Origin: Methanoculleus marisnigri JR1
Lineage (GTDB): Archaea > Halobacteriota > Methanomicrobia > Methanomicrobiales > Methanoculleaceae
DNA: 64,000 nt
Direction of reading: 5' to 3'
NCBI RefSeq assembly: GCF_000015825.1
Contig: NC_009051.1
Span: forward strand, 2,288,695-2,352,694
The notes beneath the pieces were generated by a model. That model saw only the letters and a program-made list of their open reading frames with translations, was not told the origin of the DNA and did no database searches. This document shows, in pieces, positions 1-64,000 of the stretch (the first letter of the stretch is position 1; each line of letters begins with the position of its first letter). Made by a program: the position numbers and the translations under genes.

Positions 1-72
1 TATCCCGCAGGCGCCGCGCGGTCGATTGCATCCTCATCGCCACCGTCCATATCCCTGCTCTCTCCGAACGGG

Positions 73-98
73 CGGGAGGGCTACCTTTAGTCCTCCCG
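73..98. other. Inverted repeat upstream of the first operon
   Basis: CGGGAGG and CCTCCCG form a 7 bp stem that continues through a G.T wobble and CTA/TAG around a CCTT loop. It lies about 70 bases before the first gene. It could be the terminator of an off-window gene or a regulatory site. Apart from this repeat I see no gene in bases 1-167. Confidence 0.35.
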
Positions 99-167
99 TA
101 CGCGGTTTCGCAGGGCGGGAACCATCGACCGGCCTTCCACGATCATTCAAATACCACGAGGAGTTGC

Positions 168-1376
168 ATGAAACAGGTATGCATCGTATCACAACACTTT
201 CCGCCGGAGAAATCGGGAAACGCGTCACGAATACACGACACCGCCGTACACCTTGCAAAACTGGGGATCGGCGTGACCGTGCTTGCGCCGCACCCCACGT
301 TTCCTACCGGATCGTTCCCCCGTACCTGGAAGCGCTCGGGCATGCAGGAGGTCGACGGGCTCCGGGTCGTCCGCCTCTGGACCTGGCAGCCGGGCACCGG
401 TGATCCGGGGTTTGGGAGTAGGATGGCCTACTACCTCTTATTCCCGATCCACGCCGCACTCTGGCTCCTCTTCACCCGGAGCCGGTTCGACGCAATCATG
501 ACGTCGGCGCCGCCGCTCTTCACCGGGATCCCGGGGTACGTCCTGAAGCGGACATCAAGGGTGAAGTGGATCCTCGATGTCCGCGATCTCTGGATCGATG
601 CATCGATAGGCCTTGGTTTCCTCCGGGAGGGGAGCATCTACGAGAGGATGAGCCGGAAGTTCGAGCAGATGTGCCTTGCCCGGGCAGATCTCATCGGGGT
701 CACGACGGAAGAACTCGGGCGGAGGATCTCGTCGCACTACCGGGTTACCGCTCCCATGGAACTGATGCCGAACGGCGTCAATACCGAGTTCTTCCAGCCC
801 ACAGACGGCGGGAAGAAGCGGCAGATCATCTACGCAGGAAACGTCGGACACGCCCAGGATCTCGATAAGGTGGCCCTCGCCATCAAGTCGATGAACGGCA
901 CCTATAACCTGAAGTTCGTCATCGTCGGCGACGGCGACACCAGGGAGAGCCTTGAGAGGCTGGTGAAGGCGGAGAGCCTGACCGACTCCGTCATCTTCAC
1001 GGGCACCCTTCCGCGCGAGGAGATCCCGCGGCTGCTCTCGGAATCGCTCGTGGGGGTGGCGCCCTTAAAGCGGCTCGCGAACCTCGAGTACGCCGCCCCC
1101 ACCAAGGCCTACGAGTACATGGCGTGCGGGATACCCTTCGTCGGCTGCGGGAACGGCGAGATCGCCCAGCTCGCGAGGGAGTCGGGTGCAGGGGTCATCG
1201 CCGACAACACGCCGGAGGCGATCGCCGCGACGCTTTCTGCGCTCCTCGACGACCCGGAGAAGATGGAGGAGATGGGGCGCCGTGGCCGGGAGTACGTCGC
1301 GGAGCACTACGACCGGCGATCGATCGCCCTGAAACTGAAGCAATGTATCGAGAGGATGACATGGACGGGCGCGTAA
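168..1376 (+). CDS. Glycosyltransferase family 4 (GT-B fold)
   Basis: A 402-residue cytoplasmic glycosyltransferase expected to move a sugar from a nucleotide-sugar donor onto a growing surface glycan. The N-terminus (CIVSQHFPPEKSGNASR) is the usual GT4 acceptor-domain opening. The donor domain starts near residue 215 with IIYAGNVGHAQDLD and VIVGDGDTRESLE, and the C-terminal part has the conserved APTKAYEYMACGIPFVG with the family glutamate. A GAGGAG ribosome-binding site lies 5 bases before the ATG. The next gene starts inside its 3' end, so it heads an operon with the toroid protein and the two-domain oxidoreductase. Donor and acceptor cannot be read from sequence. Confidence 0.9.
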   Translation: MKQVCIVSQHFPPEKSGNASRIHDTAVHLAKLGIGVTVLAPHPTFPTGSFPRTWKRSGMQEVDGLRVVRLWTWQPGTGDPGFGSRMAYYLLFPIHAALWLLFTRSRFDAIMTSAPPLFTGIPGYVLKRTSRVKWILDVRDLWIDASIGLGFLREGSIYERMSRKFEQMCLARADLIGVTTEELGRRISSHYRVTAPMELMPNGVNTEFFQPTDGGKKRQIIYAGNVGHAQDLDKVALAIKSMNGTYNLKFVIVGDGDTRESLERLVKAESLTDSVIFTGTLPREEIPRLLSESLVGVAPLKRLANLEYAAPTKAYEYMACGIPFVGCGNGEIAQLARESGAGVIADNTPEAIAATLSALLDDPEKMEEMGRRGREYVAEHYDRRSIALKLKQCIERMTWTGA

Positions 1377-2551
1377 GATCGCTTCTCTCCCGCGTTGCCG
1401 GGGAGGTCAGGGGGCTCGCCGTCGTCGACGGGGAGACCGCGTACATCCGCGACCCGGTCTTCCCGGTCATCCGGAACCGCGTGCATGCCGAGGTCGCGAA
1501 GACGCTGCTCCGGTTAGACGGCGACCCGCTCGTGGGCCCGATCCTGAACTACGCCGCAGGATGCCAGAACCCGGACGGGTCATGGAACGAGGTTCACGTC
1601 AACTACAACGAGCCTTCGGCCCTGATCACGGCGTTTATCGGCGACGCGCTCCTGGAGGCAGCGGAGCGGTATCCGCACGAGGAGGCACTCCAAAAAGCCG
1701 GGGACTTCGTCCTCGCCGCCGAAAGAAACCGCGGGTGCTTCCTGAAGTCCCGGGGGTACACCGCCGACCACCTGAACGTCGACGCCTCCTGCGGGGCGTT
1801 CCTCGCCCGGTATGCGGAACGCTACGGCGACGAGGACGCCCGTGCGGCGGCGCTTCGGGCGGCGGAGAACGTCGTCAGCCACCAGTGTAAATGCGGCGTC
1901 TACCCCTACGCGGTCGATAAGGGGACCTATCCTTTCGTCTTCAAACTCCCCTGCGTGCACTACCAGGGGGTGACGATCTACTACCTCGCCAAGGCAAACG
2001 ACGTCCTGTGCGACGAGCGGATCGACGAAAGCATCGCTAAAGGGGTGCGGTGGCTCGCGGACGCCCAGCGTCCCGACGGGCGGTTCGACTGGTCGCGGAG
2101 CGGGCTATCCTTCGCCTACTACCTTTCCGGTGCATACGCGTTCGCCCTGGCCTCCTTCGTCTATGCGTCGCGGGCGGACGAGCGTTACCGGGAACACGCC
2201 AACCTCTGCCTTGGCCGGCTTGAGAAGGACGTGCAGGGGCTTGCACCCCGGTGGGAACCGGGCTCGTGGCTTGGTCTCGTCCCGTCCGTCGCCACGGCGG
2301 CGAAGACGGCGTCGCTCGGGCACTACCCATTGCGGCACCGGGCGTTCCGGTTCGGCTACGGCATGTACCGCGAGATCGCCCGCAGGCGGTACGGCGAAAC
2401 CGCAGAGACGCGATCCTTCGAAGCCCTCTGCCGGGTGCTCGGAATCCGGTCGTCGACCGTGGAACCGTCGAATAACTTCCCCGATCTCTTCATGACCTCG
2501 GAGGTGCTCGACTGTCTCAGCCAGTCGGGAATCTGGGGGGAATCTACGTGA
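1343..2551 (+). CDS. Alpha/alpha-toroid (prenyltransferase/squalene-oxidase repeat-like) protein
   Basis: About 402 residues from the ATG at 1343 (an alternative ATG lies at 1361). No signal peptide or membrane segment. Repeated helical units of the type CQNPDGSWNEV and DAQRPDGRFDW, with QxxDGxW-like signatures, point to an alpha/alpha barrel like terpene-cyclase repeats or some glycan-active lyases and hydrolases. It overlaps the glycosyltransferase end by 34 bases, and its stop overlaps the GTG start of the next gene (GTGA), so translation is probably coupled. In bacteria similar two-domain oxidoreductases often sit beside heparinase-like toroid proteins, so a role in uronate-rich polysaccharide is an inference. 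Exact function unknown. Confidence 0.75.
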   Translation: MYREDDMDGRVRSLLSRVAGEVRGLAVVDGETAYIRDPVFPVIRNRVHAEVAKTLLRLDGDPLVGPILNYAAGCQNPDGSWNEVHVNYNEPSALITAFIGDALLEAAERYPHEEALQKAGDFVLAAERNRGCFLKSRGYTADHLNVDASCGAFLARYAERYGDEDARAAALRAAENVVSHQCKCGVYPYAVDKGTYPFVFKLPCVHYQGVTIYYLAKANDVLCDERIDESIAKGVRWLADAQRPDGRFDWSRSGLSFAYYLSGAYAFALASFVYASRADERYREHANLCLGRLEKDVQGLAPRWEPGSWLGLVPSVATAAKTASLGHYPLRHRAFRFGYGMYREIARRRYGETAETRSFEALCRVLGIRSSTVEPSNNFPDLFMTSEVLDCLSQSGIWGEST

Positions 2552-4695
2552 AACAGGTATTGCTCAATCTGCAGTCAGGGTCCATCCAGGTGGAGAACGT
2601 TCCCGTTCCCGCCGTAACGAGGGGGGTCGTCGTCGAGAACGCCTACTCCCTCATCAGCGCCGGCACGGAGTCGTCGCTGATCAACCTCGCACAGCAGTCG
2701 CTCGTCGGCAAGGCGAAGGCACGCCCCGACGACGTGAAGAAAGTCCTCCAGAAGGTCGGAACGGACGGCCCTCTCTCGGCCTACCAGCAGGCGATGAGCC
2801 GTCTCTCCAAACCCGAACCGCTCGGCTACAGTTCTGCGGGCACGGTGGTGACAACGGCATCCGACGAGTTCGAGGTCGGCGACCGCGTCGCCTGTGCCGG
2901 AGCAGGGTACGCGGTGCATGCCGAGTATGTTGCGGTCCCGAAGAACCTCTGCGTCAGGATCCCCGACGGTGTCGGCTTTAAGGAAGCGGCGTTCACGACC
3001 GTCGGGTCGATCGCGATGCACGGCGTCCGGAACGCCGAAGTCTCGGTGGGCGAGAACGTCGCGGTGATCGGGCTCGGGCTGATCGGGCTTCTCTCGGTGC
3101 AGATCCTCAAAGCCGCGGGATGCCGGGTGATCGGGATCGATATCGACCCCGAAAAACTTGCGCTTGCGGCTGAGCTCGGTGCGGACGTCGTCTCGAACTA
3201 CGACGGCCTCTTCGAGAGGGCGCGGGCGTTATCGTCGTTCGGGGCGGACGCAGTCATCATCACCGCGGCCACCAGATCGAGCGCCCCAATCGAGGCCGCC
3301 GGCCGCCTGGTCAGGGATAAAGGCAGGGTCGTGGTCGTCGGGAACGTCGGCATGGACGTGCCCCGGGATGTCTTCTACGAGAAGGAGGCGGAAGTCGTCG
3401 TCTCCCGCTCCTACGGCCCCGGCCGCTACGACAGGAACTACGAGGAGCGGGGGATCGACTACCCGATCTACGTCAGGTGGACGGAGAAGAGGAACATGGA
3501 GGCGTTTCTCGAACTGGTGCGGCAGAAGAAGATCGATCTCGACCGCCTGATCACCCATACCTTTCCGCTCGACGACGCGCCGGGGGCCTACGACCTCATC
3601 AACACAGGAAAGGAACGGTTCATCGGGGTTCTCCTGCAGTACAGCCCGAACGGTTCGGGCGCCTCCGGCACCGTCGTCAGCCTCGCAAAGCCCGGCGCAC
3701 GGAAGCGCAAGGTTCCGGCCGCGGCCCGGACGCTCGGGTGTATCGGCGCCGGGGTCCATGCCCAGAGCGCCCTCTATCCCCTCCTGCCGAACCTCCCGGT
3801 GAACCTCGGGGGGCTTGCGACCGCGACGGGACTCTCGGCGCAGACGGTCGCAAAGAAGTACGGCTTTTCCTACTGCACCACCGACTACCATAAGATCCTC
3901 GACGATCCCGATATCGACGCGGTGATGATCGCGACGAGAAACGATCTCCACGCGCCGATGGCGATCGACGCGCTCTATGCCGGAAAAGACGTCTTCGTGG
4001 AGAAGCCGCTCGCGACCGATATCGAGAGTCTCCGCCGGATCGTCGAGGCCAGAAACGAGTCCGGCCAGCGGCTGATGGTCGGGTTCAACCGCCGCCACTC
4101 CCCGCTTGCGGTGAGGATGAAGGGGTTCTTCGCAAACCGGGCAACCCCCGCCGTCCTGCACTACCGGGTCAACGCCGGGCAGATCCCGCCCGAACACTGG
4201 GTGCACGACGACGAGCAGGGCGGCGGGATGCTGATCTCGGAGTGCTGCCACTTCATCGACTTCATGCAGTACGTCACCGGGGCGCGGCCGGTCCAGGTCG
4301 TTGCCCGGGCAATCGAGCCGACCGGGACGCTCCAGAAGTACGACAACTTCCAGGCGACCCTGACGTTCGACGACGGGTCGCTCGGCACCGTCACCTACAC
4401 GACGCTCGGGGATCGCTCCTACCCCAAAGAGACCGTCGAGGTCTTCGCCGGCAACGCCGTCGGGAGGATCACCGACTTCCGCGACCTCGAACTCCGGCGG
4501 GAGGGGAAGGCATCGAGGGAGAAGCGGTGGCTCGCCCAGGAGAAGGGGTTTGCCGAGGAACTCCTGGCGTTCGTGAAGGGCGAGGAACCGGACTTCGCCG
4601 GCAACGTCGCGACGACGCTCGCAACGTTCGCGGCATGGGAGTCGATCGATACCGGGGCGGCGCAGGAGATCGATACCGGGCGGGTGGGGTTGTGA
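2548..4695 (+). CDS. Two-domain oxidoreductase (MDR alcohol dehydrogenase + Gfo/Idh/MocA)
   Basis: 715 residues, GTG start behind GGGGGGAATCTAC. Residues 1 to about 355 form a medium-chain dehydrogenase (GYSSAGTVV, GDRVACAGAGYAVHAEY, Rossmann turn GLGLIGLLSVQ). Residues about 385-715 form a Gfo/Idh/MocA oxidoreductase (GCIGAGVHAQSALYPLL, then VFVEKPLATD with the conserved EKP, then GGGMLISECCHFIDFMQYV carrying the catalytic-type histidine). Such fusions are recurrent in polysaccharide clusters and are thought to oxidise or epimerise sugars using NAD(P). The preceding two genes support surface glycan synthesis. The substrate is not predictable. The hairpin array begins about 65 bases after its stop. 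Confidence 0.9.
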   Translation: MKQVLLNLQSGSIQVENVPVPAVTRGVVVENAYSLISAGTESSLINLAQQSLVGKAKARPDDVKKVLQKVGTDGPLSAYQQAMSRLSKPEPLGYSSAGTVVTTASDEFEVGDRVACAGAGYAVHAEYVAVPKNLCVRIPDGVGFKEAAFTTVGSIAMHGVRNAEVSVGENVAVIGLGLIGLLSVQILKAAGCRVIGIDIDPEKLALAAELGADVVSNYDGLFERARALSSFGADAVIITAATRSSAPIEAAGRLVRDKGRVVVVGNVGMDVPRDVFYEKEAEVVVSRSYGPGRYDRNYEERGIDYPIYVRWTEKRNMEAFLELVRQKKIDLDRLITHTFPLDDAPGAYDLINTGKERFIGVLLQYSPNGSGASGTVVSLAKPGARKRKVPAAARTLGCIGAGVHAQSALYPLLPNLPVNLGGLATATGLSAQTVAKKYGFSYCTTDYHKILDDPDIDAVMIATRNDLHAPMAIDALYAGKDVFVEKPLATDIESLRRIVEARNESGQRLMVGFNRRHSPLAVRMKGFFANRATPAVLHYRVNAGQIPPEHWVHDDEQGGGMLISECCHFIDFMQYVTGARPVQVVARAIEPTGTLQKYDNFQATLTFDDGSLGTVTYTTLGDRSYPKETVEVFAGNAVGRITDFRDLELRREGKASREKRWLAQEKGFAEELLAFVKGEEPDFAGNVATTLATFAAWESIDTGAAQEIDTGRVGL

Positions 4696-4759
4696 TGTGG
4701 TTTAAGCGTTGAGAGCAGGTTTTTTGCCCCGCCACAGCGAGGGCAGTGCGTGGTGACAT

Positions 4760-5830
4760 CACCATCGCGGGGGGCGGCTCACGGGGAGTGCGAGCGTAGC
4801 GAACACGAGAAGAACGAAGTTCTTCGAGGGGGCATGCCCCTTCCCCTGTCTCTACCCTGCTACAATAATGCCTACAACCCCCCACCCCGCCCGCGCTTCG
4901 CGCTCCTCAGACGCACCTGCGGTGCTCAAACTCCCGCCGTTCGCTACGCTCCGGCAGAGTCGTTCCCCGCCCGTGGGGGGCGGGGGCAGTCATAGCGATA
5001 AGCGATGGTTCGGAGAACCGGAGCTAGAGCACCGACGGTGCGAAGCCGGGGGAAAGCCGTGTCCCGGAAGCGAGCCGGAACCCCGTTCTTCTCCAGAGCC
5101 TCCCCATGCAGTGGACCGTGGGGACTACGCACCTTCGGTGCTCGTGCTCCTGCCCTTCGGCCAGTCGCATATCGCCATGGGGGTGGCGGCCCGCGGGGAG
5201 TGCGATGGTTCGTAGAACCGGAGCTCGACCACCGTCAGGTGGGAAGTGCGAGCGAAGCGAGCTTGAGCACCGGAGGTGCGAAGGGGGTGAACCCCCTCCC
5301 CTGTCTCTACCAGATTCGAGGACACCACGAACCTCCACCCCGCCCGGCCTCCGGCCTCCTCACTCGCACCTGCGGTGCTCAAACTCCTGCTGTTCCAGCA
5401 GTCGTTTTCCCCGCCCCGGCAACGGCCGGTGGAAAGCCGGGACGCCGTTCTTCTCCAGAGTCTCCCCCCATACCCGCGGGTGGTGAAATCCAGACGCAAT
5501 GCCCCACTAACGGATTCTCATGCTCCGTTCCTGCGAAACATCGCAAGTCGCACCTAAAGGTGCTCCCGCTCCGCTCCTCGCACCTAACGGTGCTCACGTT
5601 CGCTTTCGCTCACGCCTCGAAGACCTTCGGTCTTCTCGAACTCCTGTCCGAAACCCTTCGGGTTTCTCAAGCTCCGGAATCGAAGCCTGACGGCTTCTCA
5701 TGTTCCGTTCGCACTTATCAGTGCTCAAGCTCCTGCCCTTACGGGCAGTCGCATTCCGTTGGAACGTCGCACCCTGCGGGCCATCGCATCCTGCGGACAG
5801 TCGTTCTCCGGAGCGTCGAGCAAAAAAACA
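4760..5830. repeat. Hairpin-mosaic array 1
   Basis: No credible gene lies between 4696 and 5874. Instead there are at least fourteen short hairpins with 2-4 base loops. Examples: 4809-4825 (GAAGAAC-GAA-GTTCTTC), 4913-4925, 5029-5041, 5129-5141, 5267-5279, 5366-5378 (all GCACC...GGTGC), 5387-5401 (CTGCTG-TTC-CAGCAG), 5550-5563, 5580-5593, 5619-5635, 5650-5666 (GAAACCC-TTC-GGGTTTC), 5682-5697, 5711-5724 and 5733-5748. GCACC-type hairpins are usually preceded by TCG and followed by CTC. This flank gives an orientation, which flips at about 5029 and 5267. Stems differ in sequence but are compensated, so structure rather than sequence is conserved. Related arrays lie at 37600 and 45780. Confidence 0.85.
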
Positions 5831-5874
5831 CCCGGGGAAAGCCCGGGCCCCCATATCCGGGCCGGGTTCAACGC

Positions 5875-6852
5875 TTACGAAGAAGAAGGCTGGGTACTTT
5901 GGATATACGCCAGCTGCTCGCGGATCCGCTCCGGGATCGTGCGGGGATCTTCTGCCGTAACGGCCTCCTTCCATTCCTCCCGGCACGAGCCGTCCAGTCC
6001 GTCGAACTCTGTCGTGTCGAAACGGGAGTTGTATCGCTGGATCGCCTCCGTGATCTCGGCATCGCACTTCCCGCAGTTCCGGGCCCAGTCGAGCGACTCG
6101 ACCGAGTAGTTCCAGGGGCTGACGTAGACGTGAGCACGGTTCCCGAACCGCTCCCGGCACTGCTGCAGGAGTTCGACGAGCGTCCAGAGCCACGGCGGGC
6201 GGTAAAGGTCGTTCTTCCAGAGTTCGTGCACGACCGTGTTCTTCTCGACCGTCGTCACCTCGAGGTCGACGTAGTCGATCCCGCGGGAGATGCAGTAGGA
6301 GATGGTCCGCAGGATATCGTCTATCGCTTCTCCTTCGGTGAGAAACGGCGGTTTTACCAGGAGGAGCGGTTTTGTCAGCACGCCCATCCCCCGCATCCTC
6401 GAATGGAAGAGATCGAAGTTGTTCGCCGAGAACCCCTTGTTGATGCAGAGGTTCATCACCTGGGCGTTTGCAGACTCGAACCCGAACGCCACCTCGAGCT
6501 GCCGCCCGTTCAAGGCCTTCTTCATCTTTGCCACGTGCTCGTCGGGGGAATAATCGATCCTCGACTCGACGACCACCTTCCGGATGTTTTTGTAGCCGTC
6601 GATGTACGAACAGATCTTCTCGATGGCGGCAACCGGCATCTCGCGTTCGTTAAAGATATTGCCGTCGTTGTATATCGAGACGATCGGGTAATCCCCGAGA
6701 TCGACGGCATCCATCACGTGCTCGAACTGCGCGATGTATTCGTCCGCCGATACCTCCCGGCCCCGGGACGTTGCACAGTAAAAACCGCACATGGTGCACC
6801 CTCCCGTCTTCTCGACCCATTCGCACCCCGTGGAACGGAGGAAGATGATCAA
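5875..6852 (-). CDS. Radical SAM protein, RaSEA-like (archaeosine synthesis)
   Basis: 325 residues from the only conventional in-frame start, a TTG at 6852. The cluster motif is CEWVEKTGGCTMCGFY (CX7CX2C spacing, as in RaSEA/Elp3-type radical SAM proteins), followed by SIYNDGNIFNEREM and VAFGFESANAQVM. RaSEA works with ArcS on tRNA position 15 to convert a lysine-modified preQ0 base to archaeosine. The frame stays open upstream to 7089 and encodes a convincing N-terminus (RALAGGLRKRNG, TVPIGWEERIGHLDD) that RaSEA proteins should have, but without ATG, GTG or TTG. The true 5' end is therefore unresolved. No arcS partner is visible nearby. Family is firm, RaSEA subgroup likely. Confidence 0.8.
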   Translation of the reverse strand: MIIFLRSTGCEWVEKTGGCTMCGFYCATSRGREVSADEYIAQFEHVMDAVDLGDYPIVSIYNDGNIFNEREMPVAAIEKICSYIDGYKNIRKVVVESRIDYSPDEHVAKMKKALNGRQLEVAFGFESANAQVMNLCINKGFSANNFDLFHSRMRGMGVLTKPLLLVKPPFLTEGEAIDDILRTISYCISRGIDYVDLEVTTVEKNTVVHELWKNDLYRPPWLWTLVELLQQCRERFGNRAHVYVSPWNYSVESLDWARNCGKCDAEITEAIQRYNSRFDTTEFDGLDGSCREEWKEAVTAEDPRTIPERIREQLAYIQSTQPSSS

Positions 6853-7221
6853 CCGCCTGATAGGCTGATCGTCGAGGTGCCCTATCCGCTCCTCCCAGCC
6901 GATGGGAACCGTAAAATCGAGGTCGTGCGGAGCGTTTCCATTCCGTTTGCGCAGCCCCCCGGCCAGTGCTCGGATCTCGTTTAGAATATCATTCTCCGAT
7001 GAGTGACCCGTGAAGGTCTCTGCGCTGCTACTGCTATCAGGTACGGCCCTATCTAGAATTATTATCCCCCCTGTTCCGGGCAGGCACCTTCATGCCGAAG
7101 GCGCACGTCCCCGGTGACTGTCGCCTTATCTTACCAAGACATACCCCTGATAGGCTTTCGCATATTTATAGTTTATCCAATTAGTCCGATTATCGGGCCA
7201 TGTTCGCGAAAAGGTTTTCTC

Positions 7222-7263
7222 TGACAGGAAATCCGGGAAATTTTGACAAGAAATCCGGGAAAT
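7222..7263 (+). repeat. Tandem direct repeat, 22-base period
   Basis: TGACAGGAAATCCGGGAAAT at 7222-7241 is repeated as TGACAAGAAATCCGGGAAAT at 7244-7263, one mismatch. The 22-base period puts both copies on the same face of the helix, as for a pair of regulator sites between divergent genes. Confidence 0.6.
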
Positions 7264-7375
7264 CAGGCAGTCCATTGAGAAGAATCGGATCCGGACTCCC
7301 ACCGTATTCCCCCGGAGGACGATCCGTTCGTCCACAGAACCCTGATCCCGAATGGGAGAGATGACGGTATGCCAA

Positions 7376-7387
7376 TTTTTATATACG
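7376..7387 (+). promoter_or_regulatory. TATA box for the first CapK gene
   Basis: TTTTTATATACG is an archaeal TATA element. It predicts transcription starting near 7410 and a leader of roughly 150 bases before the ATG at 7563. Confidence 0.55.
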
Positions 7388-7562
7388 TTGTTCAGGGGTA
7401 TAGTATCCCGATGCACCGGTGGAGGGTCGTCCGGGCGGATCACCCGGAAAACAGGAAAAACGAGCCCGGTAAAAACCGGAAACCAATGGGGCGAAGATGC
7501 GATATCACCGTGCATTTTCGGCAGATACGGCAGAAGAGCGTATGAGAAGGGGAACGAAGATT

Positions 7563-8990
7563 ATGATTCGACTGGGAGAGAGGATCTGCGGCAGGGAATC
7601 GTTCACTGCAAAAGCTCTCGGGCTTCTCCCGGCCTATAACGTCTATCGAAAGACCTACACCCTCCTCCGGGAGTCCCAGAGGTGGAGCCGGGAAGAACTC
7701 GCGGCCTACCAGGCGCAGGCGCTCTCGCGCCTCCTCGACCACGCCTACCGAAACGTCCCCTACTACCGCCGGGTCTTTCAGGAGCGCGGTCTCGTCCCGG
7801 AGGACATCCGGACCCCCGACGACCTGGTGCTCCTCCCGTTCCTGACCAAGGAGATCGTCCAGGCCAACCTCCCCGACCTGAAGGCCCGGAACTACCCGGA
7901 GTCCGCCTTCGAGTACGTCACCACCGGCGGCTCCACCGGGATCCCGGTCGGCTTCTACTACGAGAAAGGGGTCTCCCGCGCCCGGGAATGGGCGTTCATG
8001 AAGACCCAGTGGGACCGCGTCGGCTACCGGTTCACCGACCGCTGCGTCGTCCTCCGGGGCTACATCGTCGGGTCTGCCAGAGACGGCGTCTTCTGGAAGA
8101 AGACCCTCTGCGGCCGATGGCTGCTGATGTCCTCCCATCACATGACCGAGGAGACGCTGCCCGCCTACATCGACCGGATCAAGAGGTTCAAGCCACGATT
8201 CATCCAGGGATACCCCTCCACGGCCGTGATCCTGGCGCGGCACATGCGGGAGCACGGCATCGAGCCGTTCCCGACCGTCAAAGCCGTCCTCTGCGGGTCG
8301 GAGAACCTCTACCCCTGGCAACGCGACCTGCTCGAGGAGGTATTCGGGTGCCGCGTCTTCTCCTGGTACGGCAACTCCGAGCAGACGGTGCTCGCCGGGG
8401 AGTGCGAGGAGAGCACCCACTACCACATCTTCCCCGAATACGGGATCGTCGAACTGATCGGGCGCGATGGTCGGCCCGTCGAGGGGCCGGGGGCCATGGG
8501 CGAGGTGGTCGCGACCAACCTCACCAACTTCGTCTGCCCCCTCATCCGATACCGCACCATGGACCTTGCCACGGCGGCCGGGAGAGGCTGTTCCTGCGGG
8601 CGGAACTACCCGGTGCTCGAGCGCGTGGAAGGGAGGGTTCAGGACTTCATCGTGACGGGCAAAGGCGAACTTCTCTCCGGGATTGCCATGAACATCGATA
8701 CCAATGCGTTCGATAACGTTAAACAGTTTCAGTTCTACCAGATGAAGGTCGGGGAAGTCATACTGAATATCGTGAGAAAACCGACGTTCAGCAAGCAGGA
8801 CGCGGAGTACCTCTACCGGGAAGTGAGCCGGAGTTGCGGCGACGACGTTCTTATCACCATCAGGTACGTCGACAACATACCGCTCACTGCCCGCGGCAAG
8901 TATCGCTACTTCGTTCAGGATCTGCCGATACACTTCAGCGAACGGGAGGGGGGGGGTGTCGAGCATGTGTCCTCAGATCTGCTCGCCTGA
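7563..8990 (+). CDS. CapK-like adenylate-forming ligase A (phenylacetate-CoA ligase family)
   Basis: 475 residues. Adenylate-forming enzyme signatures are in order: the phosphate loop TTGGSTGIPVGFYYEKG, the acid/adenine motif SWYGNSEQT, and PLIRYRTMD with a CSCGRNYPVLERVEGR zinc-type hairpin typical of PaaK/CapK proteins. The family activates a carboxylic acid with ATP, forming an acyl-AMP and usually a CoA thioester; coenzyme F390 synthetases are relatives. Start chosen by alignment with two paralogues in this window (9001 and 14321); in-frame ATGs also exist at 7497 and 7542. The middle of the gene is nearly identical in DNA to the 14321 paralogue, the last 110 residues are not. Probably acts in surface polymer acylation. 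Substrate unknown. Confidence 0.85.
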   Translation: MIRLGERICGRESFTAKALGLLPAYNVYRKTYTLLRESQRWSREELAAYQAQALSRLLDHAYRNVPYYRRVFQERGLVPEDIRTPDDLVLLPFLTKEIVQANLPDLKARNYPESAFEYVTTGGSTGIPVGFYYEKGVSRAREWAFMKTQWDRVGYRFTDRCVVLRGYIVGSARDGVFWKKTLCGRWLLMSSHHMTEETLPAYIDRIKRFKPRFIQGYPSTAVILARHMREHGIEPFPTVKAVLCGSENLYPWQRDLLEEVFGCRVFSWYGNSEQTVLAGECEESTHYHIFPEYGIVELIGRDGRPVEGPGAMGEVVATNLTNFVCPLIRYRTMDLATAAGRGCSCGRNYPVLERVEGRVQDFIVTGKGELLSGIAMNIDTNAFDNVKQFQFYQMKVGEVILNIVRKPTFSKQDAEYLYREVSRSCGDDVLITIRYVDNIPLTARGKYRYFVQDLPIHFSEREGGGVEHVSSDLLA

Positions 8991-9000
8991 TCCGGGAGGT

Positions 9001-10395
9001 ATGGATACGAAGGCAGGTCTTCATCGATGGGTGTCGCGCGCGAACCCGCTCACCGTAAAGGCACTCAGCCTGGTGCCGTCTTACCGCACCTACCGGCAGA
9101 TGTACGCGCTCCTCCAGCGGTCACAGTGGTGGAGCCAGGAAGAACTCGCGGCCTACCAGACGCAGGCGCTCTCGCACCTCCTCGACCACGCCTACCGAAA
9201 CGTCCCCTACTACCGCCGGGTCTTTCAGGAGCGCGGTCTCGTCCCGGAGGACATCCGGACCCCCGACGACCTGGTGCTCCTCCCGTTCCTGACCAAGGAG
9301 ATCGTCCAGGCCAACCTCCCCGACCTGAAGGCCCGGAACTACCCGGAGTCCGCCTTCGAATACGTGCGCACGTCCGGCTCCACCGGCACCCCCATGGGGT
9401 TCTACTACGAGAAAGGGGCCTCCCGTGCCCGGGAATGGGCGTTCATGAAGACCCAGTGGGACCGCGTCGGCTACCGGTTCGGCGACCGTTGCGTCATACT
9501 CCGGGGACACATCGTGGACGGGGCATCCAGCGGCACCTACTGGAGGCGAGCGCTCTTCGGCCGGTGGCTGATCATGTCCTCCCACCAGATGACCGAGGAA
9601 ACCCTGCCGGACTATATCATCTGGATCCGGACGTTCAAGCCCCGCTTCATCCACGCTTACCCCTCCACGGCCGTGATCCTGGCGCGGCACATGCGGGAAC
9701 ACGGCATCGAGCCGTTCCCGACCGTCAAAGCCGTCCTCTGCGGGTCGGAGAACCTCTACCCCTGGCAACGCGACCTGCTCGAGGAGGTATTCGGCTGCCG
9801 CGTCTTCTCCTGGTACGGCAACTCCGAGCAGACGGTGCTCGCCGGGGAGTGCGAGGAGAGCACCCACTACCACATCTTCCCCGAATACGGGATCGTCGAA
9901 CTGATCGGAAGGGACGGCCGGCCCGTCGAAGGGCCGGGGGCCATGGGCGAGGTGGTCGCGACCAACCTCACCAACTTCGTCTGCCCCCTCATCCGGTACC
10001 GCACCATGGACGTCGCGGTCGCCACGGAGAAGCAGTGCTCGTGCGGCAGACAGTACCCCCTGCTCGAGAAGGTGGAGGGGAGGCTCCAGGAGTTCATCGT
10101 AACCCGGAGCGGGCACCTGATCTCCGTCACCCCCATCAACTACGAGTCGGAGGCGTTCGAGAACATCAGGCAGTTCCAGATGTACCAGGAGGAGGTGGGC
10201 GAACTCATCATGAAGGTCGTCAAAAAACCCGCCTACACCGAGAAGGACACCCGGCAGCTGACCGACGAACTCCGGTGCCAGCTCGGCGACGGGGTGAACG
10301 TCCACGTCCGCTTCGTCGACGAGATCCCCCGCACCGAAGGCGGCAAGTTCCGGTACCTCATCCAGAAGATCCCCATCTCGATCGGCGACCTCTGA
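9001..10395 (+). CDS. CapK-like adenylate-forming ligase B
   Basis: 464 residues, beginning 10 bases after ligase A, so probably co-transcribed. Start chosen at 9001 because it matches the other two paralogues in length; GTG 8956 and ATG 8965 are in-frame alternatives. Motifs: RTSGSTGTPMGFYYEKG, SWYGNSEQT, PLIRYRTMD and CSCGRQYPLLEKVEGR. Two long blocks are almost identical in DNA to ligase A (about 9130-9370 and 9660-10010), while the stretch around residues 155-215 and the C-terminal domain differ. That mosaic suggests gene conversion in conserved blocks with divergence in the parts expected to contact the substrate. It converges on the first FemAB-like gene with only 5 bases between stops. 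Confidence 0.85.
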   Translation: MDTKAGLHRWVSRANPLTVKALSLVPSYRTYRQMYALLQRSQWWSQEELAAYQTQALSHLLDHAYRNVPYYRRVFQERGLVPEDIRTPDDLVLLPFLTKEIVQANLPDLKARNYPESAFEYVRTSGSTGTPMGFYYEKGASRAREWAFMKTQWDRVGYRFGDRCVILRGHIVDGASSGTYWRRALFGRWLIMSSHQMTEETLPDYIIWIRTFKPRFIHAYPSTAVILARHMREHGIEPFPTVKAVLCGSENLYPWQRDLLEEVFGCRVFSWYGNSEQTVLAGECEESTHYHIFPEYGIVELIGRDGRPVEGPGAMGEVVATNLTNFVCPLIRYRTMDVAVATEKQCSCGRQYPLLEKVEGRLQEFIVTRSGHLISVTPINYESEAFENIRQFQMYQEEVGELIMKVVKKPAYTEKDTRQLTDELRCQLGDGVNVHVRFVDEIPRTEGGKFRYLIQKIPISIGDL

Positions 10396-10400
10396 CGGGC

Positions 10401-11432
10401 TCAGTCGATGTAGGGGACGACTCTGCGTTTCAGCCGGGGATTGTTGAAGACGGAACTGTATGCCCATTCCGCCAGGGCCCCGACGATATCCTTCCGGCAG
10501 ACCTCCATGTAAATGCCGAGAACCGAACAGAACTTTGACTTGAAGAAGTTGAGGTCGGGCGTGTTCGCCCCGATGTTCTCCAGGTACGAGTAGCCTTCGG
10601 CCCGTGCACGCTGGACCAGAAGCCACTGGAGATACTCGTTCCCTGCGTGAACACTCTCGATCCGCGGCGTGCCCATCCAGAGCAGGAACCGCTTGTACTC
10701 CTGGGTGGCGACGGCCCCCGTGAGCGCACCTTCCCGGTCGTAGAGGTAGTATGCCGCGAGATGATCCGGGTACGCCCGGAAGACGTCCTCAAAGTAACGC
10801 CTGCTGATCATCGGGATGTTCATGTCCGGCTGGCTGAACCGCCCGGCAAGCGCCGTATAAAGATCCGAGATATCGGTGCTCCGCACGAGATCCATCCCGG
10901 CCTTCTCGGCTTTTCTGATCTTATTCCGGAGTTTGTAGTGGAAATCGCCCCAGATCGTCTCGAGCGGCCGCGTAAGATCGATCACGTAGGTGTAGTGGAC
11001 CTTCGGCGTATACCCCCTCCAGATGAACTGCCTGACGTCGATGAGGCCGGGGACGAAGGTCAGAGAGAAGTAGTGCGGCGATATCGCGTCGATCTCTGCA
11101 GAGAGATCCGTCGCAACGAGATCCATGATCGCCTCCTGTTTGCCCAGTTTCAACGCGGCAAAATCCTTCGCCGGGATAAGGCCCAGGTAGGGGATGACCG
11201 CCTGCATGGGCGGCGGCGAGAAGAGCGTCTTGACCCCGTGCACGCTCCTGAAGAAGAGCGGGGCGAGGCAGACGAGTTCTTCCCCCTTGTAGATGCCGTA
11301 CGGGAGGAGCCGGTACCCCGTATGCCGGGCTGTGATCGTTATGTAGTCCCACCTGTGGAAAAGCAGCCCGTACGGACTTGCATCGACAAATGAATCCCAC
11401 ACGCCCCTGTCTTTAACAAGTTCGAGCACCAT
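10401..11432 (-). CDS. FemAB/GNAT-like acyltransferase 1
   Basis: 343 residues, no signal peptide. The layout of two GNAT-like halves resembles FemAB and BioF2-like acetyltransf_6 proteins: SPYGLLFHRWDYI near the N-terminus, then SPPPMQAVIPYLG, FVPGLIDVRQFIWRGY, HYTYVIDLT, the basic KLRNKIRKAEKAG, and a C-terminal GNAT half with YDREGALTGAVATQEY and NEYLQWLLVQRARAEGY. FemAB enzymes transfer amino acids from aminoacyl-tRNA, and relatives transfer acyl groups to sugars. It is the first of three minus-strand paralogues each with its own TATA box, between CapK-like ligases. Substrate unknown. Confidence 0.8.
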   Translation of the reverse strand: MVLELVKDRGVWDSFVDASPYGLLFHRWDYITITARHTGYRLLPYGIYKGEELVCLAPLFFRSVHGVKTLFSPPPMQAVIPYLGLIPAKDFAALKLGKQEAIMDLVATDLSAEIDAISPHYFSLTFVPGLIDVRQFIWRGYTPKVHYTYVIDLTRPLETIWGDFHYKLRNKIRKAEKAGMDLVRSTDISDLYTALAGRFSQPDMNIPMISRRYFEDVFRAYPDHLAAYYLYDREGALTGAVATQEYKRFLLWMGTPRIESVHAGNEYLQWLLVQRARAEGYSYLENIGANTPDLNFFKSKFCSVLGIYMEVCRKDIVGALAEWAYSSVFNNPRLKRRVVPYID

Positions 11433-11492
11433 AGAGTCTGACTTCCAGCCGAACGGTCATGCCTGACCGGGCCCGATACAGGATACCCGGAG

Positions 11493-11506
11493 GGTATATT
11501 TATATC
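11493..11506 (-). promoter_or_regulatory. TATA box for FemAB-like gene 1
   Basis: On the minus strand this reads GATATAAATATACC, a strong archaeal TATA element about 65 bases upstream of the ATG at 11432. Confidence 0.6.
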
Positions 11507-11589
11507 TTTCCCGGTAACGCCGGTGAGAGCGGAGCTGCAGCGATTTAAGCGGACCCGGGAGATTCCTGGCACCTGCAGGCCCCTCCCGA

Positions 11590-12618
11590 TCACCTGACGT
11601 AGGGGACAAACCTCTTCTTGATCAGCGGCCTGTTGGCGATGTTGCTGTATGCCCATTCCGCGATCCTGCCCACGCCGTCTTTTCTGCTCACCTCAAAAAA
11701 GATCGCAAGATCCGGGTTGTACTTCGCCTTATGCACGTTCAGGTTCGGGTTGTTCGCCCCGGTATTCTCGAACTCCAAGAAACCCTTCTCTTTCGCGTTC
11801 CGGATAAGGCACCACTGGAGATACTCGTTCGCCGACGTGCCGTCGATCTTCGGCCCGCCGACCCAGAGGATATAACGCCTGTATTCCAGGGTCGTGCCGA
11901 CCCCTTTGAGGTCGCCGGCCCGATCGTAGAGATGGTAGACATGGGCGTGATCCGGATACGCCCGGAAGATATCCTCGAAGTAGTCGCGGTTGATCATCGG
12001 GATGTTCATATCCGGGCGGCTGAACCGCCGGCGCACCGTCTCGTAGAACAGGGTGAGACCGTCGCCCTCCTCCAGGTGGTAACCTTCCTTCTCGAACCGC
12101 CGGAGGCTCGTGCGCAGCTTCGCGTTCACGTTCCCCCAGAGGGTCTCGATCGACGGTGCGAGGTCGATCGTATACGAGTAGTTGACCCCGGTCCGGTATC
12201 CGTCCCAGATGAACCGGCGGATGTCGTGAAAGCCCGGGACGAACGTCATCGAGAGGTAGTTCGGCGCGAGATCGCGGAGAACTTCCTCGAGCCCGTCGGC
12301 CACCCCCTGCAGCATCGACTCCTTCTTGCTCTGCTTTGCCGCTGCATAATCCCTGCCCATGACCACCCCGAGATACGGTATGACCGCCTGCATGGGCGGC
12401 GGCGAGAGCACGACGGTGACGCCGTTCGTCCGCCTGCAGAAGAGGGGGCAGACCGCGAGCAGTTCTTCGCCCTTGTAGATGCCGCAGGGAAGAAACATAT
12501 ACCCGGTATGCTGCTTCGTGATCGTCAGGAAGTCCCACTTATGAAAGAGGAGGCCCGAGGGACTTTCGTCGACAAACGCGTCCCAGGCATCTCTGTCAGC
12601 GATGAACTCGACCGGCAA
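11590..12618 (-). CDS. FemAB/GNAT-like acyltransferase 2
   Basis: 342 residues from a TTG start at 12618. This start is preferred over an upstream ATG at 12705: a GGAGGA ribosome site lies 8 bases before it, a TATA box at 12678-12686 lies between the two, and it gives the same length as the two paralogues. Motifs match the family: SPSGLLFHKWDFL, SPPPMQAVIPYLG, FVPGFHDIRRFIWDGY, NYSYTIDLA, PDMNIPMINRDYFEDIFRA and NEYLQWCLIRNAKEKGF. Likely transfers an acyl or aminoacyl group in the same surface pathway as its neighbours; the specific reaction is unknown. Confidence 0.8.
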   Translation of the reverse strand: MPVEFIADRDAWDAFVDESPSGLLFHKWDFLTITKQHTGYMFLPCGIYKGEELLAVCPLFCRRTNGVTVVLSPPPMQAVIPYLGVVMGRDYAAAKQSKKESMLQGVADGLEEVLRDLAPNYLSMTFVPGFHDIRRFIWDGYRTGVNYSYTIDLAPSIETLWGNVNAKLRTSLRRFEKEGYHLEEGDGLTLFYETVRRRFSRPDMNIPMINRDYFEDIFRAYPDHAHVYHLYDRAGDLKGVGTTLEYRRYILWVGGPKIDGTSANEYLQWCLIRNAKEKGFLEFENTGANNPNLNVHKAKYNPDLAIFFEVSRKDGVGRIAEWAYSNIANRPLIKKRFVPYVR

Positions 12619-12677
12619 ACAGTTCTTCCTCCGCTCTACCGGAGATCTCCGGCAGTATCCACCTCCTGCGGTCGGCC

Positions 12678-12686
12678 ATATAAACG
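12678..12686 (-). promoter_or_regulatory. TATA box that fixes the start of FemAB-like gene 2
   Basis: The minus strand reads GTTTATATG here. Transcription should begin near 12655, downstream of the ATG at 12705, leaving the TTG at 12618 with its GGAGGA site as the working start. Confidence 0.6.
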
Positions 12687-12852
12687 TAACGGCCGGGGAG
12701 GTCATGCCGGGGCATAGAGCCCGAGCGGCCGCACGAACACGGCATCCATTCCGGCTTTTCCGGTCATCGGGAGTCCTGAACCGAGATTTCTGGGATACCG
12801 TATGTCACCCGATGCCGCGAGACACCGGGGAGAAGAGGGACGGCTGCGAACC

Positions 12853-13869
12853 CTAAACCCTCCCGGTCGCCATCATCAACCGTTTCACAAAGGAGCGGTA
12901 TGCCCACTCGGAAAACGCGCCGAAGGCGTCTTTCTTCTCGATCTCAAAGTACATCGTAAGATCGGGGTTGAACTTCGATTTGAAGAAGGCCAGATCGGGG
13001 TTGTTCGCACCCATGTTCTCGAACGTCCGGTAGCCTTCGGCATGTGCATGCCGGATCAGGAGCCACTGGAGATACTCGTTCCCCGCGTGAGCGCTCTCGA
13101 TCTTCGGCGTTCCCATCCAGAGCAGGAACCGCTTGTACTCCTGAGCGGCCACCACGGCTGCGACCTCGTCCTCCGCATCGTAGAGGGTGTAGACCCCGAT
13201 CCGGTCAGGGTAGGCACGCACGAGATCCTCGAGGTAGTCGCGCCTGATCGGCGGGATATCGAGCGACGGGTCACGGTAACGATCGGAGATGAGTGCATGG
13301 AGCGTGGAGATATCGCCGGATTTTTCCAGCCGGAGACCCGTTTTCGCTTCCTTCTTCAACTTGTTCCGGAGCTTGTAGTGGAGGTTGTTCCAGATATCCT
13401 CGAGCGGCCGCTCCAGATCGATGGTGTAGGTATACCGGACCCGTGCATCGCACCGGTCCCAGAGGTAGTGGCGTATATCGTGAAAGCCCGGGACAAAGGC
13501 TATCGAGAGGTAGTTCGGCGAGAACTCGAGGAACTCCCCGCGTATCTCCTCCGCGATCACCCCGAGAAGGGATTCTTTCTTGCTTCGCTTGAGCGACTCG
13601 AACTTCCCGCTCGTCACGCACCCGAGGTGGGGAATCACCGTGAGGGGCGGAGGTGAAAAAACGGCGTTGACGCCATGCATTCGCATCCGGAAGAGCGGAA
13701 ACACGCAGAGCGGCTCGTCTCCTTTATAGATCGCGTACGGAAGGAGGGTGCTCTTCGTATGTTTTGCCGTCAGGTGCAGATAGTCCCACTTATGGAAGAG
13801 GAGGCCCGAAGGGCTCTCGTCGATGAAGGCATCCCAGGTATCTCTGTCCTCGACTCTGATCGCTGTCAT
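12853..13869 (-). CDS. FemAB/GNAT-like acyltransferase 3
   Basis: 338 residues from the ATG at 13869 (a GTG four codons earlier at 13881 is possible). Same architecture as the two downstream paralogues: SPSGLLFHKWDYL, FVPGFHDIRHYLWDRC, RYTYTIDLERPLEDIW, KLRNKLKKEAKTG and NEYLQWLLIRHAHAEGY. It shares a patch of almost identical DNA with paralogue 1 (near 13060-13145 versus 10622-10710). It is divergent from the small gene at 14021. Predicted cytoplasmic acyltransferase of surface polymer synthesis, substrate unknown. Confidence 0.8.
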   Translation of the reverse strand: MTAIRVEDRDTWDAFIDESPSGLLFHKWDYLHLTAKHTKSTLLPYAIYKGDEPLCVFPLFRMRMHGVNAVFSPPPLTVIPHLGCVTSGKFESLKRSKKESLLGVIAEEIRGEFLEFSPNYLSIAFVPGFHDIRHYLWDRCDARVRYTYTIDLERPLEDIWNNLHYKLRNKLKKEAKTGLRLEKSGDISTLHALISDRYRDPSLDIPPIRRDYLEDLVRAYPDRIGVYTLYDAEDEVAAVVAAQEYKRFLLWMGTPKIESAHAGNEYLQWLLIRHAHAEGYRTFENMGANNPDLAFFKSKFNPDLTMYFEIEKKDAFGAFSEWAYRSFVKRLMMATGRV

Positions 13870-13935
13870 CCCTTCCGTCACCCCCGCGCAGTCATACAGT
13901 CTGCGGCTCGGCGACCTCTAATCATCTCCCGGACT

Positions 13936-13945
13936 CATATATACC
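13936..13945 (-). promoter_or_regulatory. TATA box for FemAB-like gene 3
   Basis: GGTATATATG on the minus strand, about 70 bases upstream of the start at 13869. Confidence 0.55.
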
Positions 13946-13989
13946 TTTCTCAGGTTCCGCCGGATCGTCCGGCATCGCGGACAGGAAAT

Positions 13990-13999
13990 CTTTATATAC
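13990..13999 (+). promoter_or_regulatory. TATA box for a leaderless small gene
   Basis: CTTTATATAC centred about 26 bases before the ATG at 14021, the spacing expected for a leaderless archaeal mRNA. Confidence 0.6.
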
Positions 14000-14020
14000 C
14001 GGAGCACGTGAGGTAGGGGC

Positions 14021-14212
14021 ATGGTCGCACTCCGCCTCCTCGCCATGGACGACGTTTCGTTCCGCTCGTGGGAAGGCAACGGTTCGGGTGCATACGCCGA
14101 CATCTGGGTGATCATCCCGGAAAAAAACCTCTTTCCTGAGTTCCTGAAACACTTTTGCCGTGCATCCGACCGGGATCTGATCGCGATCCCGTACTCCGAG
14201 AACTTCTTCTGA
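14021..14212 (+). CDS. Small protein of unknown function (63 residues)
   Basis: Not recognised. The protein reads MVALRLLAMDDVSFRSWEGN at the start and ends DRDLIAIPYSENFF, with a central AYADIWVIIPEKNLFPEFL. No membrane segment, cysteine cluster or signal peptide. The strong TATA box at exactly leaderless spacing is the main reason to call it. It lies between FemAB-like gene 3 (divergent) and CapK ligase C. It may be a real small protein or the stump of a longer gene. Confidence 0.45.
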   Translation: MVALRLLAMDDVSFRSWEGNGSGAYADIWVIIPEKNLFPEFLKHFCRASDRDLIAIPYSENFF

Positions 14213-14320
14213 ACCTGCCGGGTGTCCGGGGAAGCCGGTCGTCTTCATGGTGCTGCCGGTGTCGTCCAGCCCTACCGTGAGCAAAACGTTTAATGCAGAG
14301 TATGGATATGAGCACCTCCG

Positions 14321-15727
14321 ATGGGTGTGCGGTTGAATCATCGGGAATCGAGGGCTTTCCGGCTTGAGAATTCTGTGACCGCGAGGGCGCTCCGCATCCT
14401 CCCCGCATACTCTGCATACATTAAGACCTACACCCTCCTCCGGGAGTCCCGAAGATGGAGCCGGGAAGAACTCGCGGCCTACCAGGCGCAGGCGCTCTCG
14501 CGCCTCCTCGACCACGCCTACCGAAACGTCCCCTACTACCGCCGGGTCTTTCAGGAGCGCGGTCTCGTCCCGGAGGACATCCGGACCCCCGACGACCTGG
14601 TGCTCCTCCCGTTCCTGACCCGGGAGGATCTTCAGGCCAACCTCCCCGACCTGAAAGCCCGGAACTACCCGGAGTCCGCCTTCGAGTACGTCACCACCGG
14701 CGGCTCCACCGGGATCCCGGTCGGCTTCTACTACGAGAAAGGGGTCTCCCGCGCCCGGGAATGGGCGTTCATGAAGACCCAGTGGGACCGCGTCGGCTAC
14801 CGGTTCACCGACCGCTGCGTCGTCCTCCGGGGCTACATCGTCGGGTCTGCCAGAGACGGCGTCTTCTGGAAGAAGACCCTCTGCGGCCGGTGGCTGCTGA
14901 TGTCCTCCCACCACATGACCGAGGAGACGCTGCCCGCCTACATCGACCGGATCAAGAGGTTCAAGCCACGGTTCATCCAGGCGTATCCCTCGGTGGCGAC
15001 GATCCTGGCGCGGTACATGCAGGAGCACGGCATCGAGCCGTTCCCGACCGTCAAAGCCGTCCTCTGCGGGTCGGAGAACCTCTACCCCTGGCAGCGCGAC
15101 CTGCTCGAGGAGGTATTCGGGTGCCGCGTCTTCTCCTGGTACGGCAACTCCGAGCAGACGGTGCTCGCCGGGGAGTGCGAGGAGAGCACCCACTACCACA
15201 TCTTCCCCGAATACGGGATCGTCGAACTGATCGGGCGCGATGGTCGGCCCGTCGAGGGGCCGGGGGCCATGGGCGAGGTGGTCGCGACCAACCTCACCAA
15301 CTTCGTCTGCCCCCTCATCCGGTACCGCACCCTGGACGTCGCGGTTCTCGGGACGGACGCCTGCACCTGCGGTCGTGCCTACCCGATGCTCGAGCGGGTC
15401 GAGGGGAGGCTCCAGGAATTCATCGTGACGAAGAACCGCCGGTTCATATCGATGACCGCGGTAAACATGCACTCCGACATCTTCGACAACGTTGCACAGT
15501 TCCAGTTTCACCAGGAGAAGGAGGGAGAGACCCTGCTACGAATCGTGAAAAAACCCGGGTACGGCGACCGTGACACGGAACGCATTCTCCGGGAACTCGA
15601 CAGAAAATTCGACGGCGACGTGGACGTCACCATCCGCTTCGTCGATGAGATTCCCCGCACCCGGCGCGGTAAGTACCAGTTCCTGATACAGGAACTCCCG
15701 CTGGGTCAGGGGGGCATTTCGGTGTGA
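14321..15727 (+). CDS. CapK-like adenylate-forming ligase C
   Basis: 468 residues. Motifs TTGGSTGIPVGFYYEKG, SWYGNSEQT, PLIRYRTLD and CTCGRAYPMLERVEGR identify the same adenylate-forming family as ligases A and B. Bases about 14450-14980 are almost identical to ligase A, including third codon positions, apart from a short replaced patch (TREDLQ for TKEIVQ). The N-terminal 40 and C-terminal 110 residues are distinct. The stop overlaps a GTG codon of the CapA reading frame (GTGTGA), so the pair is translationally coupled. It probably supplies an activated acid for surface polymer modification. Confidence 0.85.
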   Translation: MGVRLNHRESRAFRLENSVTARALRILPAYSAYIKTYTLLRESRRWSREELAAYQAQALSRLLDHAYRNVPYYRRVFQERGLVPEDIRTPDDLVLLPFLTREDLQANLPDLKARNYPESAFEYVTTGGSTGIPVGFYYEKGVSRAREWAFMKTQWDRVGYRFTDRCVVLRGYIVGSARDGVFWKKTLCGRWLLMSSHHMTEETLPAYIDRIKRFKPRFIQAYPSVATILARYMQEHGIEPFPTVKAVLCGSENLYPWQRDLLEEVFGCRVFSWYGNSEQTVLAGECEESTHYHIFPEYGIVELIGRDGRPVEGPGAMGEVVATNLTNFVCPLIRYRTLDVAVLGTDACTCGRAYPMLERVEGRLQEFIVTKNRRFISMTAVNMHSDIFDNVAQFQFHQEKEGETLLRIVKKPGYGDRDTERILRELDRKFDGDVDVTIRFVDEIPRTRRGKYQFLIQELPLGQGGISV

Positions 15728-15732
15728 GAACC

Positions 15733-16842
15733 ATGCAAGAACTCAGATTAATTGCAGTAGGAGACATATGGGTTCGGACGGCGAACTATCAATATCCGTT
15801 CGGGGAGGTCGGCCATCTTCTCGAGGGTAAGGACGTCCTCTTCGGGAACCTGGAGACCACCCTCTCGGATACGGGTGAACCCGCAGAGAAGCACCACGTG
15901 ATCTTCACATGCCCGGATTCGGCCCGGCACCTGAAGGAGGCGGGGTTCGACGTCATGAGCGTTGCAAACAACCATTCCGGCGACCTCGGTGCCGAGGGAT
16001 TCAAGAATACCCTGAACGCACTCGAGAGCCGGGGCATCCTCGCCATTGGCGGCTCGGCGACCGAGGACCGGCAGGAACCGGTCATCCTCGAGAAGAACGG
16101 CATCTCGATCGGGTTTGCGGGCTATACGATCGGCAAACTCGCCATATCGCGCGAGCTCTCGGTCAACCGGCTGGTCGAGGAGGACGTCCTCAAGGATATC
16201 GAGTCCCTCAAAGGCCGGTGCGATCATATCGCCGTCTCGTTGCACTGGGGGACGGAAATGGCCTACTACCCGTCTCCCGAGCAGATCGACCTCGCCCACC
16301 GGCTCATCGATGCCGGGGCCACCCTGATCCTCGGGCATCACCCGCATACCATGCAGGCGATCGAACGCTACCACGGGGGGCTCATTGCCTATTCGCTCGG
16401 CATGTTCCAGTTCGAACCGCGCTGGCCCCATAACATCTCGCGGGAGGCGATCATGCTCTCGGTCGACCTGCAGAAGAACGGCGTCGTCGGGGCGCATGAG
16501 ACGGCGCCGCTCATCATCGACGACGACTTCATACCCCGTCCCGCGGAGGGGCCGATGGCCGAAGAGATCCAGAACTTCCTATCCGAGATCTCGCGGCCGG
16601 TCGCCGAAGGCAGGCTCACCAGAAGCAGGTGGTTTGAGGAGATCGCGCCGGTCTACATGAAGATGAACCTCGAGAGTTACCGTTACCGGATACGCCGCAA
16701 AGGTCTCTTCCCCCTCATGGAGATGGGAGCCTGGTTTTTCACGCCGTTCTGCCTGAAATGCTGCGCAGGCCTGATCCGGCGGCTGTTTCGCCCGGAGCTG
16801 GCGCGCAGGAGGCGCGCCCCGGGACAAAACGCCGGGGACTGA
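15733..16842 (+). CDS. CapA-family metallophosphatase-like protein
   Basis: 369 residues. CapA/PGA-synthesis family with calcineurin-like metal motifs in order: AVGDIWVR (GD), LFGNLETTL (GNxE), MSVANNHSGDLG (NNH), ISLHWGTEM and LILGHHPHTMQ. Bacterial CapA proteins take part in making or anchoring poly-gamma-glutamate capsules. This copy has no obvious N-terminal signal, but a hydrophobic stretch near residues 320-345 (AWFFTPFCLKCCAGLIRRLF) may tether it to the membrane. Start: ATG at 15733; a GTG at 15724 overlapping the previous stop is the alternative. Closes the CapK-FemAB island. Confidence 0.8.
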   Translation: MQELRLIAVGDIWVRTANYQYPFGEVGHLLEGKDVLFGNLETTLSDTGEPAEKHHVIFTCPDSARHLKEAGFDVMSVANNHSGDLGAEGFKNTLNALESRGILAIGGSATEDRQEPVILEKNGISIGFAGYTIGKLAISRELSVNRLVEEDVLKDIESLKGRCDHIAVSLHWGTEMAYYPSPEQIDLAHRLIDAGATLILGHHPHTMQAIERYHGGLIAYSLGMFQFEPRWPHNISREAIMLSVDLQKNGVVGAHETAPLIIDDDFIPRPAEGPMAEEIQNFLSEISRPVAEGRLTRSRWFEEIAPVYMKMNLESYRYRIRRKGLFPLMEMGAWFFTPFCLKCCAGLIRRLFRPELARRRRAPGQNAGD

Positions 16843-16999
16843 ACGAAAGTGAGTGCCGGGGCACGCAGGTGTCCGGTTAAACCGGACGCCGCCCCGGGCC
16901 TGTTCTTCGACGGATCCCTCATTGCAGCCGGCCGTTTCCCGGGAAGGCCATCGGGCGCCCGGCGACCGGATCGCAAAACCCTCATTACAATTGATGACA

Positions 17000-17007
17000 A
17001 ATATAAA
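17000..17007 (+). promoter_or_regulatory. TATA box of the por operon
   Basis: AATATAAA centred about 25 bases before the TTG at 17027. Either transcription starts at the start codon or the GAGGAGTG at 17011-17018 serves as ribosome site from a start further upstream. Confidence 0.5.
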
Positions 17008-17026
17008 CGCGAGGAGTGTAACCAAT

Positions 17027-17908
17027 TTGTCAGCGATTCCAAAGGAGGAGTATCTCTATAAGTGCACGTCCGCCTGCGCGGGGTGCAGCTCTTCCCTGTG
17101 TCTGCGTTACGTGCTCAAAGCCGCCGGACCCGACTCCGTCCTGGTCGTACCCGCCTGCTGCACCAGCGTTATCCAGGGGATTTACCCCGCCACGGCGATG
17201 AACGTGCCCGTCTACAACGTGGCGTTTGCAGCAGCCGCAGCCTGCGCCTCCGGTATGAGCGAGGCGTTTGCGGCAATGGGGAGAGAGACCAACGTCATCG
17301 TCTACGCGGGCGACGGCGGCACGGTCGATATCGGGATTCAGGCCCTCTCCGGCGCTTTCGAGCGCGGCACCAATTTCCTGTACATCTGCTACGACAACGA
17401 GGCATACGGCAACACCGGCATGCAGCGGTCGGGTTCGACACCGCTCGGGGCGCGCACCACCACGACTCCCGGCGGCAAGCCCACGACCAAGAAAGACCTC
17501 GACAGGATCGTCGAGGCGCACAACCCGCCCTACATGGCGACCGCCTGCAGCGCCTACCCCCTCGATCTCTACAAGAAGGTCGAGAAGGCGCTCTCGATCG
17601 AGGGGCCCAAGTTCATCCACATCCTCGCACCGTGCCCGCCGGGGTGGCGCTACCCCACGGAGAAGACGGTCGAGATGGGGAAACTCGCCGTGAAGACCGG
17701 GACATGGATCCTCTACGAGCGCGAGTTCGGGAAACTCTCGATCAGCGGCCCGTCGAAGGCGGCGATGAAGCGGCCGGCGCCTCTCGAGGACTACATCGGG
17801 GGCCAGGGCCGGTTCAAGAACCTGAGCCCCGAGACCCTCGATCTGATGCGCCAGCAGGTGCAGCAGAGCATCCAGCGGCTCTCCCGCGAGGAGGCAGGCG
17901 TATGCTGA
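17027..17908 (+). CDS. porB: Pyruvate:ferredoxin oxidoreductase, beta subunit
   Basis: 293 residues from a TTG at 17027, which gives the typical PorB opening (SAIPKEEYLYKCTSACAGC). The frame extends upstream to 16853, but that part has no family character. TPP-binding motif: YAGDGGTVDIG to CYDNEAYGNTGMQRSG, the GDG...N pattern. Cysteines CTSACAGCSSSLC supply cluster ligands. Together with the next three genes it forms the enzyme that reductively carboxylates acetyl-CoA to pyruvate in methanogens. The order is beta-alpha-gamma-delta, unlike the gamma-delta-alpha-beta order common in other methanogens. A different 2-oxoacid substrate is possible, though NTGMQRSGSTPLGA is POR-like. Confidence 0.85.
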   Translation: MSAIPKEEYLYKCTSACAGCSSSLCLRYVLKAAGPDSVLVVPACCTSVIQGIYPATAMNVPVYNVAFAAAAACASGMSEAFAAMGRETNVIVYAGDGGTVDIGIQALSGAFERGTNFLYICYDNEAYGNTGMQRSGSTPLGARTTTTPGGKPTTKKDLDRIVEAHNPPYMATACSAYPLDLYKKVEKALSIEGPKFIHILAPCPPGWRYPTEKTVEMGKLAVKTGTWILYEREFGKLSISGPSKAAMKRPAPLEDYIGGQGRFKNLSPETLDLMRQQVQQSIQRLSREEAGVC

Positions 17909-19014
17909 CGATCGCGACCGGCAACAGGGCGGTGGCCGACGCGGTGAAGGCCGCGAAACCCGGCGTCATCGCCGCATACCCGATCACCCCCCAGACCGAG
18001 ATCGTCGAGCAGATCGCCGAGTACGTCACCGCCGGCGATCTTGAAAGCCGCTACATCCCGGTGGAGAGCGAGCACTCGGCGATGGCGGCCTGCATCGGGG
18101 CGAGCGTCGGGGGCGTCCGGACGTTCACGGCAACGAGTTCTCATGGCCTCCTCTACATGCACGAGATGGTTCACTGGGCCGCGGGCGCACGCCTGCCGAT
18201 CGTGATGGCGAACGTCAACCGCGCCCTCGGGCCTGGATGGAACACCTGGGCGGAGCACACCGACGCCTTTTCCCAGCGCGACACGGGCTGGCTGCAGGTC
18301 TTCGTGGGCACCGTCCAGGAGGCCTACGACGCCACCCTGATGGCGTTCAAGATCGCCGAGGACGAGAGGGTTCTCCTCCCGGTGATGGTCAACCTGGACG
18401 GGTTCACGCTCAGCCACATCACGCAGTCGCTCGATACAATGGAGATCGGCGACTTCCTGCCGCCCTTCCACCTCCCGCACGCCATCGACACGGCAAACCC
18501 CCTCGGCTACGGGCCCATGACCGGGCCGGCCGACCACTTCCGGTTCCGGTGGGACATCGAGCGCTCGATGCGCGACTCCCGGGGCGTGATCGCGGAAGTC
18601 GAGCGTGAGTTTGCGGAGCGGTTCGGCCGTTCCTACGGCCCCACCGAGGACTACCGCTGCGAGGACGCCGACGTCGTCGTCGTCGCGATGGGAACCCTCG
18701 GCAAAGAGGCGGAGGTGGCGATCGACCGCCTCCGCGACGAAGGGATCAGGGCCGGTTCCATGCGCCTGCGCTGGTTCCGTCCCTTCCCGGACCTCGATCT
18801 CGCCGGGCGCGACGTCGTGGTGATCGACCGCGACTACTCATTCGGCTTCGGCGGCGTGGTGGCGCACTCGATCCGGTCGAAGACCGGCGTCGAGCCCTAC
18901 AGCGTGATCGCCGGCCTCGGCGGCCAGGAGGTCACTTACAACGATATCGCGGACTTTGTCCGGAACCGCCATCCGGGCGAGGAGATGTGGTTCGGGGTGA
19001 GCGACCATGTATGA
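17902..19014 (+). CDS. porA: Pyruvate:ferredoxin oxidoreductase, alpha subunit
   Basis: 370 residues. AAYPITPQTEIVEQIAEYV and the following VESEHSAMAACIGAS are the POR alpha pyrimidine-domain signature, with the catalytic-type glutamate in VESEH. Further on, FTATSSHGLLYMHE and the transketolase C-terminal domain (VVVVAMGTLGKEAEVAIDRL) appear. The ATG overlaps the beta-subunit stop (ATGCTGA), so both are made from one transcript in fixed ratio. Length is typical for a four-subunit enzyme. Confidence 0.92.
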   Translation: MLTIATGNRAVADAVKAAKPGVIAAYPITPQTEIVEQIAEYVTAGDLESRYIPVESEHSAMAACIGASVGGVRTFTATSSHGLLYMHEMVHWAAGARLPIVMANVNRALGPGWNTWAEHTDAFSQRDTGWLQVFVGTVQEAYDATLMAFKIAEDERVLLPVMVNLDGFTLSHITQSLDTMEIGDFLPPFHLPHAIDTANPLGYGPMTGPADHFRFRWDIERSMRDSRGVIAEVEREFAERFGRSYGPTEDYRCEDADVVVVAMGTLGKEAEVAIDRLRDEGIRAGSMRLRWFRPFPDLDLAGRDVVVIDRDYSFGFGGVVAHSIRSKTGVEPYSVIAGLGGQEVTYNDIADFVRNRHPGEEMWFGVSDHV

Positions 19015-19534
19015 GATCAGGATCCACTCCCGGGGCGGGCAGGGCGGCGTCACCGCCGCGAAGCTCCTCGCCCTCGCGGCGTTCAGGGACGGAAAGCACG
19101 CGACCGCCTGCCCGTTCTACGGGGCTGAGCGGCGCGGGGCGCCGGTCGTCTCGTTCGTCCGGATCGACGACGAACCAATCAAGGTATATAGCCAGATCCA
19201 CGAGCCGGATCTCGTGATCGTGCTCGACACGAGCATCATGGACGTGGTGGACGTTCTGGACGGCCTCAAGGCCGACGGGACGGTTCTCTTAAACAGCGCC
19301 CATCCGGTTGCCGGGTGCAACGGAACCTGCCGTCACGTCGACCTGACCGGGATCGCGCTTGCACAGAACCTGGTGGTCGCGGGAAGCCCGATCCTCAACA
19401 CCCCGGTACTCGGGGCGCTCGCGAAGGTGGGAATCGTCACCCTTCCGTCGGCACTGCAGGCGATCCGGGAGATGTTTGCCGACGAGCGGAACGTGAAAGC
19501 TGCTGAAGCGGCATACGAGGAGCTGAAGGTATGA
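19007..19534 (+). CDS. porG: Pyruvate:ferredoxin oxidoreductase, gamma subunit
   Basis: 175 residues. The start MYEIRIHSRGGQGGVTAAKL is the gamma-subunit signature, followed by PFYGAERRGAPVVSFVRI. Residues AHPVAGCNGTCRHVDLTG and GSPILNTPVLGAL match the rest of the family. It overlaps the alpha gene by 8 bases and the delta gene by 4. Confidence 0.92.
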   Translation: MYEIRIHSRGGQGGVTAAKLLALAAFRDGKHATACPFYGAERRGAPVVSFVRIDDEPIKVYSQIHEPDLVIVLDTSIMDVVDVLDGLKADGTVLLNSAHPVAGCNGTCRHVDLTGIALAQNLVVAGSPILNTPVLGALAKVGIVTLPSALQAIREMFADERNVKAAEAAYEELKV

Positions 19535-19776
19535 GAGAGAGACTTGCGCTCAGCAGGCCGAAAGAGGCCGCGTCGGGGAAGACCGGGACGTGGCGGACGT
19601 TCCGGCCCGTTGTGGATAGGGAGACGTGCAACGCCTGCGGGCTCTGCGCCCAGTACTGCCCGGACGGGGTCATCGACGAAGACCTCAACATTGACCTCGA
19701 CTACTGCAAGGGGTGCGGCATCTGCGCGAACGAGTGCCCGAAACAGGCGATCGCTATGGTTCGGGAGGAGCGCTGA
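19531..19776 (+). CDS. porD: Pyruvate:ferredoxin oxidoreductase, delta subunit (2x[4Fe-4S] ferredoxin)
   Basis: 81 residues. Two CX2CX2CX3CP clusters: CNACGLCAQYCP and CKGCGICANECP. The N-terminal TGTWRTFRPVVDRETC is typical of PorD rather than free ferredoxin. It passes electrons between the TPP site and external ferredoxin. Its last 23 bases overlap the 3' end of the convergent zinc-ribbon gene. Confidence 0.92.
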   Translation: MRERLALSRPKEAASGKTGTWRTFRPVVDRETCNACGLCAQYCPDGVIDEDLNIDLDYCKGCGICANECPKQAIAMVREER

Positions 19777-20140
19777 CCTCCTGGTCGATAGGGCTTTTCG
19801 CCATATACTCCAGGTTGAACCGGTAGAAGTGCGCATAACCGCAGTTGCGGCACCGGGTCGTGAAGTGGTTGCACCCGATCGCGAGGTCGTGCGGACCCGC
19901 GACCCCGCAATGTTTGCATCGTCCGTCTGCCTCGAGGGTCCATAGATCGTAACGCCCGATCAGCGTGCAGGTCCCGACCACCCCGGTGTTCTCGAACCGC
20001 GGGATGAATATCCGGGTCGCCCCGCAGGCAGAGCAGAACACCTGCGCCTGCGCGGAGACCGCTTTTATGATCTGGTCGGCATCCTCGCCGCAGTGGTAGC
20101 AGCGGGTGCGGTGCCGGGTGAAGATGAACCGCTCGCTCAT
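19754..20140 (-). CDS. Zinc-ribbon protein of unknown function
   Basis: 128 residues, starting MSERFIFTRHRTRCYHCGED. Three or more CX2C knuckles: CYHCG, CSACG, CKHCG and CRNCG, so at least two zinc ribbons. No enzyme domain recognised; a nucleic-acid or protein binding role is only a guess. It converges on porD with a 23-base overlap, so antisense effects between the two transcripts are possible. Confidence 0.7.
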   Translation of the reverse strand: MSERFIFTRHRTRCYHCGEDADQIIKAVSAQAQVFCSACGATRIFIPRFENTGVVGTCTLIGRYDLWTLEADGRCKHCGVAGPHDLAIGCNHFTTRCRNCGYAHFYRFNLEYMAKSPIDQEVSAPPEP

Positions 20141-20299
20141 GCATGATACTTGAGGAGCGCAAGATAAAACCTCCGTCCCGGAGTACGGCCGCCCGCACTC
20201 CGGGTCGGCGGGTTGGTGCCGCCCCCGGGCCGGGTCATGACGGGAGGCAAACGTTAAATAGCACCGCCGCACCTCTGTTGCCGAATAGGAGGATATGAG

Positions 20300-20602
20300 A
20301 TGGCAGCGTTGAGAGTCGCACCCTATGTCTGCGCTTACTCGGATGAGAACGAAGAGAACCTTCACATCGAGATCGAGCTACCCGGGGTCGATAAGAAGGA
20401 TATCACGTTCAAGATGCAGGAGACCAGTTTTTCCATCGATGCAACCCGCGGCGACGTACGCTACGTCGGCACCTACGCGATCGGCTGTCCGGTCGACACC
20501 AGCAGGGCGAAGGCGACATTCCGAAACGGCCTCCTCGCCGTGGACGTCCCCTACATGCAGCCGGCCGCGGAGGAGACGAAGGAGATCCCCATCGCGGAGT
20601 GA
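20300..20602 (+). CDS. Small heat-shock protein, Hsp20/alpha-crystallin
   Basis: 100 residues. The core shows IEIELPGVDKKDITFKMQE early and FRNGLLAVDVPYMQP (the GLL-type motif near the C-terminus), the hallmarks of the alpha-crystallin domain. It is short, with almost no N-terminal extension. It has a good ribosome site (AGGAGGATAT) just before the ATG, and a TATA-like ACGTTAAATA at 20251. It should hold unfolding proteins without ATP. Confidence 0.85.
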   Translation: MAALRVAPYVCAYSDENEENLHIEIELPGVDKKDITFKMQETSFSIDATRGDVRYVGTYAIGCPVDTSRAKATFRNGLLAVDVPYMQPAAEETKEIPIAE

Positions 20603-20625
20603 AGGGTCTTCGGCCCGGGCGCACC

Positions 20626-20634
20626 TTCTTTTTT
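20626..20634 (+). terminator. T-rich terminator after hsp20
   Basis: TTCTTTTTT shortly after the stop, the usual archaeal oligo-T termination signal. Confidence 0.5.
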
Positions 20635-20755
20635 ACCGCGAGGCGCCGCCGGGGGCCCTTCGCCCCGATAGCAGGAGATACGCGTTTCCGCCCCACGGGC
20701 ACCCCTCCCACCGGGAGGAGTCACCTTTATTAGCCTGCATCCGCACGTCAGGGGT

Positions 20756-22921
20756 ATGAACCCGGCACGCGGACATGACCCGGAAGCACCGGAAGCGCCA
20801 ATGCAAGAGAAATCGCCACCAAACCGGCTGATCAACGAACAGAGCCCTTACCTCCTCCAGCACGCCCGTAACCCCGTCGACTGGTACCCCTGGGGGGAGG
20901 AGGCTTTTTCACGGGCACGGGAGGAGGGAAAGCCGATATTCCTCTCCATCGGCTACTCGGCCTGCCACTGGTGCCATGTCATGGAGGAAGAGTCGTTTGC
21001 CGACCAGCAGGTCGCGAAACTCTTAAACGACGTCTTTGTCTGTATCAAGGTGGATCGCGAAGAGCGGCCGGATATCGACCAGGTGTATATGGCGGCCGCC
21101 CACGCGCTGACCGGGGCCGGAGGATGGCCGCTCACCATCCTCATGACCGCCGATAAGAAACCCTTCTTTGCAGCGAGTTACATCCCGAAGGAGAGCCGCT
21201 ACGGGATGACCGGTCTTTTAGACCTCATCCCCCGGATCAGCAAGGTCTGGCAGACCCAGCGGCAGGGACTCGAGAACGCCGGCGACCAGGTGCTCCAGGC
21301 GCTGCAGAGCGCGGCCAGAACTCCGCCGGAGGAGGGCGAACTCGCGGAGGCGGTCCTCGACGAGGCTTACAACATGTTCTTCCGGGTCTTCGACGGGGAG
21401 AACGGGGGGTTCGGGGATGCGCCCAGGTTCCCTACCCCGCACAACCTCATCTTCCTGCTCCGGTACGGGAACCGGACCGGGAAGGAGCCGGCATACACGA
21501 TGGTCGAGAAGACGCTGCACGCCATGCGGCGGGGGGGGATCTTCGACCAGGTCGGCTATGGGTTCCACCGTTACTCGACGGACGCGGAGTGGTTCGTCCC
21601 GCACTTCGAGAAGATGCTCTACGACCAGGCGCTCCTCGTCATGGCATACACGGAGGCTTACCTTGCGACGGGGAGAGAGGAGTTCGCGAGAACCGCCCGG
21701 GAGACGATCGCCTACGTCCTGCGGGAGATGACCGACCCGGATGGCGGCTTCTACTCGGCGGAGGACGCCGACAGCGAGGGCGAGGAGGGGAAGTTCTACC
21801 TCTGGACGAAGGACGAGATCCTCGGCGTTCTCGGGGAAGAGGACGGCGAGCGGTTTTCGCGGATCTTCAACGTCACGGAGCCCGGGAACTACCGGGAGCA
21901 GCCCGGAGGGAAGAGGACGGGCAGGAACATCCTCCGCCTGCGCCGGCCCCTCGCATCGTGGGCGCACGAGTTCGAAACCCCGGAAGACGATCTGGCGTGG
22001 TCCGTGGAGGAGGGACGGCAGAAACTTCTTGCGGCCCGCAAGCAGCGTGTCCGTCCGGGCAGGGACGACAAGATCCTCACCGACTGGAACGCCCTCATGA
22101 TCGCCGCCCTCGCGAAAGCGGCCCGGGCCTTCGACGAACCGGACTACCTGGCGGCGGCGGAGAGGGCGGCGGCGTTCGTCCTCGCCAATCTCCGCCGGGA
22201 AGACGGGCGGCTCCTTCACCGCTATCGGGGCGGCGAGGCCGGCCTCGCGGCGACCCTCGACGACTACGCGTTCATGATCTGGGCGCTCATCGAGGTCTAC
22301 GAGGCGTCGTTTGCCCCCGGCTACCTCAAGACCGCCGTCGACCTCTCCCGGGACCTCATTGCCCGCTACTGGGACTGCAACGAAGGAGGGTTCTTCTTCG
22401 TGCCGGACGACGGGGACGTCCCCGTCCGCCAGAAACCGGTCTACGACGGGGCGATCCCTTCCGGCAACAGCGTGGCCATGTACGCCCTCTTCGTCCTCGG
22501 ACGGATGACGGCGAACCTCGAACTCGAGGAGACGGCGGAGCGGATACGACGCGTCTTTGCAGGAACCGTCAGCGAGTCTCCTACCGCCTGCTCCCACTTC
22601 CTCACCGGCCTCGAGTTCATGCTGGGGCCGAACTTCGAGGTGATCATATCCGGTGTTCCGGACGCGGAGGATACGAGAGCGATGATCGGCGCCATCCGGT
22701 CGCACTACGCGCCCGATGCCGTCATCATCTTCCGTCCTTCCGACGAAGAAGAACCGGAAATCGTGGAGGTAGCCGGGTTTACCCGCGATATCGTGATGAT
22801 CGAGGAGAAGGCGACGGCATACGTCTGCACCAACTACGCCTGCGACATCCCGACGACCGATCCCGACGAGATGGTGCGGCTCGTGAAATCGGCCGGACGG
22901 CCGTCGGAACCGATCGTCTGA
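20756..22921 (+). CDS. YyaL/DUF255 thioredoxin-domain protein
   Basis: 721 residues. Residues about 20-180 are the DUF255 thioredoxin-like domain ([18 protein letters not shown], then [16 protein letters not shown] with a CxxC, and [15 protein letters not shown]). The rest is an alpha/alpha-toroid similar to N-acylglucosamine 2-epimerases ([29 protein letters not shown]). The family (spermatogenesis-associated protein 20, YyaL) is very conserved but without a settled function; redox roles are suggested. ATG at 20756 lies at leaderless distance from CTTTATTAG; the ATG at 20801 is an alternative. Confidence 0.85.
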
Positions 22922-22936
22922 TATAGGGGGGAGACC

Positions 22937-23479
22937 ATGAACGGGCGAAACGGGGTCGATATGGAGCGGGTGGACGCCCTCAAGACAGTGATGCAGGGGG
23001 ATCCGGCGGCGGGCAGAAAGACCCTCTCCGCCATCACCAGCTGGAACGGCGGCGCCCATTCCACCACGATCGCCCGGAACTTCGCCGTCCCGGCCGACGA
23101 ACCGGCCGCCCTCGGCGGGACCGACCGGGGGGCAAGCCCGACGGAACTGATGCTGGCGGCACTTTCCGCCTGCATCGCGATCGGTATCGCCTACAGCGCG
23201 GCGGAAGACGGGATCGAGGTCGGTTCGATCGAGATCGATGTTGTGGGCGACCTCGATCTCAGGGGGTTCCTCAATATCGGCGATCTTCGACCGGGACTCG
23301 CGGAGATCCGCCTGACCGTCCGGGTGGATGCCGACGCACCGCGGGAGACGATCGAGGAACTCGTGAACCGCGGCTACCGGCGCTCGCCGGTCGCGGCATC
23401 GCTTGAAGGCAGGGTTCCGGTCAGGGTCTGCATCGGGCGGGAGGAGACGACGCTCTCTGAACCCCGATCCGGGGCCTGA
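22937..23479 (+). CDS. OsmC-family protein
   Basis: 180 residues, 15 bases after the YyaL-like gene with a GGGGGGAG ribosome site, probably co-transcribed. GTDRGASPTELMLAALSACIAIG is the OsmC core with the first cysteine. The second peroxidatic cysteine seen in OsmC/Ohr is not present at the usual later position (RRSPVAASLEGRVP), so classical thiol peroxidase chemistry is doubtful. With YyaL this suggests a thiol- or redox-linked pair. Confidence 0.8.
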   Translation: MNGRNGVDMERVDALKTVMQGDPAAGRKTLSAITSWNGGAHSTTIARNFAVPADEPAALGGTDRGASPTELMLAALSACIAIGIAYSAAEDGIEVGSIEIDVVGDLDLRGFLNIGDLRPGLAEIRLTVRVDADAPRETIEELVNRGYRRSPVAASLEGRVPVRVCIGREETTLSEPRSGA

Positions 23480-23493
23480 ACACGTCCCGGCCC

Positions 23494-24897
23494 CTACAGC
23501 GGCGGAGAGGCGGAAACAGTTCTCTCCTCTTCTTTGACCAGCGGATAATTCGCCGCCCTCCAGCCGATGGTCCCGCCGAGCAGGTTTATGACGTTTCTAA
23601 ACCCGTGCTTCTCGAGGATGCTCGCCGCAAGGCTCCCCTTGTACCCGGCGTCGCAGTGGACGACGATCCGCTTATCCTCCGGGATCTCCTCGAGATGCTC
23701 CTCGAGATGCCCGACGTAGATATGATGCGACCCCTGGATGTGGCCATCCCTCTCCCGGTGGTTGACGTTCCTGACGTCGAGCACCCAGACCGACGGGTCG
23801 TCCAGGTTCTCAGCGAGGTCGGGAGGAGACCAGGTGCCGGAGCGCTCGACGATCTCGCCCTGCTTGAACCAGGCCGCAAACCCCCCCGCGAGGTATCCCG
23901 CGATGTTGTCGTAGCCGAGCCGGACAAAGTGGCGCACCGCGTGATCCAGGTCCAGGTTGAAGTCGTCCACGAGGACGATCGGGTCCTCGTAATTTAAGTA
24001 GTAGCCCATGTAGAGGGGAAGGCCCTCCCGCCAGATGCTGATGGTCCCCGGGATATGCCCGCCGGCGAAACTCGTGGGGGATCGGATATCGACGACCTGT
24101 ACCCCCCGGTCCATGAGTGAGCGGATATCCCGGGGCGAATACGCTTTCAGGTGCGGCAGGTTGTAGATCAGGGGCGGCCCTTCCCGGTTGAGCTTGCGCA
24201 TCATCGCAATATACTGCGGCTCGTAGAGCCGCTCGCTCATCTTGCGCTCGACGAACTCCTCCTTCGAGAGGGAGAGCAGCCCGTTCGTCGCCTTCTCAAA
24301 ACCGATGGTCGTGTACTCCCGGTCGCCGATGTTCCCGCCGCAGACGGATCCCGCGCCGTGGGCGGGGCAGACGATCGTGCTGTCGGGGAGCGGGAGGATC
24401 TTCTGGTGCAGGCTCGCATACAGCATCTCCGACATTTCCCGCCGCTTATCCTCGCCGGCGAGATCGGTCCTCCCCACATCCCCGGCAAAGAGCGCATCGC
24501 CGGTAAAGACCATCAGAGGATCGCCGGAGACCGATCGGTCGCGGAGCAGGAGCGATATACTCTCAATGGTATGGCCGGGCGTCTCCAGGATCTCAAGCTC
24601 GAGCGAGCCGACCGTAAACGTCTCCCCTTCGTGGACGCCGGTGCCGAACCCGAACTCCTCCCGGGCTCCGTGCAGGATCTCCGCCCCGGTCGGGCGGGCG
24701 AGCTCACGGGAGCCGATGACGTAATCCTCGTTTTTGTGCGTCTCGAAGATCTTCGTGATCTTCATGCCCTCGCGTTCGGCGACGGCCGCGTAGATCAGGC
24801 AGTCGCGCCTTGGATCGATGACCGCCGCCTCCCCGCCCGCCCCGACGATGTATGAGTTGTGAGCAAGGATATCGGACTTAATCTTCTCAAACAACAT
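23494..24897 (-). CDS. Metallo-beta-lactamase fold + two rhodanese domains
   Basis: 467 residues. Residues 1 to about 245 have the MBL fold of persulfide dioxygenases, and two rhodanese domains follow (SLMDRGVQVVDIRSPTSFAGG without cysteine at the loop, and VLDVRNVNHRERDGH ... IVVHCDAGYKGSLAAS with an active-loop cysteine). The first metal motif, normally THxHADH, reads ETHKNEDYVIGS, so two histidines are replaced. Later ligands remain (TPGHTIES, TGDALFAGDVG, CPAHGAG). A sulfur-transfer role is likely, but metal content and activity may differ from ETHE1. A similar variant motif may be common to a subfamily. Confidence 0.8.
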   Translation of the reverse strand: MLFEKIKSDILAHNSYIVGAGGEAAVIDPRRDCLIYAAVAEREGMKITKIFETHKNEDYVIGSRELARPTGAEILHGAREEFGFGTGVHEGETFTVGSLELEILETPGHTIESISLLLRDRSVSGDPLMVFTGDALFAGDVGRTDLAGEDKRREMSEMLYASLHQKILPLPDSTIVCPAHGAGSVCGGNIGDREYTTIGFEKATNGLLSLSKEEFVERKMSERLYEPQYIAMMRKLNREGPPLIYNLPHLKAYSPRDIRSLMDRGVQVVDIRSPTSFAGGHIPGTISIWREGLPLYMGYYLNYEDPIVLVDDFNLDLDHAVRHFVRLGYDNIAGYLAGGFAAWFKQGEIVERSGTWSPPDLAENLDDPSVWVLDVRNVNHRERDGHIQGSHHIYVGHLEEHLEEIPEDKRIVVHCDAGYKGSLAASILEKHGFRNVINLLGGTIGWRAANYPLVKEEERTVSASPPL

Positions 24898-25027
24898 CCG
24901 TATTCATCTCCCCGGGTGGTGGAACCCGTTCCGATGAGCCGGGATATGGGGCGGACATATAAAATGTTTCCGGGAGATACGGGGAGAGACCGGACGCTGC
25001 CGGCCGGCTCACGAGGAGCGGAACTCC

Positions 25028-27076
25028 TCATTCCTGCCGGACGGCCCCGACCTCGAGGATACTGCCCACCGCCTTGAACGCATCCTCGAGCTCTTCGAAG
25101 TTCGGGATCCGGGAGCCCCGGAGGATGCGCAGCCCGCTCCTGATGCTGTCGCCGCCGAGCATGCAGCCCACCACCATCTTCTCCGTGTTCCGGGAGAGTC
25201 GGACGATTTCGTTCGCGACGTGCGCCGGATCGACGAGCGTGGTCGGCACGGCGATCACGAACACGATGTCCCAGAAGTTCTGGTGCCGTATCAGCACGTC
25301 GAAGAGAGCGGCGAACCGGGTGGCGTCGGCGTCCCCGAGGATATCCATGGGGTTTGCGTGGTTCCAGAACGGCGGGAGGAACGCGTTCAACTCGCGGAGC
25401 ACGTCGTCGGGGAGGTCGACCATATCGACCCCGTAGGTCTCGGCGTAGTCGGAAGCAAGGACGGCGAACCCTCCCGCACTGGTGACGGCGATCGCGCGCT
25501 TCCCCTTCGGGTAGCCCTCGGAAGCCAGGAGTTCGGCCAGGTTGAAAGCGTCCCGCAGGCTCCGGGCCACTATCACCCCCGCCTGCCTGAACGCCGCGAC
25601 GTAGACGTCGTAACTCCCGGCAAGCGACCCGGTGTGGGACGATGCCGCGGCCCGCCCCTTCCGGGACGACCCGGACTTCACCGCCACCACCGGCTTTCTT
25701 TTGGCGACCTCACCGACGATCTGCATAAACCCGCGCCCGTCCTGGATCTCCTCGACATAGAGGGTGACCGACCGGGTCTTTTCGTCCTGCTCGGCGAACC
25801 GGAGAAAGTGCTCGAACCCGAGATCCGCCTGGTTGCCGACGCTGATGACGGTCGAGAACCCGAACTCTTCAGGGAGGCTCCAGTCGACGACGGTGGTGAT
25901 GATCGCGCCGCTCTGGGAGATGAAGGCGACGTCTCCCGGCCTCGGCGAGACGGGGTCGAACGTGGCGTTGATCCCCATATGAGGCATCATGATCCCGAGA
26001 CAGTTCGGGCCGATGATCCGGATTCCGTGTCTTCGGGCGATCGCCGTGACCTTCTCTTCGAGAACCGTGCCTTCGCCGCCGATCTCGCGGAACCCGGCGG
26101 TGACGATGACCGCGAGACGGATGCCTTTCTTCCCGCACTCCTCCATCACCTCCGGGACGATACGGGCGGGCACGGCGACGACAGCCCAGTCGACCGGGTC
26201 CGGGATGCCCGTAACGGAAGGGTAGGTCTTTCGCCCGAAGAGTTCCGTTCGGGACGGGTTGACCGGATAGAGGTTCCCGGGAAACGAGAGGAGGTTGCGC
26301 AGAACTGAGTAGCCCACCTTGTTCGGGCTTGCGGAGGCACCGATCACGGCGATCGAAGCCGGATAGAAGAGATCCGGGGGGGCCCGGACCCTGAGGCGGG
26401 CGGGCGCGCCCCCGGCGGTATCCCCGACGATGATCCTCGCGTCGACGACGCTGACCCCTTTCTCGTAGACGATGACGGGGTTCAGGTCGAACTCCCGGAT
26501 CCGGGGGTCTTCGATGAAAGCCTGTGCCATCGCGGCGATGACGCGGACGAGCGCCTCCTCGTCCTTCGGGGACTCACCCCGGTATCCCCGGATGAGCCGG
26601 TACCCCTCGATCTCGCGGATCATGGCACGGATCTCGCTGTCGGTGACGGGTAGCACCCGGATGGAGACATCTTCGAGGAGTTCCACCAGTTTCCCCCCGA
26701 GACCGAACGTGATGACCTTCCCGAACGACGGGTCGGTCTTTCCGCCGATCAGCACCTCGAGCCCCGCGGGCATCTGCTTTTCCACGATGATCCCGGCGAC
26801 CGTCGCCTCCGGGGCACGGGCGGCGGCGTTTTGCATGATTGTCCCAAACGCCTCTTCGGCCCCATCGGGGCTCTCGATCCCGGTGATGACTCCGCCGACG
26901 TCGCTTTTGTGGACGATCTGGGGGGAGATGACCTTCATGACGACGGGATAGCCAATCCGCCCGGCGGCTGCCCGTGCATCCTCGGCGCTGGTAGCCAGAT
27001 GGTTGGGCGGCACCGGTATCCCGCACGACTCGAGCAGGCGGTAGCCCTCAGATTCGGTTAACATCCTCTCCGGCAT
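25028..27076 (-). CDS. ADP-forming acyl-CoA synthetase, beta-alpha fusion
   Basis: 682 residues from the ATG at 27076 (GAGG ribosome site; a longer frame to 27232 lacks family similarity). An ATP-grasp beta domain comes first (GYPVVMKVISPQIVHKSDVG, IREFDLNPVIVYEKG), then the alpha part: CoA-binding Rossmann (SIAVIGASASPNKVGYSVL), IIGPNCLGIM, and SSHTGSLAG carrying the phosphorylated histidine. Such enzymes make ATP from acetyl-CoA or other acyl-CoAs, or run in reverse to activate acids. The beta-alpha order is opposite to that of many archaeal fusions. Substrate not predictable. Confidence 0.88.
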   Translation of the reverse strand: MPERMLTESEGYRLLESCGIPVPPNHLATSAEDARAAAGRIGYPVVMKVISPQIVHKSDVGGVITGIESPDGAEEAFGTIMQNAAARAPEATVAGIIVEKQMPAGLEVLIGGKTDPSFGKVITFGLGGKLVELLEDVSIRVLPVTDSEIRAMIREIEGYRLIRGYRGESPKDEEALVRVIAAMAQAFIEDPRIREFDLNPVIVYEKGVSVVDARIIVGDTAGGAPARLRVRAPPDLFYPASIAVIGASASPNKVGYSVLRNLLSFPGNLYPVNPSRTELFGRKTYPSVTGIPDPVDWAVVAVPARIVPEVMEECGKKGIRLAVIVTAGFREIGGEGTVLEEKVTAIARRHGIRIIGPNCLGIMMPHMGINATFDPVSPRPGDVAFISQSGAIITTVVDWSLPEEFGFSTVISVGNQADLGFEHFLRFAEQDEKTRSVTLYVEEIQDGRGFMQIVGEVAKRKPVVAVKSGSSRKGRAAASSHTGSLAGSYDVYVAAFRQAGVIVARSLRDAFNLAELLASEGYPKGKRAIAVTSAGGFAVLASDYAETYGVDMVDLPDDVLRELNAFLPPFWNHANPMDILGDADATRFAALFDVLIRHQNFWDIVFVIAVPTTLVDPAHVANEIVRLSRNTEKMVVGCMLGGDSIRSGLRILRGSRIPNFEELEDAFKAVGSILEVGAVRQE

Positions 27077-27149
27077 GGGTATTCCTCGCGGTAGGCCGAT
27101 CCTGCCAGGCATGACCGGTGCCCTGTTGCACGGGTTGGTCGGACCGCCC

Positions 27150-27160
27150 ATAATAATTAT
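27150..27160 (-). promoter_or_regulatory. TATA box for the acyl-CoA synthetase
   Basis: ATAATTATTAT on the minus strand, about 75 bases upstream of the ATG at 27076. The remainder of 27077-27377 holds no gene; 27300-27375 is unusually AT-rich and carries the promoter of the ABC transporter gene. Confidence 0.5.
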
Positions 27161-27340
27161 CCACCCCGGAGGAGTGAATCCGATTCCCACCAAACAAACT
27201 GCAAAACCGGCATGTGGCGGGACGGCCCCCATGAAGCGGCAGAGGGCGGCTGGAGACGGAGTTTGAACCCCGGTGGATGTCGCAACCGCACCAGTACAAC
27301 TTCTGTAAGTTTAGTCCCATCATATAAACAAAATTTAGAA

Positions 27341-27351
27341 AGATATAATAA
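27341..27351 (+). promoter_or_regulatory. TATA box for binding protein 1
   Basis: AGATATAATAA, roughly 30 bases before the ATG at 27378 in a locally AT-rich stretch. Confidence 0.55.
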
Positions 27352-27377
27352 AGGGTGCTACTATCTTTTTTGATCGT

Positions 27378-28532
27378 ATGTATTCGCCAAAATACACCGG
27401 AATGTTCACGGCCGCAGTGCTCGCGGCCCTCGTTCTCGCCATGTTCGCCGCCGGGTGCACCGGCACCGGGACCGTCCAGGGCGGCACCGGCGAGACCGTC
27501 ACGGTCACCGACGGGTTCGGCCGGACCGTCGCCGTCCCGTCGCCCCCGGAGAGCGTCGTCTGCTCGGGCTCCGGATGCCTCCGCTACCTCGTCTACCTCC
27601 AGAGCCAGGACCTCGCCGTCGGCGTCGACGACATCGAGAAAGAAGAGCGGACGATCGAAGGCCGTCCCTACTCCCTCGCCTACGGATCACAGTTCAAAGA
27701 TCTCCCCCTGATCGGTGAGTTCCGGGGCAAGGACGACCCCGAGAAGATCCTCGGGATAGGCCCGCAAGTCGTTTTCAAGACCGGCTCCACCGGAACGGCA
27801 TACGCGACCAGTGCCGGTGATGCAGATAAACTCCAGGAGAGAACCGGCATCCCCGTCGTGGCGTTCCCCTACGGCTCGCTCCGGAACGACGCCGAAAAGG
27901 CTGAGATGTACACCGGACTCCGCACGATGGGCGGGGTTCTCGATAAGCAGGACCGCGCCGAAGAGGTGATCGCCTACATCGAGGCGACGATCGCCGACCT
28001 CAAAGCCCGGACCGCCGACATCCCCGAGGCGGAACGGAAGACAGCCTACATCGGCGGCGTCTCCTCGGCGGGCGCTCACGGCATTATCTCCACAGAACCC
28101 GCCTACCCACCATTCCACTGGGTCAACGCAAAGAACGCCGCGGCCGGACTCGGCACCGCCCACGCCGACGTCGCGAAAGAGGCCCTCGTCGACTGGAACC
28201 CCGGGTACATCTTCGTCGATGTCGGCACCATCCAGATGGAGAGCGACGGGGCGATCGGGGAACTGAAGAGCGACCCTGCACTCCAGGGGCTCTCCGCCGC
28301 GAAGGAAGGCCGGGTCTACGGCGTCCTCCCGTACAACTTCTACAGCACGAACTACGAGACCGTGCTCGCCGACGCCTACTTCATCGGCAGGACCCTCTAC
28401 CCCGAGCGGTTCGCCGACATCGACCCCGAGGAGAAGGCAGACGAGATTTACACCTTCTTCATCGGGAAGCCGGTCTTTTCCGACCTGAACAGCCAGTACA
28501 GGGACCTCGGATTCGCGGAAATCCCGTTGTAA
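27378..28532 (+). CDS. ABC-type metal/cobalamin substrate-binding lipoprotein 1
   Basis: 384 residues. Lipoprotein signal: TAAVLAALVLAMFAAGC with cysteine at about residue 25. The mature protein is a FepB/BtuF-type binding protein (VTVTDGFGRTVAVPSPPESV, SQDLAVGVDD, DPEKILGIGPQVVF). It is 384 residues, exactly as its downstream twin at 28799, with long nearly identical DNA stretches, so it is a recent tandem duplication. It delivers a chelated metal or corrinoid to the FecCD-type permease encoded downstream. Confidence 0.88.
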   Translation: MYSPKYTGMFTAAVLAALVLAMFAAGCTGTGTVQGGTGETVTVTDGFGRTVAVPSPPESVVCSGSGCLRYLVYLQSQDLAVGVDDIEKEERTIEGRPYSLAYGSQFKDLPLIGEFRGKDDPEKILGIGPQVVFKTGSTGTAYATSAGDADKLQERTGIPVVAFPYGSLRNDAEKAEMYTGLRTMGGVLDKQDRAEEVIAYIEATIADLKARTADIPEAERKTAYIGGVSSAGAHGIISTEPAYPPFHWVNAKNAAAGLGTAHADVAKEALVDWNPGYIFVDVGTIQMESDGAIGELKSDPALQGLSAAKEGRVYGVLPYNFYSTNYETVLADAYFIGRTLYPERFADIDPEEKADEIYTFFIGKPVFSDLNSQYRDLGFAEIPL

Positions 28533-28798
28533 CCCGGGACAGGGGCGCGGAAGTGGAAGAGAATCATGCGTGCAGCAGGTAGGACCCCACTTCTTCTCCC
28601 TTCCCGGCCGATGTAGCCCGGGCATGGGCTCCTTCTCTCACGCTCCGGGCATGCGAACGGGAGGGTCTGCCGAACCCGGGGGCGTTGCACCGGTTCGGCC
28701 GATTATCAGCGCAGGTATTACGAATCAGAATTGAGTCATACCCGATAGGTGACGATTCGATAACTATAATACACAATGTTACTACTACTGATATTAGT
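28533..28798 (+). other. Spacer with separate promoter for binding protein 2
   Basis: No gene. TAACTATAATAC at about 28771-28782 is a TATA-like element before the ATG at 28799, so the second copy can be expressed independently of the first. Confidence 0.45.
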
Positions 28799-29953
28799 AT
28801 GCCACCGTTCCGATATAGAGGAGCCCTCGCGGCTGCGGTGCTCGCGGCCCTCGTTCTTGCCATGCTCGCCGCCGGATGCACCGGCACCGGGACCGTCCAG
28901 GGCGGCACCGGCGAGACCGTCACGATCACCGACGGGTTCGGCCGGTCGGTCGCCGTCCCGTCGCCGCCGGAAAGCGTCGTCTGCTCGGGTTCCGGATGCC
29001 TCCGCTACCTCGTCTACCTGCAGAGCCAGGACCTCGCCGTAGGTGTCGACGACCAGGAGAAGAAAGATCAGGTGATGGAAGGCCGTCCTTACGCCCTCGC
29101 TTACGGGTCACAGTTCAAAGACCTCCCCCTGATCGGTGAGTTCCGGGGCAAGGACGACCCCGAGAAGATCCTCGGGATAGGCCCACAGGTCATCTTCAAG
29201 ACCGGTTCCACCGGAACGGCGTACAGCACCAGCGGCCCCGAGGCCGACAAGCTTCAGGAAAAGACCGGCATCCCGGTCGTGGCGTTCCCCTACGGCTCGC
29301 TCCGGAGCGACGCCGAAAAAGCCGAGATGTATGCCGGACTCCGCACGATGGGCGGGGTTCTCGATAAGCAGGACCGCGCCGAAGAGGTGATCGCCTACAT
29401 CGAGGCGACGATCGCCGACCTCGAGAGCAGAACCGCCGACATCCCCGAGGTGGAACGGAAGACAGCCTACATCGGCGGCGTCTCCTCGGCGGGCGCCCAC
29501 GGCATTATCTCCACAGAACCCGCCTACCCACCATTCCACTGGGTCAACGCAAAGAACGCCGCGGCCGGACTCGGCACCGCCCACGCCGACGTCGCGAAAG
29601 AGGCCCTCGTCGACTGGGATCCGGAGTACATCTTCATCGACCTCGGCACCATCCAGATGGAGAGCGACGGCGCGATCGGCGAACTGAAGAACGACCCCGC
29701 GCTCCGGGGGCTCTCCGCCGCGAAGGAAGGCCGGGTCTACGGTGTTCTCCCGTACAACTTCTACAGCGTGAACTACGAGACCATCCTTGCCGACGCCTAC
29801 TTCATCGGCAAGACCCTCTACCCCGACCGGTTCGCCGACATCGACCCCGAGGAGAAGGCGGACGAGATCCACACCTTCTTCATCGGAAAACCGGTCTTCG
29901 ACGATCACAACAACGAGTACCGGAACCTTGGGTTTAGGGAGATCCCGCTCTGA
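28799..29953 (+). CDS. ABC-type metal/cobalamin substrate-binding lipoprotein 2
   Basis: 384 residues from the ATG at 28799; this start gives the same length and signal peptide (AAAVLAALVLAMLAAGC) as copy 1, whereas the frame open further upstream does not. Differences from copy 1 cluster in a few places (VGVDDQEKKDQVMEGRPYAL versus VGVDDIEKEERTIEGRPYSL), the rest is nearly identical. It is followed after 30 bases by the permease, so it is probably the main partner of this transporter. Confidence 0.88.
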   Translation: MPPFRYRGALAAAVLAALVLAMLAAGCTGTGTVQGGTGETVTITDGFGRSVAVPSPPESVVCSGSGCLRYLVYLQSQDLAVGVDDQEKKDQVMEGRPYALAYGSQFKDLPLIGEFRGKDDPEKILGIGPQVIFKTGSTGTAYSTSGPEADKLQEKTGIPVVAFPYGSLRSDAEKAEMYAGLRTMGGVLDKQDRAEEVIAYIEATIADLESRTADIPEVERKTAYIGGVSSAGAHGIISTEPAYPPFHWVNAKNAAAGLGTAHADVAKEALVDWDPEYIFIDLGTIQMESDGAIGELKNDPALRGLSAAKEGRVYGVLPYNFYSVNYETILADAYFIGKTLYPDRFADIDPEEKADEIHTFFIGKPVFDDHNNEYRNLGFREIPL

Positions 29954-29983
29954 TGCCGGGCTCGATCAGGAGGATATGACGAG

Positions 29984-31096
29984 ATGCACTTTGCAGACGG
30001 GGCCATCCCCGCCGACTACATGGGCTACGTGCGCCGAAAGCACCTCTGGATACTCGGTGGAGTGGTCCTCCTCTTCCTCCTCCTGATCGTATCCATATCG
30101 GTCGGCGCGGTGAGCATCCCCCCGTACGAGGTTTTTCTCTCTATCGTGAACGGTATCGTCGACCGGATACACCTTCTTCTCAATCCCGGCACCGTCCTCA
30201 ACCCCACCAGCACCGACCGGATCGTCTGGAACATCCGCCTCCCGCAGGCGCTTGCCGCGATCGTCGCCGGGGTGGGGCTCTCGGTGGCCGGGGTCGCCAT
30301 GCAGTCGATCCTTCGTAACCCGCTCGGATCGCCGTTCACGCTCGGCATCTCGAACGCCGGCGCCTTCGGGGCGGCCGTCTCGGTCATCGTCCTCGGCACC
30401 GGGCAGATGCACTCCTCAGTCGCCGACGCCGTCACCATAAACAACCCCTACGTGACGACGCTGATGGCGTTCATCTTCTGCCTCCTTGCGACAGCCGTGA
30501 TCCTGCTCATCTCCCGGCTACGCGGGGCGTCTCCCGAGGTGATGGTGCTCGCCGGCGTCGCCCTCTCTTCGCTCTTCACGGCGGGGACGATGTTTCTCCA
30601 GTACTTCGCCGACGACACCCAGCTCGCCGCCGTCGTCTTCTGGACGTTCGGCGACGTCGGCCGGGCCAGCTGGCAGGAACTCGGGATCATGGCCTTCGTG
30701 ACCATAGCGGCCTCGCTCTACTTCATCGCGAACCGCTGGAACTACAACGCGATCGACGCCGGCGACGAGACCGCGAAGGGCCTCGGCGTCAGCGTCGAGG
30801 CAGTCCGGGATATCGGGATGGTCGTCGCGGCGCTCGTATCCGCCGTGATCGTCTCGTTCCTCGGGGTCATCGGCTTCGTGGGGCTCGTCTGCCCGCATAT
30901 GGTGAGGAGGCTCATCGGCGACGACCAGCGCTTCCTGATCCCGGGCTCCTGCGTGATGGGCGGAATCCTCCTTCTCGCCTCGGACACGGTCGCCCGGGTC
31001 ATCGTGGCTCCCTACATCCTCCCGGTTGCCGTGCTCACGGCATTTTTAGGCGCACCGGTCTTCATCTACCTGCTGCTTAGGGGGTACCGGCGATGA
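29984..31096 (+). CDS. FecCD-family ABC transporter permease
   Basis: 370 residues, about ten membrane helices. Family signatures: RLPQALAAIVAGVGLSVAGV and SILRNPLGSPFTLGISNAGA near residues 85-125, then FLGVIGFVGLVCPHMVRRL with the conserved GLVCPH motif. The ribosome site AGGAGGATATG precedes the ATG. Its stop overlaps the ATPase start. With the BtuF/FepB-like proteins it forms an importer for iron chelates, cobalamin or another metal complex. Confidence 0.93.
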   Translation: MHFADGAIPADYMGYVRRKHLWILGGVVLLFLLLIVSISVGAVSIPPYEVFLSIVNGIVDRIHLLLNPGTVLNPTSTDRIVWNIRLPQALAAIVAGVGLSVAGVAMQSILRNPLGSPFTLGISNAGAFGAAVSVIVLGTGQMHSSVADAVTINNPYVTTLMAFIFCLLATAVILLISRLRGASPEVMVLAGVALSSLFTAGTMFLQYFADDTQLAAVVFWTFGDVGRASWQELGIMAFVTIAASLYFIANRWNYNAIDAGDETAKGLGVSVEAVRDIGMVVAALVSAVIVSFLGVIGFVGLVCPHMVRRLIGDDQRFLIPGSCVMGGILLLASDTVARVIVAPYILPVAVLTAFLGAPVFIYLLLRGYRR

Positions 31097-31860
31097 TCCT
31101 CGACGTCGACGGCGTGGCGTTCAATTACCGGAGCGCTTCGGTCATCCGGGATATCACGTTCGACCTTCGACCGCACCAGACTCTCGCGATCCTGGGGCCG
31201 AACGGTGTCGGGAAGACGACGCTCTTGAAGTGCATGAACACCATCCTGCGGCCGAAGGCCGGGTCCGTCCTCATCGAGGGGGCCGACCTCCTCACCGCGG
31301 ACAGGATGGAGATCGCACGGAAGGTCGGCTACGTCCCGCAACGGTGCGAGGCGGCCCGGTTGACCGTCTTCGACGCCGTCCTCCTCGGCCGCCGGCCGCA
31401 TATCGGGTGGGACGTGACGGACAAGGACATACGGATCGTCGAGGCAGCAGTCCGGATGCTCCACCTCGAGGACCTGAAGCTGCGCTACATCGACGAGATG
31501 AGCGGCGGGGAGCTCCAGAAGGTGAGCATCGCGAGAGCGCTTGTGCAGGAGCCCCGGGTGCTCCTCCTCGACGAACCGACGAGCAGCCTCGACCTCAAGA
31601 ACCAGCTCGAGATCCTCGGGATCGTCCGGCACGTGACGACGGAGCACGACGTCGCCGCGGTGATGACGATGCACGACCTGAACATGGCGCTTCGCTACGC
31701 CGACCGGTTCATTCTCTTAAAGGACGGCATCATCCATGCCGCGGGGGGCCCCGACGTGGTGACGCCGGAGATCATCGAGGCGGTTTACGGCGTCCCCGTG
31801 ACGGTCGAGCGGTACAACGGATACCGCTTCGTCGTGCCCCTGGAACCGGAGAGCGCCTGA
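31093..31860 (+). CDS. ABC transporter ATPase, FecE/BtuD-type
   Basis: 255 residues. Walker A GPNGVGKTTLL, signature MSGGELQKVSIARAL, Walker B VLLLDEPTSSLD, and H-loop MTMHDLN are all intact. It starts inside the permease stop (GATGA). Energises the importer encoded by the three upstream genes. Confidence 0.94.
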   Translation: MILDVDGVAFNYRSASVIRDITFDLRPHQTLAILGPNGVGKTTLLKCMNTILRPKAGSVLIEGADLLTADRMEIARKVGYVPQRCEAARLTVFDAVLLGRRPHIGWDVTDKDIRIVEAAVRMLHLEDLKLRYIDEMSGGELQKVSIARALVQEPRVLLLDEPTSSLDLKNQLEILGIVRHVTTEHDVAAVMTMHDLNMALRYADRFILLKDGIIHAAGGPDVVTPEIIEAVYGVPVTVERYNGYRFVVPLEPESA

Positions 31861-31918
31861 GAGCCCGGGCCCAGTAACGTATAAGCCCCCCGTCGCCGAT
31901 ATGCCCGGCCGGGGGCAT

Positions 31919-32251
31919 ATGGTGCTCGAGACGTTCGTCGGGATCACCGCGACGGTCCTTGGGATATTCGGGGCGCTCTTCATCGTCTACGGAGCAGCGA
32001 TCGCGATCGTCGAACTCCTGATGCGGGAGATGCGCATCAGAGCGATCAGTTACCGCGACATCCGGTGGGTCTTCACCACGCGCATCCTGATCGGTCTCGA
32101 GTTCTTCGTTGCCGCCGACGTCATCAAGACGATCCTCGAACCGACGCCCCAGGACCTGGCCATCCTCGGGGCGCTCGTCGCGATCAGGACGGTCGTGAGT
32201 TACTTCCTCGGGAAGGAGGTGAGCGAACTCCCGGAGGAGAGAAAATTGTAG
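31919..32251 (+). CDS. DUF1622 membrane protein
   Basis: 110 residues from the ATG at 31919 (an in-frame ATG at 31901 is possible). Three hydrophobic stretches: TATVLGIFGALFIVYGAAIA, LIGLEFFVAADVIKTIL, and LAILGALVAIRTVVSYFLG. These match the DUF1622 family, which has no assigned function. A TATA-like CGTATAAG at about 31878 suggests its own promoter, so it need not belong to the transporter operon. Confidence 0.75.
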   Translation: MVLETFVGITATVLGIFGALFIVYGAAIAIVELLMREMRIRAISYRDIRWVFTTRILIGLEFFVAADVIKTILEPTPQDLAILGALVAIRTVVSYFLGKEVSELPEERKL

Positions 32252-32276
32252 CGATGAGCGGGACAGGTTCTTTCGA

Positions 32277-32708
32277 TCACGCGCTCTTTTGGTTCGAAAA
32301 CGCCTTCAGGTGCTCGTGCGCCCCCTCGACGACTCTTCTTGAGTTCGCGAAGGTGATCGTCTGCAGCGCCTCGTCGTAGGGGAGCCACCGGTAGTCGATG
32401 TGCTCGTCCGAGATCGTCACCTCCTCCACCGGGGTCTCGATGAGGTAGTAGACAACCTCCTTGTAGACCGTATGCGCCCGACGCTGGAAGAAGTAGTGAA
32501 CCTCCTCGCGGAACCCTGGAACGAACTCTGCGCGGGTGATCCCGGTCTCCTCCTCGAGTTCGCGAAGCACCGTCTCCTCCTCGCTCTCGCCACGTATGCC
32601 GTGCCCCTTCACCAGATCCCAGTGGCCAGCCCCGTACTGCAGGATGAGGTACTGGAGATCCGCATCCCGTCGGACGACGACTGCCCCGCATGAACGCTCT
32701 TTTACCAT
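32277..32708 (-). CDS. Nudix hydrolase (Ap4A-type)
   Basis: 143 residues. The Nudix box is complete (GHGIRGESEEETVLRELEEE and following TGI). SCGAVVVRRDADLQYLILQY with WDLVKGHG resembles diadenosine tetraphosphatases, which clear alarmone-like dinucleotides. It lies 7 bases downstream of the uracil-DNA glycosylase and is probably its operon partner in nucleotide or DNA maintenance. Confidence 0.88.
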   Translation of the reverse strand: MVKERSCGAVVVRRDADLQYLILQYGAGHWDLVKGHGIRGESEEETVLRELEEETGITRAEFVPGFREEVHYFFQRRAHTVYKEVVYYLIETPVEEVTISDEHIDYRWLPYDEALQTITFANSRRVVEGAHEHLKAFSNQKSA

Positions 32709-32715
32709 GATTCCT

Positions 32716-33333
32716 TCAATCCTGTGTCGTGAAGTCTCCGGCCTCCGCGAGTTCGCGCCCGATGATCAGGAAATCCTCTTCCAGGGACTCCCGGTATCGG
32801 GGGTTGTAGAGCGCGGCGGCAGGGTGGAGGGTGGGGATGAGGCGGACCGGATGGCCGAAGAGGAGGCCGGGGTAGACCGTCCCCCGGATCTCCGTGATCC
32901 GGTCGAACTCGACCGGCAGGAAGGAGAGGATATACCTGCTCGAGTGCCGGCCGAGCATCACGATCACCTTCGGCCCGATGATCCGGATCTGCTCCTCGAG
33001 GTACGGGGTGCAGGCCCGGATCTCCTCTTCACCGGGGTCGCGGTTCCCGGGCGGCCGGTGCTTGACGATGTTCGCGATGAAGACGTCGTCGCGCGATAAG
33101 CCGATACCCGATAGGAGGCCTTCGAGGAGTTTTCCCGCCCGACCGACAAACGGCCTCCCGGTGAGGTCTTCCTGTTTCCCCGGCGCTTCGCCGATGAGCA
33201 TGAGGTCGGCCCGGGGGTTCCCTTCTCCCGGGACTGCATGGTGAGTGTTCTCCCAGAGGAGGCATTTCCGGCATTCGCCGATGACGGCGGCAAGTTCCTC
33301 TATCGCCGCCTCTCCCCCCGCATCCTGTACCAT
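32716..33333 (-). CDS. Uracil-DNA glycosylase, family 4 type
   Basis: 205 residues from the ATG at 33333; a longer frame to 33375 runs into the promoter-like TTATACGAG. Motif A is LIGEAPGKQED, motif B is LIPTLHPAAALYNP, and cysteines CRKC with later ACTPYLE are candidate ligands of the [4Fe-4S] cluster found in this family. Removes uracil from deaminated DNA. Co-directional with the Nudix gene. Confidence 0.9.
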   Translation of the reverse strand: MVQDAGGEAAIEELAAVIGECRKCLLWENTHHAVPGEGNPRADLMLIGEAPGKQEDLTGRPFVGRAGKLLEGLLSGIGLSRDDVFIANIVKHRPPGNRDPGEEEIRACTPYLEEQIRIIGPKVIVMLGRHSSRYILSFLPVEFDRITEIRGTVYPGLLFGHPVRLIPTLHPAAALYNPRYRESLEEDFLIIGRELAEAGDFTTQD

Positions 33334-33536
33334 GCCCACACTATTGAGGATAACTCGTATAACCTTCTTATGCATTGTGTTTTGGCGCCGGGAATTGTCT
33401 TACCCCGGCCCGGAATCGGTCCGAGAGGGGGAGAGGAGCGGTGCCGGCCGTTCGGCTACGGATCTCACCAGACGGCGCGGCACTGTTTTCGTGCTTATAG
33501 AGGCCGGTCTTCGGGGGGGTGGTCCGGCACGGGTCT

Positions 33537-33590
33537 GACGTGTAGATGATTGTCACAGAAAAGGGATATAGAAGAACGTTGAGCTCTCCA
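33537..33590 (+). promoter_or_regulatory. Promoter box, copy 1 (shared with 34523)
   Basis: This stretch aligns without gaps to 34523-34576. Shared words include ACGTGTAGA, ACAGAAA, TATAGA and GAG. The TATA element GGATATAGAAG sits inside. It drives the membrane-anchored protein at 33670; the other copy precedes the lipoprotein family, so both are probably controlled together. Bases 33376-33536 hold no gene. Confidence 0.55.
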
Positions 33591-33669
33591 GCGCGGGTAC
33601 CGGAACCGGCATCCTGCCCGACACGTGCAGGGATACCCACTCCCGGTTGGCGCCCCGAACGACGGACGG

Positions 33670-34368
33670 ATGATCTGCATGAGATTCCTTCAAAATGAGA
33701 GAACCAGCAGGGTCGCACTCGTTCTCCTCCTAATAGCCGTCGGTGCTTTCGGCGCCCTTTTGCTCCTCGATCTTCTCACGATCGGTCCCGGGCATCCTCC
33801 CCCCGGGGCCCTGCAAAAATGGTATATCCCCCGGCCCGGGTATGGGTATGCAGAGAACGGGTCGGTCGTCGTGAACAGAACAATCGATAGAGATGTCATT
33901 CTGATCGGGGACGTTGAAGAGGGGTGTCCGCCCCCGTTTCCGGATTGCTCCCCGTACTGCAGCCACGCCGTGTATCTCGACACCGGGTCGGGCGACCGGT
34001 ATCTGGTCGTCAACTGGTACTTCGACGATGACGCGGATCTCGCGCGGGCGGAAGGGAACCTCTGCAGTGACCTTCGGTCGTCCGGGAACGTCGCCTCCGC
34101 CGGGTTGATCCTCCCGGGAGAACCGGATAGATCGCCGGACGCACCGATCGTTAGCCCCATCACCGTGACGAAATACGAGAGCGAAACATCGTCCGGTTAC
34201 TTCGGCGTCGTTGAAAAGCCGCTATCCCCGGAACACGACGATTACTTCATCGTTTACTACGGGGTCTATGGGCCGGCCGTTCTCCCCGATCACGCCGCTG
34301 CACTGGAAGGGCTTATGCTCCGGAGTTCCTCGCTCCGGGGCGCAAGATCGCTCGCGTCCTGTACGTGA
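33670..34368 (+). CDS. Membrane-anchored secreted protein of unknown function
   Basis: 232 residues from the ATG at 33670 (33625 and 33679 are alternatives). One N-terminal membrane segment (VALVLLLIAVGAFGALLLLD) then a soluble outer domain with GCPPPFPDCSPYC cysteines and WYFDDDADLARAEGNLC. No domain recognised. Shares its promoter layout with the lipoprotein family that follows, which suggests a common surface-related response. Confidence 0.6.
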   Translation: MICMRFLQNERTSRVALVLLLIAVGAFGALLLLDLLTIGPGHPPPGALQKWYIPRPGYGYAENGSVVVNRTIDRDVILIGDVEEGCPPPFPDCSPYCSHAVYLDTGSGDRYLVVNWYFDDDADLARAEGNLCSDLRSSGNVASAGLILPGEPDRSPDAPIVSPITVTKYESETSSGYFGVVEKPLSPEHDDYFIVYYGVYGPAVLPDHAAALEGLMLRSSSLRGARSLASCT

Positions 34369-34688
34369 GCGGCAGGGATGTGATCGGGCACGGCACAACC
34401 AGGCCGGAGAGCCGTCATACAGGCCTGGGACGATCCGGAACTGTGAAACATTACCATGCTGCGCGATCCCGACTAGCAGCCTGTTACGGTAGATTTCAGG
34501 TAAGGATTCTACCCGGCAGTCTCAACGTGTAGACGCGTGAGACAGAAATCGTTTATAGAGGGACGCCGAGTCTCAATCATGACGTACAGCCTCCGACAGC
34601 CGTCCCTGCCCGGATCGGGTACCACCGGCAGGCGGAGACCGGCCAGAACCCCTCACGGGCACGACTCCATACCCGCGGAGAGAGCCGG
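34369..34688 (+). other. Intergenic region before the lipoprotein family
   Basis: No gene recognised. The only clear element is the promoter box at 34523-34576 with TATA element CGTTTATAGAG, identical in layout to 33537-33590. Confidence 0.5.
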
Positions 34689-35333
34689 ATGAGACAGAAC
34701 CCCGTTCTCCTTGTTGCGCTGCTGCTCCTGGCATTCGGGGCCGGGTGCACCAGCACACCGGAAAACGCCACCCCCGCACAGGTCCTCCACTACGAGCAGG
34801 GAAACACCTCGATCCCCATCAACGTCTCCGAGATCCCGGTGAGAACGTTCGATGTCAACGCAACAGAGGTGATCGGGATCGTCCTCGCCGACCAGCGGGC
34901 CGGGATCCTGCTTGAGGGCGGCTGGAAGATCGCTTCGATCCGGGCGGGCTTTGAGGAGGAGGACCCGAACAGGGAGCACATCGACGCAGAGTTCAGGAAC
35001 GATGAACTTTCGCTGTCGTTCTTCATCGAAGTGGACGAACGGGAGGAACGTGCCACGAGGGGGCGCTGTAGCCCCATAGTCTGGGGGGGACGCCCATGGC
35101 CCGATTCCAAAGAACCGCGGCCTGAAGACTACTACCAAAACTACTACCTTCCGAAAACGGACCAGTTCGCCGTCATCGATTGTCAGAACGAGCGGATCGT
35201 GATGGTCTATAACAAAACGACGATCTTCTACCTCTACCCGTCATACGGGGATGCGAATGTATGGGATCCTGATCGAAGCGAAACCGGCGCACCTCAACCA
35301 TCGTCATACGGGCAGAACGGCATAAATGCGTAG
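34689..35333 (+). CDS. Tandem lipoprotein family, member 1
   Basis: 214 residues. Signal peptide MRQNPVLLVALLLLAFGAGC ends in a lipobox with the cysteine at 20. The mature part has the family core: VLHYEQGNTSIPINVSEIPV, NATEVIGIVLADQRAGILLE, EGGWKIASIRAGF, SLSFFIEVDE and TIFYLYPSYG. Unknown family, predicted to sit on the outer face of the membrane. It has an extra 22-residue tail. First of four intact tandem copies. Confidence 0.75.
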   Translation: MRQNPVLLVALLLLAFGAGCTSTPENATPAQVLHYEQGNTSIPINVSEIPVRTFDVNATEVIGIVLADQRAGILLEGGWKIASIRAGFEEEDPNREHIDAEFRNDELSLSFFIEVDEREERATRGRCSPIVWGGRPWPDSKEPRPEDYYQNYYLPKTDQFAVIDCQNERIVMVYNKTTIFYLYPSYGDANVWDPDRSETGAPQPSSYGQNGINA

Positions 35334-35385
35334 GAAAGCGCGATCAGAAGAACTGCGGATAAAATCACCGTAGGAGGAAAACAAG

Positions 35386-36078
35386 ATGGACAAAAATACA
35401 GGAAGGCGCCCCCTCTGCTCCGGGCTATGTTGCCGGCAGGCGCAAGCCATACCTCTCCTTTCCCTTGCGCTGCTGCTCCTGGCGTTCGGGGCGGGCTGCA
35501 TCGACTTCCCGGAGCAGAATGCAACGGGAAACGTCACACCCGCCCCGGTCCTCCACTACGAGCGGGGGGACGTCTTGATCCCGATCAACGTCTCCGAGAT
35601 TCCAGTGCGGGGATTCGACGCCAATGTCACGGAGGTTATCGAGATCCTCCTCGCCGACCCGCGGGCCGGGGCCCTGCTTGAGGGCGGGTGGAAGATAACT
35701 TCGGTTCGGACGAACTTTGAGGGGTTCTACTCGGTCGACCCGACCAGGACATATGTCGACGTAGAGTTCCGACGCGATGAACCGTCACCGTCGTTCTTCA
35801 TCGAAGTGGACGACCAGGAGGGGCACACGGGAAGAGGTTTCTGCAACGTCCCACGCTGGCGCGGGGGGCCGTTTGCAGGTCCACGTCCCGAGGACTACCA
35901 CAAAGACGAGGCGGTGAGAGATGGCACAAACTGGTGGTATGTTTACGATCACCACAACGACAGGGTGGCAATGGTCTATAATGGAACGACGATCATCTAC
36001 CTCTACCCATCGTACGGGACACAGTGGTACGAAACCGTAGGGAAAACAGGCGACACGCGCCATCTGGGGGCATTGTAA
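35386..36078 (+). CDS. Tandem lipoprotein family, member 2
   Basis: 230 residues with a longer N-terminus (MDKNTGRRPLCSGLCCRQAQ) before the signal core LLSLALLLLAFGAGC. The mature part carries the same family core as member 1 with PSPSFFIEVDD and TTIIYLYPSYG. A cysteine-containing segment GRGFCNVPRWRGGPF follows the core. Its stop overlaps the ATG of the remnant copy (TAATG). Confidence 0.75.
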   Translation: MDKNTGRRPLCSGLCCRQAQAIPLLSLALLLLAFGAGCIDFPEQNATGNVTPAPVLHYERGDVLIPINVSEIPVRGFDANVTEVIEILLADPRAGALLEGGWKITSVRTNFEGFYSVDPTRTYVDVEFRRDEPSPSFFIEVDDQEGHTGRGFCNVPRWRGGPFAGPRPEDYHKDEAVRDGTNWWYVYDHHNDRVAMVYNGTTIIYLYPSYGTQWYETVGKTGDTRHLGAL

Positions 36079-36170
36079 TGTTCCGGAATGGACAGAGGGG
36101 CGCGACAATCATCTATCTCTACCCCTCATACGGGAGAGAGTGGTATGAAAGCGTGGAGGCGTCAGGATGA
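36078..36170 (+). pseudogene. Remnant 3' end of a lost lipoprotein copy
   Basis: A 30-residue frame whose last 21 codons (ending IIYLYPSYGREWYESVEASG) are the C-terminus of this lipoprotein family, nearly identical to the end of member 3 (36690-36754). It starts within the stop of member 2 and ends within the start of member 3. The rest of that copy has been deleted, probably by recombination between tandem copies. Confidence 0.7.
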
Positions 36171-36754
36171 AGCGAATCTTCATTCTCTCCCTTGCGCTGC
36201 TGCTCCTGGCGTTCGGGGCCGGATGCATCGGCTCCCCGGAGATGAATGCAACGGAGAACGTCACCCCCGCCCCGGTCCTCCACTACGAGCAGGGGGATGT
36301 CTCGATCCCGATCAACACTTCCGAGATCCCGGTGAGAAGGTTTGATGTCAACGTCACGGAGGTGATCGAGATCGTTCTTGCCGACCAGCGGGCCGGGGCT
36401 CTGCTTGAGGGCGGGTGGAAGATCGCCTCGGTCCGGACAGGCTTTGATTACGACTTGAGGACGCATGTCGACGTAGAGTTCCGAAGCGACGAGCCGTCAC
36501 CGTCGTTCTTCATTGAAGTGGACGAACAGGAGGGGCAGACCGGCTGGGGACGCTGCAACGTCCCACGCTGGCTTGGGGGGCCGTTTGCAGGCCCCTATCC
36601 TGAAGACTACCACCAGAACCGGACATTCTACCACACCTATGTCTTCGATCACCACAACGATCGGGTGACGATGGTCTACAACGATACGACGATCTTCTAC
36701 CTCTACCCCTCATACGGGAGAGAGTGGTATGAAAGGGTGGAGGTGTCAGGATGA
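36167..36754 (+). CDS. Tandem lipoprotein family, member 3
   Basis: 195 residues. Lipobox signal RIFILSLALLLLAFGAGC, then VLHYEQGDVSIPINTSEIPV, PSPSFFIEVDEQEG, GRCNVPRWLGGPFAG and TTIFYLYPSYGREWYERVEV. Closest to member 2 in its middle part. Stop and start of member 4 overlap (ATGA). Predicted surface lipoprotein, unknown function. Confidence 0.75.
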   Translation: MKRIFILSLALLLLAFGAGCIGSPEMNATENVTPAPVLHYEQGDVSIPINTSEIPVRRFDVNVTEVIEIVLADQRAGALLEGGWKIASVRTGFDYDLRTHVDVEFRSDEPSPSFFIEVDEQEGQTGWGRCNVPRWLGGPFAGPYPEDYHQNRTFYHTYVFDHHNDRVTMVYNDTTIFYLYPSYGREWYERVEVSG

Positions 36755-37344
36755 AGCAGGTCTTCATTCTCTCCCTTGTGCTGCTGCTTCTGGCGTTCGG
36801 GGCCGGTTGCATCGACTTTCCGGAGACGAACACCACGAAAACTGCCGCGTCGACCCCGATCCTTCACTACGAGCGGGGGAACATCTTAATCCCGATCAAT
36901 ACTTCCGAGATCCCGGTGAGAACGTTCGATGTCAACGCGACAGAGGTGATCGAGATCGTCCTTGCCGACCCGCGGGCCGGGATTCTGCTTGAGGGGGGCT
37001 GGAAGATCACTTCGATCCGGACGGGCTTTGAGGAGGAGGACCCGAACCGGGAGCACATCGATGTGGAGTTCCGGAGCGACGAACTGTCACTATCGTTCTT
37101 CATCGAAGTGGACGAACGGGAGAGGCAGACCGGCAGAGGGCGCTGCAGCGCCACGATCTGGAGGGGACACCCATGGACATCGGACCCCTTCCCTGAAGAG
37201 GAGGACTATCACCAGGCGGTAAATCCATACATGGGCCTGTTTGTGGTCGTCGATCATCACAACGAGAGGGTGATGATGGCCTATGACGATAAGACGATCT
37301 TCTACCTCTATCCCTCATACGGGGATGTGACTGAATGGGAGTGA
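36751..37344 (+). CDS. Tandem lipoprotein family, member 4
   Basis: 197 residues. Signal QVFILSLVLLLLAFGAGC, core LHYERGNILIPINTSEIPV, EIVLADPRAGILLEGGWKI and SLSFFIEVDERE, tail FYLYPSYGDVTEWE. Its middle (TGFEEEDPNREHIDVEF) is nearly the same as member 1, so members 1 and 4 versus 2 and 3 form two subtypes. Confidence 0.75.
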   Translation: MKQVFILSLVLLLLAFGAGCIDFPETNTTKTAASTPILHYERGNILIPINTSEIPVRTFDVNATEVIEIVLADPRAGILLEGGWKITSIRTGFEEEDPNREHIDVEFRSDELSLSFFIEVDERERQTGRGRCSATIWRGHPWTSDPFPEEEDYHQAVNPYMGLFVVVDHHNERVMMAYDDKTIFYLYPSYGDVTEWE

Positions 37345-37472
37345 CCGAAGCAGAACCGGCGCCCCTCTCCCCTCTCTCATGGAACAGGGTGATGTGAAAG
37401 CGTAGGGGAGGGCGATCCGGGAAAATGCAGGTTGTCGGAACGATCATGAAACCACCATAGGAGGGAAGCAAA

Positions 37473-37575
37473 ATGAACCAAAAAGCGGGAAGGCAGGCGC
37501 AAGCCGTACCTGCAACCGGCGGGAGCAATTACGTGAAGCAGATCGCCATTCTCTCCCTTGCGCTGCTGCTCCTGG
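37473..37575 (+). pseudogene. Fifth lipoprotein copy, truncated by hairpin array 2
   Basis: Starts MNQKAGRQAQAVPATGGSN and continues KQIAILSLALLLLG, matching the N-termini of members 2 and 4 (37533-37575 aligns base for base with 36751 onward). Similarity ends abruptly at about 37575 inside the signal peptide, without the lipobox cysteine, and the hairpin array follows. The frame runs on through the array to 37913, but the resulting protein is array sequence in translation. Confidence 0.7.
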
Positions 37576-37599
37576 GCGCGCTGTCTCTCCTGCACGGAT

Positions 37600-37880
37600 C
37601 TGGCCCTGCGGCCAGTCGCACTACGCTCCTCCCACCAGATGGTGCTCAAACTCCGGCCGCTCGTAGTCGCACCTCTGGTGCTCTTGCTCCGCTCCTGCGG
37701 AGCATCGCACTCCACCCCCGCCCGTCGTTCGTCGCCACTCGCGCCTTACGGTGCTTCGGCTCCTGCTCGAAGACGCTTCCGCGTCTTCTCAAGCTCCTGC
37801 CGTTCCGGCAGTCGCACCCTTCGGCCAGTCGACCACTCGCACCTGCGGTGCTCGGGCTCCGCTCCTCACGGAGCGTCGCC
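37600..37880 (+). repeat. Hairpin-mosaic array 2
   Basis: Same design as the array at 4760. Hairpins: GCTCC-TGC-GGAGC at 37691-37703, GAAGACGC-TTCC-GCGTCTTC at 37769-37788, CTGCCG-TTC-CGGCAG at 37797-37811, GCACC-TGC-GGTGC at 37839-37851, and GCTCC-TCAC-GGAGC at 37861-37874. The TCGC before and GCTC after GCACC-type hairpins are kept. All oriented forward. It replaces the 3' part of a lipoprotein gene and stops just before the lysS promoter. Confidence 0.8.
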
Positions 37881-37904
37881 AATTTAATACCCCCAGAGAT
37901 GAAC

Positions 37905-37914
37905 ACTATATAGA
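37905..37914 (+). promoter_or_regulatory. TATA box for lysS
   Basis: ACTATATAGA about 100 bases before the ATG at 38014. A second TATA-like AATTTAATAC lies at about 37881-37890, at the edge of the hairpin array. Confidence 0.5.
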
Positions 37915-38013
37915 ATTTCCCGGCGACTTCACCGCCCGGTCTCGCCGGAGCGGCGCCTGACCCGGATTTCCGGCCGGGTTCCGGGCTGCAGGAAGAATGG
38001 AGCGATTTACACA

Positions 38014-39540
38014 ATGAGCGATATGGATCACACCTGTTTTGACACGGCAAAGATCGATAAGTTACAGGAACTGCGCGAGCGCGGGGTGACGGTCTACCCC
38101 TACACCTTCGACCGCAGGGATACCGTCGAGGAGATCAAGGAGCGGTTCTCCGCGATCGAGCACGATAAGAGCGAGGAGGAGGTCAGCACCGCGGGGCGGG
38201 TCTACGTCGTCCGCCAGCACGGCAAGACGATCTTCGCCGATATCGGCGACTCCGAAGGCCGGATCCAGCTGTATCTGCGGAAGAACGACCTCGGCGAGGA
38301 GCAGTTCGACCTCTTCAAGCAGTACGTCGACGCCGGCGACATCGTCGGCGTCGTCGGCCACGTCTTCCGGACGAAAATGGGCGAGATCACCGTCTGGGTC
38401 GACCGGTTCGAACTCCTTACGAAATCGGTCTGCCCGCTTCCCGAGAAGTTCCACGGGCTCAAGAACGTTGAGACCCGCTATCGGCAGCGCTACCTCGACC
38501 TGATCATGAACGAGGAGAGCCGCGAGACCTTCAGGGCGCGGAGCAGGATCATCTCCCTCCTGCGACAGTTCCTCTTCGAGCGGGACTACCTGGAGTTCGA
38601 GACGCCCACCCTGCAGCCGATCTACGGCGGCGCGAACGCCCGGCCGTTCACCACCCACCACAACGCCCTCGACCAGAAACTCTACCTCAGGATAGCGCCG
38701 GAACTCTACCTCAAACGCCTGGTCGTCGGCGGGTTCGATAAGGTCTTCGAGATCGCGAAGAACTTCAGGAACGAAGATATCGACACCAACCACAACCCCG
38801 AGTTCACGATGGTAGAGGTCTACGAGGCCTACCGCGACTACAACGACATGATGAACCTCACCGAGGAGATCCTCTCCCACCTCGCGGAGAAGGTGCTCGG
38901 GACGACCGTCTGCTCGTTCGCCGGGCACGACCTGGACTTCTCCCGCCCCTGGCGCCGCCTCACGATGGAGGAGGCGGTGCGGGAGTACGCCGGGATTGAC
39001 TTCCCGGCCATGAGCCTCGAAGAACTCCACGCCTTCGGCCTCGAGCACTGCGTCGAGGGCTGCGAGAGCGCCGCGACCCGGGGCGAGTACCTGGTGCTCT
39101 TCTTCGAGCACTTCGGCGAGAAGCACCTCATCCAGCCGACATTCATCTACGACTTCCCGATCGAGAACTCGCCGCTCGCAAAGAAGCACCGCTCAAAAGA
39201 AGGGCTGACGGAGCGGTTCGAGCTCTTCATCGCCGGGATGGAGATGGCGAACGGCTTCTCGGAGTTAAACGACCCCCTCGACCAGAAAGCCCGGCTCGAA
39301 CAGCAGGACGCGAAACGCCGGAAGGGCGACCTCGAGGCGCAGATGATCGACTACGACTTCATCAACGCGCTCGGCTACGGGATGCCTCCGACGGGCGGCG
39401 TCGGGATCGGGATCGACCGGCTGGTGATGCTCCTCACCGGCAAGGACTCGATCAAGGAGGTCCTCCTCTTCCCGCAGATGAAGACCGCCGTCCCCGGGCA
39501 GAACGGGGACAAAGCGGAAGAAGGCGATGGGGAAGAGTGA
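38014..39540 (+). CDS. lysS: Lysyl-tRNA synthetase, class II
   Basis: 508 residues. N-terminal OB-fold anticodon-binding domain (STAGRVYVVRQHGKTIFADI), then class II motifs: motif 1 region FLFERDYLEFETPTLQP, motif 2 FEIAKNFRNEDIDTNHNPEF, motif 3 GVGIGIDRLVMLLTG. Charges tRNA-Lys in the cytoplasm. Many methanogens use the unrelated class I enzyme (LysK), so a bacterial-type class II enzyme here is worth noting. A small YwbE-like gene follows 19 bases later. Confidence 0.93.
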   Translation: MSDMDHTCFDTAKIDKLQELRERGVTVYPYTFDRRDTVEEIKERFSAIEHDKSEEEVSTAGRVYVVRQHGKTIFADIGDSEGRIQLYLRKNDLGEEQFDLFKQYVDAGDIVGVVGHVFRTKMGEITVWVDRFELLTKSVCPLPEKFHGLKNVETRYRQRYLDLIMNEESRETFRARSRIISLLRQFLFERDYLEFETPTLQPIYGGANARPFTTHHNALDQKLYLRIAPELYLKRLVVGGFDKVFEIAKNFRNEDIDTNHNPEFTMVEVYEAYRDYNDMMNLTEEILSHLAEKVLGTTVCSFAGHDLDFSRPWRRLTMEEAVREYAGIDFPAMSLEELHAFGLEHCVEGCESAATRGEYLVLFFEHFGEKHLIQPTFIYDFPIENSPLAKKHRSKEGLTERFELFIAGMEMANGFSELNDPLDQKARLEQQDAKRRKGDLEAQMIDYDFINALGYGMPPTGGVGIGIDRLVMLLTGKDSIKEVLLFPQMKTAVPGQNGDKAEEGDGEE

Positions 39541-39559
39541 TCGCCCCTCAATTTTTGTC

Positions 39560-39754
39560 ATGAACGGACGGAACAGGGCCGCCATCAAACCCGGGATGAC
39601 GGTGGATATCGTGCTCAAACGCGACCAGCGGACGGGGAAGCGCACCCGGGGCGTCGTCGCCGAGATCCTGACGAACTCATCGTTTCATCCCCACGGGATC
39701 AAGGTCCGGCTCCGCGACGGGCAGGTCGGGCGGGTTCAGGAGATCGTTGAGTAA
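39560..39754 (+). CDS. YwbE-family protein
   Basis: 64 residues from the ATG at 39560 (an in-frame ATG at 39527 overlaps lysS). NGRNRAAIKPGMTVDIVLK, RGVVAEILTNSSFHPHGIKV and LRDGQVGRVQEI cover the whole family length. YwbE is a small conserved protein of unknown function, better known in bacteria. Its position behind lysS suggests one transcript. Confidence 0.85.
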   Translation: MNGRNRAAIKPGMTVDIVLKRDQRTGKRTRGVVAEILTNSSFHPHGIKVRLRDGQVGRVQEIVE

Positions 39755-39756
39755 GG

Positions 39757-41634
39757 TCACCCGGCCTTCCGGAGGGTGAACCGGACGGCCGCTCCCTCCT
39801 CCGGCTCCCCCTCCACCCGGTCCTCCGCCCATATCCTCCCACCGTAGCGCTCAATAAGCATCCGGCAGATATAGAGACCGAGGCCCCGACCGCTCTTTTC
39901 AACTCCCCCGCCGCCGAAACGGGTGAACAGGCGTTCCTTCATCTCGTCGGGGATACCCGGCCCGGTGTCCTCGACCGAGACCAACACGTCTCCGCCGTGC
40001 TCCTCGACCCGGATGGCGATCTCGACCGCGGGCCCGCCGAACTTCACCGCGTTGCCGATGAGGTTCGTGAAGACCTCGGAGAGGAGATCGTCGGCGAGCA
40101 CCCGGGCGGTTGTCCCCGCGTAGGTGATCCGCACATCGGGAAAGTGCTCGATCTCCGCCCGGATAACGGGATCGAGAGCAACCGGGCCGAGGACGGCAGC
40201 CTCTTCCCGGATCTGCCTGATGGTGTTGACGTTTCTGATGATCTCGACACTCTTTTTGAGGCTTTTCTGCACCTTTTCAGTATAATTCCGCTGCTCGCCC
40301 TCGAGTTCTTCCGTGAGGAGATCGGTGTAAAGCGTGGCGGTACTGATGGTATTTTTGATGTCGTGCGTCATGATGTCCAGGTAAAGGTTCGCCCGCTCGG
40401 TCGACTCCTGCAGTTCCGCCGTGCGTGCTGCAACCTGCTCCTCCAGGTGCCCGCTGTACTCCCTGATCGTCTCTTCCGATTCCCTGAGGCTCTTCATCCC
40501 CGCTTGGAGAGCCGCGACCATCGTGTTGATGCTCCGCTCGAGTTTCATCACCTCGCGGGTTGCCGAGACACGGATCGTATGGTTGAGGTCTCCCTGCGCG
40601 ATGACGTCGACGTCGTCGATGATCTCCTCGAGGGGGCGCGTGAGGCGGCGCGCTACAAGGAAGATGACCGCGCTCGAGAGAACGATTGCAAGGATTGCAA
40701 CGACGGCGCGGGAGTAGAGCAACTGGTCGAGCTGGCTCTGTATGAGTCCCGTATCATAGGTCAGTTCGACGACGACGCTCGGGTCGGACGGGTAATCCGG
40801 GTCTTTCAGGTCGATGAAGAGATACTGGATCCGCCTTCCGTGCTCATCCTGCACCGCGTAATCAGTTCGGCCGGGGATGACCGTCCCGGTGACGAACTCC
40901 CGTGTCCGGGCATCGACAGAGCCGTCCGGCATCCCGACGGGGTTGCCGAAGATATCGTATACGCGGATCGAATCGAGATACGGGTTCATGGCAACGAACT
41001 CCTGCGTGCTCTCCTGCGAGCGCAGACGGTTCCGCTCCTCCATGAACGCATCCGGCGCGAGCCCGAGTTCGAGAAGGTAGCGGTGATCCGGCGTGGGCAT
41101 ATACGCATACTTCCGGACCTGCCCGGTTGCGGGCTCGTACACCACGCGGTCGGGGGAGAACTCGTCTCCAAGACGCATCCGGGTGAGCTCGTCATAAAAA
41201 CCCGGGACGTTCCTGAAATCGAGGCCTCGATCGGGAGGATAGGTGGTGTACTCGACGACTCCCGACGAGTTGACGACATAAAGATCCATATCTCCCCCGA
41301 GCTCGTCTTTGAGCGCCGGGAGGTTCATCTGCGACGGATCCCCTCCCGCCCGCTCATACTCCTCAAGAAAGAGCAAAAACCCCCTCTGCAACCGCAGGTT
41401 GAGGGAATCGTCAAAGAGTTTGAGGCCGGTATCCACATCCACGATCGATTCCCTGACGCTCTTTTCGGTGACGCTCTGGAGGGTGGCGAGGTCGGAGGTC
41501 ATCCTCTCTTCCGCCAGAACGTAGTCGTGGGCCGCGAGGAGGGCGATGGCGGGGATGACGATGAGCAGGATGGCTACGACAAGAGTAGGCGTAAACGGCC
41601 AGCCTTCCGAAACAGGTGTGCGGTCGTTCTTCAT
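39757..41634 (-). CDS. Membrane sensor histidine kinase 1
   Basis: 625 residues. Membrane segment at about 16-37 (LVVAILLIVIPAIALLAA), extracytoplasmic Cache-like sensor to about 300, second membrane segment (VVAILAIVLSSAVIFLV), HAMP (RRLTRPLEEIIDDVDVIAQG), coiled coil, phosphoacceptor MTHDIKNT, and ATPase boxes NLIGNAVKFG, DTGPGIPDE and GRGLGLYICR. It signals an external cue by phosphotransfer. No response regulator is encoded nearby. It is separated by about 200 bases from the two related kinases, so probably has its own promoter. Convergent with ywbE, 2 bases between stops. Confidence 0.9.
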   Translation of the reverse strand: MKNDRTPVSEGWPFTPTLVVAILLIVIPAIALLAAHDYVLAEERMTSDLATLQSVTEKSVRESIVDVDTGLKLFDDSLNLRLQRGFLLFLEEYERAGGDPSQMNLPALKDELGGDMDLYVVNSSGVVEYTTYPPDRGLDFRNVPGFYDELTRMRLGDEFSPDRVVYEPATGQVRKYAYMPTPDHRYLLELGLAPDAFMEERNRLRSQESTQEFVAMNPYLDSIRVYDIFGNPVGMPDGSVDARTREFVTGTVIPGRTDYAVQDEHGRRIQYLFIDLKDPDYPSDPSVVVELTYDTGLIQSQLDQLLYSRAVVAILAIVLSSAVIFLVARRLTRPLEEIIDDVDVIAQGDLNHTIRVSATREVMKLERSINTMVAALQAGMKSLRESEETIREYSGHLEEQVAARTAELQESTERANLYLDIMTHDIKNTISTATLYTDLLTEELEGEQRNYTEKVQKSLKKSVEIIRNVNTIRQIREEAAVLGPVALDPVIRAEIEHFPDVRITYAGTTARVLADDLLSEVFTNLIGNAVKFGGPAVEIAIRVEEHGGDVLVSVEDTGPGIPDEMKERLFTRFGGGGVEKSGRGLGLYICRMLIERYGGRIWAEDRVEGEPEEGAAVRFTLRKAG

Positions 41635-41831
41635 AAGCCACGGTCATGCAGGGACGGGACGCGCGCTCGACTGGCCGGCGGATACACCCCGGCCGTACCA
41701 TCTGTACCGGATCGTGCCCGCTCCGCTGAACAGGATGTTCCCATCTTAACGGGCACTAGTGGCTGTCTCTCTACCTTAACCTTCGCGATCAGGATAGGGT
41801 CTCGGGGGAGCAGACAGGGTGCGAGCGATCG
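41635..41831. other. Spacer between histidine kinases 1 and 2
   Basis: No gene and no convincing TATA box or hairpin that I can point to. Confidence 0.4.
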
Positions 41832-43718
41832 TTATTCCCCCGGCACCTTCCGGAGCGTGAACCGGACGGCCGCTCCCTCCTCCGGCCGCCCTTCCACCCG
41901 GTCGTCCACCCATATACTCCCGCCGTACCGCGTAATAAGCATCCGGCAGATGTAGAGCCCGAGACCTGCCCCCGTAAGCGGGCCTTCCCCTCTCCGGAAG
42001 CGGCGGAAGAGTTCGCTCTTCACCGCATCGGGGATACCCGGCCCGGTATCCTCGACCGAGACCAGCATCTCCTTCCCGCGCTCTTCGACCCGGACAGCGA
42101 TCTCGACCGCCGGCCCGCCGAACTTCACCGCGTTGCCGATGAGGTTCGCAAAGACCTCGGAGAGCAGGTCGTCGGCGAGGACTGCAATCGGGTGCCCCTC
42201 ATACCGGATCCGGATCGCGGGATGGTTCGCCATCTCCGTGCGGATCACCCGGTCGAGATCCACCCGCGTCAACGCGTTCCCGCTCTCCAGGGCCTCCCGG
42301 AGAGTGGCGATGCCCCCGATGATCGCGGAACTCTGTTCGAGCCGGGAGAGCATCTTCTCGGCCATCCCCCGCCGTTCTCCTTCAAGCGCATCGACGAGGT
42401 GCCGGGTATACCCGATAGCGACGGCGTTTGCATTGTTGATGTCGTGGACCATGATATCCAGAAAGAGGGTTGCCGCCCGGTTCGATTCCTCGAGGTCGGC
42501 GGTCCGTTCCCGGACCTGATCTTCAAGCCGGGTGCTGTACCCTCGTGCCGTCTCCTCCGAAGCGTGAAGGCGCCGGATATTCTCTTTAAGAGCGTCGACC
42601 ATGGCATCGATGCTTCCTTGGAGACGGGTGAACTCCGTTCCCGCGGATACCCGGATCCGGTGATCGAGATCCCCCCGGGCTATGGTGTTGACGTCGTCGA
42701 CGATCTCCCGTACCGGGCGTGTTATCTGCCGCGAAACCGGGACCGCGATGCAGCAGGCGGCGAGACTTGCGAAGAACGCGAGGAGAACGTGAGTGAGACG
42801 CATCTCGGCAAGCCGGGTATCGAGAGGGGCGGTGCTGTAGGTCAACTCGACGACCCGGCTCGCGTCCGAGGGGGATCCGGCAGCGGAGAGGTCGACAAGG
42901 ACGTACCGGACGATCTGTCCCGCTACCGGATCCGTTATTGTCCGGTCCCGTTTCTCTTCATAGACCGCACGGGCAACGAAATCGATGGCGGCGGGATCGG
43001 TTGGGCTCTCCGACTCGGTCGCGTTGACGGATCTCCCGTAACAGTCGAAGATCCGGATCCCTTCGAGCGCGGGGTTCAACCGCATCAGGTCGTCTTTGAG
43101 GGCCCGGTATTTCAGATCGAACCGGTCGGTCCCCACGGAACTGCAGACGAGCCCGAGCTCGAAGAGGTAGCGGTGATCCGGGGAGGGCATGTAGGCGTAC
43201 TTTCGCAACCGCCCGCTCGCCGGCTCCGCCATGACCCGGTCGGCCGTGAACGCGTCGCCGAGCCGGATTTCCGTTATCCGGTTGTAAAAAGACGGAACCT
43301 CACGGAAATCGATGCCGAGGTCCGGAGGGTAGGTGGTATACTCGATGACACCCGAGTCGTTGATGATGTAGACGTCCGTCTCCCCCCCGAGGAGTTCCTT
43401 GACGCGGGAGAGATCCATCTCTTCCGGATCTCCTCCCGCCCGCTTGTATTCGGCCAGAACCGGGATGAACGCCTCCTGCATCCGGTGATCGAGCGTGCAG
43501 TCGAAGAGGTTCAGGCCCGCGTCCATAAGACGTATCGACTGGACGGCGCTCCTCTCCGTCTGCTCCCGGAGGCGATCCTCCTCGGCTATCAGGGCCTCCT
43601 CGACCTGCCGGTAATCCAGGGCCGAGATCAGCCCGATCACCGGGAGCGTGATCACGATCATGACGAGGACCAGGTGCGTACCGAATCGGAGCGGTCTCCC
43701 GCCCCCGGCCGCCGTCAT
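41832..43718 (-). CDS. Membrane sensor histidine kinase 2
   Basis: 628 residues from the ATG at 43718; it overlaps the stop of kinase 3 (ATGA), which rules out the longer frame. Layout as in kinase 1: membrane segment LVLVMIVITLPVIGLISAL, Cache-like sensor with YTTYPPDLGIDFREVPSFY, second membrane segment, HAMP (RQITRPVREIVDDVNTIARG), phosphoacceptor MVHDINNANA, and NLIGNAVKFG, DTGPGIPDA, GAGLGLYICR. The ligand is unknown. Confidence 0.9.
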   Translation of the reverse strand: MTAAGGGRPLRFGTHLVLVMIVITLPVIGLISALDYRQVEEALIAEEDRLREQTERSAVQSIRLMDAGLNLFDCTLDHRMQEAFIPVLAEYKRAGGDPEEMDLSRVKELLGGETDVYIINDSGVIEYTTYPPDLGIDFREVPSFYNRITEIRLGDAFTADRVMAEPASGRLRKYAYMPSPDHRYLFELGLVCSSVGTDRFDLKYRALKDDLMRLNPALEGIRIFDCYGRSVNATESESPTDPAAIDFVARAVYEEKRDRTITDPVAGQIVRYVLVDLSAAGSPSDASRVVELTYSTAPLDTRLAEMRLTHVLLAFFASLAACCIAVPVSRQITRPVREIVDDVNTIARGDLDHRIRVSAGTEFTRLQGSIDAMVDALKENIRRLHASEETARGYSTRLEDQVRERTADLEESNRAATLFLDIMVHDINNANAVAIGYTRHLVDALEGERRGMAEKMLSRLEQSSAIIGGIATLREALESGNALTRVDLDRVIRTEMANHPAIRIRYEGHPIAVLADDLLSEVFANLIGNAVKFGGPAVEIAVRVEERGKEMLVSVEDTGPGIPDAVKSELFRRFRRGEGPLTGAGLGLYICRMLITRYGGSIWVDDRVEGRPEEGAAVRFTLRKVPGE

Positions 43719-45604
43719 GGATCGCCCTCCTCTGTGGCCTTGCGGAGCGTAAACCGGATGGCGGTGCCGCACTCCGGGCACCCCCCCACCCGGTCGTCCG
43801 CCCATATCCTCCCGCCGTAGCGTTCGATGAGCATCCGGCAGATGTAGAGACCGAGTCCCGTCCCCGCCGTGCCGTGGGTTCCCCGAACCAGCCGCTCGAA
43901 GAGCCGGACCTTTACTGCGTCCGGGATGCCCGACCCGGTATCCTCGACAACGACCAGTACCTCCTCTCCGTGCTCTTCGACCCGGACGACGATCTCGACC
44001 GCCGGCCCGGCGTGCTTCGCCGCGTTGCCGATGAGGTTCGCAAAGACTTCGGAGAGGAGGTCGTCGGCGAGGACGATGACCGTGGTGCCGGAATAGGTTA
44101 TTGGGACGGAAGAACGCTCAATCTCGGCCCTGACAACGGCATCAAGGTTGATCGGGCAAAGCGACGGCACGCCACCCTGAACCCGCTGGATGGTGTTGAC
44201 GTTGTGGACGATCTCAATACTCTTCGTAAGCCCCTTCCTCGCCTTCCCGAGCACCTCGGCCTCGGGCTCTCCCTCGAGTTCGGCGTGGAGAAGGTCGGCG
44301 TAGAGGTTTGCGACGTTGTTTGCGTTTTTGATATCGTGCCCCATGATGTCCAGGTAGAGGGTCGCCATCCGGTTGGACTCCTCGAGGGCAGCGGTCCGTT
44401 CCCGGACCTGTTCTTCGAGGACACGGCTGTGCCGGACGATCTCCTCCTCCGACTCCCGGATCTTCTGGATAGTTTCCGTTAAGGATCCGACCATCGCCGA
44501 GACGCTCTCCGCGAGGTGTACGAACTCCTCGTCCCCGCTCACCCGCACGGGACGCTCCAGATCGCCGCGGGCGATGGCATCGACGTCCTCGACAAGGATG
44601 CGTATCGGCCGCGTCAGGTGGTGCGCGGCGAGGGCCGAGAGAGAGCCGACGCAGAAGAACGCAATGAGCAGGACACCCCCATGCCGGTCGAGCATTCCGG
44701 CAAGTTCCGCCTCCGCCCTCCTCGTGGTATAGGTCAGTTCTACGACCAGGCTCATGTCGGATGCGTAATCGAGGTCCGCCATATCGACGAAGACATAGCG
44801 TGTCAGTTCGCCTGCAGTGGCGTTCTCCACCTCGATCATGGCCTTCTCCCGGTAAGCCTTGCGGACGAACTCCAACCGCCGGTCATCGTCGGGATGCGCC
44901 TCGCCGGTGATCATCTCCCCCAGGCAGTCGAAGATCCGGATCTCGATAACGTCCGGGTTTTCGTCCACAAGTTCCCTGACGGTCTCCCGGTACTTCAGCG
45001 CTGTGCGGTACTGCTGGAACTCGGAACTCGCAAGACCGAGTTCGAAGAGGTAGCGGTGATCCGGAGAAGGCCGATACGCGTACTTCCGGAGTTCCCCTGA
45101 CGAGATCCCGGAGACGACCCTGTCGGCAGCAAACGAATCTCCGAGCCGGATCCCAGTTATCCTGCCGTAAAAATCGGGAATTTGCCTGAAATCAAGACCA
45201 AGGTCAGGAGGGTAAGTGGTATAGACGATGACGCCGTCTTCGTCGATAATATAGAGATCCATCCTGCCCCCGAGTTCCTCCTTAACGCGGGAGAGATCCA
45301 TCTCTCCCGGATCCCTTCCCGCCCGCTCATACTCGGCGATAAACAGATCGAATCCTTCCTCCATCTCCTGGTTCAACGTCCTGTCGAAGAGTTTCAACCC
45401 GGTATCCACCAGGTTTACCGCGAGGACGATGCCGGACTCGGTCTGGTTCCGGGACTCTTCGGTATTCACCTCCAGTTCCTGCCGGACCGCCGCCGAATCG
45501 ACAACCGAGAGCAGGAAGACGACAGGGACCGTCGCGAGGAGAATCGCAAGCAAAAGATAGAGCATGAGTGGAAGCGACGGTCGCACGGGACTCTTCGCCG
45601 TCAT
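43715..45604 (-). CDS. Membrane sensor histidine kinase 3
   Basis: 629 residues. First gene of the two-kinase transcript. Membrane segment LLAILLATVPVVFLLSVV, sensor domain with YTTYPPDLGLDFRQIPDFY, HAMP (HHLTRPIRILVEDVDAIARG), phosphoacceptor MGHDIKNANN, N box NLIGNAAKHAG, G boxes DTGSGIPDA and GTGLGLYICR. All three kinases share the motif TYPPDxGxDFRxxPxFY in the sensor, so they may sense related signals. Confidence 0.9.
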   Translation of the reverse strand: MTAKSPVRPSLPLMLYLLLAILLATVPVVFLLSVVDSAAVRQELEVNTEESRNQTESGIVLAVNLVDTGLKLFDRTLNQEMEEGFDLFIAEYERAGRDPGEMDLSRVKEELGGRMDLYIIDEDGVIVYTTYPPDLGLDFRQIPDFYGRITGIRLGDSFAADRVVSGISSGELRKYAYRPSPDHRYLFELGLASSEFQQYRTALKYRETVRELVDENPDVIEIRIFDCLGEMITGEAHPDDDRRLEFVRKAYREKAMIEVENATAGELTRYVFVDMADLDYASDMSLVVELTYTTRRAEAELAGMLDRHGGVLLIAFFCVGSLSALAAHHLTRPIRILVEDVDAIARGDLERPVRVSGDEEFVHLAESVSAMVGSLTETIQKIRESEEEIVRHSRVLEEQVRERTAALEESNRMATLYLDIMGHDIKNANNVANLYADLLHAELEGEPEAEVLGKARKGLTKSIEIVHNVNTIQRVQGGVPSLCPINLDAVVRAEIERSSVPITYSGTTVIVLADDLLSEVFANLIGNAAKHAGPAVEIVVRVEEHGEEVLVVVEDTGSGIPDAVKVRLFERLVRGTHGTAGTGLGLYICRMLIERYGGRIWADDRVGGCPECGTAIRFTLRKATEEGDP

Positions 45605-45683
45605 TTACGTATACACTCCGCTCCTCATGCGATGCCTCCGGGGGGGGGCAGGATCAATTCCTCAAGGAAGGGTATATCTGTAA

Positions 45684-45692
45684 CTATATAGT
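45684..45692 (-). promoter_or_regulatory. TATA box for histidine kinases 3 and 2
   Basis: CTATATAG core on the minus strand, about 80 bases upstream of the ATG at 45604. Confidence 0.55.
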
Positions 45693-45779
45693 ATGAACGA
45701 TTTTGACGCGAAAGAAGGAATTTGAACGGATCATTTCGTCGTGAGATGCCGCAGAGAGCAGGATAACGCTCCCCTGCAG

Positions 45780-45905
45780 ACCGGGCTCGGGAGTGGGAGC
45801 ACCGAAGAACGATGTTCCTTCAGGATACGACGGTTCGTCAGAATCGGAGCTGGAGAAACCCGGAAGGGTTTCGGGAACGGAGTTCGAGCACCGGGGGTGC
45901 GAGGT
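45780..45905 (-). repeat. Hairpin-mosaic array 3 (short, reverse orientation)
   Basis: GAAACCC-GGAA-GGGTTTC at 45855-45872 and GCACC-GGG-GGTGC at 45888-45900, the latter flanked by GAG before and GAGG after, which is the reverse complement of the flanks in arrays 1 and 2. GTTCGTCAGAATCGGAGCTG before them also resembles array sequence. Confidence 0.65.
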
Positions 45906-45936
45906 GCGGGTGCAGTTCCCGACGGGGGAAAGGTGC

Positions 45937-45944
45937 AAAAAAAA
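45937..45944 (-). terminator. Oligo-T terminator after the thermosome gene
   Basis: A run of eight T on the minus strand, about 55 bases beyond the stop of the thermosome gene. Confidence 0.45.
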
Positions 45945-45999
45945 GAATACCGGGACCGGATCGCGATCCTGGATCGTATCGTGGGACGGTATGGTGATC

Positions 46000-47661
46000 T
46001 TACATCGGGGGCATGCCCATGCCGCCCATGCCGCCCATGCCACCGCCCATGGCAGCCATCTCCTCAGGAGAGGGGCCGGCGGACTTGGACGAGGCGATGA
46101 CATCGTCGATCCGGAGGATCATGACGGCTGCCTCGGCGGCGCTTGCGATTGCCTGGGTCTTCACCCGCAGGGGCTCGATGACACCGGCCTTGAGCATATC
46201 GCCCGATACGGCGTTGAAGACGTCAAGTCCCATGTACTTTGCGTTCTTGCCGCCCTTCTCGTGGGCTGCGCGGAGGGCGACGAGCATGTCGATCGGGTCG
46301 AGGCCCGCGTTCTCGGCAAGCGTCCTCGGGATGATCTCGAGCGCGTTCGCAAACGCTTCGATGGCGAGCTGGGCGCGGCCGCCGACACTTGCGGCGTACT
46401 CGCGGAGCCGGAGCGAGAGCTCGATCTCGGGCGCACCGCCGCCGGCGACGAACTTCTTGTCCTCGACGGCAACGCTGACGACCCGGAGCGCGTCCTCGAT
46501 GGCGCGGTCGAGTTCGTCGACGACGTGCTCGGTGCCGCCGCGGATGATGATCGAGACCGCCTTCGGGTTCTCGCACTCGGTGACGAAGATCATCTCTTCG
46601 CCGGAGACCTTCCTCTCCTCGACGCTGCCCGCCTTACCGAGTTCCTCGGGGGAGATGGCGTCGATGGAACTGACGACGGCCGCACCGGTGGCGCGGGCGA
46701 GTTTCTCCATGTCGCTCTTCTTGACACGGCGGACGGCAAAGATGCCGGCCTTGGCGAGATAGTGCTGGGCAATGTCGTCGATGCCCTTCTGGCAGAAGAG
46801 GACGTTTGCACCGCTTGCAATGATCTTGTCGACGATGCCCTTGATCATCCGCTCCTCTTCATCGAGGAACATCTGGAGCTGGTCGGGGCTCGTGATGCTG
46901 ATCTCGGCGTCGACCTCGGTCTTCTTGAACTCGACGGCGGCGTTCAGGAGCAGGATCTTCGCGCTCTTGACGGCACGGGGCATCGCAGGGTGGACGCGCT
47001 CCTTGTCGATGATCATGCCCTCGACGATCTCGGACTCCTCGATGGATCCGCCGACCTTCTTCTCGACCTTCACGAACTCGGTGTCGACGCTGCCGTCGGC
47101 GTCGGCGACCATCGTGATTGCCTTGACGACGAGCTCGGTGAGTTTCTCCTTTGCAGCCTCGGCGCCCTTGCCGGTCATGGCGGTGTCGGCAAGCTTCTTG
47201 AGCATCGCCATGTCGTCGGGCTTGACGTCGACGGCGATCTCGTCGAGGATATCCTGAGCCCTGTCGGCTGCCATCCGGTAGCCGTGGGCGATGACCGTGG
47301 GGTGCACGTCTTGGTCAAGGAGATCCTCTGCACGCTTCAGGAGCTCGCCTGCGATCACCACGGCGGTCGTGGTGCCGTCGCCGACCTCATCGTCCTGGGT
47401 CTTGGCGATCTCGACCATCATCTTCGCGGCAGGGTGCTCGATATCCATCTCTTTCAAGATGGTCACACCATCGTTCGTGATGACGACGTCGCCGATGGTA
47501 TCGACGAGCATCTTGTCCATGCCCTTGGGCCCAAGCGTTGTCCGTACAGCGCTTGCGACGGCCTTTGCGGCTGCGATGTTGCCCGACTGTGCGTCACGAC
47601 CGCGGGTACGCTGGCTACCCTCTTTTAGAATAAAGATTGGTTGTCCTCCAAGACTTGACAT
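46000..47661 (-). CDS. Thermosome subunit (group II chaperonin)
   Basis: 553 residues from the ATG at 47661 with GGTGAT before it (a GTG three codons earlier is in frame). Equatorial domain motifs [12 protein letters not shown] and [22 protein letters not shown]-site [11 protein letters not shown]-terminal IDDVIASS and a Gly-Met tail [16 protein letters not shown] that hangs in the chamber. Builds the ATP-driven double-ring folding machine. One subunit gene is seen here; others may exist elsewhere. The neighbouring HTH gene upstream is on the same strand, but a TATA box separates them. Confidence 0.95.
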
Positions 47662-47704
47662 AGGTATCACCGTTGTTAAGCGATAGAAAGGTAGGTTTGT
47701 GGTT

Positions 47705-47714
47705 CTATATAAAC
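47705..47714 (-). promoter_or_regulatory. TATA box for the thermosome gene
   Basis: GTTTATATAG on the minus strand, just downstream of the HTH gene's stop and about 45 bases before the thermosome ATG. Confidence 0.6.
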
Positions 47715-47718
47715 TTAT

Positions 47719-48633
47719 TCACTCGTTTATCATATCTATGAGTTCCGAGCCGTCTTCGAGGGTGTGGAGATGTTCTTCTCCGATAAGAAGCGTTTTGCCG
47801 ATCTTTTTTTGCTTTTTGTAATCCGTGACGACGCACATGGCAAACGTCTTCGTGATCTGCGAGATGTTGCCGATGAGCGAAGCGCGCTTCACGATCTTCT
47901 GGGAGGTGCCGTACGCCGTCAGGATCGTGTGCCGATCGAAGAGCGCCAGCGCCTGGAACGGGGCCTGCCGCATCGCATGGATCTCCATCCCCATACGTTC
48001 GAGGTCGGCCAGAACGTCGCCGGGCGTGGACTCCAGATGCTTCTCGGGTTCGGGAGTGCGGTAACCGAGGAGCTCGATCGTCTCGACGAGGGGGGCGTTG
48101 AAGATCTCCTCGAGCTTGATGGCAACGTCGAGCGTGGTACCCATCCCGCTCTCGTACTTGCTGATTGTCCGGCGGGAAACCCCGAGGTGCGACGCGAGAT
48201 CCCCGAGCGACATCCTGAAGCGCTCCCGCACCTCCCGCAGAAGGTCGCCCTTGATCCTCACGTAGAGGCCGCCGGGGGAGGCGTAGACCATCGGCGAGAG
48301 CCCTTCCACGAAGTAGTCGTAGAGTGTCTCGGGATTGAGGGCAAAGAGCCCGTAGCGGATGTAGACGACACCGCGTTCGAGATCCGTATCGCGTGCCCGC
48401 TCCCCGACGATGAGGGGGGTGGCCTCCAGGTAGCGGGCGATCAGGTTGAGATCCCAGGTGATGTCGGCGCTCACGCTGTCGATATGAGAGGCGACTTTGA
48501 TGATGACGAGGTTGTCGCCTTTCTTCGCGATAAGGTCGAAACTCCGCGGACGGATGTTGCATCGCTCCGAGACGTCGAAGTTCGCGAGGAGCATGATGCT
48601 GATGACCATCTGAGGAAGGCGATCCTGCGACAT
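47719..48633 (-). CDS. Archaeal HTH-type regulator (MF_00584-like)
   Basis: 304 residues. N-terminal domain with SFDLIAKKGDNLVIIKVASH and LNLIARYLEATPLIVGERA resembling a nuclease-like fold, then an XRE-type helix-turn-helix (SLGDLASHLGVSRRTISKYE), then a C-terminal domain with ALFDRHTILTAYGTS. This matches the conserved archaeal family of putative HTH-type regulators related to MJ0164. Target unknown. It is divergent from tiaS across a 47-base double promoter. Confidence 0.85.
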   Translation of the reverse strand: MSQDRLPQMVISIMLLANFDVSERCNIRPRSFDLIAKKGDNLVIIKVASHIDSVSADITWDLNLIARYLEATPLIVGERARDTDLERGVVYIRYGLFALNPETLYDYFVEGLSPMVYASPGGLYVRIKGDLLREVRERFRMSLGDLASHLGVSRRTISKYESGMGTTLDVAIKLEEIFNAPLVETIELLGYRTPEPEKHLESTPGDVLADLERMGMEIHAMRQAPFQALALFDRHTILTAYGTSQKIVKRASLIGNISQITKTFAMCVVTDYKKQKKIGKTLLIGEEHLHTLEDGSELIDMINE

Positions 48634-48680
48634 AACCCGTAAGAATCGATATAGCCGGAGACGATATAAACTAGAGGGTT
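48634..48680. promoter_or_regulatory. Compact divergent promoter, both sides leaderless
   Basis: On the plus strand GATATAAACT (about 48663-48672) precedes tiaS; on the minus strand GGCTATATCGA precedes the HTH gene. Both TATA boxes lie near leaderless distance from their start codons, so the two polymerase complexes probably compete. Confidence 0.55.
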
Positions 48681-49964
48681 ATGTGGATCGGGATCGACGA
48701 TACGGACTCGCCTGCCGGGATGTGCACCACCTACCTCGGTGCGGTCCTGGTGCGGCGGCTCGCGCAGGCGGGGTTGCGCGTCGTCGGCGCCCGCCTGGTC
48801 CGGTTGAACCCGAACGTCATCCACAAGACCCGGGGGAACGCGGCGATCGCCATCGAGGCCGACGGCGATCCCGAGACGGTCTTCGCACTCGCCACCGCGT
48901 GCGTCGAAGAACTCGCGGAGTTCGGCGATGAAAAGACCAACCCCGGCGTGGCGGTGGCGAGCGTCCGCCCGCCGCCGGACTTCTACTACGCGGCGCTCCG
49001 GGACTACTGCACCGTGGACGAGGCCGTCGGGGTGCTCGAGGCGGCCGGGGCCCTGTACCGGGGCTACAAGAACCGGCGCGGGCTCATCGGCGCAACGGCG
49101 GCGATTTCAAGCGATTTCCCCGACCTGACCTACGAACTGCTCGCCTACCGGAAGCGCCCGGCGTGGGGGACACACCGGCAGGTGGATGCGGCGAGCCTCT
49201 TTCGCGCCGAGGAGAGGACCTACCCGCATACCTGGGACACGGTCGACCGGGAGAACGGCGTGGTGGTCGGGGTACCCCACACACCCGACCCTGTCCTCTT
49301 CGGCATCCGGGGGGAGAGCCCGGCATGGGTAAAAGAGGCGCGTTCTTTTGTCCGCTCAGAGGAGCCTGCCTGCGAGCAGGTCTACACCACCAACCAGGGA
49401 ACCGACGCTCACCTGGTGCCGGGATCGGCCGCAACCCTCCGGGAGGGGCGGTCGTACCTGGTGGTGGGCACGGTCGCGGAGATCGCGGCCACCGGGGCCG
49501 GCGGCCACGTCACGTTCCTCCTGAAAGATTGCGGCGTCGATCTCCGCTGCATGGCCTACGAGCCGACCAAGGGGTTCCGGGGCGTCGTGAGGGCGCTCGT
49601 CCCGGGCGACGTGGTGGCCGCGGCCGGGAGTTACAAGGGAGGGAGCCTGAACCTCGAGAAACTCGGGGTCGCCCGCCTCGCCGACGCGGTTCGGATCCGC
49701 CCGCCGGTCTGCCCGGCCTGCGGGAAACGGATGACGAGCGCCGGAACCGGCAAAGGCTACAAGTGCAGGGTCTGCGGCGAGCGTAGTCGCGAGCCCGAGA
49801 CCGAGGCGTTGGAGCGCCGGATCCGGCCCGGGTGGTACGAGGTACCCCCTACCGCCCGCCGGCACCTCGCACGACCCCTGGTGCGCGGCGTCCCGGCATG
49901 GGAAGAGAACGTGCTGCAACACGGCCGGGGATGCGATGCCTCCCCCACCACGTCAATCAAATGA
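48681..49964 (+). CDS. tiaS: tRNA(Ile2) 2-agmatinylcytidine synthetase
   Basis: 427 residues. MWIGIDDTDSPAGMCTTYLG is the TiaS signature (three aspartates of the catalytic site), followed by GNAAIAIEADGD, a TCKD-like domain, an OB-fold (VVGTVAEIAATGAGGHVTFL) and a zinc ribbon (CPACGKRM...CRVCG). It attaches agmatine to C34 of tRNA-Ile with a CAU anticodon so that AUA is read as isoleucine. Confidence 0.95.
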   Translation: MWIGIDDTDSPAGMCTTYLGAVLVRRLAQAGLRVVGARLVRLNPNVIHKTRGNAAIAIEADGDPETVFALATACVEELAEFGDEKTNPGVAVASVRPPPDFYYAALRDYCTVDEAVGVLEAAGALYRGYKNRRGLIGATAAISSDFPDLTYELLAYRKRPAWGTHRQVDAASLFRAEERTYPHTWDTVDRENGVVVGVPHTPDPVLFGIRGESPAWVKEARSFVRSEEPACEQVYTTNQGTDAHLVPGSAATLREGRSYLVVGTVAEIAATGAGGHVTFLLKDCGVDLRCMAYEPTKGFRGVVRALVPGDVVAAAGSYKGGSLNLEKLGVARLADAVRIRPPVCPACGKRMTSAGTGKGYKCRVCGERSREPETEALERRIRPGWYEVPPTARRHLARPLVRGVPAWEENVLQHGRGCDASPTTSIK

Positions 49965-50444
49965 ACTTTACAAAAAAAGATTTATAATGTTTGTGAGTTA
50001 ACTTACTCTCTGGTGATCCCGTGCCGACGATCTGCGGCGAAAGTATGCGTGCCCTGACCTCTCCGTCCGCGACGGTGCCACCCTTGTCGGACGGGGTTTT
50101 ACGGCAGGCTGTACGAGTTCGCGGCCGAGTATGCACGGAACGAAGACGAAGGTAGGCCTTCTGGACGCCTTTCCGTTTCCGGCCCGAAAGTCCGCTCTCT
50201 AGAGAGATGGTCCGGGTATACCGGATCCCGACACGGCGGGACGAGTGGGATCATCCCGTGTCGGATAACCAGTCATCCCCTGTCTGGCAGTGGGGGCCCG
50301 ACCACCGGGCCCCCGCAATATCATGGCATTTTTAGCAGGACATCCCTTTCAGCCGACGGGCACTCCCCGGCGGCCCGGCGAAAAGACGATCCATTATCGT
50401 GCATGAATGCCAATATCTCGTACAGAAGCTGGTGTAACAGTATC
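49965..50444 (+). other. Intergenic region with promoter, palindrome and hairpins, possible decayed gene
   Basis: A TATA box TTTATAATG (49981-49989) is followed by the near-palindrome GTGAGTTAACTTAC (49993-50006). Downstream, two frames read protein-like text: DDLRRKYACPDLSVRDGATLVGRG style in one frame and LYEFAAEYARNEDEGRPSG style in the next, joined only by a frameshift near 50105. That looks like a dead gene that kept its operator. At about 50231-50272 CCGACACGG and CCGTGTCGG form a 9 bp stem, and 50292-50314 is a second strong hairpin. Confidence 0.4.
50292..50314 (+). terminator. Strong GC hairpin, terminator-like
   Basis: GGGGGCCCG, loop ACCAC, CGGGCCCCC: a perfect 9 bp stem, followed by a short T run (CATTTTTAG) near 50328. 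It may end transcription from the promoter at 49981 before deoxyhypusine synthase. Confidence 0.4.
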
Positions 50445-51380
50445 ATGACCTTCAAGTACGGGGAAGCGGTTCAGCAGGCACGGGTGCACCCCGGGATGAC
50501 GGTCGGCGAACTCGTCGACGAACTCGGGAAAGCCGGAGCCTACAACGGGGGATCGTTGTGGCAGGCGGTCAACATCTACGAACGGATGCTCCGCGACGAG
50601 AAAGCGCTGAAGTTCTTCGGCCTCTCGGGCGCGATGGTGCCCGGCGGCATGGGAGGCATCGTCGCCGACCTCATCGAGAGAGGGCATATCGACGTGCTGG
50701 TCTCGACGGGGGCGAACCTCACCCACGACGTCATCGAGGCGATCGGGTGCCACCACTACCACGGGACCGCTCAGGTCTCCGATACCGAACTCTGCGAGGA
50801 GGGAGTCAACCGGATCTACGACATCTTCCTCCCGAACGAGGCGTTCATCCGGTTCGAGGAGTTCCTGCAGGACACCTACTCGTCCCTCCCCGAAGGCTCG
50901 ACGGTCTCGATCTCCGATCTCCTCGGCCGGATAGGGAGCAGGCTTGACTCGGGGATCCTCTCCGCGGCGGCAAAGGCCGGGGTGCCGGTCTACTGCCCGG
51001 CCATCCAGGACTCGATGATCGGACTGCAGTACTGGCTCTTCTCCCAGACACACAAGGTCACGGTCAGCGCGTTTGCCGACATGCCCGGGCTCCTCGACCG
51101 GTGCTTTGAGGCCGAACGGGCCGGCACCATCCTCGTCGGCGGCGGCGTCCCGAAGAACTACATCCTGCAGAGCAAACTGATGACCGAGACCGGGTTCGAT
51201 TACGCGGTGCAGCTCACCGGCGACCGGCCGGACCTCGGCGGCCTCTCGGGGGCGACGCTCGACGAGGCCCGGTCGTGGGGCAAACTCACCGGCGAGGCCA
51301 CCGCCGCAACGGTCTACGGCGACGCGACCATCAACCTGCCGCTCCTGGTTGCGGCAACCCTCGAGAGGCTGGGGTCATGA
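50445..51380 (+). CDS. dys: Deoxyhypusine synthase
   Basis: 311 residues from the ATG at 50445 (ATG at 50403 is the longer option). HPGMTVGELVDELGKAGAYNGGSL, LVSTGANLTHDVIEAIG, and the active-site lysine motif EARSWGKLTGEATAATVYGDAT identify the family. It transfers the butylamine part of spermidine to a lysine of aIF5A using NAD. The stop overlaps the pyrF start (ATGA). Confidence 0.93.
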   Translation: MTFKYGEAVQQARVHPGMTVGELVDELGKAGAYNGGSLWQAVNIYERMLRDEKALKFFGLSGAMVPGGMGGIVADLIERGHIDVLVSTGANLTHDVIEAIGCHHYHGTAQVSDTELCEEGVNRIYDIFLPNEAFIRFEEFLQDTYSSLPEGSTVSISDLLGRIGSRLDSGILSAAAKAGVPVYCPAIQDSMIGLQYWLFSQTHKVTVSAFADMPGLLDRCFEAERAGTILVGGGVPKNYILQSKLMTETGFDYAVQLTGDRPDLGGLSGATLDEARSWGKLTGEATAATVYGDATINLPLLVAATLERLGS

Positions 51381-52012
51381 CCGAGCTGATCCTCTCTCTC
51401 GACGTCCTCGACCGGAAACAGGCGGTGAGCATCGCGGAGTCGTGTGCACCCTTCATCGACGCGATCAAGATCGGCTACCCTCTGGTCCTCTCGACAGGCC
51501 TCTCGATCGTCGAGGAACTCGCCGATCTCGCCCTCCCGCTCATCGCCGACTTCAAGGTCGCGGACATCCCGAACACCAACCGCCTCATCTGCGAAGCGAT
51601 CTTCTCGGCCGGGTTCGACGCCGTGATCGCCCACGGGTTCGTGGGAGCCGATGCCGCGAGAACCTGCGTCGAGGTGGCTCACAGGCATAGCGGAGCGGCC
51701 TACATCGTCGCCGAGATGAGCCACCCCGGGGCGACCGAGTTCTTCCACGGCGGCGTGGGCGAACGCCTCGCGGAGCTCGCCGTCGCCTGCCGGGCCGACG
51801 GCATCATCGCTCCGGCCACCCGCCCCGAACGGATCGCCCGGCTCCGGGAGATCGTCGGGAGCAAGGCGATCTACTCGCCGGGCGTGGGGGCGCAGGGCGG
51901 CGACCCCGACGCGGTTGCCCGGCTGGTCGACGGGATCATCGTGGGGAGAAGCATCTACGAGGCGGAGGACCCGGGCGCCGAAGCCGAACGCCTCTCCCGC
52001 ATCCGCCGGTGA
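51377..52012 (+). CDS. pyrF: Orotidine 5'-phosphate decarboxylase
   Basis: 211 residues. LILSLDVLDRKQAVSIAE start, catalytic tetrad motif ADFKVADIPNTN (DxKxxDI), then HGFVGADAA and phosphate-binding YSPGVGAQGGDP and IIVGRSIYEAEDP. Last step of UMP synthesis. Coupled to the dys gene by a 4-base overlap. Confidence 0.95.
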   Translation: MTELILSLDVLDRKQAVSIAESCAPFIDAIKIGYPLVLSTGLSIVEELADLALPLIADFKVADIPNTNRLICEAIFSAGFDAVIAHGFVGADAARTCVEVAHRHSGAAYIVAEMSHPGATEFFHGGVGERLAELAVACRADGIIAPATRPERIARLREIVGSKAIYSPGVGAQGGDPDAVARLVDGIIVGRSIYEAEDPGAEAERLSRIRR

Positions 52013-52129
52013 TGAGTTCTCCGTTCTGATCCCCGTCAGGGGAGATGACGAACCCTATGAGTGATCTGAGGCGGATGCGGCTTATCCCGCATCTGAAGGA
52101 TTATATATTCTCCCGCAGATACTCGTATC

Positions 52130-52492
52130 ATGAACTGGAGTCCCGAACAACTTAAACTGGCGGAGAAATACCGGAGCCTCGATGAAATCCCCGCGGGAGA
52201 ACGGCGGTACAAGTGCCACACCTGCCACTTCGTCGTGGACGAGAACCCCTGTCCTCACTGCGGCGAGACGTCGCTCGAGGTCATGTGTCCGCTCGACCAC
52301 TGCGACTGCCACCACGAAATCGTCGAGAGCATCGAGTACTGTCCGCTCTGCGGCAAGGCCGTCTGCCCGGAGTGCGGGAGCCACGATGTCATGCAGATCA
52401 GCAGGGTCACCGGGTACCTCCAGGACGTTGCGGGATGGAACGCGGGCAAGCAGCAGGAACTGAAAGACCGGACCCGTTATTCCGTCGTATGA
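52130..52492 (+). CDS. Stand-alone NrdD-like zinc/glycyl-radical C-terminal domain protein
   Basis: 120 residues. Four CX2C pairs (CHTC, CPHC, CPLC, CPEC) followed by SRVTGYLQDVAGWNAGKQQE, which is the glycyl-radical loop of anaerobic ribonucleotide reductase NrdD (RVxGYL) near the C-terminus. The large catalytic domain of NrdD is absent. It overlaps the cbiZ start by 4 bases. It may be a partner subunit, a radical spare part as GrcA is for pyruvate formate-lyase, or a relic kept for its zinc domain. Function unproven. Confidence 0.7.
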   Translation: MNWSPEQLKLAEKYRSLDEIPAGERRYKCHTCHFVVDENPCPHCGETSLEVMCPLDHCDCHHEIVESIEYCPLCGKAVCPECGSHDVMQISRVTGYLQDVAGWNAGKQQELKDRTRYSVV

Positions 52493-53382
52493 GACATTTC
52501 GTCAGGGACGAGACTCTTTTTCTTCGCGGCCGGTTCAGGGCGGCGAGCACCGGCGTCAACGGTGGTATCGCCGACGTCACGACGGTCCTGAACCACACCG
52601 TGCCCCGCGACTTCGCGGGCGATCCGGTGCGCCATCTCGACCTTCTCGCGGCCCGGCACGGGATCTTCCGGGACTACTTCGGCCTCCTGACCGCTGTTCG
52701 GATGCACCACCTCTGCGTGCTCCAGTACGACTTCGTCACCGTCTTCATCACCGCCGGGGTGACCAACCCGACGGGGAGGCCCACGAGGGCCGACGCCCCG
52801 CACACCATCAACATCATCGTCTACAGCCGGGAGGGGATGTGTGATTCGGCACTCCTTGAGACGATCGTGACCGCGACGGGGGCGAAGGCCCAGGCGCTCC
52901 ACGACCTCGGCTACGACTTCCCGGGGACCACGACGGACGCGGTCGCCGTCGCCTGCGAGCGGGACACCTTCGGTGTGCAGACCTACGCAGGGACGCTGAC
53001 GGAGATCGGACGGCGTGTTCACGCGGCGGTTCTGCACGGTCTCCCGGAGGCCCTCGCACGGCAGCAGGGGAAGATCCAGCGGAGCGAGCCGTCATTCTTC
53101 ATTTACAGCCGCTACGGCGGGGATCACTGGGTGGAATGGCAGAAGGAGAACTGCCCCTACTACCCCTGCCATTTCCCAGGCCAGCGGTGCGACTACTGCT
53201 ACTGCCCATGCTACCCCTGTGCGGACGAAGAACTCGGTGAATGGGTCGATAGTTCCAACGGCGGCAGGATCTGGGGGTGCGCCGGCTGTACGCTGCTGCA
53301 CATCCCGGAAATTGCAGATTACATGAAAAGAAATCCGGAGGCCGCTCTCGCCGAACTCAAGCGCCTCCGGGAACGATTATAG
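52489..53382 (+). CDS. cbiZ: Adenosylcobinamide amidohydrolase CbiZ fused to a Cys-rich domain
   Basis: 297 residues from the ATG at 52489. Residues 1 to about 200 are CbiZ (AASTGVNGGIADVTTVLNHT, TVFITAGVTNPTGRP, TINIIVYSREGMCDSALLE, TTTDAVAVACERD). The last 80 residues are a cysteine-rich small domain (CPYYPCHFPGQRCDYCYCPC, GCAGCTLLHIPE), a combination known from archaea. CbiZ hydrolyses adenosylcobinamide to adenosylcobyric acid so imported corrinoids enter the archaeal route. The ABC importer at 27-32 kb could supply such corrinoids. Confidence 0.88.
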   Translation: MRHFVRDETLFLRGRFRAASTGVNGGIADVTTVLNHTVPRDFAGDPVRHLDLLAARHGIFRDYFGLLTAVRMHHLCVLQYDFVTVFITAGVTNPTGRPTRADAPHTINIIVYSREGMCDSALLETIVTATGAKAQALHDLGYDFPGTTTDAVAVACERDTFGVQTYAGTLTEIGRRVHAAVLHGLPEALARQQGKIQRSEPSFFIYSRYGGDHWVEWQKENCPYYPCHFPGQRCDYCYCPCYPCADEELGEWVDSSNGGRIWGCAGCTLLHIPEIADYMKRNPEAALAELKRLRERL

Positions 53383-53386
53383 TCGG

Positions 53387-53581
53387 TTACGCCTCGGCGA
53401 CGCCGAGGGCGGAGAGCATCTCTTCGAGGGGAATTCCGTGCGCCTGGGCGGCCTCCCTGATCGTCTCGTTGTTTGCGATGGCGCAGCCAAGGCAACCCAT
53501 GCCGAACCGGAAGAGTACCTGTGCCGATTCGGGCTTCTCCCGAAGGAGTTCCGCGATTGTACTGTCCGCAGTCAATGCCAT
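53387..53581 (-). CDS. DUF1858-domain protein
   Basis: 64 residues covering one DUF1858 domain: TADSTIAELLREKPESAQVL and FGMGCLGCAIANNETI with the CxxC. These small proteins occur beside iron-sulfur and redox genes in anaerobes; function unknown. It converges with cbiZ, 4 bases between stops. A TATA stretch TATATATAGG lies just upstream (about 53603-53612). Confidence 0.85.
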   Translation of the reverse strand: MALTADSTIAELLREKPESAQVLFRFGMGCLGCAIANNETIREAAQAHGIPLEEMLSALGVAEA

Positions 53582-53899
53582 GCATCAGCTGTATGGCCTT
53601 GCCCCTATATATACATTCAAGTATCGGGTGCAGAGGTGCCCCGATTTGCTCGCGGACACTTAAACGGCGCATTCGCCCACCCCGGCAGGTGCAGGCAACC
53701 AGCGACCCGCATGGATACCGCCCCTCCGGTCAACGGGGACACGTGCGTCGCGTGATAGTCGGGGCGACCGGCTCCTGCCGTGCTCTCTTCCGGCCCGGGC
53801 GCACGGCGGGCGTTCAGGGCAGACTCCGAACTTACTTTCACATCGCGGGCCGAGTTCTTAATACCCTCGCGAGGTGAAGTACAGACTGGAGATGTAAGT
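53582..53899 (+). other. Intergenic region before the RPA operon
   Basis: No gene seen. TATATATAGG near 53603 (minus) serves the DUF1858 gene, and TTCTTAATACC at about 53855-53866 is the TATA box for RPA, some 30-40 bases before its ATG. Confidence 0.5.
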
Positions 53900-55159
53900 A
53901 TGAACCTATCAGAGGTAACAGAGAGAATCTCCCGGAAACTTGAAGCAAAAGGCGCACAGCCCGATCGGCAGAAGATCGAATCACGCCTCAGCCGTCTCGT
54001 CGAGGAGTTCGGCGTCAACGTCGACGAGGCCGAACGAACCGTGACGGCCGATCTCGCCCGTGAGTACAACGTCACCGGCGTCGGGAGTTCTTCCACCGAG
54101 CTCCGCCCGATACACGAGATCGTTCCCGGCGAGTGGGTCACGATCGAGGGGAAGATCGTTGCCCTGACCCCGCCTGTCTCGCCCTCGATCGCGCAGACCG
54201 GGATCATCGCCGACTCGAGCGGCGCCATCCGTTTTGTCACCTGGGCCCGGGCGAACGCTCCCGCGATGGAGTACGGCCACTGGTACCGGCTCGAGTCCGC
54301 GGTCGTCGACGAGTACAAGGGTGCGCCGAACCTGAAGATCCACTCGGGCACCACCATCGCCCAGATGGAGAAGGACGCCCCGCTCCTCCCCTCGATCACG
54401 CCTATCGCCGAGCTGAAGCCCGGTGTCGGGAGCGTGCGGGCCAAGTTCGTCCAGGAATGGGAAGCCTCCCACGACCGGATGCTCCAGACGGGGCTCCTCG
54501 GCGACGAAACCGGCACCATCAAGTTCGTTATCTGGAAAGAGGACGGAGCCGGCCCGGCGGCTCCAGAGGAGACGCCGGGGAAGGATAAGTTAGACCTCGA
54601 TGCCGTCTACAACATCTACTACGCCACCGTCGACGAGTACAACGGCAGGCTCTCCCTCGCCCTGAACACCGCGATGTACATCGCCGACGAGGGCGATATC
54701 GAGGTCGGGCGAACCGAGACCGAGATCCAGGGAGCTCTCGTCCACGTCGCTCCCGGCTCGGGCCTGATCAAGCGGTGCCCCGTCGAAGGCTGCAACCGGA
54801 CGCTCTCCCGGCAGAACTACTGCCCGGTACACGAGATCCAGCCCGAGTTCCGCTACGACCTCCGCATAAAAGCGGTTCTCGACGACGGCATACGCGCCAG
54901 AAACGTCCTGATGCAGCGCGAGGTCGTCGAAGCCCTCGCCGGGATCACCCTTGATGAGGCCATTCAGATCGCGGAGACGAACCCGCTCGGCATGGACGAG
55001 ATCTTCTACCGTATCAGGAACATGGTGCTCGGGCGCTACTACACCTGCAGCGGGAACGAGTTCGGCGGCAGGCTGCTCGTCAACTCCTGCACCCCGATCG
55101 TGTTCCAGCCCGAAGAACTGGCTGCACTGTTGAACCGCGCCGGGGGTGAACCGGCATGA
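53900..55159 (+). CDS. Replication protein A, large subunit (OB-fold ssDNA-binding)
   Basis: 419 residues from the ATG at 53900 with GGAG upstream; the open frame further upstream is not family-like. Three OB-folds are visible (GEWVTIEGKIVALTPPV, ELKPGVGSVRAKFVQEW, and the segment from TETEIQGALVHVAPGSG), followed by a zinc finger CPVEGCNRTLSRQNYCPVH. Coats single-stranded DNA during replication and repair. Coupled by ATGA overlap to the Rpap gene. Confidence 0.92.
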   Translation: MNLSEVTERISRKLEAKGAQPDRQKIESRLSRLVEEFGVNVDEAERTVTADLAREYNVTGVGSSSTELRPIHEIVPGEWVTIEGKIVALTPPVSPSIAQTGIIADSSGAIRFVTWARANAPAMEYGHWYRLESAVVDEYKGAPNLKIHSGTTIAQMEKDAPLLPSITPIAELKPGVGSVRAKFVQEWEASHDRMLQTGLLGDETGTIKFVIWKEDGAGPAAPEETPGKDKLDLDAVYNIYYATVDEYNGRLSLALNTAMYIADEGDIEVGRTETEIQGALVHVAPGSGLIKRCPVEGCNRTLSRQNYCPVHEIQPEFRYDLRIKAVLDDGIRARNVLMQREVVEALAGITLDEAIQIAETNPLGMDEIFYRIRNMVLGRYYTCSGNEFGGRLLVNSCTPIVFQPEELAALLNRAGGEPA

Positions 55160-55722
55160 AGCCCCAGAGCGCATTCGAGCGCGAACCGGCACGAAGGGTC
55201 TTCGCATCCGAGCTCCGCGAGACTCGCTACCAGTTCAAGGACGGCGAGGACGAGAAGAGCCCGACCTACGTCATCCTCCCGAGCGGGATCCGGAGCAACC
55301 GGATCTTCATCGCCGGGACGCTCACCGAGAAGCAGCGGCAGGGCGACCAGAACATCTTCTATCGCGGAAGGGTGGTCGACCCGACGGGCACCTTCTTCAT
55401 CATGGCGGGCTCCTACCAGCCCGAGGCGATGCAGCAACTTGCCCGGATAGAGCCGCCGGCCTTCGTCGCCGTCGTCGGGAAACCGAACCTCTACACGACC
55501 CCGGACGGGAACTGCCTGGTCTCGGTCCGCGTGGAGTCGATCACGGTCGTGGACCGCGAGACCCGCGACCTCTGGGTGCTCGATACCGCCCGCGAAACCC
55601 TGGACCGGTTGGATGCCTTCGGCACCACCGACGACTCGAAGAAGGCCCAGGAGGAGTACGGGACACAGCCCGACCTCTACAAAAAGATCGTCTACGACGC
55701 GCTCACCCAGGTGCAGTTGTAG
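55156..55722 (+). CDS. RPA-associated protein (COG3390)
   Basis: 188 residues. An OB-fold protein starting KPQSAFEREPARRVFASELR with the body RSNRIFIAGTLTEKQRQGDQ and GRVVDPTGTFFIMAGSYQPE. It is encoded with the RPA large subunit in many euryarchaea and binds it. Last gene of the operon. Confidence 0.9.
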   Translation: MKPQSAFEREPARRVFASELRETRYQFKDGEDEKSPTYVILPSGIRSNRIFIAGTLTEKQRQGDQNIFYRGRVVDPTGTFFIMAGSYQPEAMQQLARIEPPAFVAVVGKPNLYTTPDGNCLVSVRVESITVVDRETRDLWVLDTARETLDRLDAFGTTDDSKKAQEEYGTQPDLYKKIVYDALTQVQL

Positions 55723-55751
55723 AGGTTTTACCTCCGAAAACTCTTTTTTTT
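55722..55751 (+). terminator. Terminator of the RPA operon
   Basis: Hairpin GAGG-TTTTA-CCTC (55722-55734) followed by eight T (55744-55751). Confidence 0.6.
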
Positions 55752-55986
55752 GCTGGCAACTGCCATTCGTTCTTGGGGATGCTCCCGAACGCTGCCGCAT
55801 CTGTTGCGTGATCCCTTGTCCCCGGTTACAGCGGCTCTTTTCCATGAAGGGCGGTATGAAAGCGCCAATCTGTAAAGAGACTGGACAGAAAGAGTATATA
55901 GCAAAAGATTCGATTCTTACGCTGGCGATGCAGTCCCGGTTCCGATGCGAGGAACACGGGCGGAACGGTCAGGAGACATCTTCACC

Positions 55987-56202
55987 ATGAACCGAAAAAA
56001 GATACTCACCTTCATTCTGGCCTTCGGAACCCTCTCTCTCATCTCGGCAATCTCTTACCTCGTAGACATCTGGGAGGAGGGAGCGAAGAGCGGCTACGCC
56101 CGGGTCGTCTTCATGATAGGCGCGGTGCTGGGCATGATCGCGATCCTGGTTATCACCCGGATCGAGTCGTGGATAACAGAGAGATACAACGATCAGGAGT
56201 AG
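55987..56202 (+). CDS. Small two-helix membrane protein
   Basis: 71 residues from the ATG at 55987. Two membrane helices, ILTFILAFGTLSLISAISYL and VVFMIGAVLGMIAILVI, joined by a short acidic loop. A TATA box GTATATAG at about 55894 indicates its own promoter. No family recognised. Confidence 0.6.
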   Translation: MNRKKILTFILAFGTLSLISAISYLVDIWEEGAKSGYARVVFMIGAVLGMIAILVITRIESWITERYNDQE

Positions 56203-56229
56203 CCGGAACAGAGGATTTTCCGGGAGGGA

Positions 56230-56868
56230 TCACTCCTCCGGCTCCTGCCGGGCGCCCTTCCACTCCCCCTTCAGTTCCGGGTAGTCCGCGAGGATCTTGC
56301 TGACCGTGCTCCTGCTGACGTCGAACATCCGACAAATCTGGCTGATGCTCGTCCCGGACTGTCGTACCGTGAGGAGAGCCTCGACCTGCCCCTCGTTGAG
56401 CGCTTTCGGCCTCCCGATGGGGCGCCCGTCATCCTTCTTCGTCTTCTTCGAGACAGGAGGGGCGGTCTTCCGGCCACTCTCGCGGTACTCTTCCATATAC
56501 GTGATGAAGTTGCCGATCGCCGCCCTCCTCTGCTCCTGGTCGTCCCGGAACCCGAAGAAATCGTTATTCACGCAGTAGACGGTGTAGTGCTCGTTCATGG
56601 TTTTGAGTGCGGCAAGCCCGGCGTCCGGGTCCCTCGCGAGGCCCGCAAGATCGTAGATAACGATATCGGGACAGTTATTGGCGGCGCAATACTCCAGCAT
56701 CTCCGAAAAACCCTTCCGCTTCTCCGGGGGCGTTGCATTTGCCCGGTGATCGTGGAAGATTTCAACAATCTGAAACCGGTACTTGCAAAAGTCCTCGACA
56801 TCCCCCTTTTGTGCTGCGAAATCCCCCTTCTTTCTCGTATTCAAGTATGCCACAGCATCTCTTTTCAT
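56230..56868 (-). CDS. Serine-recombinase-fold protein with degenerate catalytic site and HTH
   Basis: 212 residues. The N-terminal 130 residues have the resolvase fold: AVAYLNTRKKGDFAAQK takes the place of the usual YxRxS...Q start, and CPDIVIYDLAGLARDPD matches the later DxxxRxxR helix region only partly. The arginine and nucleophilic serine are replaced by N and R, so strand cleavage is unlikely. The C-terminus is a Hin-type HTH (RPIGRPKALNEGQVEALL, GTSISQICRMFDVSRSTVSK). It probably binds DNA as a regulator or accessory factor. Confidence 0.75.
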   Translation of the reverse strand: MKRDAVAYLNTRKKGDFAAQKGDVEDFCKYRFQIVEIFHDHRANATPPEKRKGFSEMLEYCAANNCPDIVIYDLAGLARDPDAGLAALKTMNEHYTVYCVNNDFFGFRDDQEQRRAAIGNFITYMEEYRESGRKTAPPVSKKTKKDDGRPIGRPKALNEGQVEALLTVRQSGTSISQICRMFDVSRSTVSKILADYPELKGEWKGARQEPEE

Positions 56869-56917
56869 CCGTTTATGGTGCCGTACAATCGTATATATTG
56901 TTTTTGAAAATACACGA

Positions 56918-56940
56918 GTTGCGCCGTTTTGCGGCGCAAC
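56918..56940. repeat. Perfect inverted repeat upstream of the recombinase-like gene
   Basis: GTTGCGCCG, loop TTTTG, CGGCGCAAC: a perfect 9 bp stem. It lies 15-20 bases upstream of the minus-strand TATA sequence CAATATATACG (about 56890-56900) and about 100 bases beyond the ribB stop, so it is either an operator or the ribB terminator. Bases 56869-57039 hold no gene. Confidence 0.5.
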
Positions 56941-57039
56941 CGGAGAGCCCGAGCACGTTGCGGGCGATGTCCAAAAAGGTCCCGAGGAATACTTTCCGGG
57001 AGGCGGGCTTTGCGGGGAAGGATCGAAAAGAGGTGGGTA

Positions 57040-57714
57040 TTATTGCAGTTTCTCCGACTCCCACCGGTCCAGAACGTTTTTCCCCTCGATGAAGACAAGC
57101 CCGTGCTTTCTCGCATACTCCATCGCACCCTCCTTCGTGAGGGCAAACCCCGTCTCGTCGTCCAGCATCTCGCAGATCGTGACCGCCGGAGTGATATCGG
57201 CCATGGTCGCAAGCGCGATCGAGAGCTCGGTCTGCCCCCGCCGCTCGTCGAGGAGCCGGTCGGCTGCCCGGAGAAGCGCCATGTGTCCCGGTGTCCGGAA
57301 GTGCGCCGCAAAGTCGTGCCCGCCGCCGTTGAGCGACTTGCTCACCTCATCTGCAATGGCGGTGACCGTCAGCGCCCGGTCACGGTCGGTGACCCCGGTA
57401 TAGGTCTCGCGGTGGTTCACCCAGAGGGAGAACGAGGAGTGGTTCTTCGGGTCGTACGGGACCTCCCCGTCCCTCTCAACGAGGCTGCAGGCCCGCAGGA
57501 CTTCGTGCGCAAACGGCAGACCGAGCCTCTTTGCAGCCTCGGGGTGGACCGCCGTGCAGATCAGCCCGCCGCCGTCTTTACGCATCTGCCGGATGTGGGC
57601 GGGCGTGACGGCGTCTGAGCGGATCGCGAAGTCCGTCTCGCGCTCGCGGTTGTCAAAGTCATATAGCAGGACGAATTCGCCCCTTGCAAGGGCCTGTATG
57701 GCTGCATCAATCAT
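57040..57714 (-). CDS. ribB: 3,4-dihydroxy-2-butanone-4-phosphate synthase
   Basis: 224 residues. DFDNRERETDFAIRSDAVTP (the DxExREGE-like metal loop, here DNREREtD), then KDGGGLICTAVHPEAA, GVTDRDRALTV, HFRTPGHMALLRA and RRGQTELSIALA are the RibB motifs. It makes the four-carbon precursor of riboflavin from ribulose 5-phosphate. Its ATG lies 8 bases inside the 3' end of ribK. Confidence 0.93.
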   Translation of the reverse strand: MIDAAIQALARGEFVLLYDFDNRERETDFAIRSDAVTPAHIRQMRKDGGGLICTAVHPEAAKRLGLPFAHEVLRACSLVERDGEVPYDPKNHSSFSLWVNHRETYTGVTDRDRALTVTAIADEVSKSLNGGGHDFAAHFRTPGHMALLRAADRLLDERRGQTELSIALATMADITPAVTICEMLDDETGFALTKEGAMEYARKHGLVFIEGKNVLDRWESEKLQ

Positions 57715-58375
57715 GGGTAATCTCCACCTCGATCGTATCGTTATCGTTCAGGTTCAGGGCTTTGCGGAGTTCGCACCCGGCGATGACCTCGATGGTATCC
57801 TCCGGGTAATGAGTGCGGGAGGGCACGACTATCGCGCACCTGTACCCCCTGATCAGGCAGGGGAGCACCCGTGCGCCGCCGAACGTCCGATCGTCGGCGG
57901 TGAATCCGGGAACGTCGATCCACCCGGCGTGATCGAGATGCTTTCTGACCGCGATGCTCGCCGCATCGAGCCTGATGTTCAGGGTTCCGGGGAAGGGTTC
58001 GAACCCGAGACACCCGCCGAACTGCTCCTTGTAGTGAGGGATGCTCATGTAGTAACGGCCTTCCCCGAGCCCGCTGATCACCGTCCCGGTCAGGGTGTAC
58101 CCCCTCTGATCCGGGTTGAAGATCCGGACGTAATCCGCGTATTCCCGCTTCAGCGCCTGCTCGCCCTCCCGGGTGACGGCGACGTACTGACCGTCGGGCT
58201 TCATCGATCGGGTGACGAACTGCTGCCGCTCAAGCGCGATCAGCCGCCGCGAAGCGGTCTGGGGGCTGATACCCAGTACGCTACCGAGCGACTGCGACGA
58301 GAGCCAGATAGGCCCCCGGCACCCGCCGAGCAGGGCGATCGTCTTCAGGGACTGCAGATCTTCCGCTTCAACCAT
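57707..58375 (-). CDS. ribK: CTP-dependent riboflavin kinase with N-terminal HTH
   Basis: 222 residues from the ATG at 58375, at leaderless distance from the TATA box at 58397-58406. N-terminal winged helix (SLGSVLGISPQTASRRLIAL) joined to the archaeal RibK domain (TGTVISGLGEGRYYMSIPHY, FEPFPGTLNIRLD, RGYRCAIVVPSRTHY). RibK phosphorylates riboflavin to FMN with CTP. The HTH suggests that it also regulates its own operon (it is then called RbkR). Confidence 0.92.
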   Translation of the reverse strand: MVEAEDLQSLKTIALLGGCRGPIWLSSQSLGSVLGISPQTASRRLIALERQQFVTRSMKPDGQYVAVTREGEQALKREYADYVRIFNPDQRGYTLTGTVISGLGEGRYYMSIPHYKEQFGGCLGFEPFPGTLNIRLDAASIAVRKHLDHAGWIDVPGFTADDRTFGGARVLPCLIRGYRCAIVVPSRTHYPEDTIEVIAGCELRKALNLNDNDTIEVEITHD

Positions 58376-58396
58376 TATACCATAATTGAGATGCAT

Positions 58397-58406
58397 ACTA
58401 TATACG
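58397..58406 (-). promoter_or_regulatory. TATA box of the ribK-ribB operon
   Basis: CGTATATAGT on the minus strand, about 25 bases before the ATG at 58375. If RibK is a repressor, its site should overlap this 120-base divergent region. Confidence 0.6.
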
Positions 58407-58497
58407 GGTTGCGCAACGATCCCATCCTCGCGATCTTCGTGAAATGTCGATGTGGGATACGCTAATTATTTAAGTCGGGGGTGCTGACTGTACCTGT

Positions 58498-59208
58498 ATG
58501 AAATCCGGGGTGCGGCATCAACTTGCCGAGAAAATGGCAGGAGAAATCACACTCTCGGACTCACCGGGTCAGGCCCTCAAGAAGTGGCGGCAGAGCTTTA
58601 ACATCCCCCAGGGATTGCTTGCCGAGCGATTGGAGGTCTCTCCCTCAGTTATCAGCGACTACGAAAGCGGACGGCGAAAGAGTCCGGGAACTGCCATCGT
58701 TGGAAAAATCGTCGATACGATCCTCTCGATCGACGAGGACAACGGCGGCCGGTTCATCAACAAATTTGCGAAAATCCTGTACAGCGAATTCGACGAAGAC
58801 GTCATCTACGACATCCACGAGTACGCGTCCCCGGTGACCCTCTCCGACTTTGCAGAGGCCATCGGCGCCGTCACGCTCTGCGGGCCGGCGGATCAGGCCC
58901 TCTATGGGTATACGGTGATCAACAGCCTCAACGCGATCCTCCAGCTCTCTTCGAGCGAGTTCAACCGCATCTACGGCTGGAGCACGGAACGTGCCCTCAT
59001 CTTCACCGAGGTCTCGACCGGAAAGTCTCCCATGGTGGCGATCCGGGTCACGCCGTTCAAACCGCGCTGCGTGGTGCTGCAGGGCATCGGCCCGGACGAG
59101 GTGCATCCACTGATCCCGGGTCTCGCGGAACGCGACCGGATCAGCGTGCTCTGCACCGAGATGGATGTCGAGACGATCATCAGTTCACTACGAGGAAAAC
59201 TATGGTAG
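58498..59208 (+). CDS. XRE-family HTH regulator of the mevalonate operon
   Basis: 236 residues. The helix-turn-helix is at about 35-70 ([20 protein letters not shown]), followed by a C-terminal domain with [20 protein letters not shown] and [20 protein letters not shown] that may bind a metabolite. It overlaps the HMG-CoA synthase start by 7 bases (ATGGTAG) and so belongs to its operon, a position consistent with control of isoprenoid synthesis. ATTATTTAAG at about 58465 puts the transcript start at the ATG (leaderless). Confidence 0.8.
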
Positions 59209-60254
59209 GCATCTACTCATACGGCGTCTACATCCCGCGATACCGGATAAAAGTCCCGGAGATCGCGCGGGTCTGGGGCGCCAACGCAGACGACATCACG
59301 AGAGGTCTCGGGGTCTTTGAAAAGTCCGTCCCCGATCTCGATGAGGATACCGCAACGATCGCCGTCGAGGCGGCACGCGCCGCACTCCGGCGGAGAAACG
59401 TCGACACCGAGGCCATCGGCGCCATCTACGTGGGGAGCGAGTCGCACCCCTACGCGGTCAAGCCCACGGCCTGCACGGTCGGCGAGGCGATCGGGGCGAC
59501 CCCGAACATGACCGCCGCCGACTACGAATTCGCGTGCAAGGCGGGAACGGCAGGCATCCAGACCTGCATGGGCATGGTCAAGAGCGGGATGATCCCATTC
59601 GGGGTCGCCATCGGTGCGGACGTGGCGCAGGGCGCTCCCGGCGACGCGCTCGAGTACACGGCGGCGGCCGGCGGGGCGGCGTTCGTCATCGGCAACGAGG
59701 ACGTCATCGCCGAGATCAACCACACCTGCTCGTTCACCACCGACACGCCCGACTTCTGGCGGCGCGAAGGCCAGAACTACCCCCGCCACGGCGGTCGGTT
59801 CACCGGCGATCCCGGCTACTTCAAGCACGTCCAGGGCGCCGCCCGGCTGATGTTTGAGCAGGCGGGGACGAACCCGAAGGACTACGATTACGCCGTCTTC
59901 CACCAGCCCAACGCGAAGTTCCCGCAGCGGGTGGCAAAGACGCTCGGGTTCACGGCTGAGCAGATCGAACCCGGCCTCGTCGTCCCGAGGCTCGGCAACA
60001 CCTACTCGGGAGCGTCGATGATCGGGCTTGCGGCCACGCTCGATGTGGCGAAGCCTGGCGACCGGATCTTCGTCACCTCGTTCGGGTCGGGAGCGGGGAG
60101 CGACGCCTTCGACATCACGGTGACCGATGCCATCGACTCCGTTGAGTTCGACCGGACGGCAGCACCGAGCGTGGAGAAACTCCTCGCAGATCCGACATAC
60201 CTCGACTATGCACTGTATGCCAAACACAAGGGAAAGATCGTGATGCAGAAATGA
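59202..60254 (+). CDS. Hydroxymethylglutaryl-CoA synthase, archaeal
   Basis: 350 residues. [12 protein letters not shown] at the start, catalytic cysteine in [18 protein letters not shown], histidine in [17 protein letters not shown], and C-terminal [17 protein letters not shown]. Condenses acetoacetyl-CoA with acetyl-CoA. It is followed by the thiolase with ATGA overlap, and the archaeal enzymes form one complex held by the DUF35 protein, which channels acetoacetyl-CoA. Confidence 0.95.
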
Positions 60255-61411
60255 GAGACGTAGCAGTAATCGGAGTCGGGTGCACGGAGTTCGGGGAGCA
60301 CTGGGGAACCTCGTTCCGCGACCTCTTCGTCAAGGCCGGGGCGCTGGCGCTCGAGGATGCCGGTGTCACCGGCGAGAGGCTCGACGCTCTCTATGTCGGG
60401 AACATGAGTGCCGGACGGTTCGTCGAGCAGGAGCACATCGGTGCCCTGATCGCGGATTACGCCGGTCTTGCGACGAACAACACTCCCTCGACCCGTGTGG
60501 AGGCGGCCTGCGCCTCCGGCGGGCTTGCCTTCCGGCAGGCGGTGATCGCGGTCGCGAGCGGCATGGAAGATGTCGTCGTCGCGGCGGGCGTCGAGAAGAT
60601 GACCGACGTCGGGACCGGGGCGAGCGTGGACATGCTCGCGAGCGCCGCGGACCGCGAGTGGGAAGGGTTCGCCGGGGCGACCTTCCCCGGGCTGTATGCG
60701 ATGATTGCAAACGACTACATGCACCGCTATCCCCTCACCCGGGAGCAGCTTGCACTGGTCGCGGTGAAGAACCACGAGAACGGCGCGAAGAACCCGATCG
60801 CACAGTTCCGGAACCGAATCACGGTCGATACTGTTCTAAATTCGTCGCTCGTGGCCGACCCGCTGCGGCTCTTCGACTGCTCGCCGATCACCGACGGTGC
60901 GGCGGCGGTCGTGGTGGTGCCGCTCGAGCGTGCCCGCGAGTTCACCGATTCGCCGGTCAGGGTGCTTGCAAGCGCCCAGGCGAGCGACACCATCGCGCTC
61001 CACGACCGGCGGGACATCTCCACCCTGGACGCCTCGGTCGCCGCAGGCAAACGGGCGTTCACCCAGGCGGGCCTCACCCACAAGGACATCGACATGCTTG
61101 AGGTCCACGACTGCTTCACGATCGCGGAGATCTGCGCGATCGAGGACCTCGGGTTCTGCAAGAAGGGCGAGGCAGGGAGACTCACCGCGGACGGGGCGAC
61201 GGCCCTCGGCGGGGAGATCCCCGTGAACACGAGCGGCGGCCTGAAGGCCTGCGGCCACCCGGTCGGTGCGACCGGGATCAAACAGATCTACGAGATCGTC
61301 AGCCAGCTCCGCGGCGAGGCCGGGGGCCGGCAGGTGGACGCGGAGATCGGTATGGCGCATAACGTCGGCGGCACCGGTGCGACGGTCGTCGTGCACATCC
61401 TGGGGGCCTGA
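60251..61411 (+). CDS. Thiolase (acetyl-CoA C-acetyltransferase), SCP2-like
   Basis: 386 residues. Nucleophilic cysteine in [16 protein letters not shown], the histidine [16 protein letters not shown], and the second-cysteine motif [17 protein letters not shown]. Makes acetoacetyl-CoA from two acetyl-CoA for the mevalonate route. In operon with HMG-CoA synthase and DUF35. Confidence 0.95.
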
Positions 61412-61413
61412 AG

Positions 61414-61806
61414 ATGTCGGTTTCACGGTTCTGGAGAAAGATCCCGCAGCGCTACAACCTCGTCGGGACGAAGTGCACGACCTGCGGGCAGCACTTCTTC
61501 CCGCCCCGGTCGCTCTGCCCCGACTGCCGGCGGAGCGGCAACATCGTCGACCACAAGTTCACCGGCGAAGGATCGGTCGTCACCTACACGGTGATCCGGT
61601 CGGCAAGCGACCAGTTCGAGAACACCACTCCCTACGTCCTCGCGGTTGTCGAACTCGACGAGGGGCCGAGGCTCACCACCCAGATCGCATGTCCCATCGA
61701 GGATATTAAGATCGGGATGCGGGTCAAAAGCGTCTTCCGCCGGATAGCGGCGGACGGCGAGAGCGGCACCATCCACTACGGCACGAAGTTCGTGCCGGCG
61801 GAATAA
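61414..61806 (+). CDS. DUF35 OB-fold zinc-ribbon protein
   Basis: 130 residues. Zinc ribbon CTTCGQHFFPPRSLCPDCRR, then an OB-fold (GEGSVVTYTVIRSASDQFEN, VVELDEGPRLTTQIACP). Starts 2 bases after the thiolase stop. In methanogens this protein holds thiolase and HMG-CoA synthase together with a shared CoA-binding site. Oligo-T at 61811-61815 follows the stop. Confidence 0.93.
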   Translation: MSVSRFWRKIPQRYNLVGTKCTTCGQHFFPPRSLCPDCRRSGNIVDHKFTGEGSVVTYTVIRSASDQFENTTPYVLAVVELDEGPRLTTQIACPIEDIKIGMRVKSVFRRIAADGESGTIHYGTKFVPAE

Positions 61807-61817
61807 ACACTTTTTCG

Positions 61818-61960
61818 GGCTGCCCGGAGAGCAGCCCCGGACGGCGTCTTGCGCGTTTGCGCGAGACGCCATCCCTATACCTCCACTTCTATCGCTCTAA
61901 CCTGCGGAGTCTGCAGGGTTGCCGGAGTCTCTTTCGCGATCTTCACGACATCGCGTGAGA
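61818..61960 (+). repeat. Cluster of four hairpins after the mevalonate operon
   Basis: GGGCTGC..GCAGCCC at 61818-61838; GGCGTCTTGCGC-GTTT-GCGCGAGACGCC at 61843-61870 (12 bp with one G.T pair); AACCTGC..GCAGGGTT at about 61901-61921; CGCGAT..ATCGCG at about 61937-61957. It resembles the hairpin arrays but lacks the TCGC/GCTC flanks. Confidence 0.5.
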
Positions 61961-62103
61961 CCCAGGAGCTATCCCCTACGACAACCTCGCGCGAAGTTCG
62001 GTGGATGGTTACTGGTGACCCCCACTACACGATACACCAGAGAGGGGAGCAACCTGACTGAGGGAAAAACCCGGTACACTGGACCGTGGGAGATATCGCG
62101 CCT

Positions 62104-62132
62104 GGGGGTGGTGGGGCTGGCGGGGAGGGGGG
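62104..62132 (+). other. G-quadruplex motif
   Basis: Four G runs of 4-6 (62104-62108, 62113-62116, 62122-62125, 62127-62132) separated by loops of 1-5 bases, the usual G4 pattern, on the plus strand beyond the Trm5 stop. Confidence 0.55.
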
Positions 62133-62262
62133 AGCATCCCCCATCGCAGTCTCACCCCCCCACAATGTGATGCTCGGTGAGCAGTGGGAGATATGCCCAG
62201 CCAAAAAAGAAGAAGCATATTTGATTACTGAAAATGCAAGAGCTGCAATCCAAGGGATCCCC

Positions 62263-63186
62263 TTACTTCTCCACCACGATATCATACACCGCGTGCCACC
62301 TCCCCGGCGAATACGACCTGACCTGCCGCTCGGCGACCTCCCCACGGGTAACCTCCCTGATCAGGGGGAGGTATTCGCCCTCCTGCTCCTGGAGCGCGTA
62401 GAGGTGGATCGTCCCGCCGTCCCGGCAGAGGGCGGCCGCCGCCGGGAGGAACTCCGGCGCGGCGAGGGGGAGGTTCATGACGACCCGGTCGAACGGGGGA
62501 AAGCCGAGCCGGGGGAGGTGGGCGGCGTCGGCGAGCACCGGGATGACGTTTCCGGCGCGGTTGAGCGCGATGTTCTCGATCAGGAGGTGGACCGCGGCGG
62601 GGTTGAGGTCCGCGGCGACGACGATTCCCGCCTTCCCGGCGAGGGTGATCGCAAACGGCCCGACGCCGGCGAACATATCGAGCACCCGCTCTCCCCCCGC
62701 CATCGCCCCGAGAATCCGCTGCCGCTCGGTCGAGAGCCGGGCGGAGAAGTAGGCGAGGGAGAGATCGACGTCGAAGGAGTGACCGTACTCCGTCACCCGG
62801 GTGCGGGTGGTGGGAACTCCCGCAAGGACAGAGAACCGGCGGGTGCGGTACTCCCCCTCGACCGCGGTCTCGGGGAAGAGCACCGTCTCAAGCGACGGGC
62901 GGGAGGCGAGCAGCCGCTCCGCGCCCCCGGGATCGTTCTCCTGCATGATGGCAATCCCGCCCACGAGCTCGTGGCGGGGGAGGTCGAGGCGTTCCGGCAC
63001 GGCCTCGAACTCGCACCGGACGGCGCCCGGAACTTCCTCCGTCACCGGGAAGAGGATCACGTCACCCTCCGGACGCGGGCGGAACCGCCGGTCGAGGAGC
63101 CCCTCCTCGAGCAGCCGGCGCCGCCTCTCTTCAGCCTCTCGTCTCGGCACCGCAAGGCACCACTGTTCCTTCCCCACATCGACCAC
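62263..63186 (-). CDS. trm5: tRNA (guanine37-N1)-methyltransferase, Trm5-like
   Basis: 307 residues, GTG start. SAM-binding motif VLDMFAGVGPFAITLAGKAG and VVAADLNPAAVHLLIENIAL, and the Trm5 NPPY variant VMNLPLAAPEFL. The N-terminal part resembles the D1/D2 tRNA recognition domains. It methylates G37, needed for reading-frame maintenance. Divergent from HMG-CoA reductase with only 35 bases between start codons. Confidence 0.88.
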   Translation of the reverse strand: MVDVGKEQWCLAVPRREAEERRRRLLEEGLLDRRFRPRPEGDVILFPVTEEVPGAVRCEFEAVPERLDLPRHELVGGIAIMQENDPGGAERLLASRPSLETVLFPETAVEGEYRTRRFSVLAGVPTTRTRVTEYGHSFDVDLSLAYFSARLSTERQRILGAMAGGERVLDMFAGVGPFAITLAGKAGIVVAADLNPAAVHLLIENIALNRAGNVIPVLADAAHLPRLGFPPFDRVVMNLPLAAPEFLPAAAALCRDGGTIHLYALQEQEGEYLPLIREVTRGEVAERQVRSYSPGRWHAVYDIVVEK

Positions 63187-63199
63187 CAGCCATCTTTAG

Positions 63200-63215
63200 G
63201 TATGAGTTCTCATAC
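63200..63215. promoter_or_regulatory. Perfect palindrome between divergent trm5 and HMG-CoA reductase
   Basis: GTATGAG-TT-CTCATAC, a perfect 7 bp inverted repeat with a 2-base spacer, in the 35-base divergent promoter. It lies just downstream of the probable reductase TATA region (63191-63200) and overlaps the trm5 TATA (minus-strand AATAAGTAT), so a bound dimer would block both. Confidence 0.6.
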
Positions 63216-63221
63216 TTATTC

Positions 63222-64000
63222 ATGGATGAGTATATCGAGAGGCTGAAAGACGGGTCTCTCAAACTCTACGCGCTCGAGAAGGAGCTCCCCCCCGAGGAGG
63301 CCGTCCGGGTGCGCCGGGCATTCGTCGAGGGCGAGACCGGCGCCGCCCTCCCGAAGGTCGGGTCGTTTTCCATCGGGCTTGACCGGGTCGTGAAGCGCAA
63401 CATCGAGAACATGATCGGCACGGTGCAGGTGCCGCTCGGTGTCGCGGGACCGCTCCGGGTGAAGGGCGAGTACGCCGACGGGTCCTACTACCTCCCGCTC
63501 GCGACAACCGAAGGGGCGCTCGTCGCCTCGGTGAACCGCGGCTGCTCGCTCGTCACCCGGGCCGGGGGCGCGGACGTGCGGATCATGCGGGACGGGATGA
63601 CCCGGGCGCCGGTCTTCGCCGCCCGGGACGTCGTCCACGCCCGCGAGGTGGCGGCCTGGGTGGAGAGCCACGCCGCGGAAGTCCGCGAGGTCGCAGAGAG
63701 CACCACGAAACACGGCGAGTTCCGTGAAGCCGTCACCTACGTTGCCGGGACAAGCGTCTTCGTCCGGCTCGAGTTCGACACCAAGGACGCCATGGGCATG
63801 AACATGGTGACGATCGCGGGTCAGAAGGTCGGCGAACTCATCGAGCGGGAGACCGGAGCCCGCCTCGTCGCCACGTCCGGGAACATGTGCACCGACAAGA
63901 AGCCGGCGGCGATCAACCTGGTCCGGGGTCGGGGGAAGACCGTGGTCGCGGGCGTGCGGCTCACCGACGCGGCGATCGTGGATCTCCTGAAGACCGACGC
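63222..64000 (+). CDS. hmgA: HMG-CoA reductase (partial, runs off the window)
   Basis: First 259 residues. Starts MDEYIERLKDGSLKLYALEK, then GTVQVPLGVAGPLRVKGEYA, PLATTEGALVASVNRGC with the catalytic glutamate in the TTEG loop, and GDAMGMNM-type DAMGMNMVTIAGQKVG with TDKKPAAINL carrying the lysine. This is the class I reductase making mevalonate with NADPH. The start ATG lies at leaderless distance from the TATA. About the last 140 residues are outside the window. Confidence 0.94.
   Translation, partial: MDEYIERLKDGSLKLYALEKELPPEEAVRVRRAFVEGETGAALPKVGSFSIGLDRVVKRNIENMIGTVQVPLGVAGPLRVKGEYADGSYYLPLATTEGALVASVNRGCSLVTRAGGADVRIMRDGMTRAPVFAARDVVHAREVAAWVESHAAEVREVAESTTKHGEFREAVTYVAGTSVFVRLEFDTKDAMGMNMVTIAGQKVGELIERETGARLVATSGNMCTDKKPAAINLVRGRGKTVVAGVRLTDAAIVDLLKTD

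Follow-up and report, generated by a model that had tools for sequence, protein, structure and literature searches.

Positions 4760-5830 of the window (the whole analysed stretch of 64,000 nucleotides, G000:C1:2288695-2352694, in a genome of 2,478,101 bases that is denoted G000 below) raise the question of what kind of element holds many short hairpins with different stems in a common frame. The preliminary description of this interval left open an RNA, a mobile hairpin family or a product of hairpin-templated copying. The interval contains 22 perfect non-overlapping hairpins (stem of at least 5, loop of 3-5), far above the chance level given by dinucleotide shuffles (n = 100; mean 3.62, maximum 10) and by the remaining 1071-nt tiles of the window, with about 5 perfect hairpins each; 8 perfect hairpins with stems of at least 5, in addition to weaker ones, lie within 5550-5748 alone. 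A codon-usage ORF call with a model trained on the window bears out the absence of a coding-like ORF in 4760-5830, and the neighboring genes are called at 2548-4695 (+) and 5875-6852 (-), so that the array occupies the gap of two convergent genes.

The hairpins obey a common grammar, as originally proposed: when the C strand is read, the stems are flanked by TC..TC, and when the G strand is read, by GA..GA, with the linker TCNNRYTC separating two alternating hairpin types. The orientation flips noticed near 5029 and 5267 are confirmed, and their number exceeds two, since every element switches strand at each junction of its outer and inner arms. The array is not CRISPR, given that the stems vary and the spacers are short linkers in common, nor is it a simple repeat, and an Rfam search yields no family match (best score 21.1 bits against a gathering threshold of 35).

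The window array is made up of a composite intergenic repeat, several copies of which are arranged head to tail. A BLAST search with the array identifies 149 pieces in G000 (E < 0.001); a search scoring fewer candidates per genome finds 7 to 42 matches in each of 21 of the 24 congeners, and two or none in the other three. Other families of the order contain no array matches except one weak one. The 17-mer GAGCACCGNAGGTGCGA occurs 74 times in G000 and is present in 8 of the 9 sampled genomes of the genus, compared to a single occurrence across the 238 remaining genomes in the phylum sample. Likewise, G000 contains 27 exact matches to the T1 end joined to the inner repeat, TGGACCGTGGNRNTATCGC, which is present in 20 of 25 genus genomes and in none of 16 genomes from other families of the order. 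The copy counts for G000 are derived from searches and extracted stretches. Thus, the array is a scattered non-coding repeat of one genus of methane-making archaea, apparently Methanoculleus, and is essentially absent outside this genus. The idea of a mobile hairpin family came close to this result, and the genus-wide BLAST matches, together with the shuffle mean given above, clearly contradict the possibility that the hairpins are confined to the window and reproduced equally well by shuffled sequence. In the passages searched, publications that deal with REP tools, with inverted repeats on a genome-wide scale and with a M. bourgensis genome contain no description of the Methanoculleus repeat, and literature searches with sequence words found none.

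Two further stretches of the window are related. A second, intergenic array with the same grammar is located at 37600-37880 in the C orientation and includes the hairpins GCACC.tct.GGTGC, GAAGACGC.ttcc.GCGTCTTC, CTGCCG.ttc.CGGCAG, GCACC.tgc.GGTGC and CGCTCC.tcac.GGAGCG. At 62060-62160, a truncated core, GGGGAGGGGGGAgcaTCCCCC, comes after another T1 end, TGGACCGTGG, which is located at 62080.

In full copies, one end, T1 (CCCGGTACAGTGGACCGTGGGGAT) or T2 (CCCRTGCACGGATTTCCACCGGAT), is followed by ATCGCCA, the left core (GGGGTGGGGCTGACGGGGAGGGGG-loop-CCCCCTCCCCTGTCTCTACC), a variable spacer (richer in A/T, about 25 nt), the right core (CCCCCACCCCGCCCGGCCttcGGCCTCCTC and CCCCGCCCC-loop-GGGGCGGGG), GCAGTGCGTGGCGAT and the other end, so that inner ATCGCCA inverted repeats flank a G/C-rich hairpin core. 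In most full copies, T1 and T2 occur once each; the two have in common only CCCRTGCA and ATATCGCCA-like parts; T1 frequently reads outward into TTTTTCC. Minimal copies span 134-192 nt from inner repeat to inner repeat. The core is found in either orientation between T1 and T2, even at orthologous loci. At the L031 locus, the core of the G000 copy is opposite to that in L157 (G012), L159 (G011) and L160 (G005). At L037:1230-1820 and its orthologs L126-L131, the element is nested inside a larger inverted-repeat stretch; this stretch ends near CGTCCAGGGATTTTTAG and CTAAAAATCCCTGGACGG and may be a further MITE-like family. In L114 (G006), a separate stretch with an HNH-like coding frame, recognized by eye, lies at about 1230-1680 between the left gene and the element. 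The features of the window locus are listed in the table.

Table. Parts of the repeat in the window locus, 4743-5820 (window positions)
Feature	Position	Strand	Comparison
Right inner end relic GCAGTGCGTGGTGAC, adjoins first element	4743..4757	+	Agrees with GCAGTGCGTGGCGATA, the right-end consensus from full copies
Element copy 1: inner left repeat ATCACCATCG, slot-3 cassette, core, slot-4 cassette, inner right repeat, outer cassette, T2	4758..5061	+	Order as in full copies L028, L033, L040
G-strand cassette GTGCGA-GC.gta.GC-GA..GA-GAAGAAC.gaa.GTTCTTC-GA, left core slot	4788..4827	+	No cassette here in orthologous elements of G015, G011
Left core hairpin AGGGGG.cat.GCCCCT and conserved word CCCCTGTCTCTACC	4827..4856	+	Found in full copies
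Right core word ACCCCGCCC with small hairpin GCGC.ttc.GCGC	4884..4908	+	GGCC.ttc.GGCC in other copies
C-strand cassette GCACC.tgc.GGTGC, then CCGCC..GGCAG arm	4909..4964	+	Missing in orthologous element of G015
Right core hairpin CCCCGCCC.gtggg.GGGCGGGG	4965..4985	+	Kept in full copies
Outer G-strand cassette GGTTC.gga.GAACC and GCACC.gac.GGTGC, inner repeat-to-T2 slot	5001..5043	+	Empty slot in other copies, GGCGATAGCCGG
T2 end, inward reading CACGGCTTTCCCCCGGCT	5044..5061	-	31 T2-like sequences collected, mostly real ends
Linker joining tandem elements	5062..5104	+	Similar linker in tandem elements of G015, G011, L048
T1 end CATGCAGTGGACCGTGGGGACT	5105..5126	+	41 T1-like sequences collected
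Outer C-strand cassette GCACC.ttc.GGTGC and CTGCCCttcGGCCAG, T1-to-ATCGCCA slot	5127..5170	+	Empty slot in other copies
Inner repeat ATCGCCATGG, element copy 2	5171..5199	+	Consensus of inner repeats
Slot-3 cassettes GGTTC.gta.GAACC, CCACC.gtca.GGTGG, GC.gaa.GC, GCACC.gga.GGTGC	5200..5281	+	35 slot-3 cassettes collected, 4 A-stem families
Left core hairpin AGGGGG.tgaa.CCCCCT and CCCCTGTCTCTACC	5282..5311	+	
Right core with GGCC.tcc.GGCC; cassette GCACC.tgc.GGTGC, CTGCTG.ttc.CAGCAG	5337..5406	+	
Long C-strand hairpin array	5545..5820	+	G000 only among orthologs compared

The variable parts of the repeat are cassettes, usually of two hairpins and about 45 nt, which occupy fixed GA/TC slots (T1-ATCGCCA, T2-ATCGCCA, after GGGGAG and after CTCCTC). 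Their stems come from a small set, in which GCACC alone accounts for 173 of 303: type B stems are mostly GCACC, GAAGACC, GAAACCC, GAAACTC, GAAGCC, GAAGAAC or CCACC, and type A stems are GGTTC, CGTTCC, CTGCCG, CTGCTG, CGGACG and the like. About 52 of the copies collected have an empty left core slot, and in 59 it is occupied. At the window locus, G015 and G011 possess minimal elements without cassettes, G003 has one element with cassettes, and G004 has three identical 46-nt units; the array at 5545-5820 is missing from G004, G011 and G015, in which the orthologous stretches continue to the A-tract. At the L031 locus, where the left flanks are 95-97% identical among orthologs, there is no cassette in G003, different slot-3 cassettes in G004 and G006, and cassettes in two other slots in G000. 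The L028 element has no cassette in G011, one in G003 and three in tandem in G000, and the L037 element contains a 46-nt cassette in G000 that is missing in G015. Such orthologous copies, with near-identical flanks and none, one or several cassettes, indicate that cassettes are gained and lost whole.

Tandem units that are 100% identical (49 nt x 6.8, 55 nt x 3.2 and 46 nt x 3.2) point to recent expansion. The perfect 49-nt tandem of 6.8 units (L026:1142-1472, the same as array L110:518-848) lies between T1 and ATCGCCA. In addition, positions 5616-5789 resemble G000:153197-153372, with a similar hairpin order and 82% identity, suggesting that arrays are copied as blocks between loci. Thus, cassettes are gained, lost, tandemly multiplied and exchanged between copies as whole modules.

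How the stems vary was analyzed with a pairing-blind test in which only the flanks and the loop ends define a slot. Of 247 five-base arm pairs, 175 are perfect matches, compared to 108 expected when the arms are re-dealt. Around GCACC/GGTGC, there are only two compensated pair types, CCACC/GGTGG (29 cases, largely in one slot) and GCACT/AGTGC (2 cases), and 26 cases of one-sided stem mutations that belong to 14 types. The A stems of slot-3 cassettes, which are otherwise homologous, comprise four unrelated five-base sequences. Compensatory evolution of each stem as the main process was rejected because the one-sided types outnumber the compensated ones. Given the rarity of compensation and the unrelated A stems of slot 3, the stem variation is attributed to exchange of whole hairpins from a small set, together with ordinary decay by point mutation. 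The earlier emphasis on compensated stems holds in that each hairpin type is self-complementary, but not as proof of selection on individual stems.

The loops follow common rules on the G strand. Among the GA-framed hairpins, 199 of 243 three-base loops are GNA and 75 of 94 four-base loops are GNNA, with a C-G closing pair in 193 of 243 and 89 of 94, respectively. The third base of the GNNA loops is a pyrimidine in 65 of 75, which breaks the GNRA rule of RNA (10 of 75 are GNRA-compatible). In DNA mini-hairpins, d(cGNNAg) tetraloops are stable. Outside GA..GA, a pyrimidine on the 5' side and a purine on the 3' side are present in 251 of 282 units, and these bases pair in 173, compared to 130 predicted from the margins, which allows stacking of the GA steps, in the form of tandem G.A pairs, within a longer hairpin; a k-turn reading of the GA..GA flanks was discarded because no matching C-stem was apparent by eye. 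The smallest unit, GA-GCGNAGC-GA (GAGCGNAGCGA), occurs 43 times, compared to 1-5 for scrambled controls. Outside the repeats, 119 bacterial loci, minus the searched motif, show no excess of GA-framed hairpins over other frames, and no loop rule for such hairpins is detectable in those loci or in the rest of the window.

With both the DNA and the RNA tables of ViennaRNA, triloop energies are sequence-blind and provide no ranking, and tetraloops mildly favor the G strand in both. In the literature, GNA triloops closed by C-G form a stable DNA family (PMC5815330) and DNA mini-hairpins of two to three pairs are extraordinarily stable (PMC10527192). The loop and closing-pair rules of such mini-hairpins, d(GCGAAGC) and d(GNA) (PMC10527192, PMC5815330) as well as the d(cGNNAg) tetraloops, match those of the G strand; these are laboratory folds and scattered motifs, whereas in Methanoculleus they are building blocks of a genomic repeat family. 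The argument from stability draws on this outside work, and the hairpins probably matter as single-stranded DNA rather than as RNA.

Among 33 element-bearing gaps, 19 are convergent, 10 tandem and 4 divergent, compared to 8, 37 and 8, respectively, among all 53 gaps of the window (19/33 versus 8/53 convergent, p = 8e-5; against gaps of at least 150 bp the bias is weaker, p = 0.014); in this tally, the tandem gap L094 is counted separately and the window locus is counted as convergent. This bias agrees with promoter avoidance, as for REP repeats, and by itself shows no function.

The array is best read as a new mosaic repeat of BIME/MITE-like type for which no transposase is known. At a probability of about 0.58, the observations reflect a genus-specific interspersed repeat whose cassettes are exchanged whole and whose hairpins act as single-stranded DNA, with slippage or template switching between units. 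On the G strand, the unit Y-GA-stem-GNA/GNNA-stem'-GA-R, closed by C-G, would be a mini-hairpin that combines a GN(N)A loop with a tandem G.A step. Folds of this kind could arise in lagging-strand DNA or in DNA exposed by repair or transcription, where they would block the polymerase and cause slippage and template switching among the many similar units. These events might lead to tandem multiplication and movement between copies and maintain the small set of self-complementary stems, with recombination between copies acting in addition; the repeats are found mostly downstream of genes, where they would do the least harm, as in the case of REP/BIME. A mechanism of slippage and template switching fits the identity of tandem units, the replacement of whole cassettes at GA/TC microhomology and the inversion of the core; it is read from the outcomes in orthologs, and microhomology blurs the insertion boundary so that slippage, gene conversion and true insertion are not distinguishable.

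An origin from a REP-RAYT system or from IS200/IS605 was rejected because the Y1 transposase (PF01797) is missing in G000 and in most element-rich congeners, with matches in 3 of 16 genus genomes. A broader alternative is that the whole element, with T1 and T2 as its ends, is MITE-like and is moved by a transposase that acts in trans or is now lost, the cassettes being decoration. The defined ends, one of each in most full copies, agree with this view, as do the small size (a minimal core of 134 nt), the many dispersed copies and the lack of coding capacity. However, the inverted repetition between T1 and T2 is only partial, inspection of full copies by eye reveals no target-site duplication, none of the copies seen contains a coding insert, and there is no clean empty site, given that element-free orthologous gene pairs are devoid of most of the intergenic stretch. 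With the one transposase family searched, Y1, absent from G000 as well, this scenario appears unlikely.

The hairpins could also belong to a structured RNA, namely a 3'-UTR processing, stability or termination element where convergent genes meet. The minus strand of 5548-5815 folds strongly as RNA (z = -7.2), at least as extremely as it does as DNA (z = -5.3), the elements are biased to convergent gene ends, T1 often reads outward into a T-run, and many C-strand tetraloops fit UNAC. Such a role is decidedly unlikely, given that both strands are used symmetrically within each element, arrays appear and disappear among orthologs, point changes are uncompensated, few of the GNNA loops are GNRA-compatible, and Rfam provides no match. 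Quasipalindrome correction, in which template switching inside a hairpin rewrites one arm from the other, would create new perfect stems in place, and perfect stems of several sequences indeed occupy homologous slots, with GCACT/AGTGC and CCACC/GGTGG each one compensated pair away from GCACC/GGTGC. Frequent correction would, however, yield many one-step neighbors; the stem types are few and one-sided variant types are commoner than corrected ones, which makes this process very improbable as the source of the stems.

Compared to known systems, the preferred mosaic repeat of Methanoculleus resembles the REP/BIME of enterobacteria and pseudomonads, which are associated with the RAYT Y1 transposase (e.g., PMC2817692), in being made of short extragenic palindromes with many copies, joined in alternating orientations as mosaics and biased to gene 3' ends. 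Unlike REP/BIME, which carry a GTAG/GGAG-type head at the hairpin base, it has GA flanks at either side of the hairpin (read as TC from the opposite strand), several interchangeable stems, a larger T1/core/T2 frame and no Y1 transposase in G000. With the MITEs of bacteria and archaea it shares non-coding, dispersed copies and defined ends, which appear to be inverted in part of their sequence; it differs from them in its two unlike ends, the variable hairpin cassettes inside and the lack of a known partner transposase, and no target duplication is apparent by eye.

A bacterial repeat, GTCATTCT-GAGCGNAGCGA-AGAATC, has the same inner grammar, GA-GC-GNA-GC-GA, with all four N and stems of more than one sequence, but, unlike the Methanoculleus repeat, it is a single hairpin with an A/T-richer outer stem. 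In a scan chosen for this word, GAGCGNAGCGA within the stems ATTCT/AGAAT, ATCCT/AGGAT or ACCCT/AGGGT is found in many bacterial phyla among the matches listed. The repeat, with variable N and alternative outer stems, is represented by L174-L253 and further loci; the matches listed include Nitrospirae, Acidobacteria, Bacteroidota and Chloroflexi, as well as Lachnospiraceae, Verrucomicrobia, Planctomycetes, Helicobacter and others. The literature searched contains no name or description for it. That the GA-framed unit Y-GA-stem-GN(N)A-stem'-GA-R is a self-propagating single-stranded DNA unit, whose stability would lead to template-switch copying without a transposase and would underlie both the Methanoculleus arrays and the bacterial repeats, is a speculative and rather unlikely extension.

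REP-like intergenic palindromes are usually explained by a Y1 transposase, and the Methanoculleus family is abundant without one. It combines change of whole cassettes between close species with a loop rule suggestive of single-stranded DNA in a folded state. The repeat is a natural system for following hairpin-driven copying by strain comparison, and a link to the similar repeat of many bacterial phyla, which apparently has no name, can be tested.
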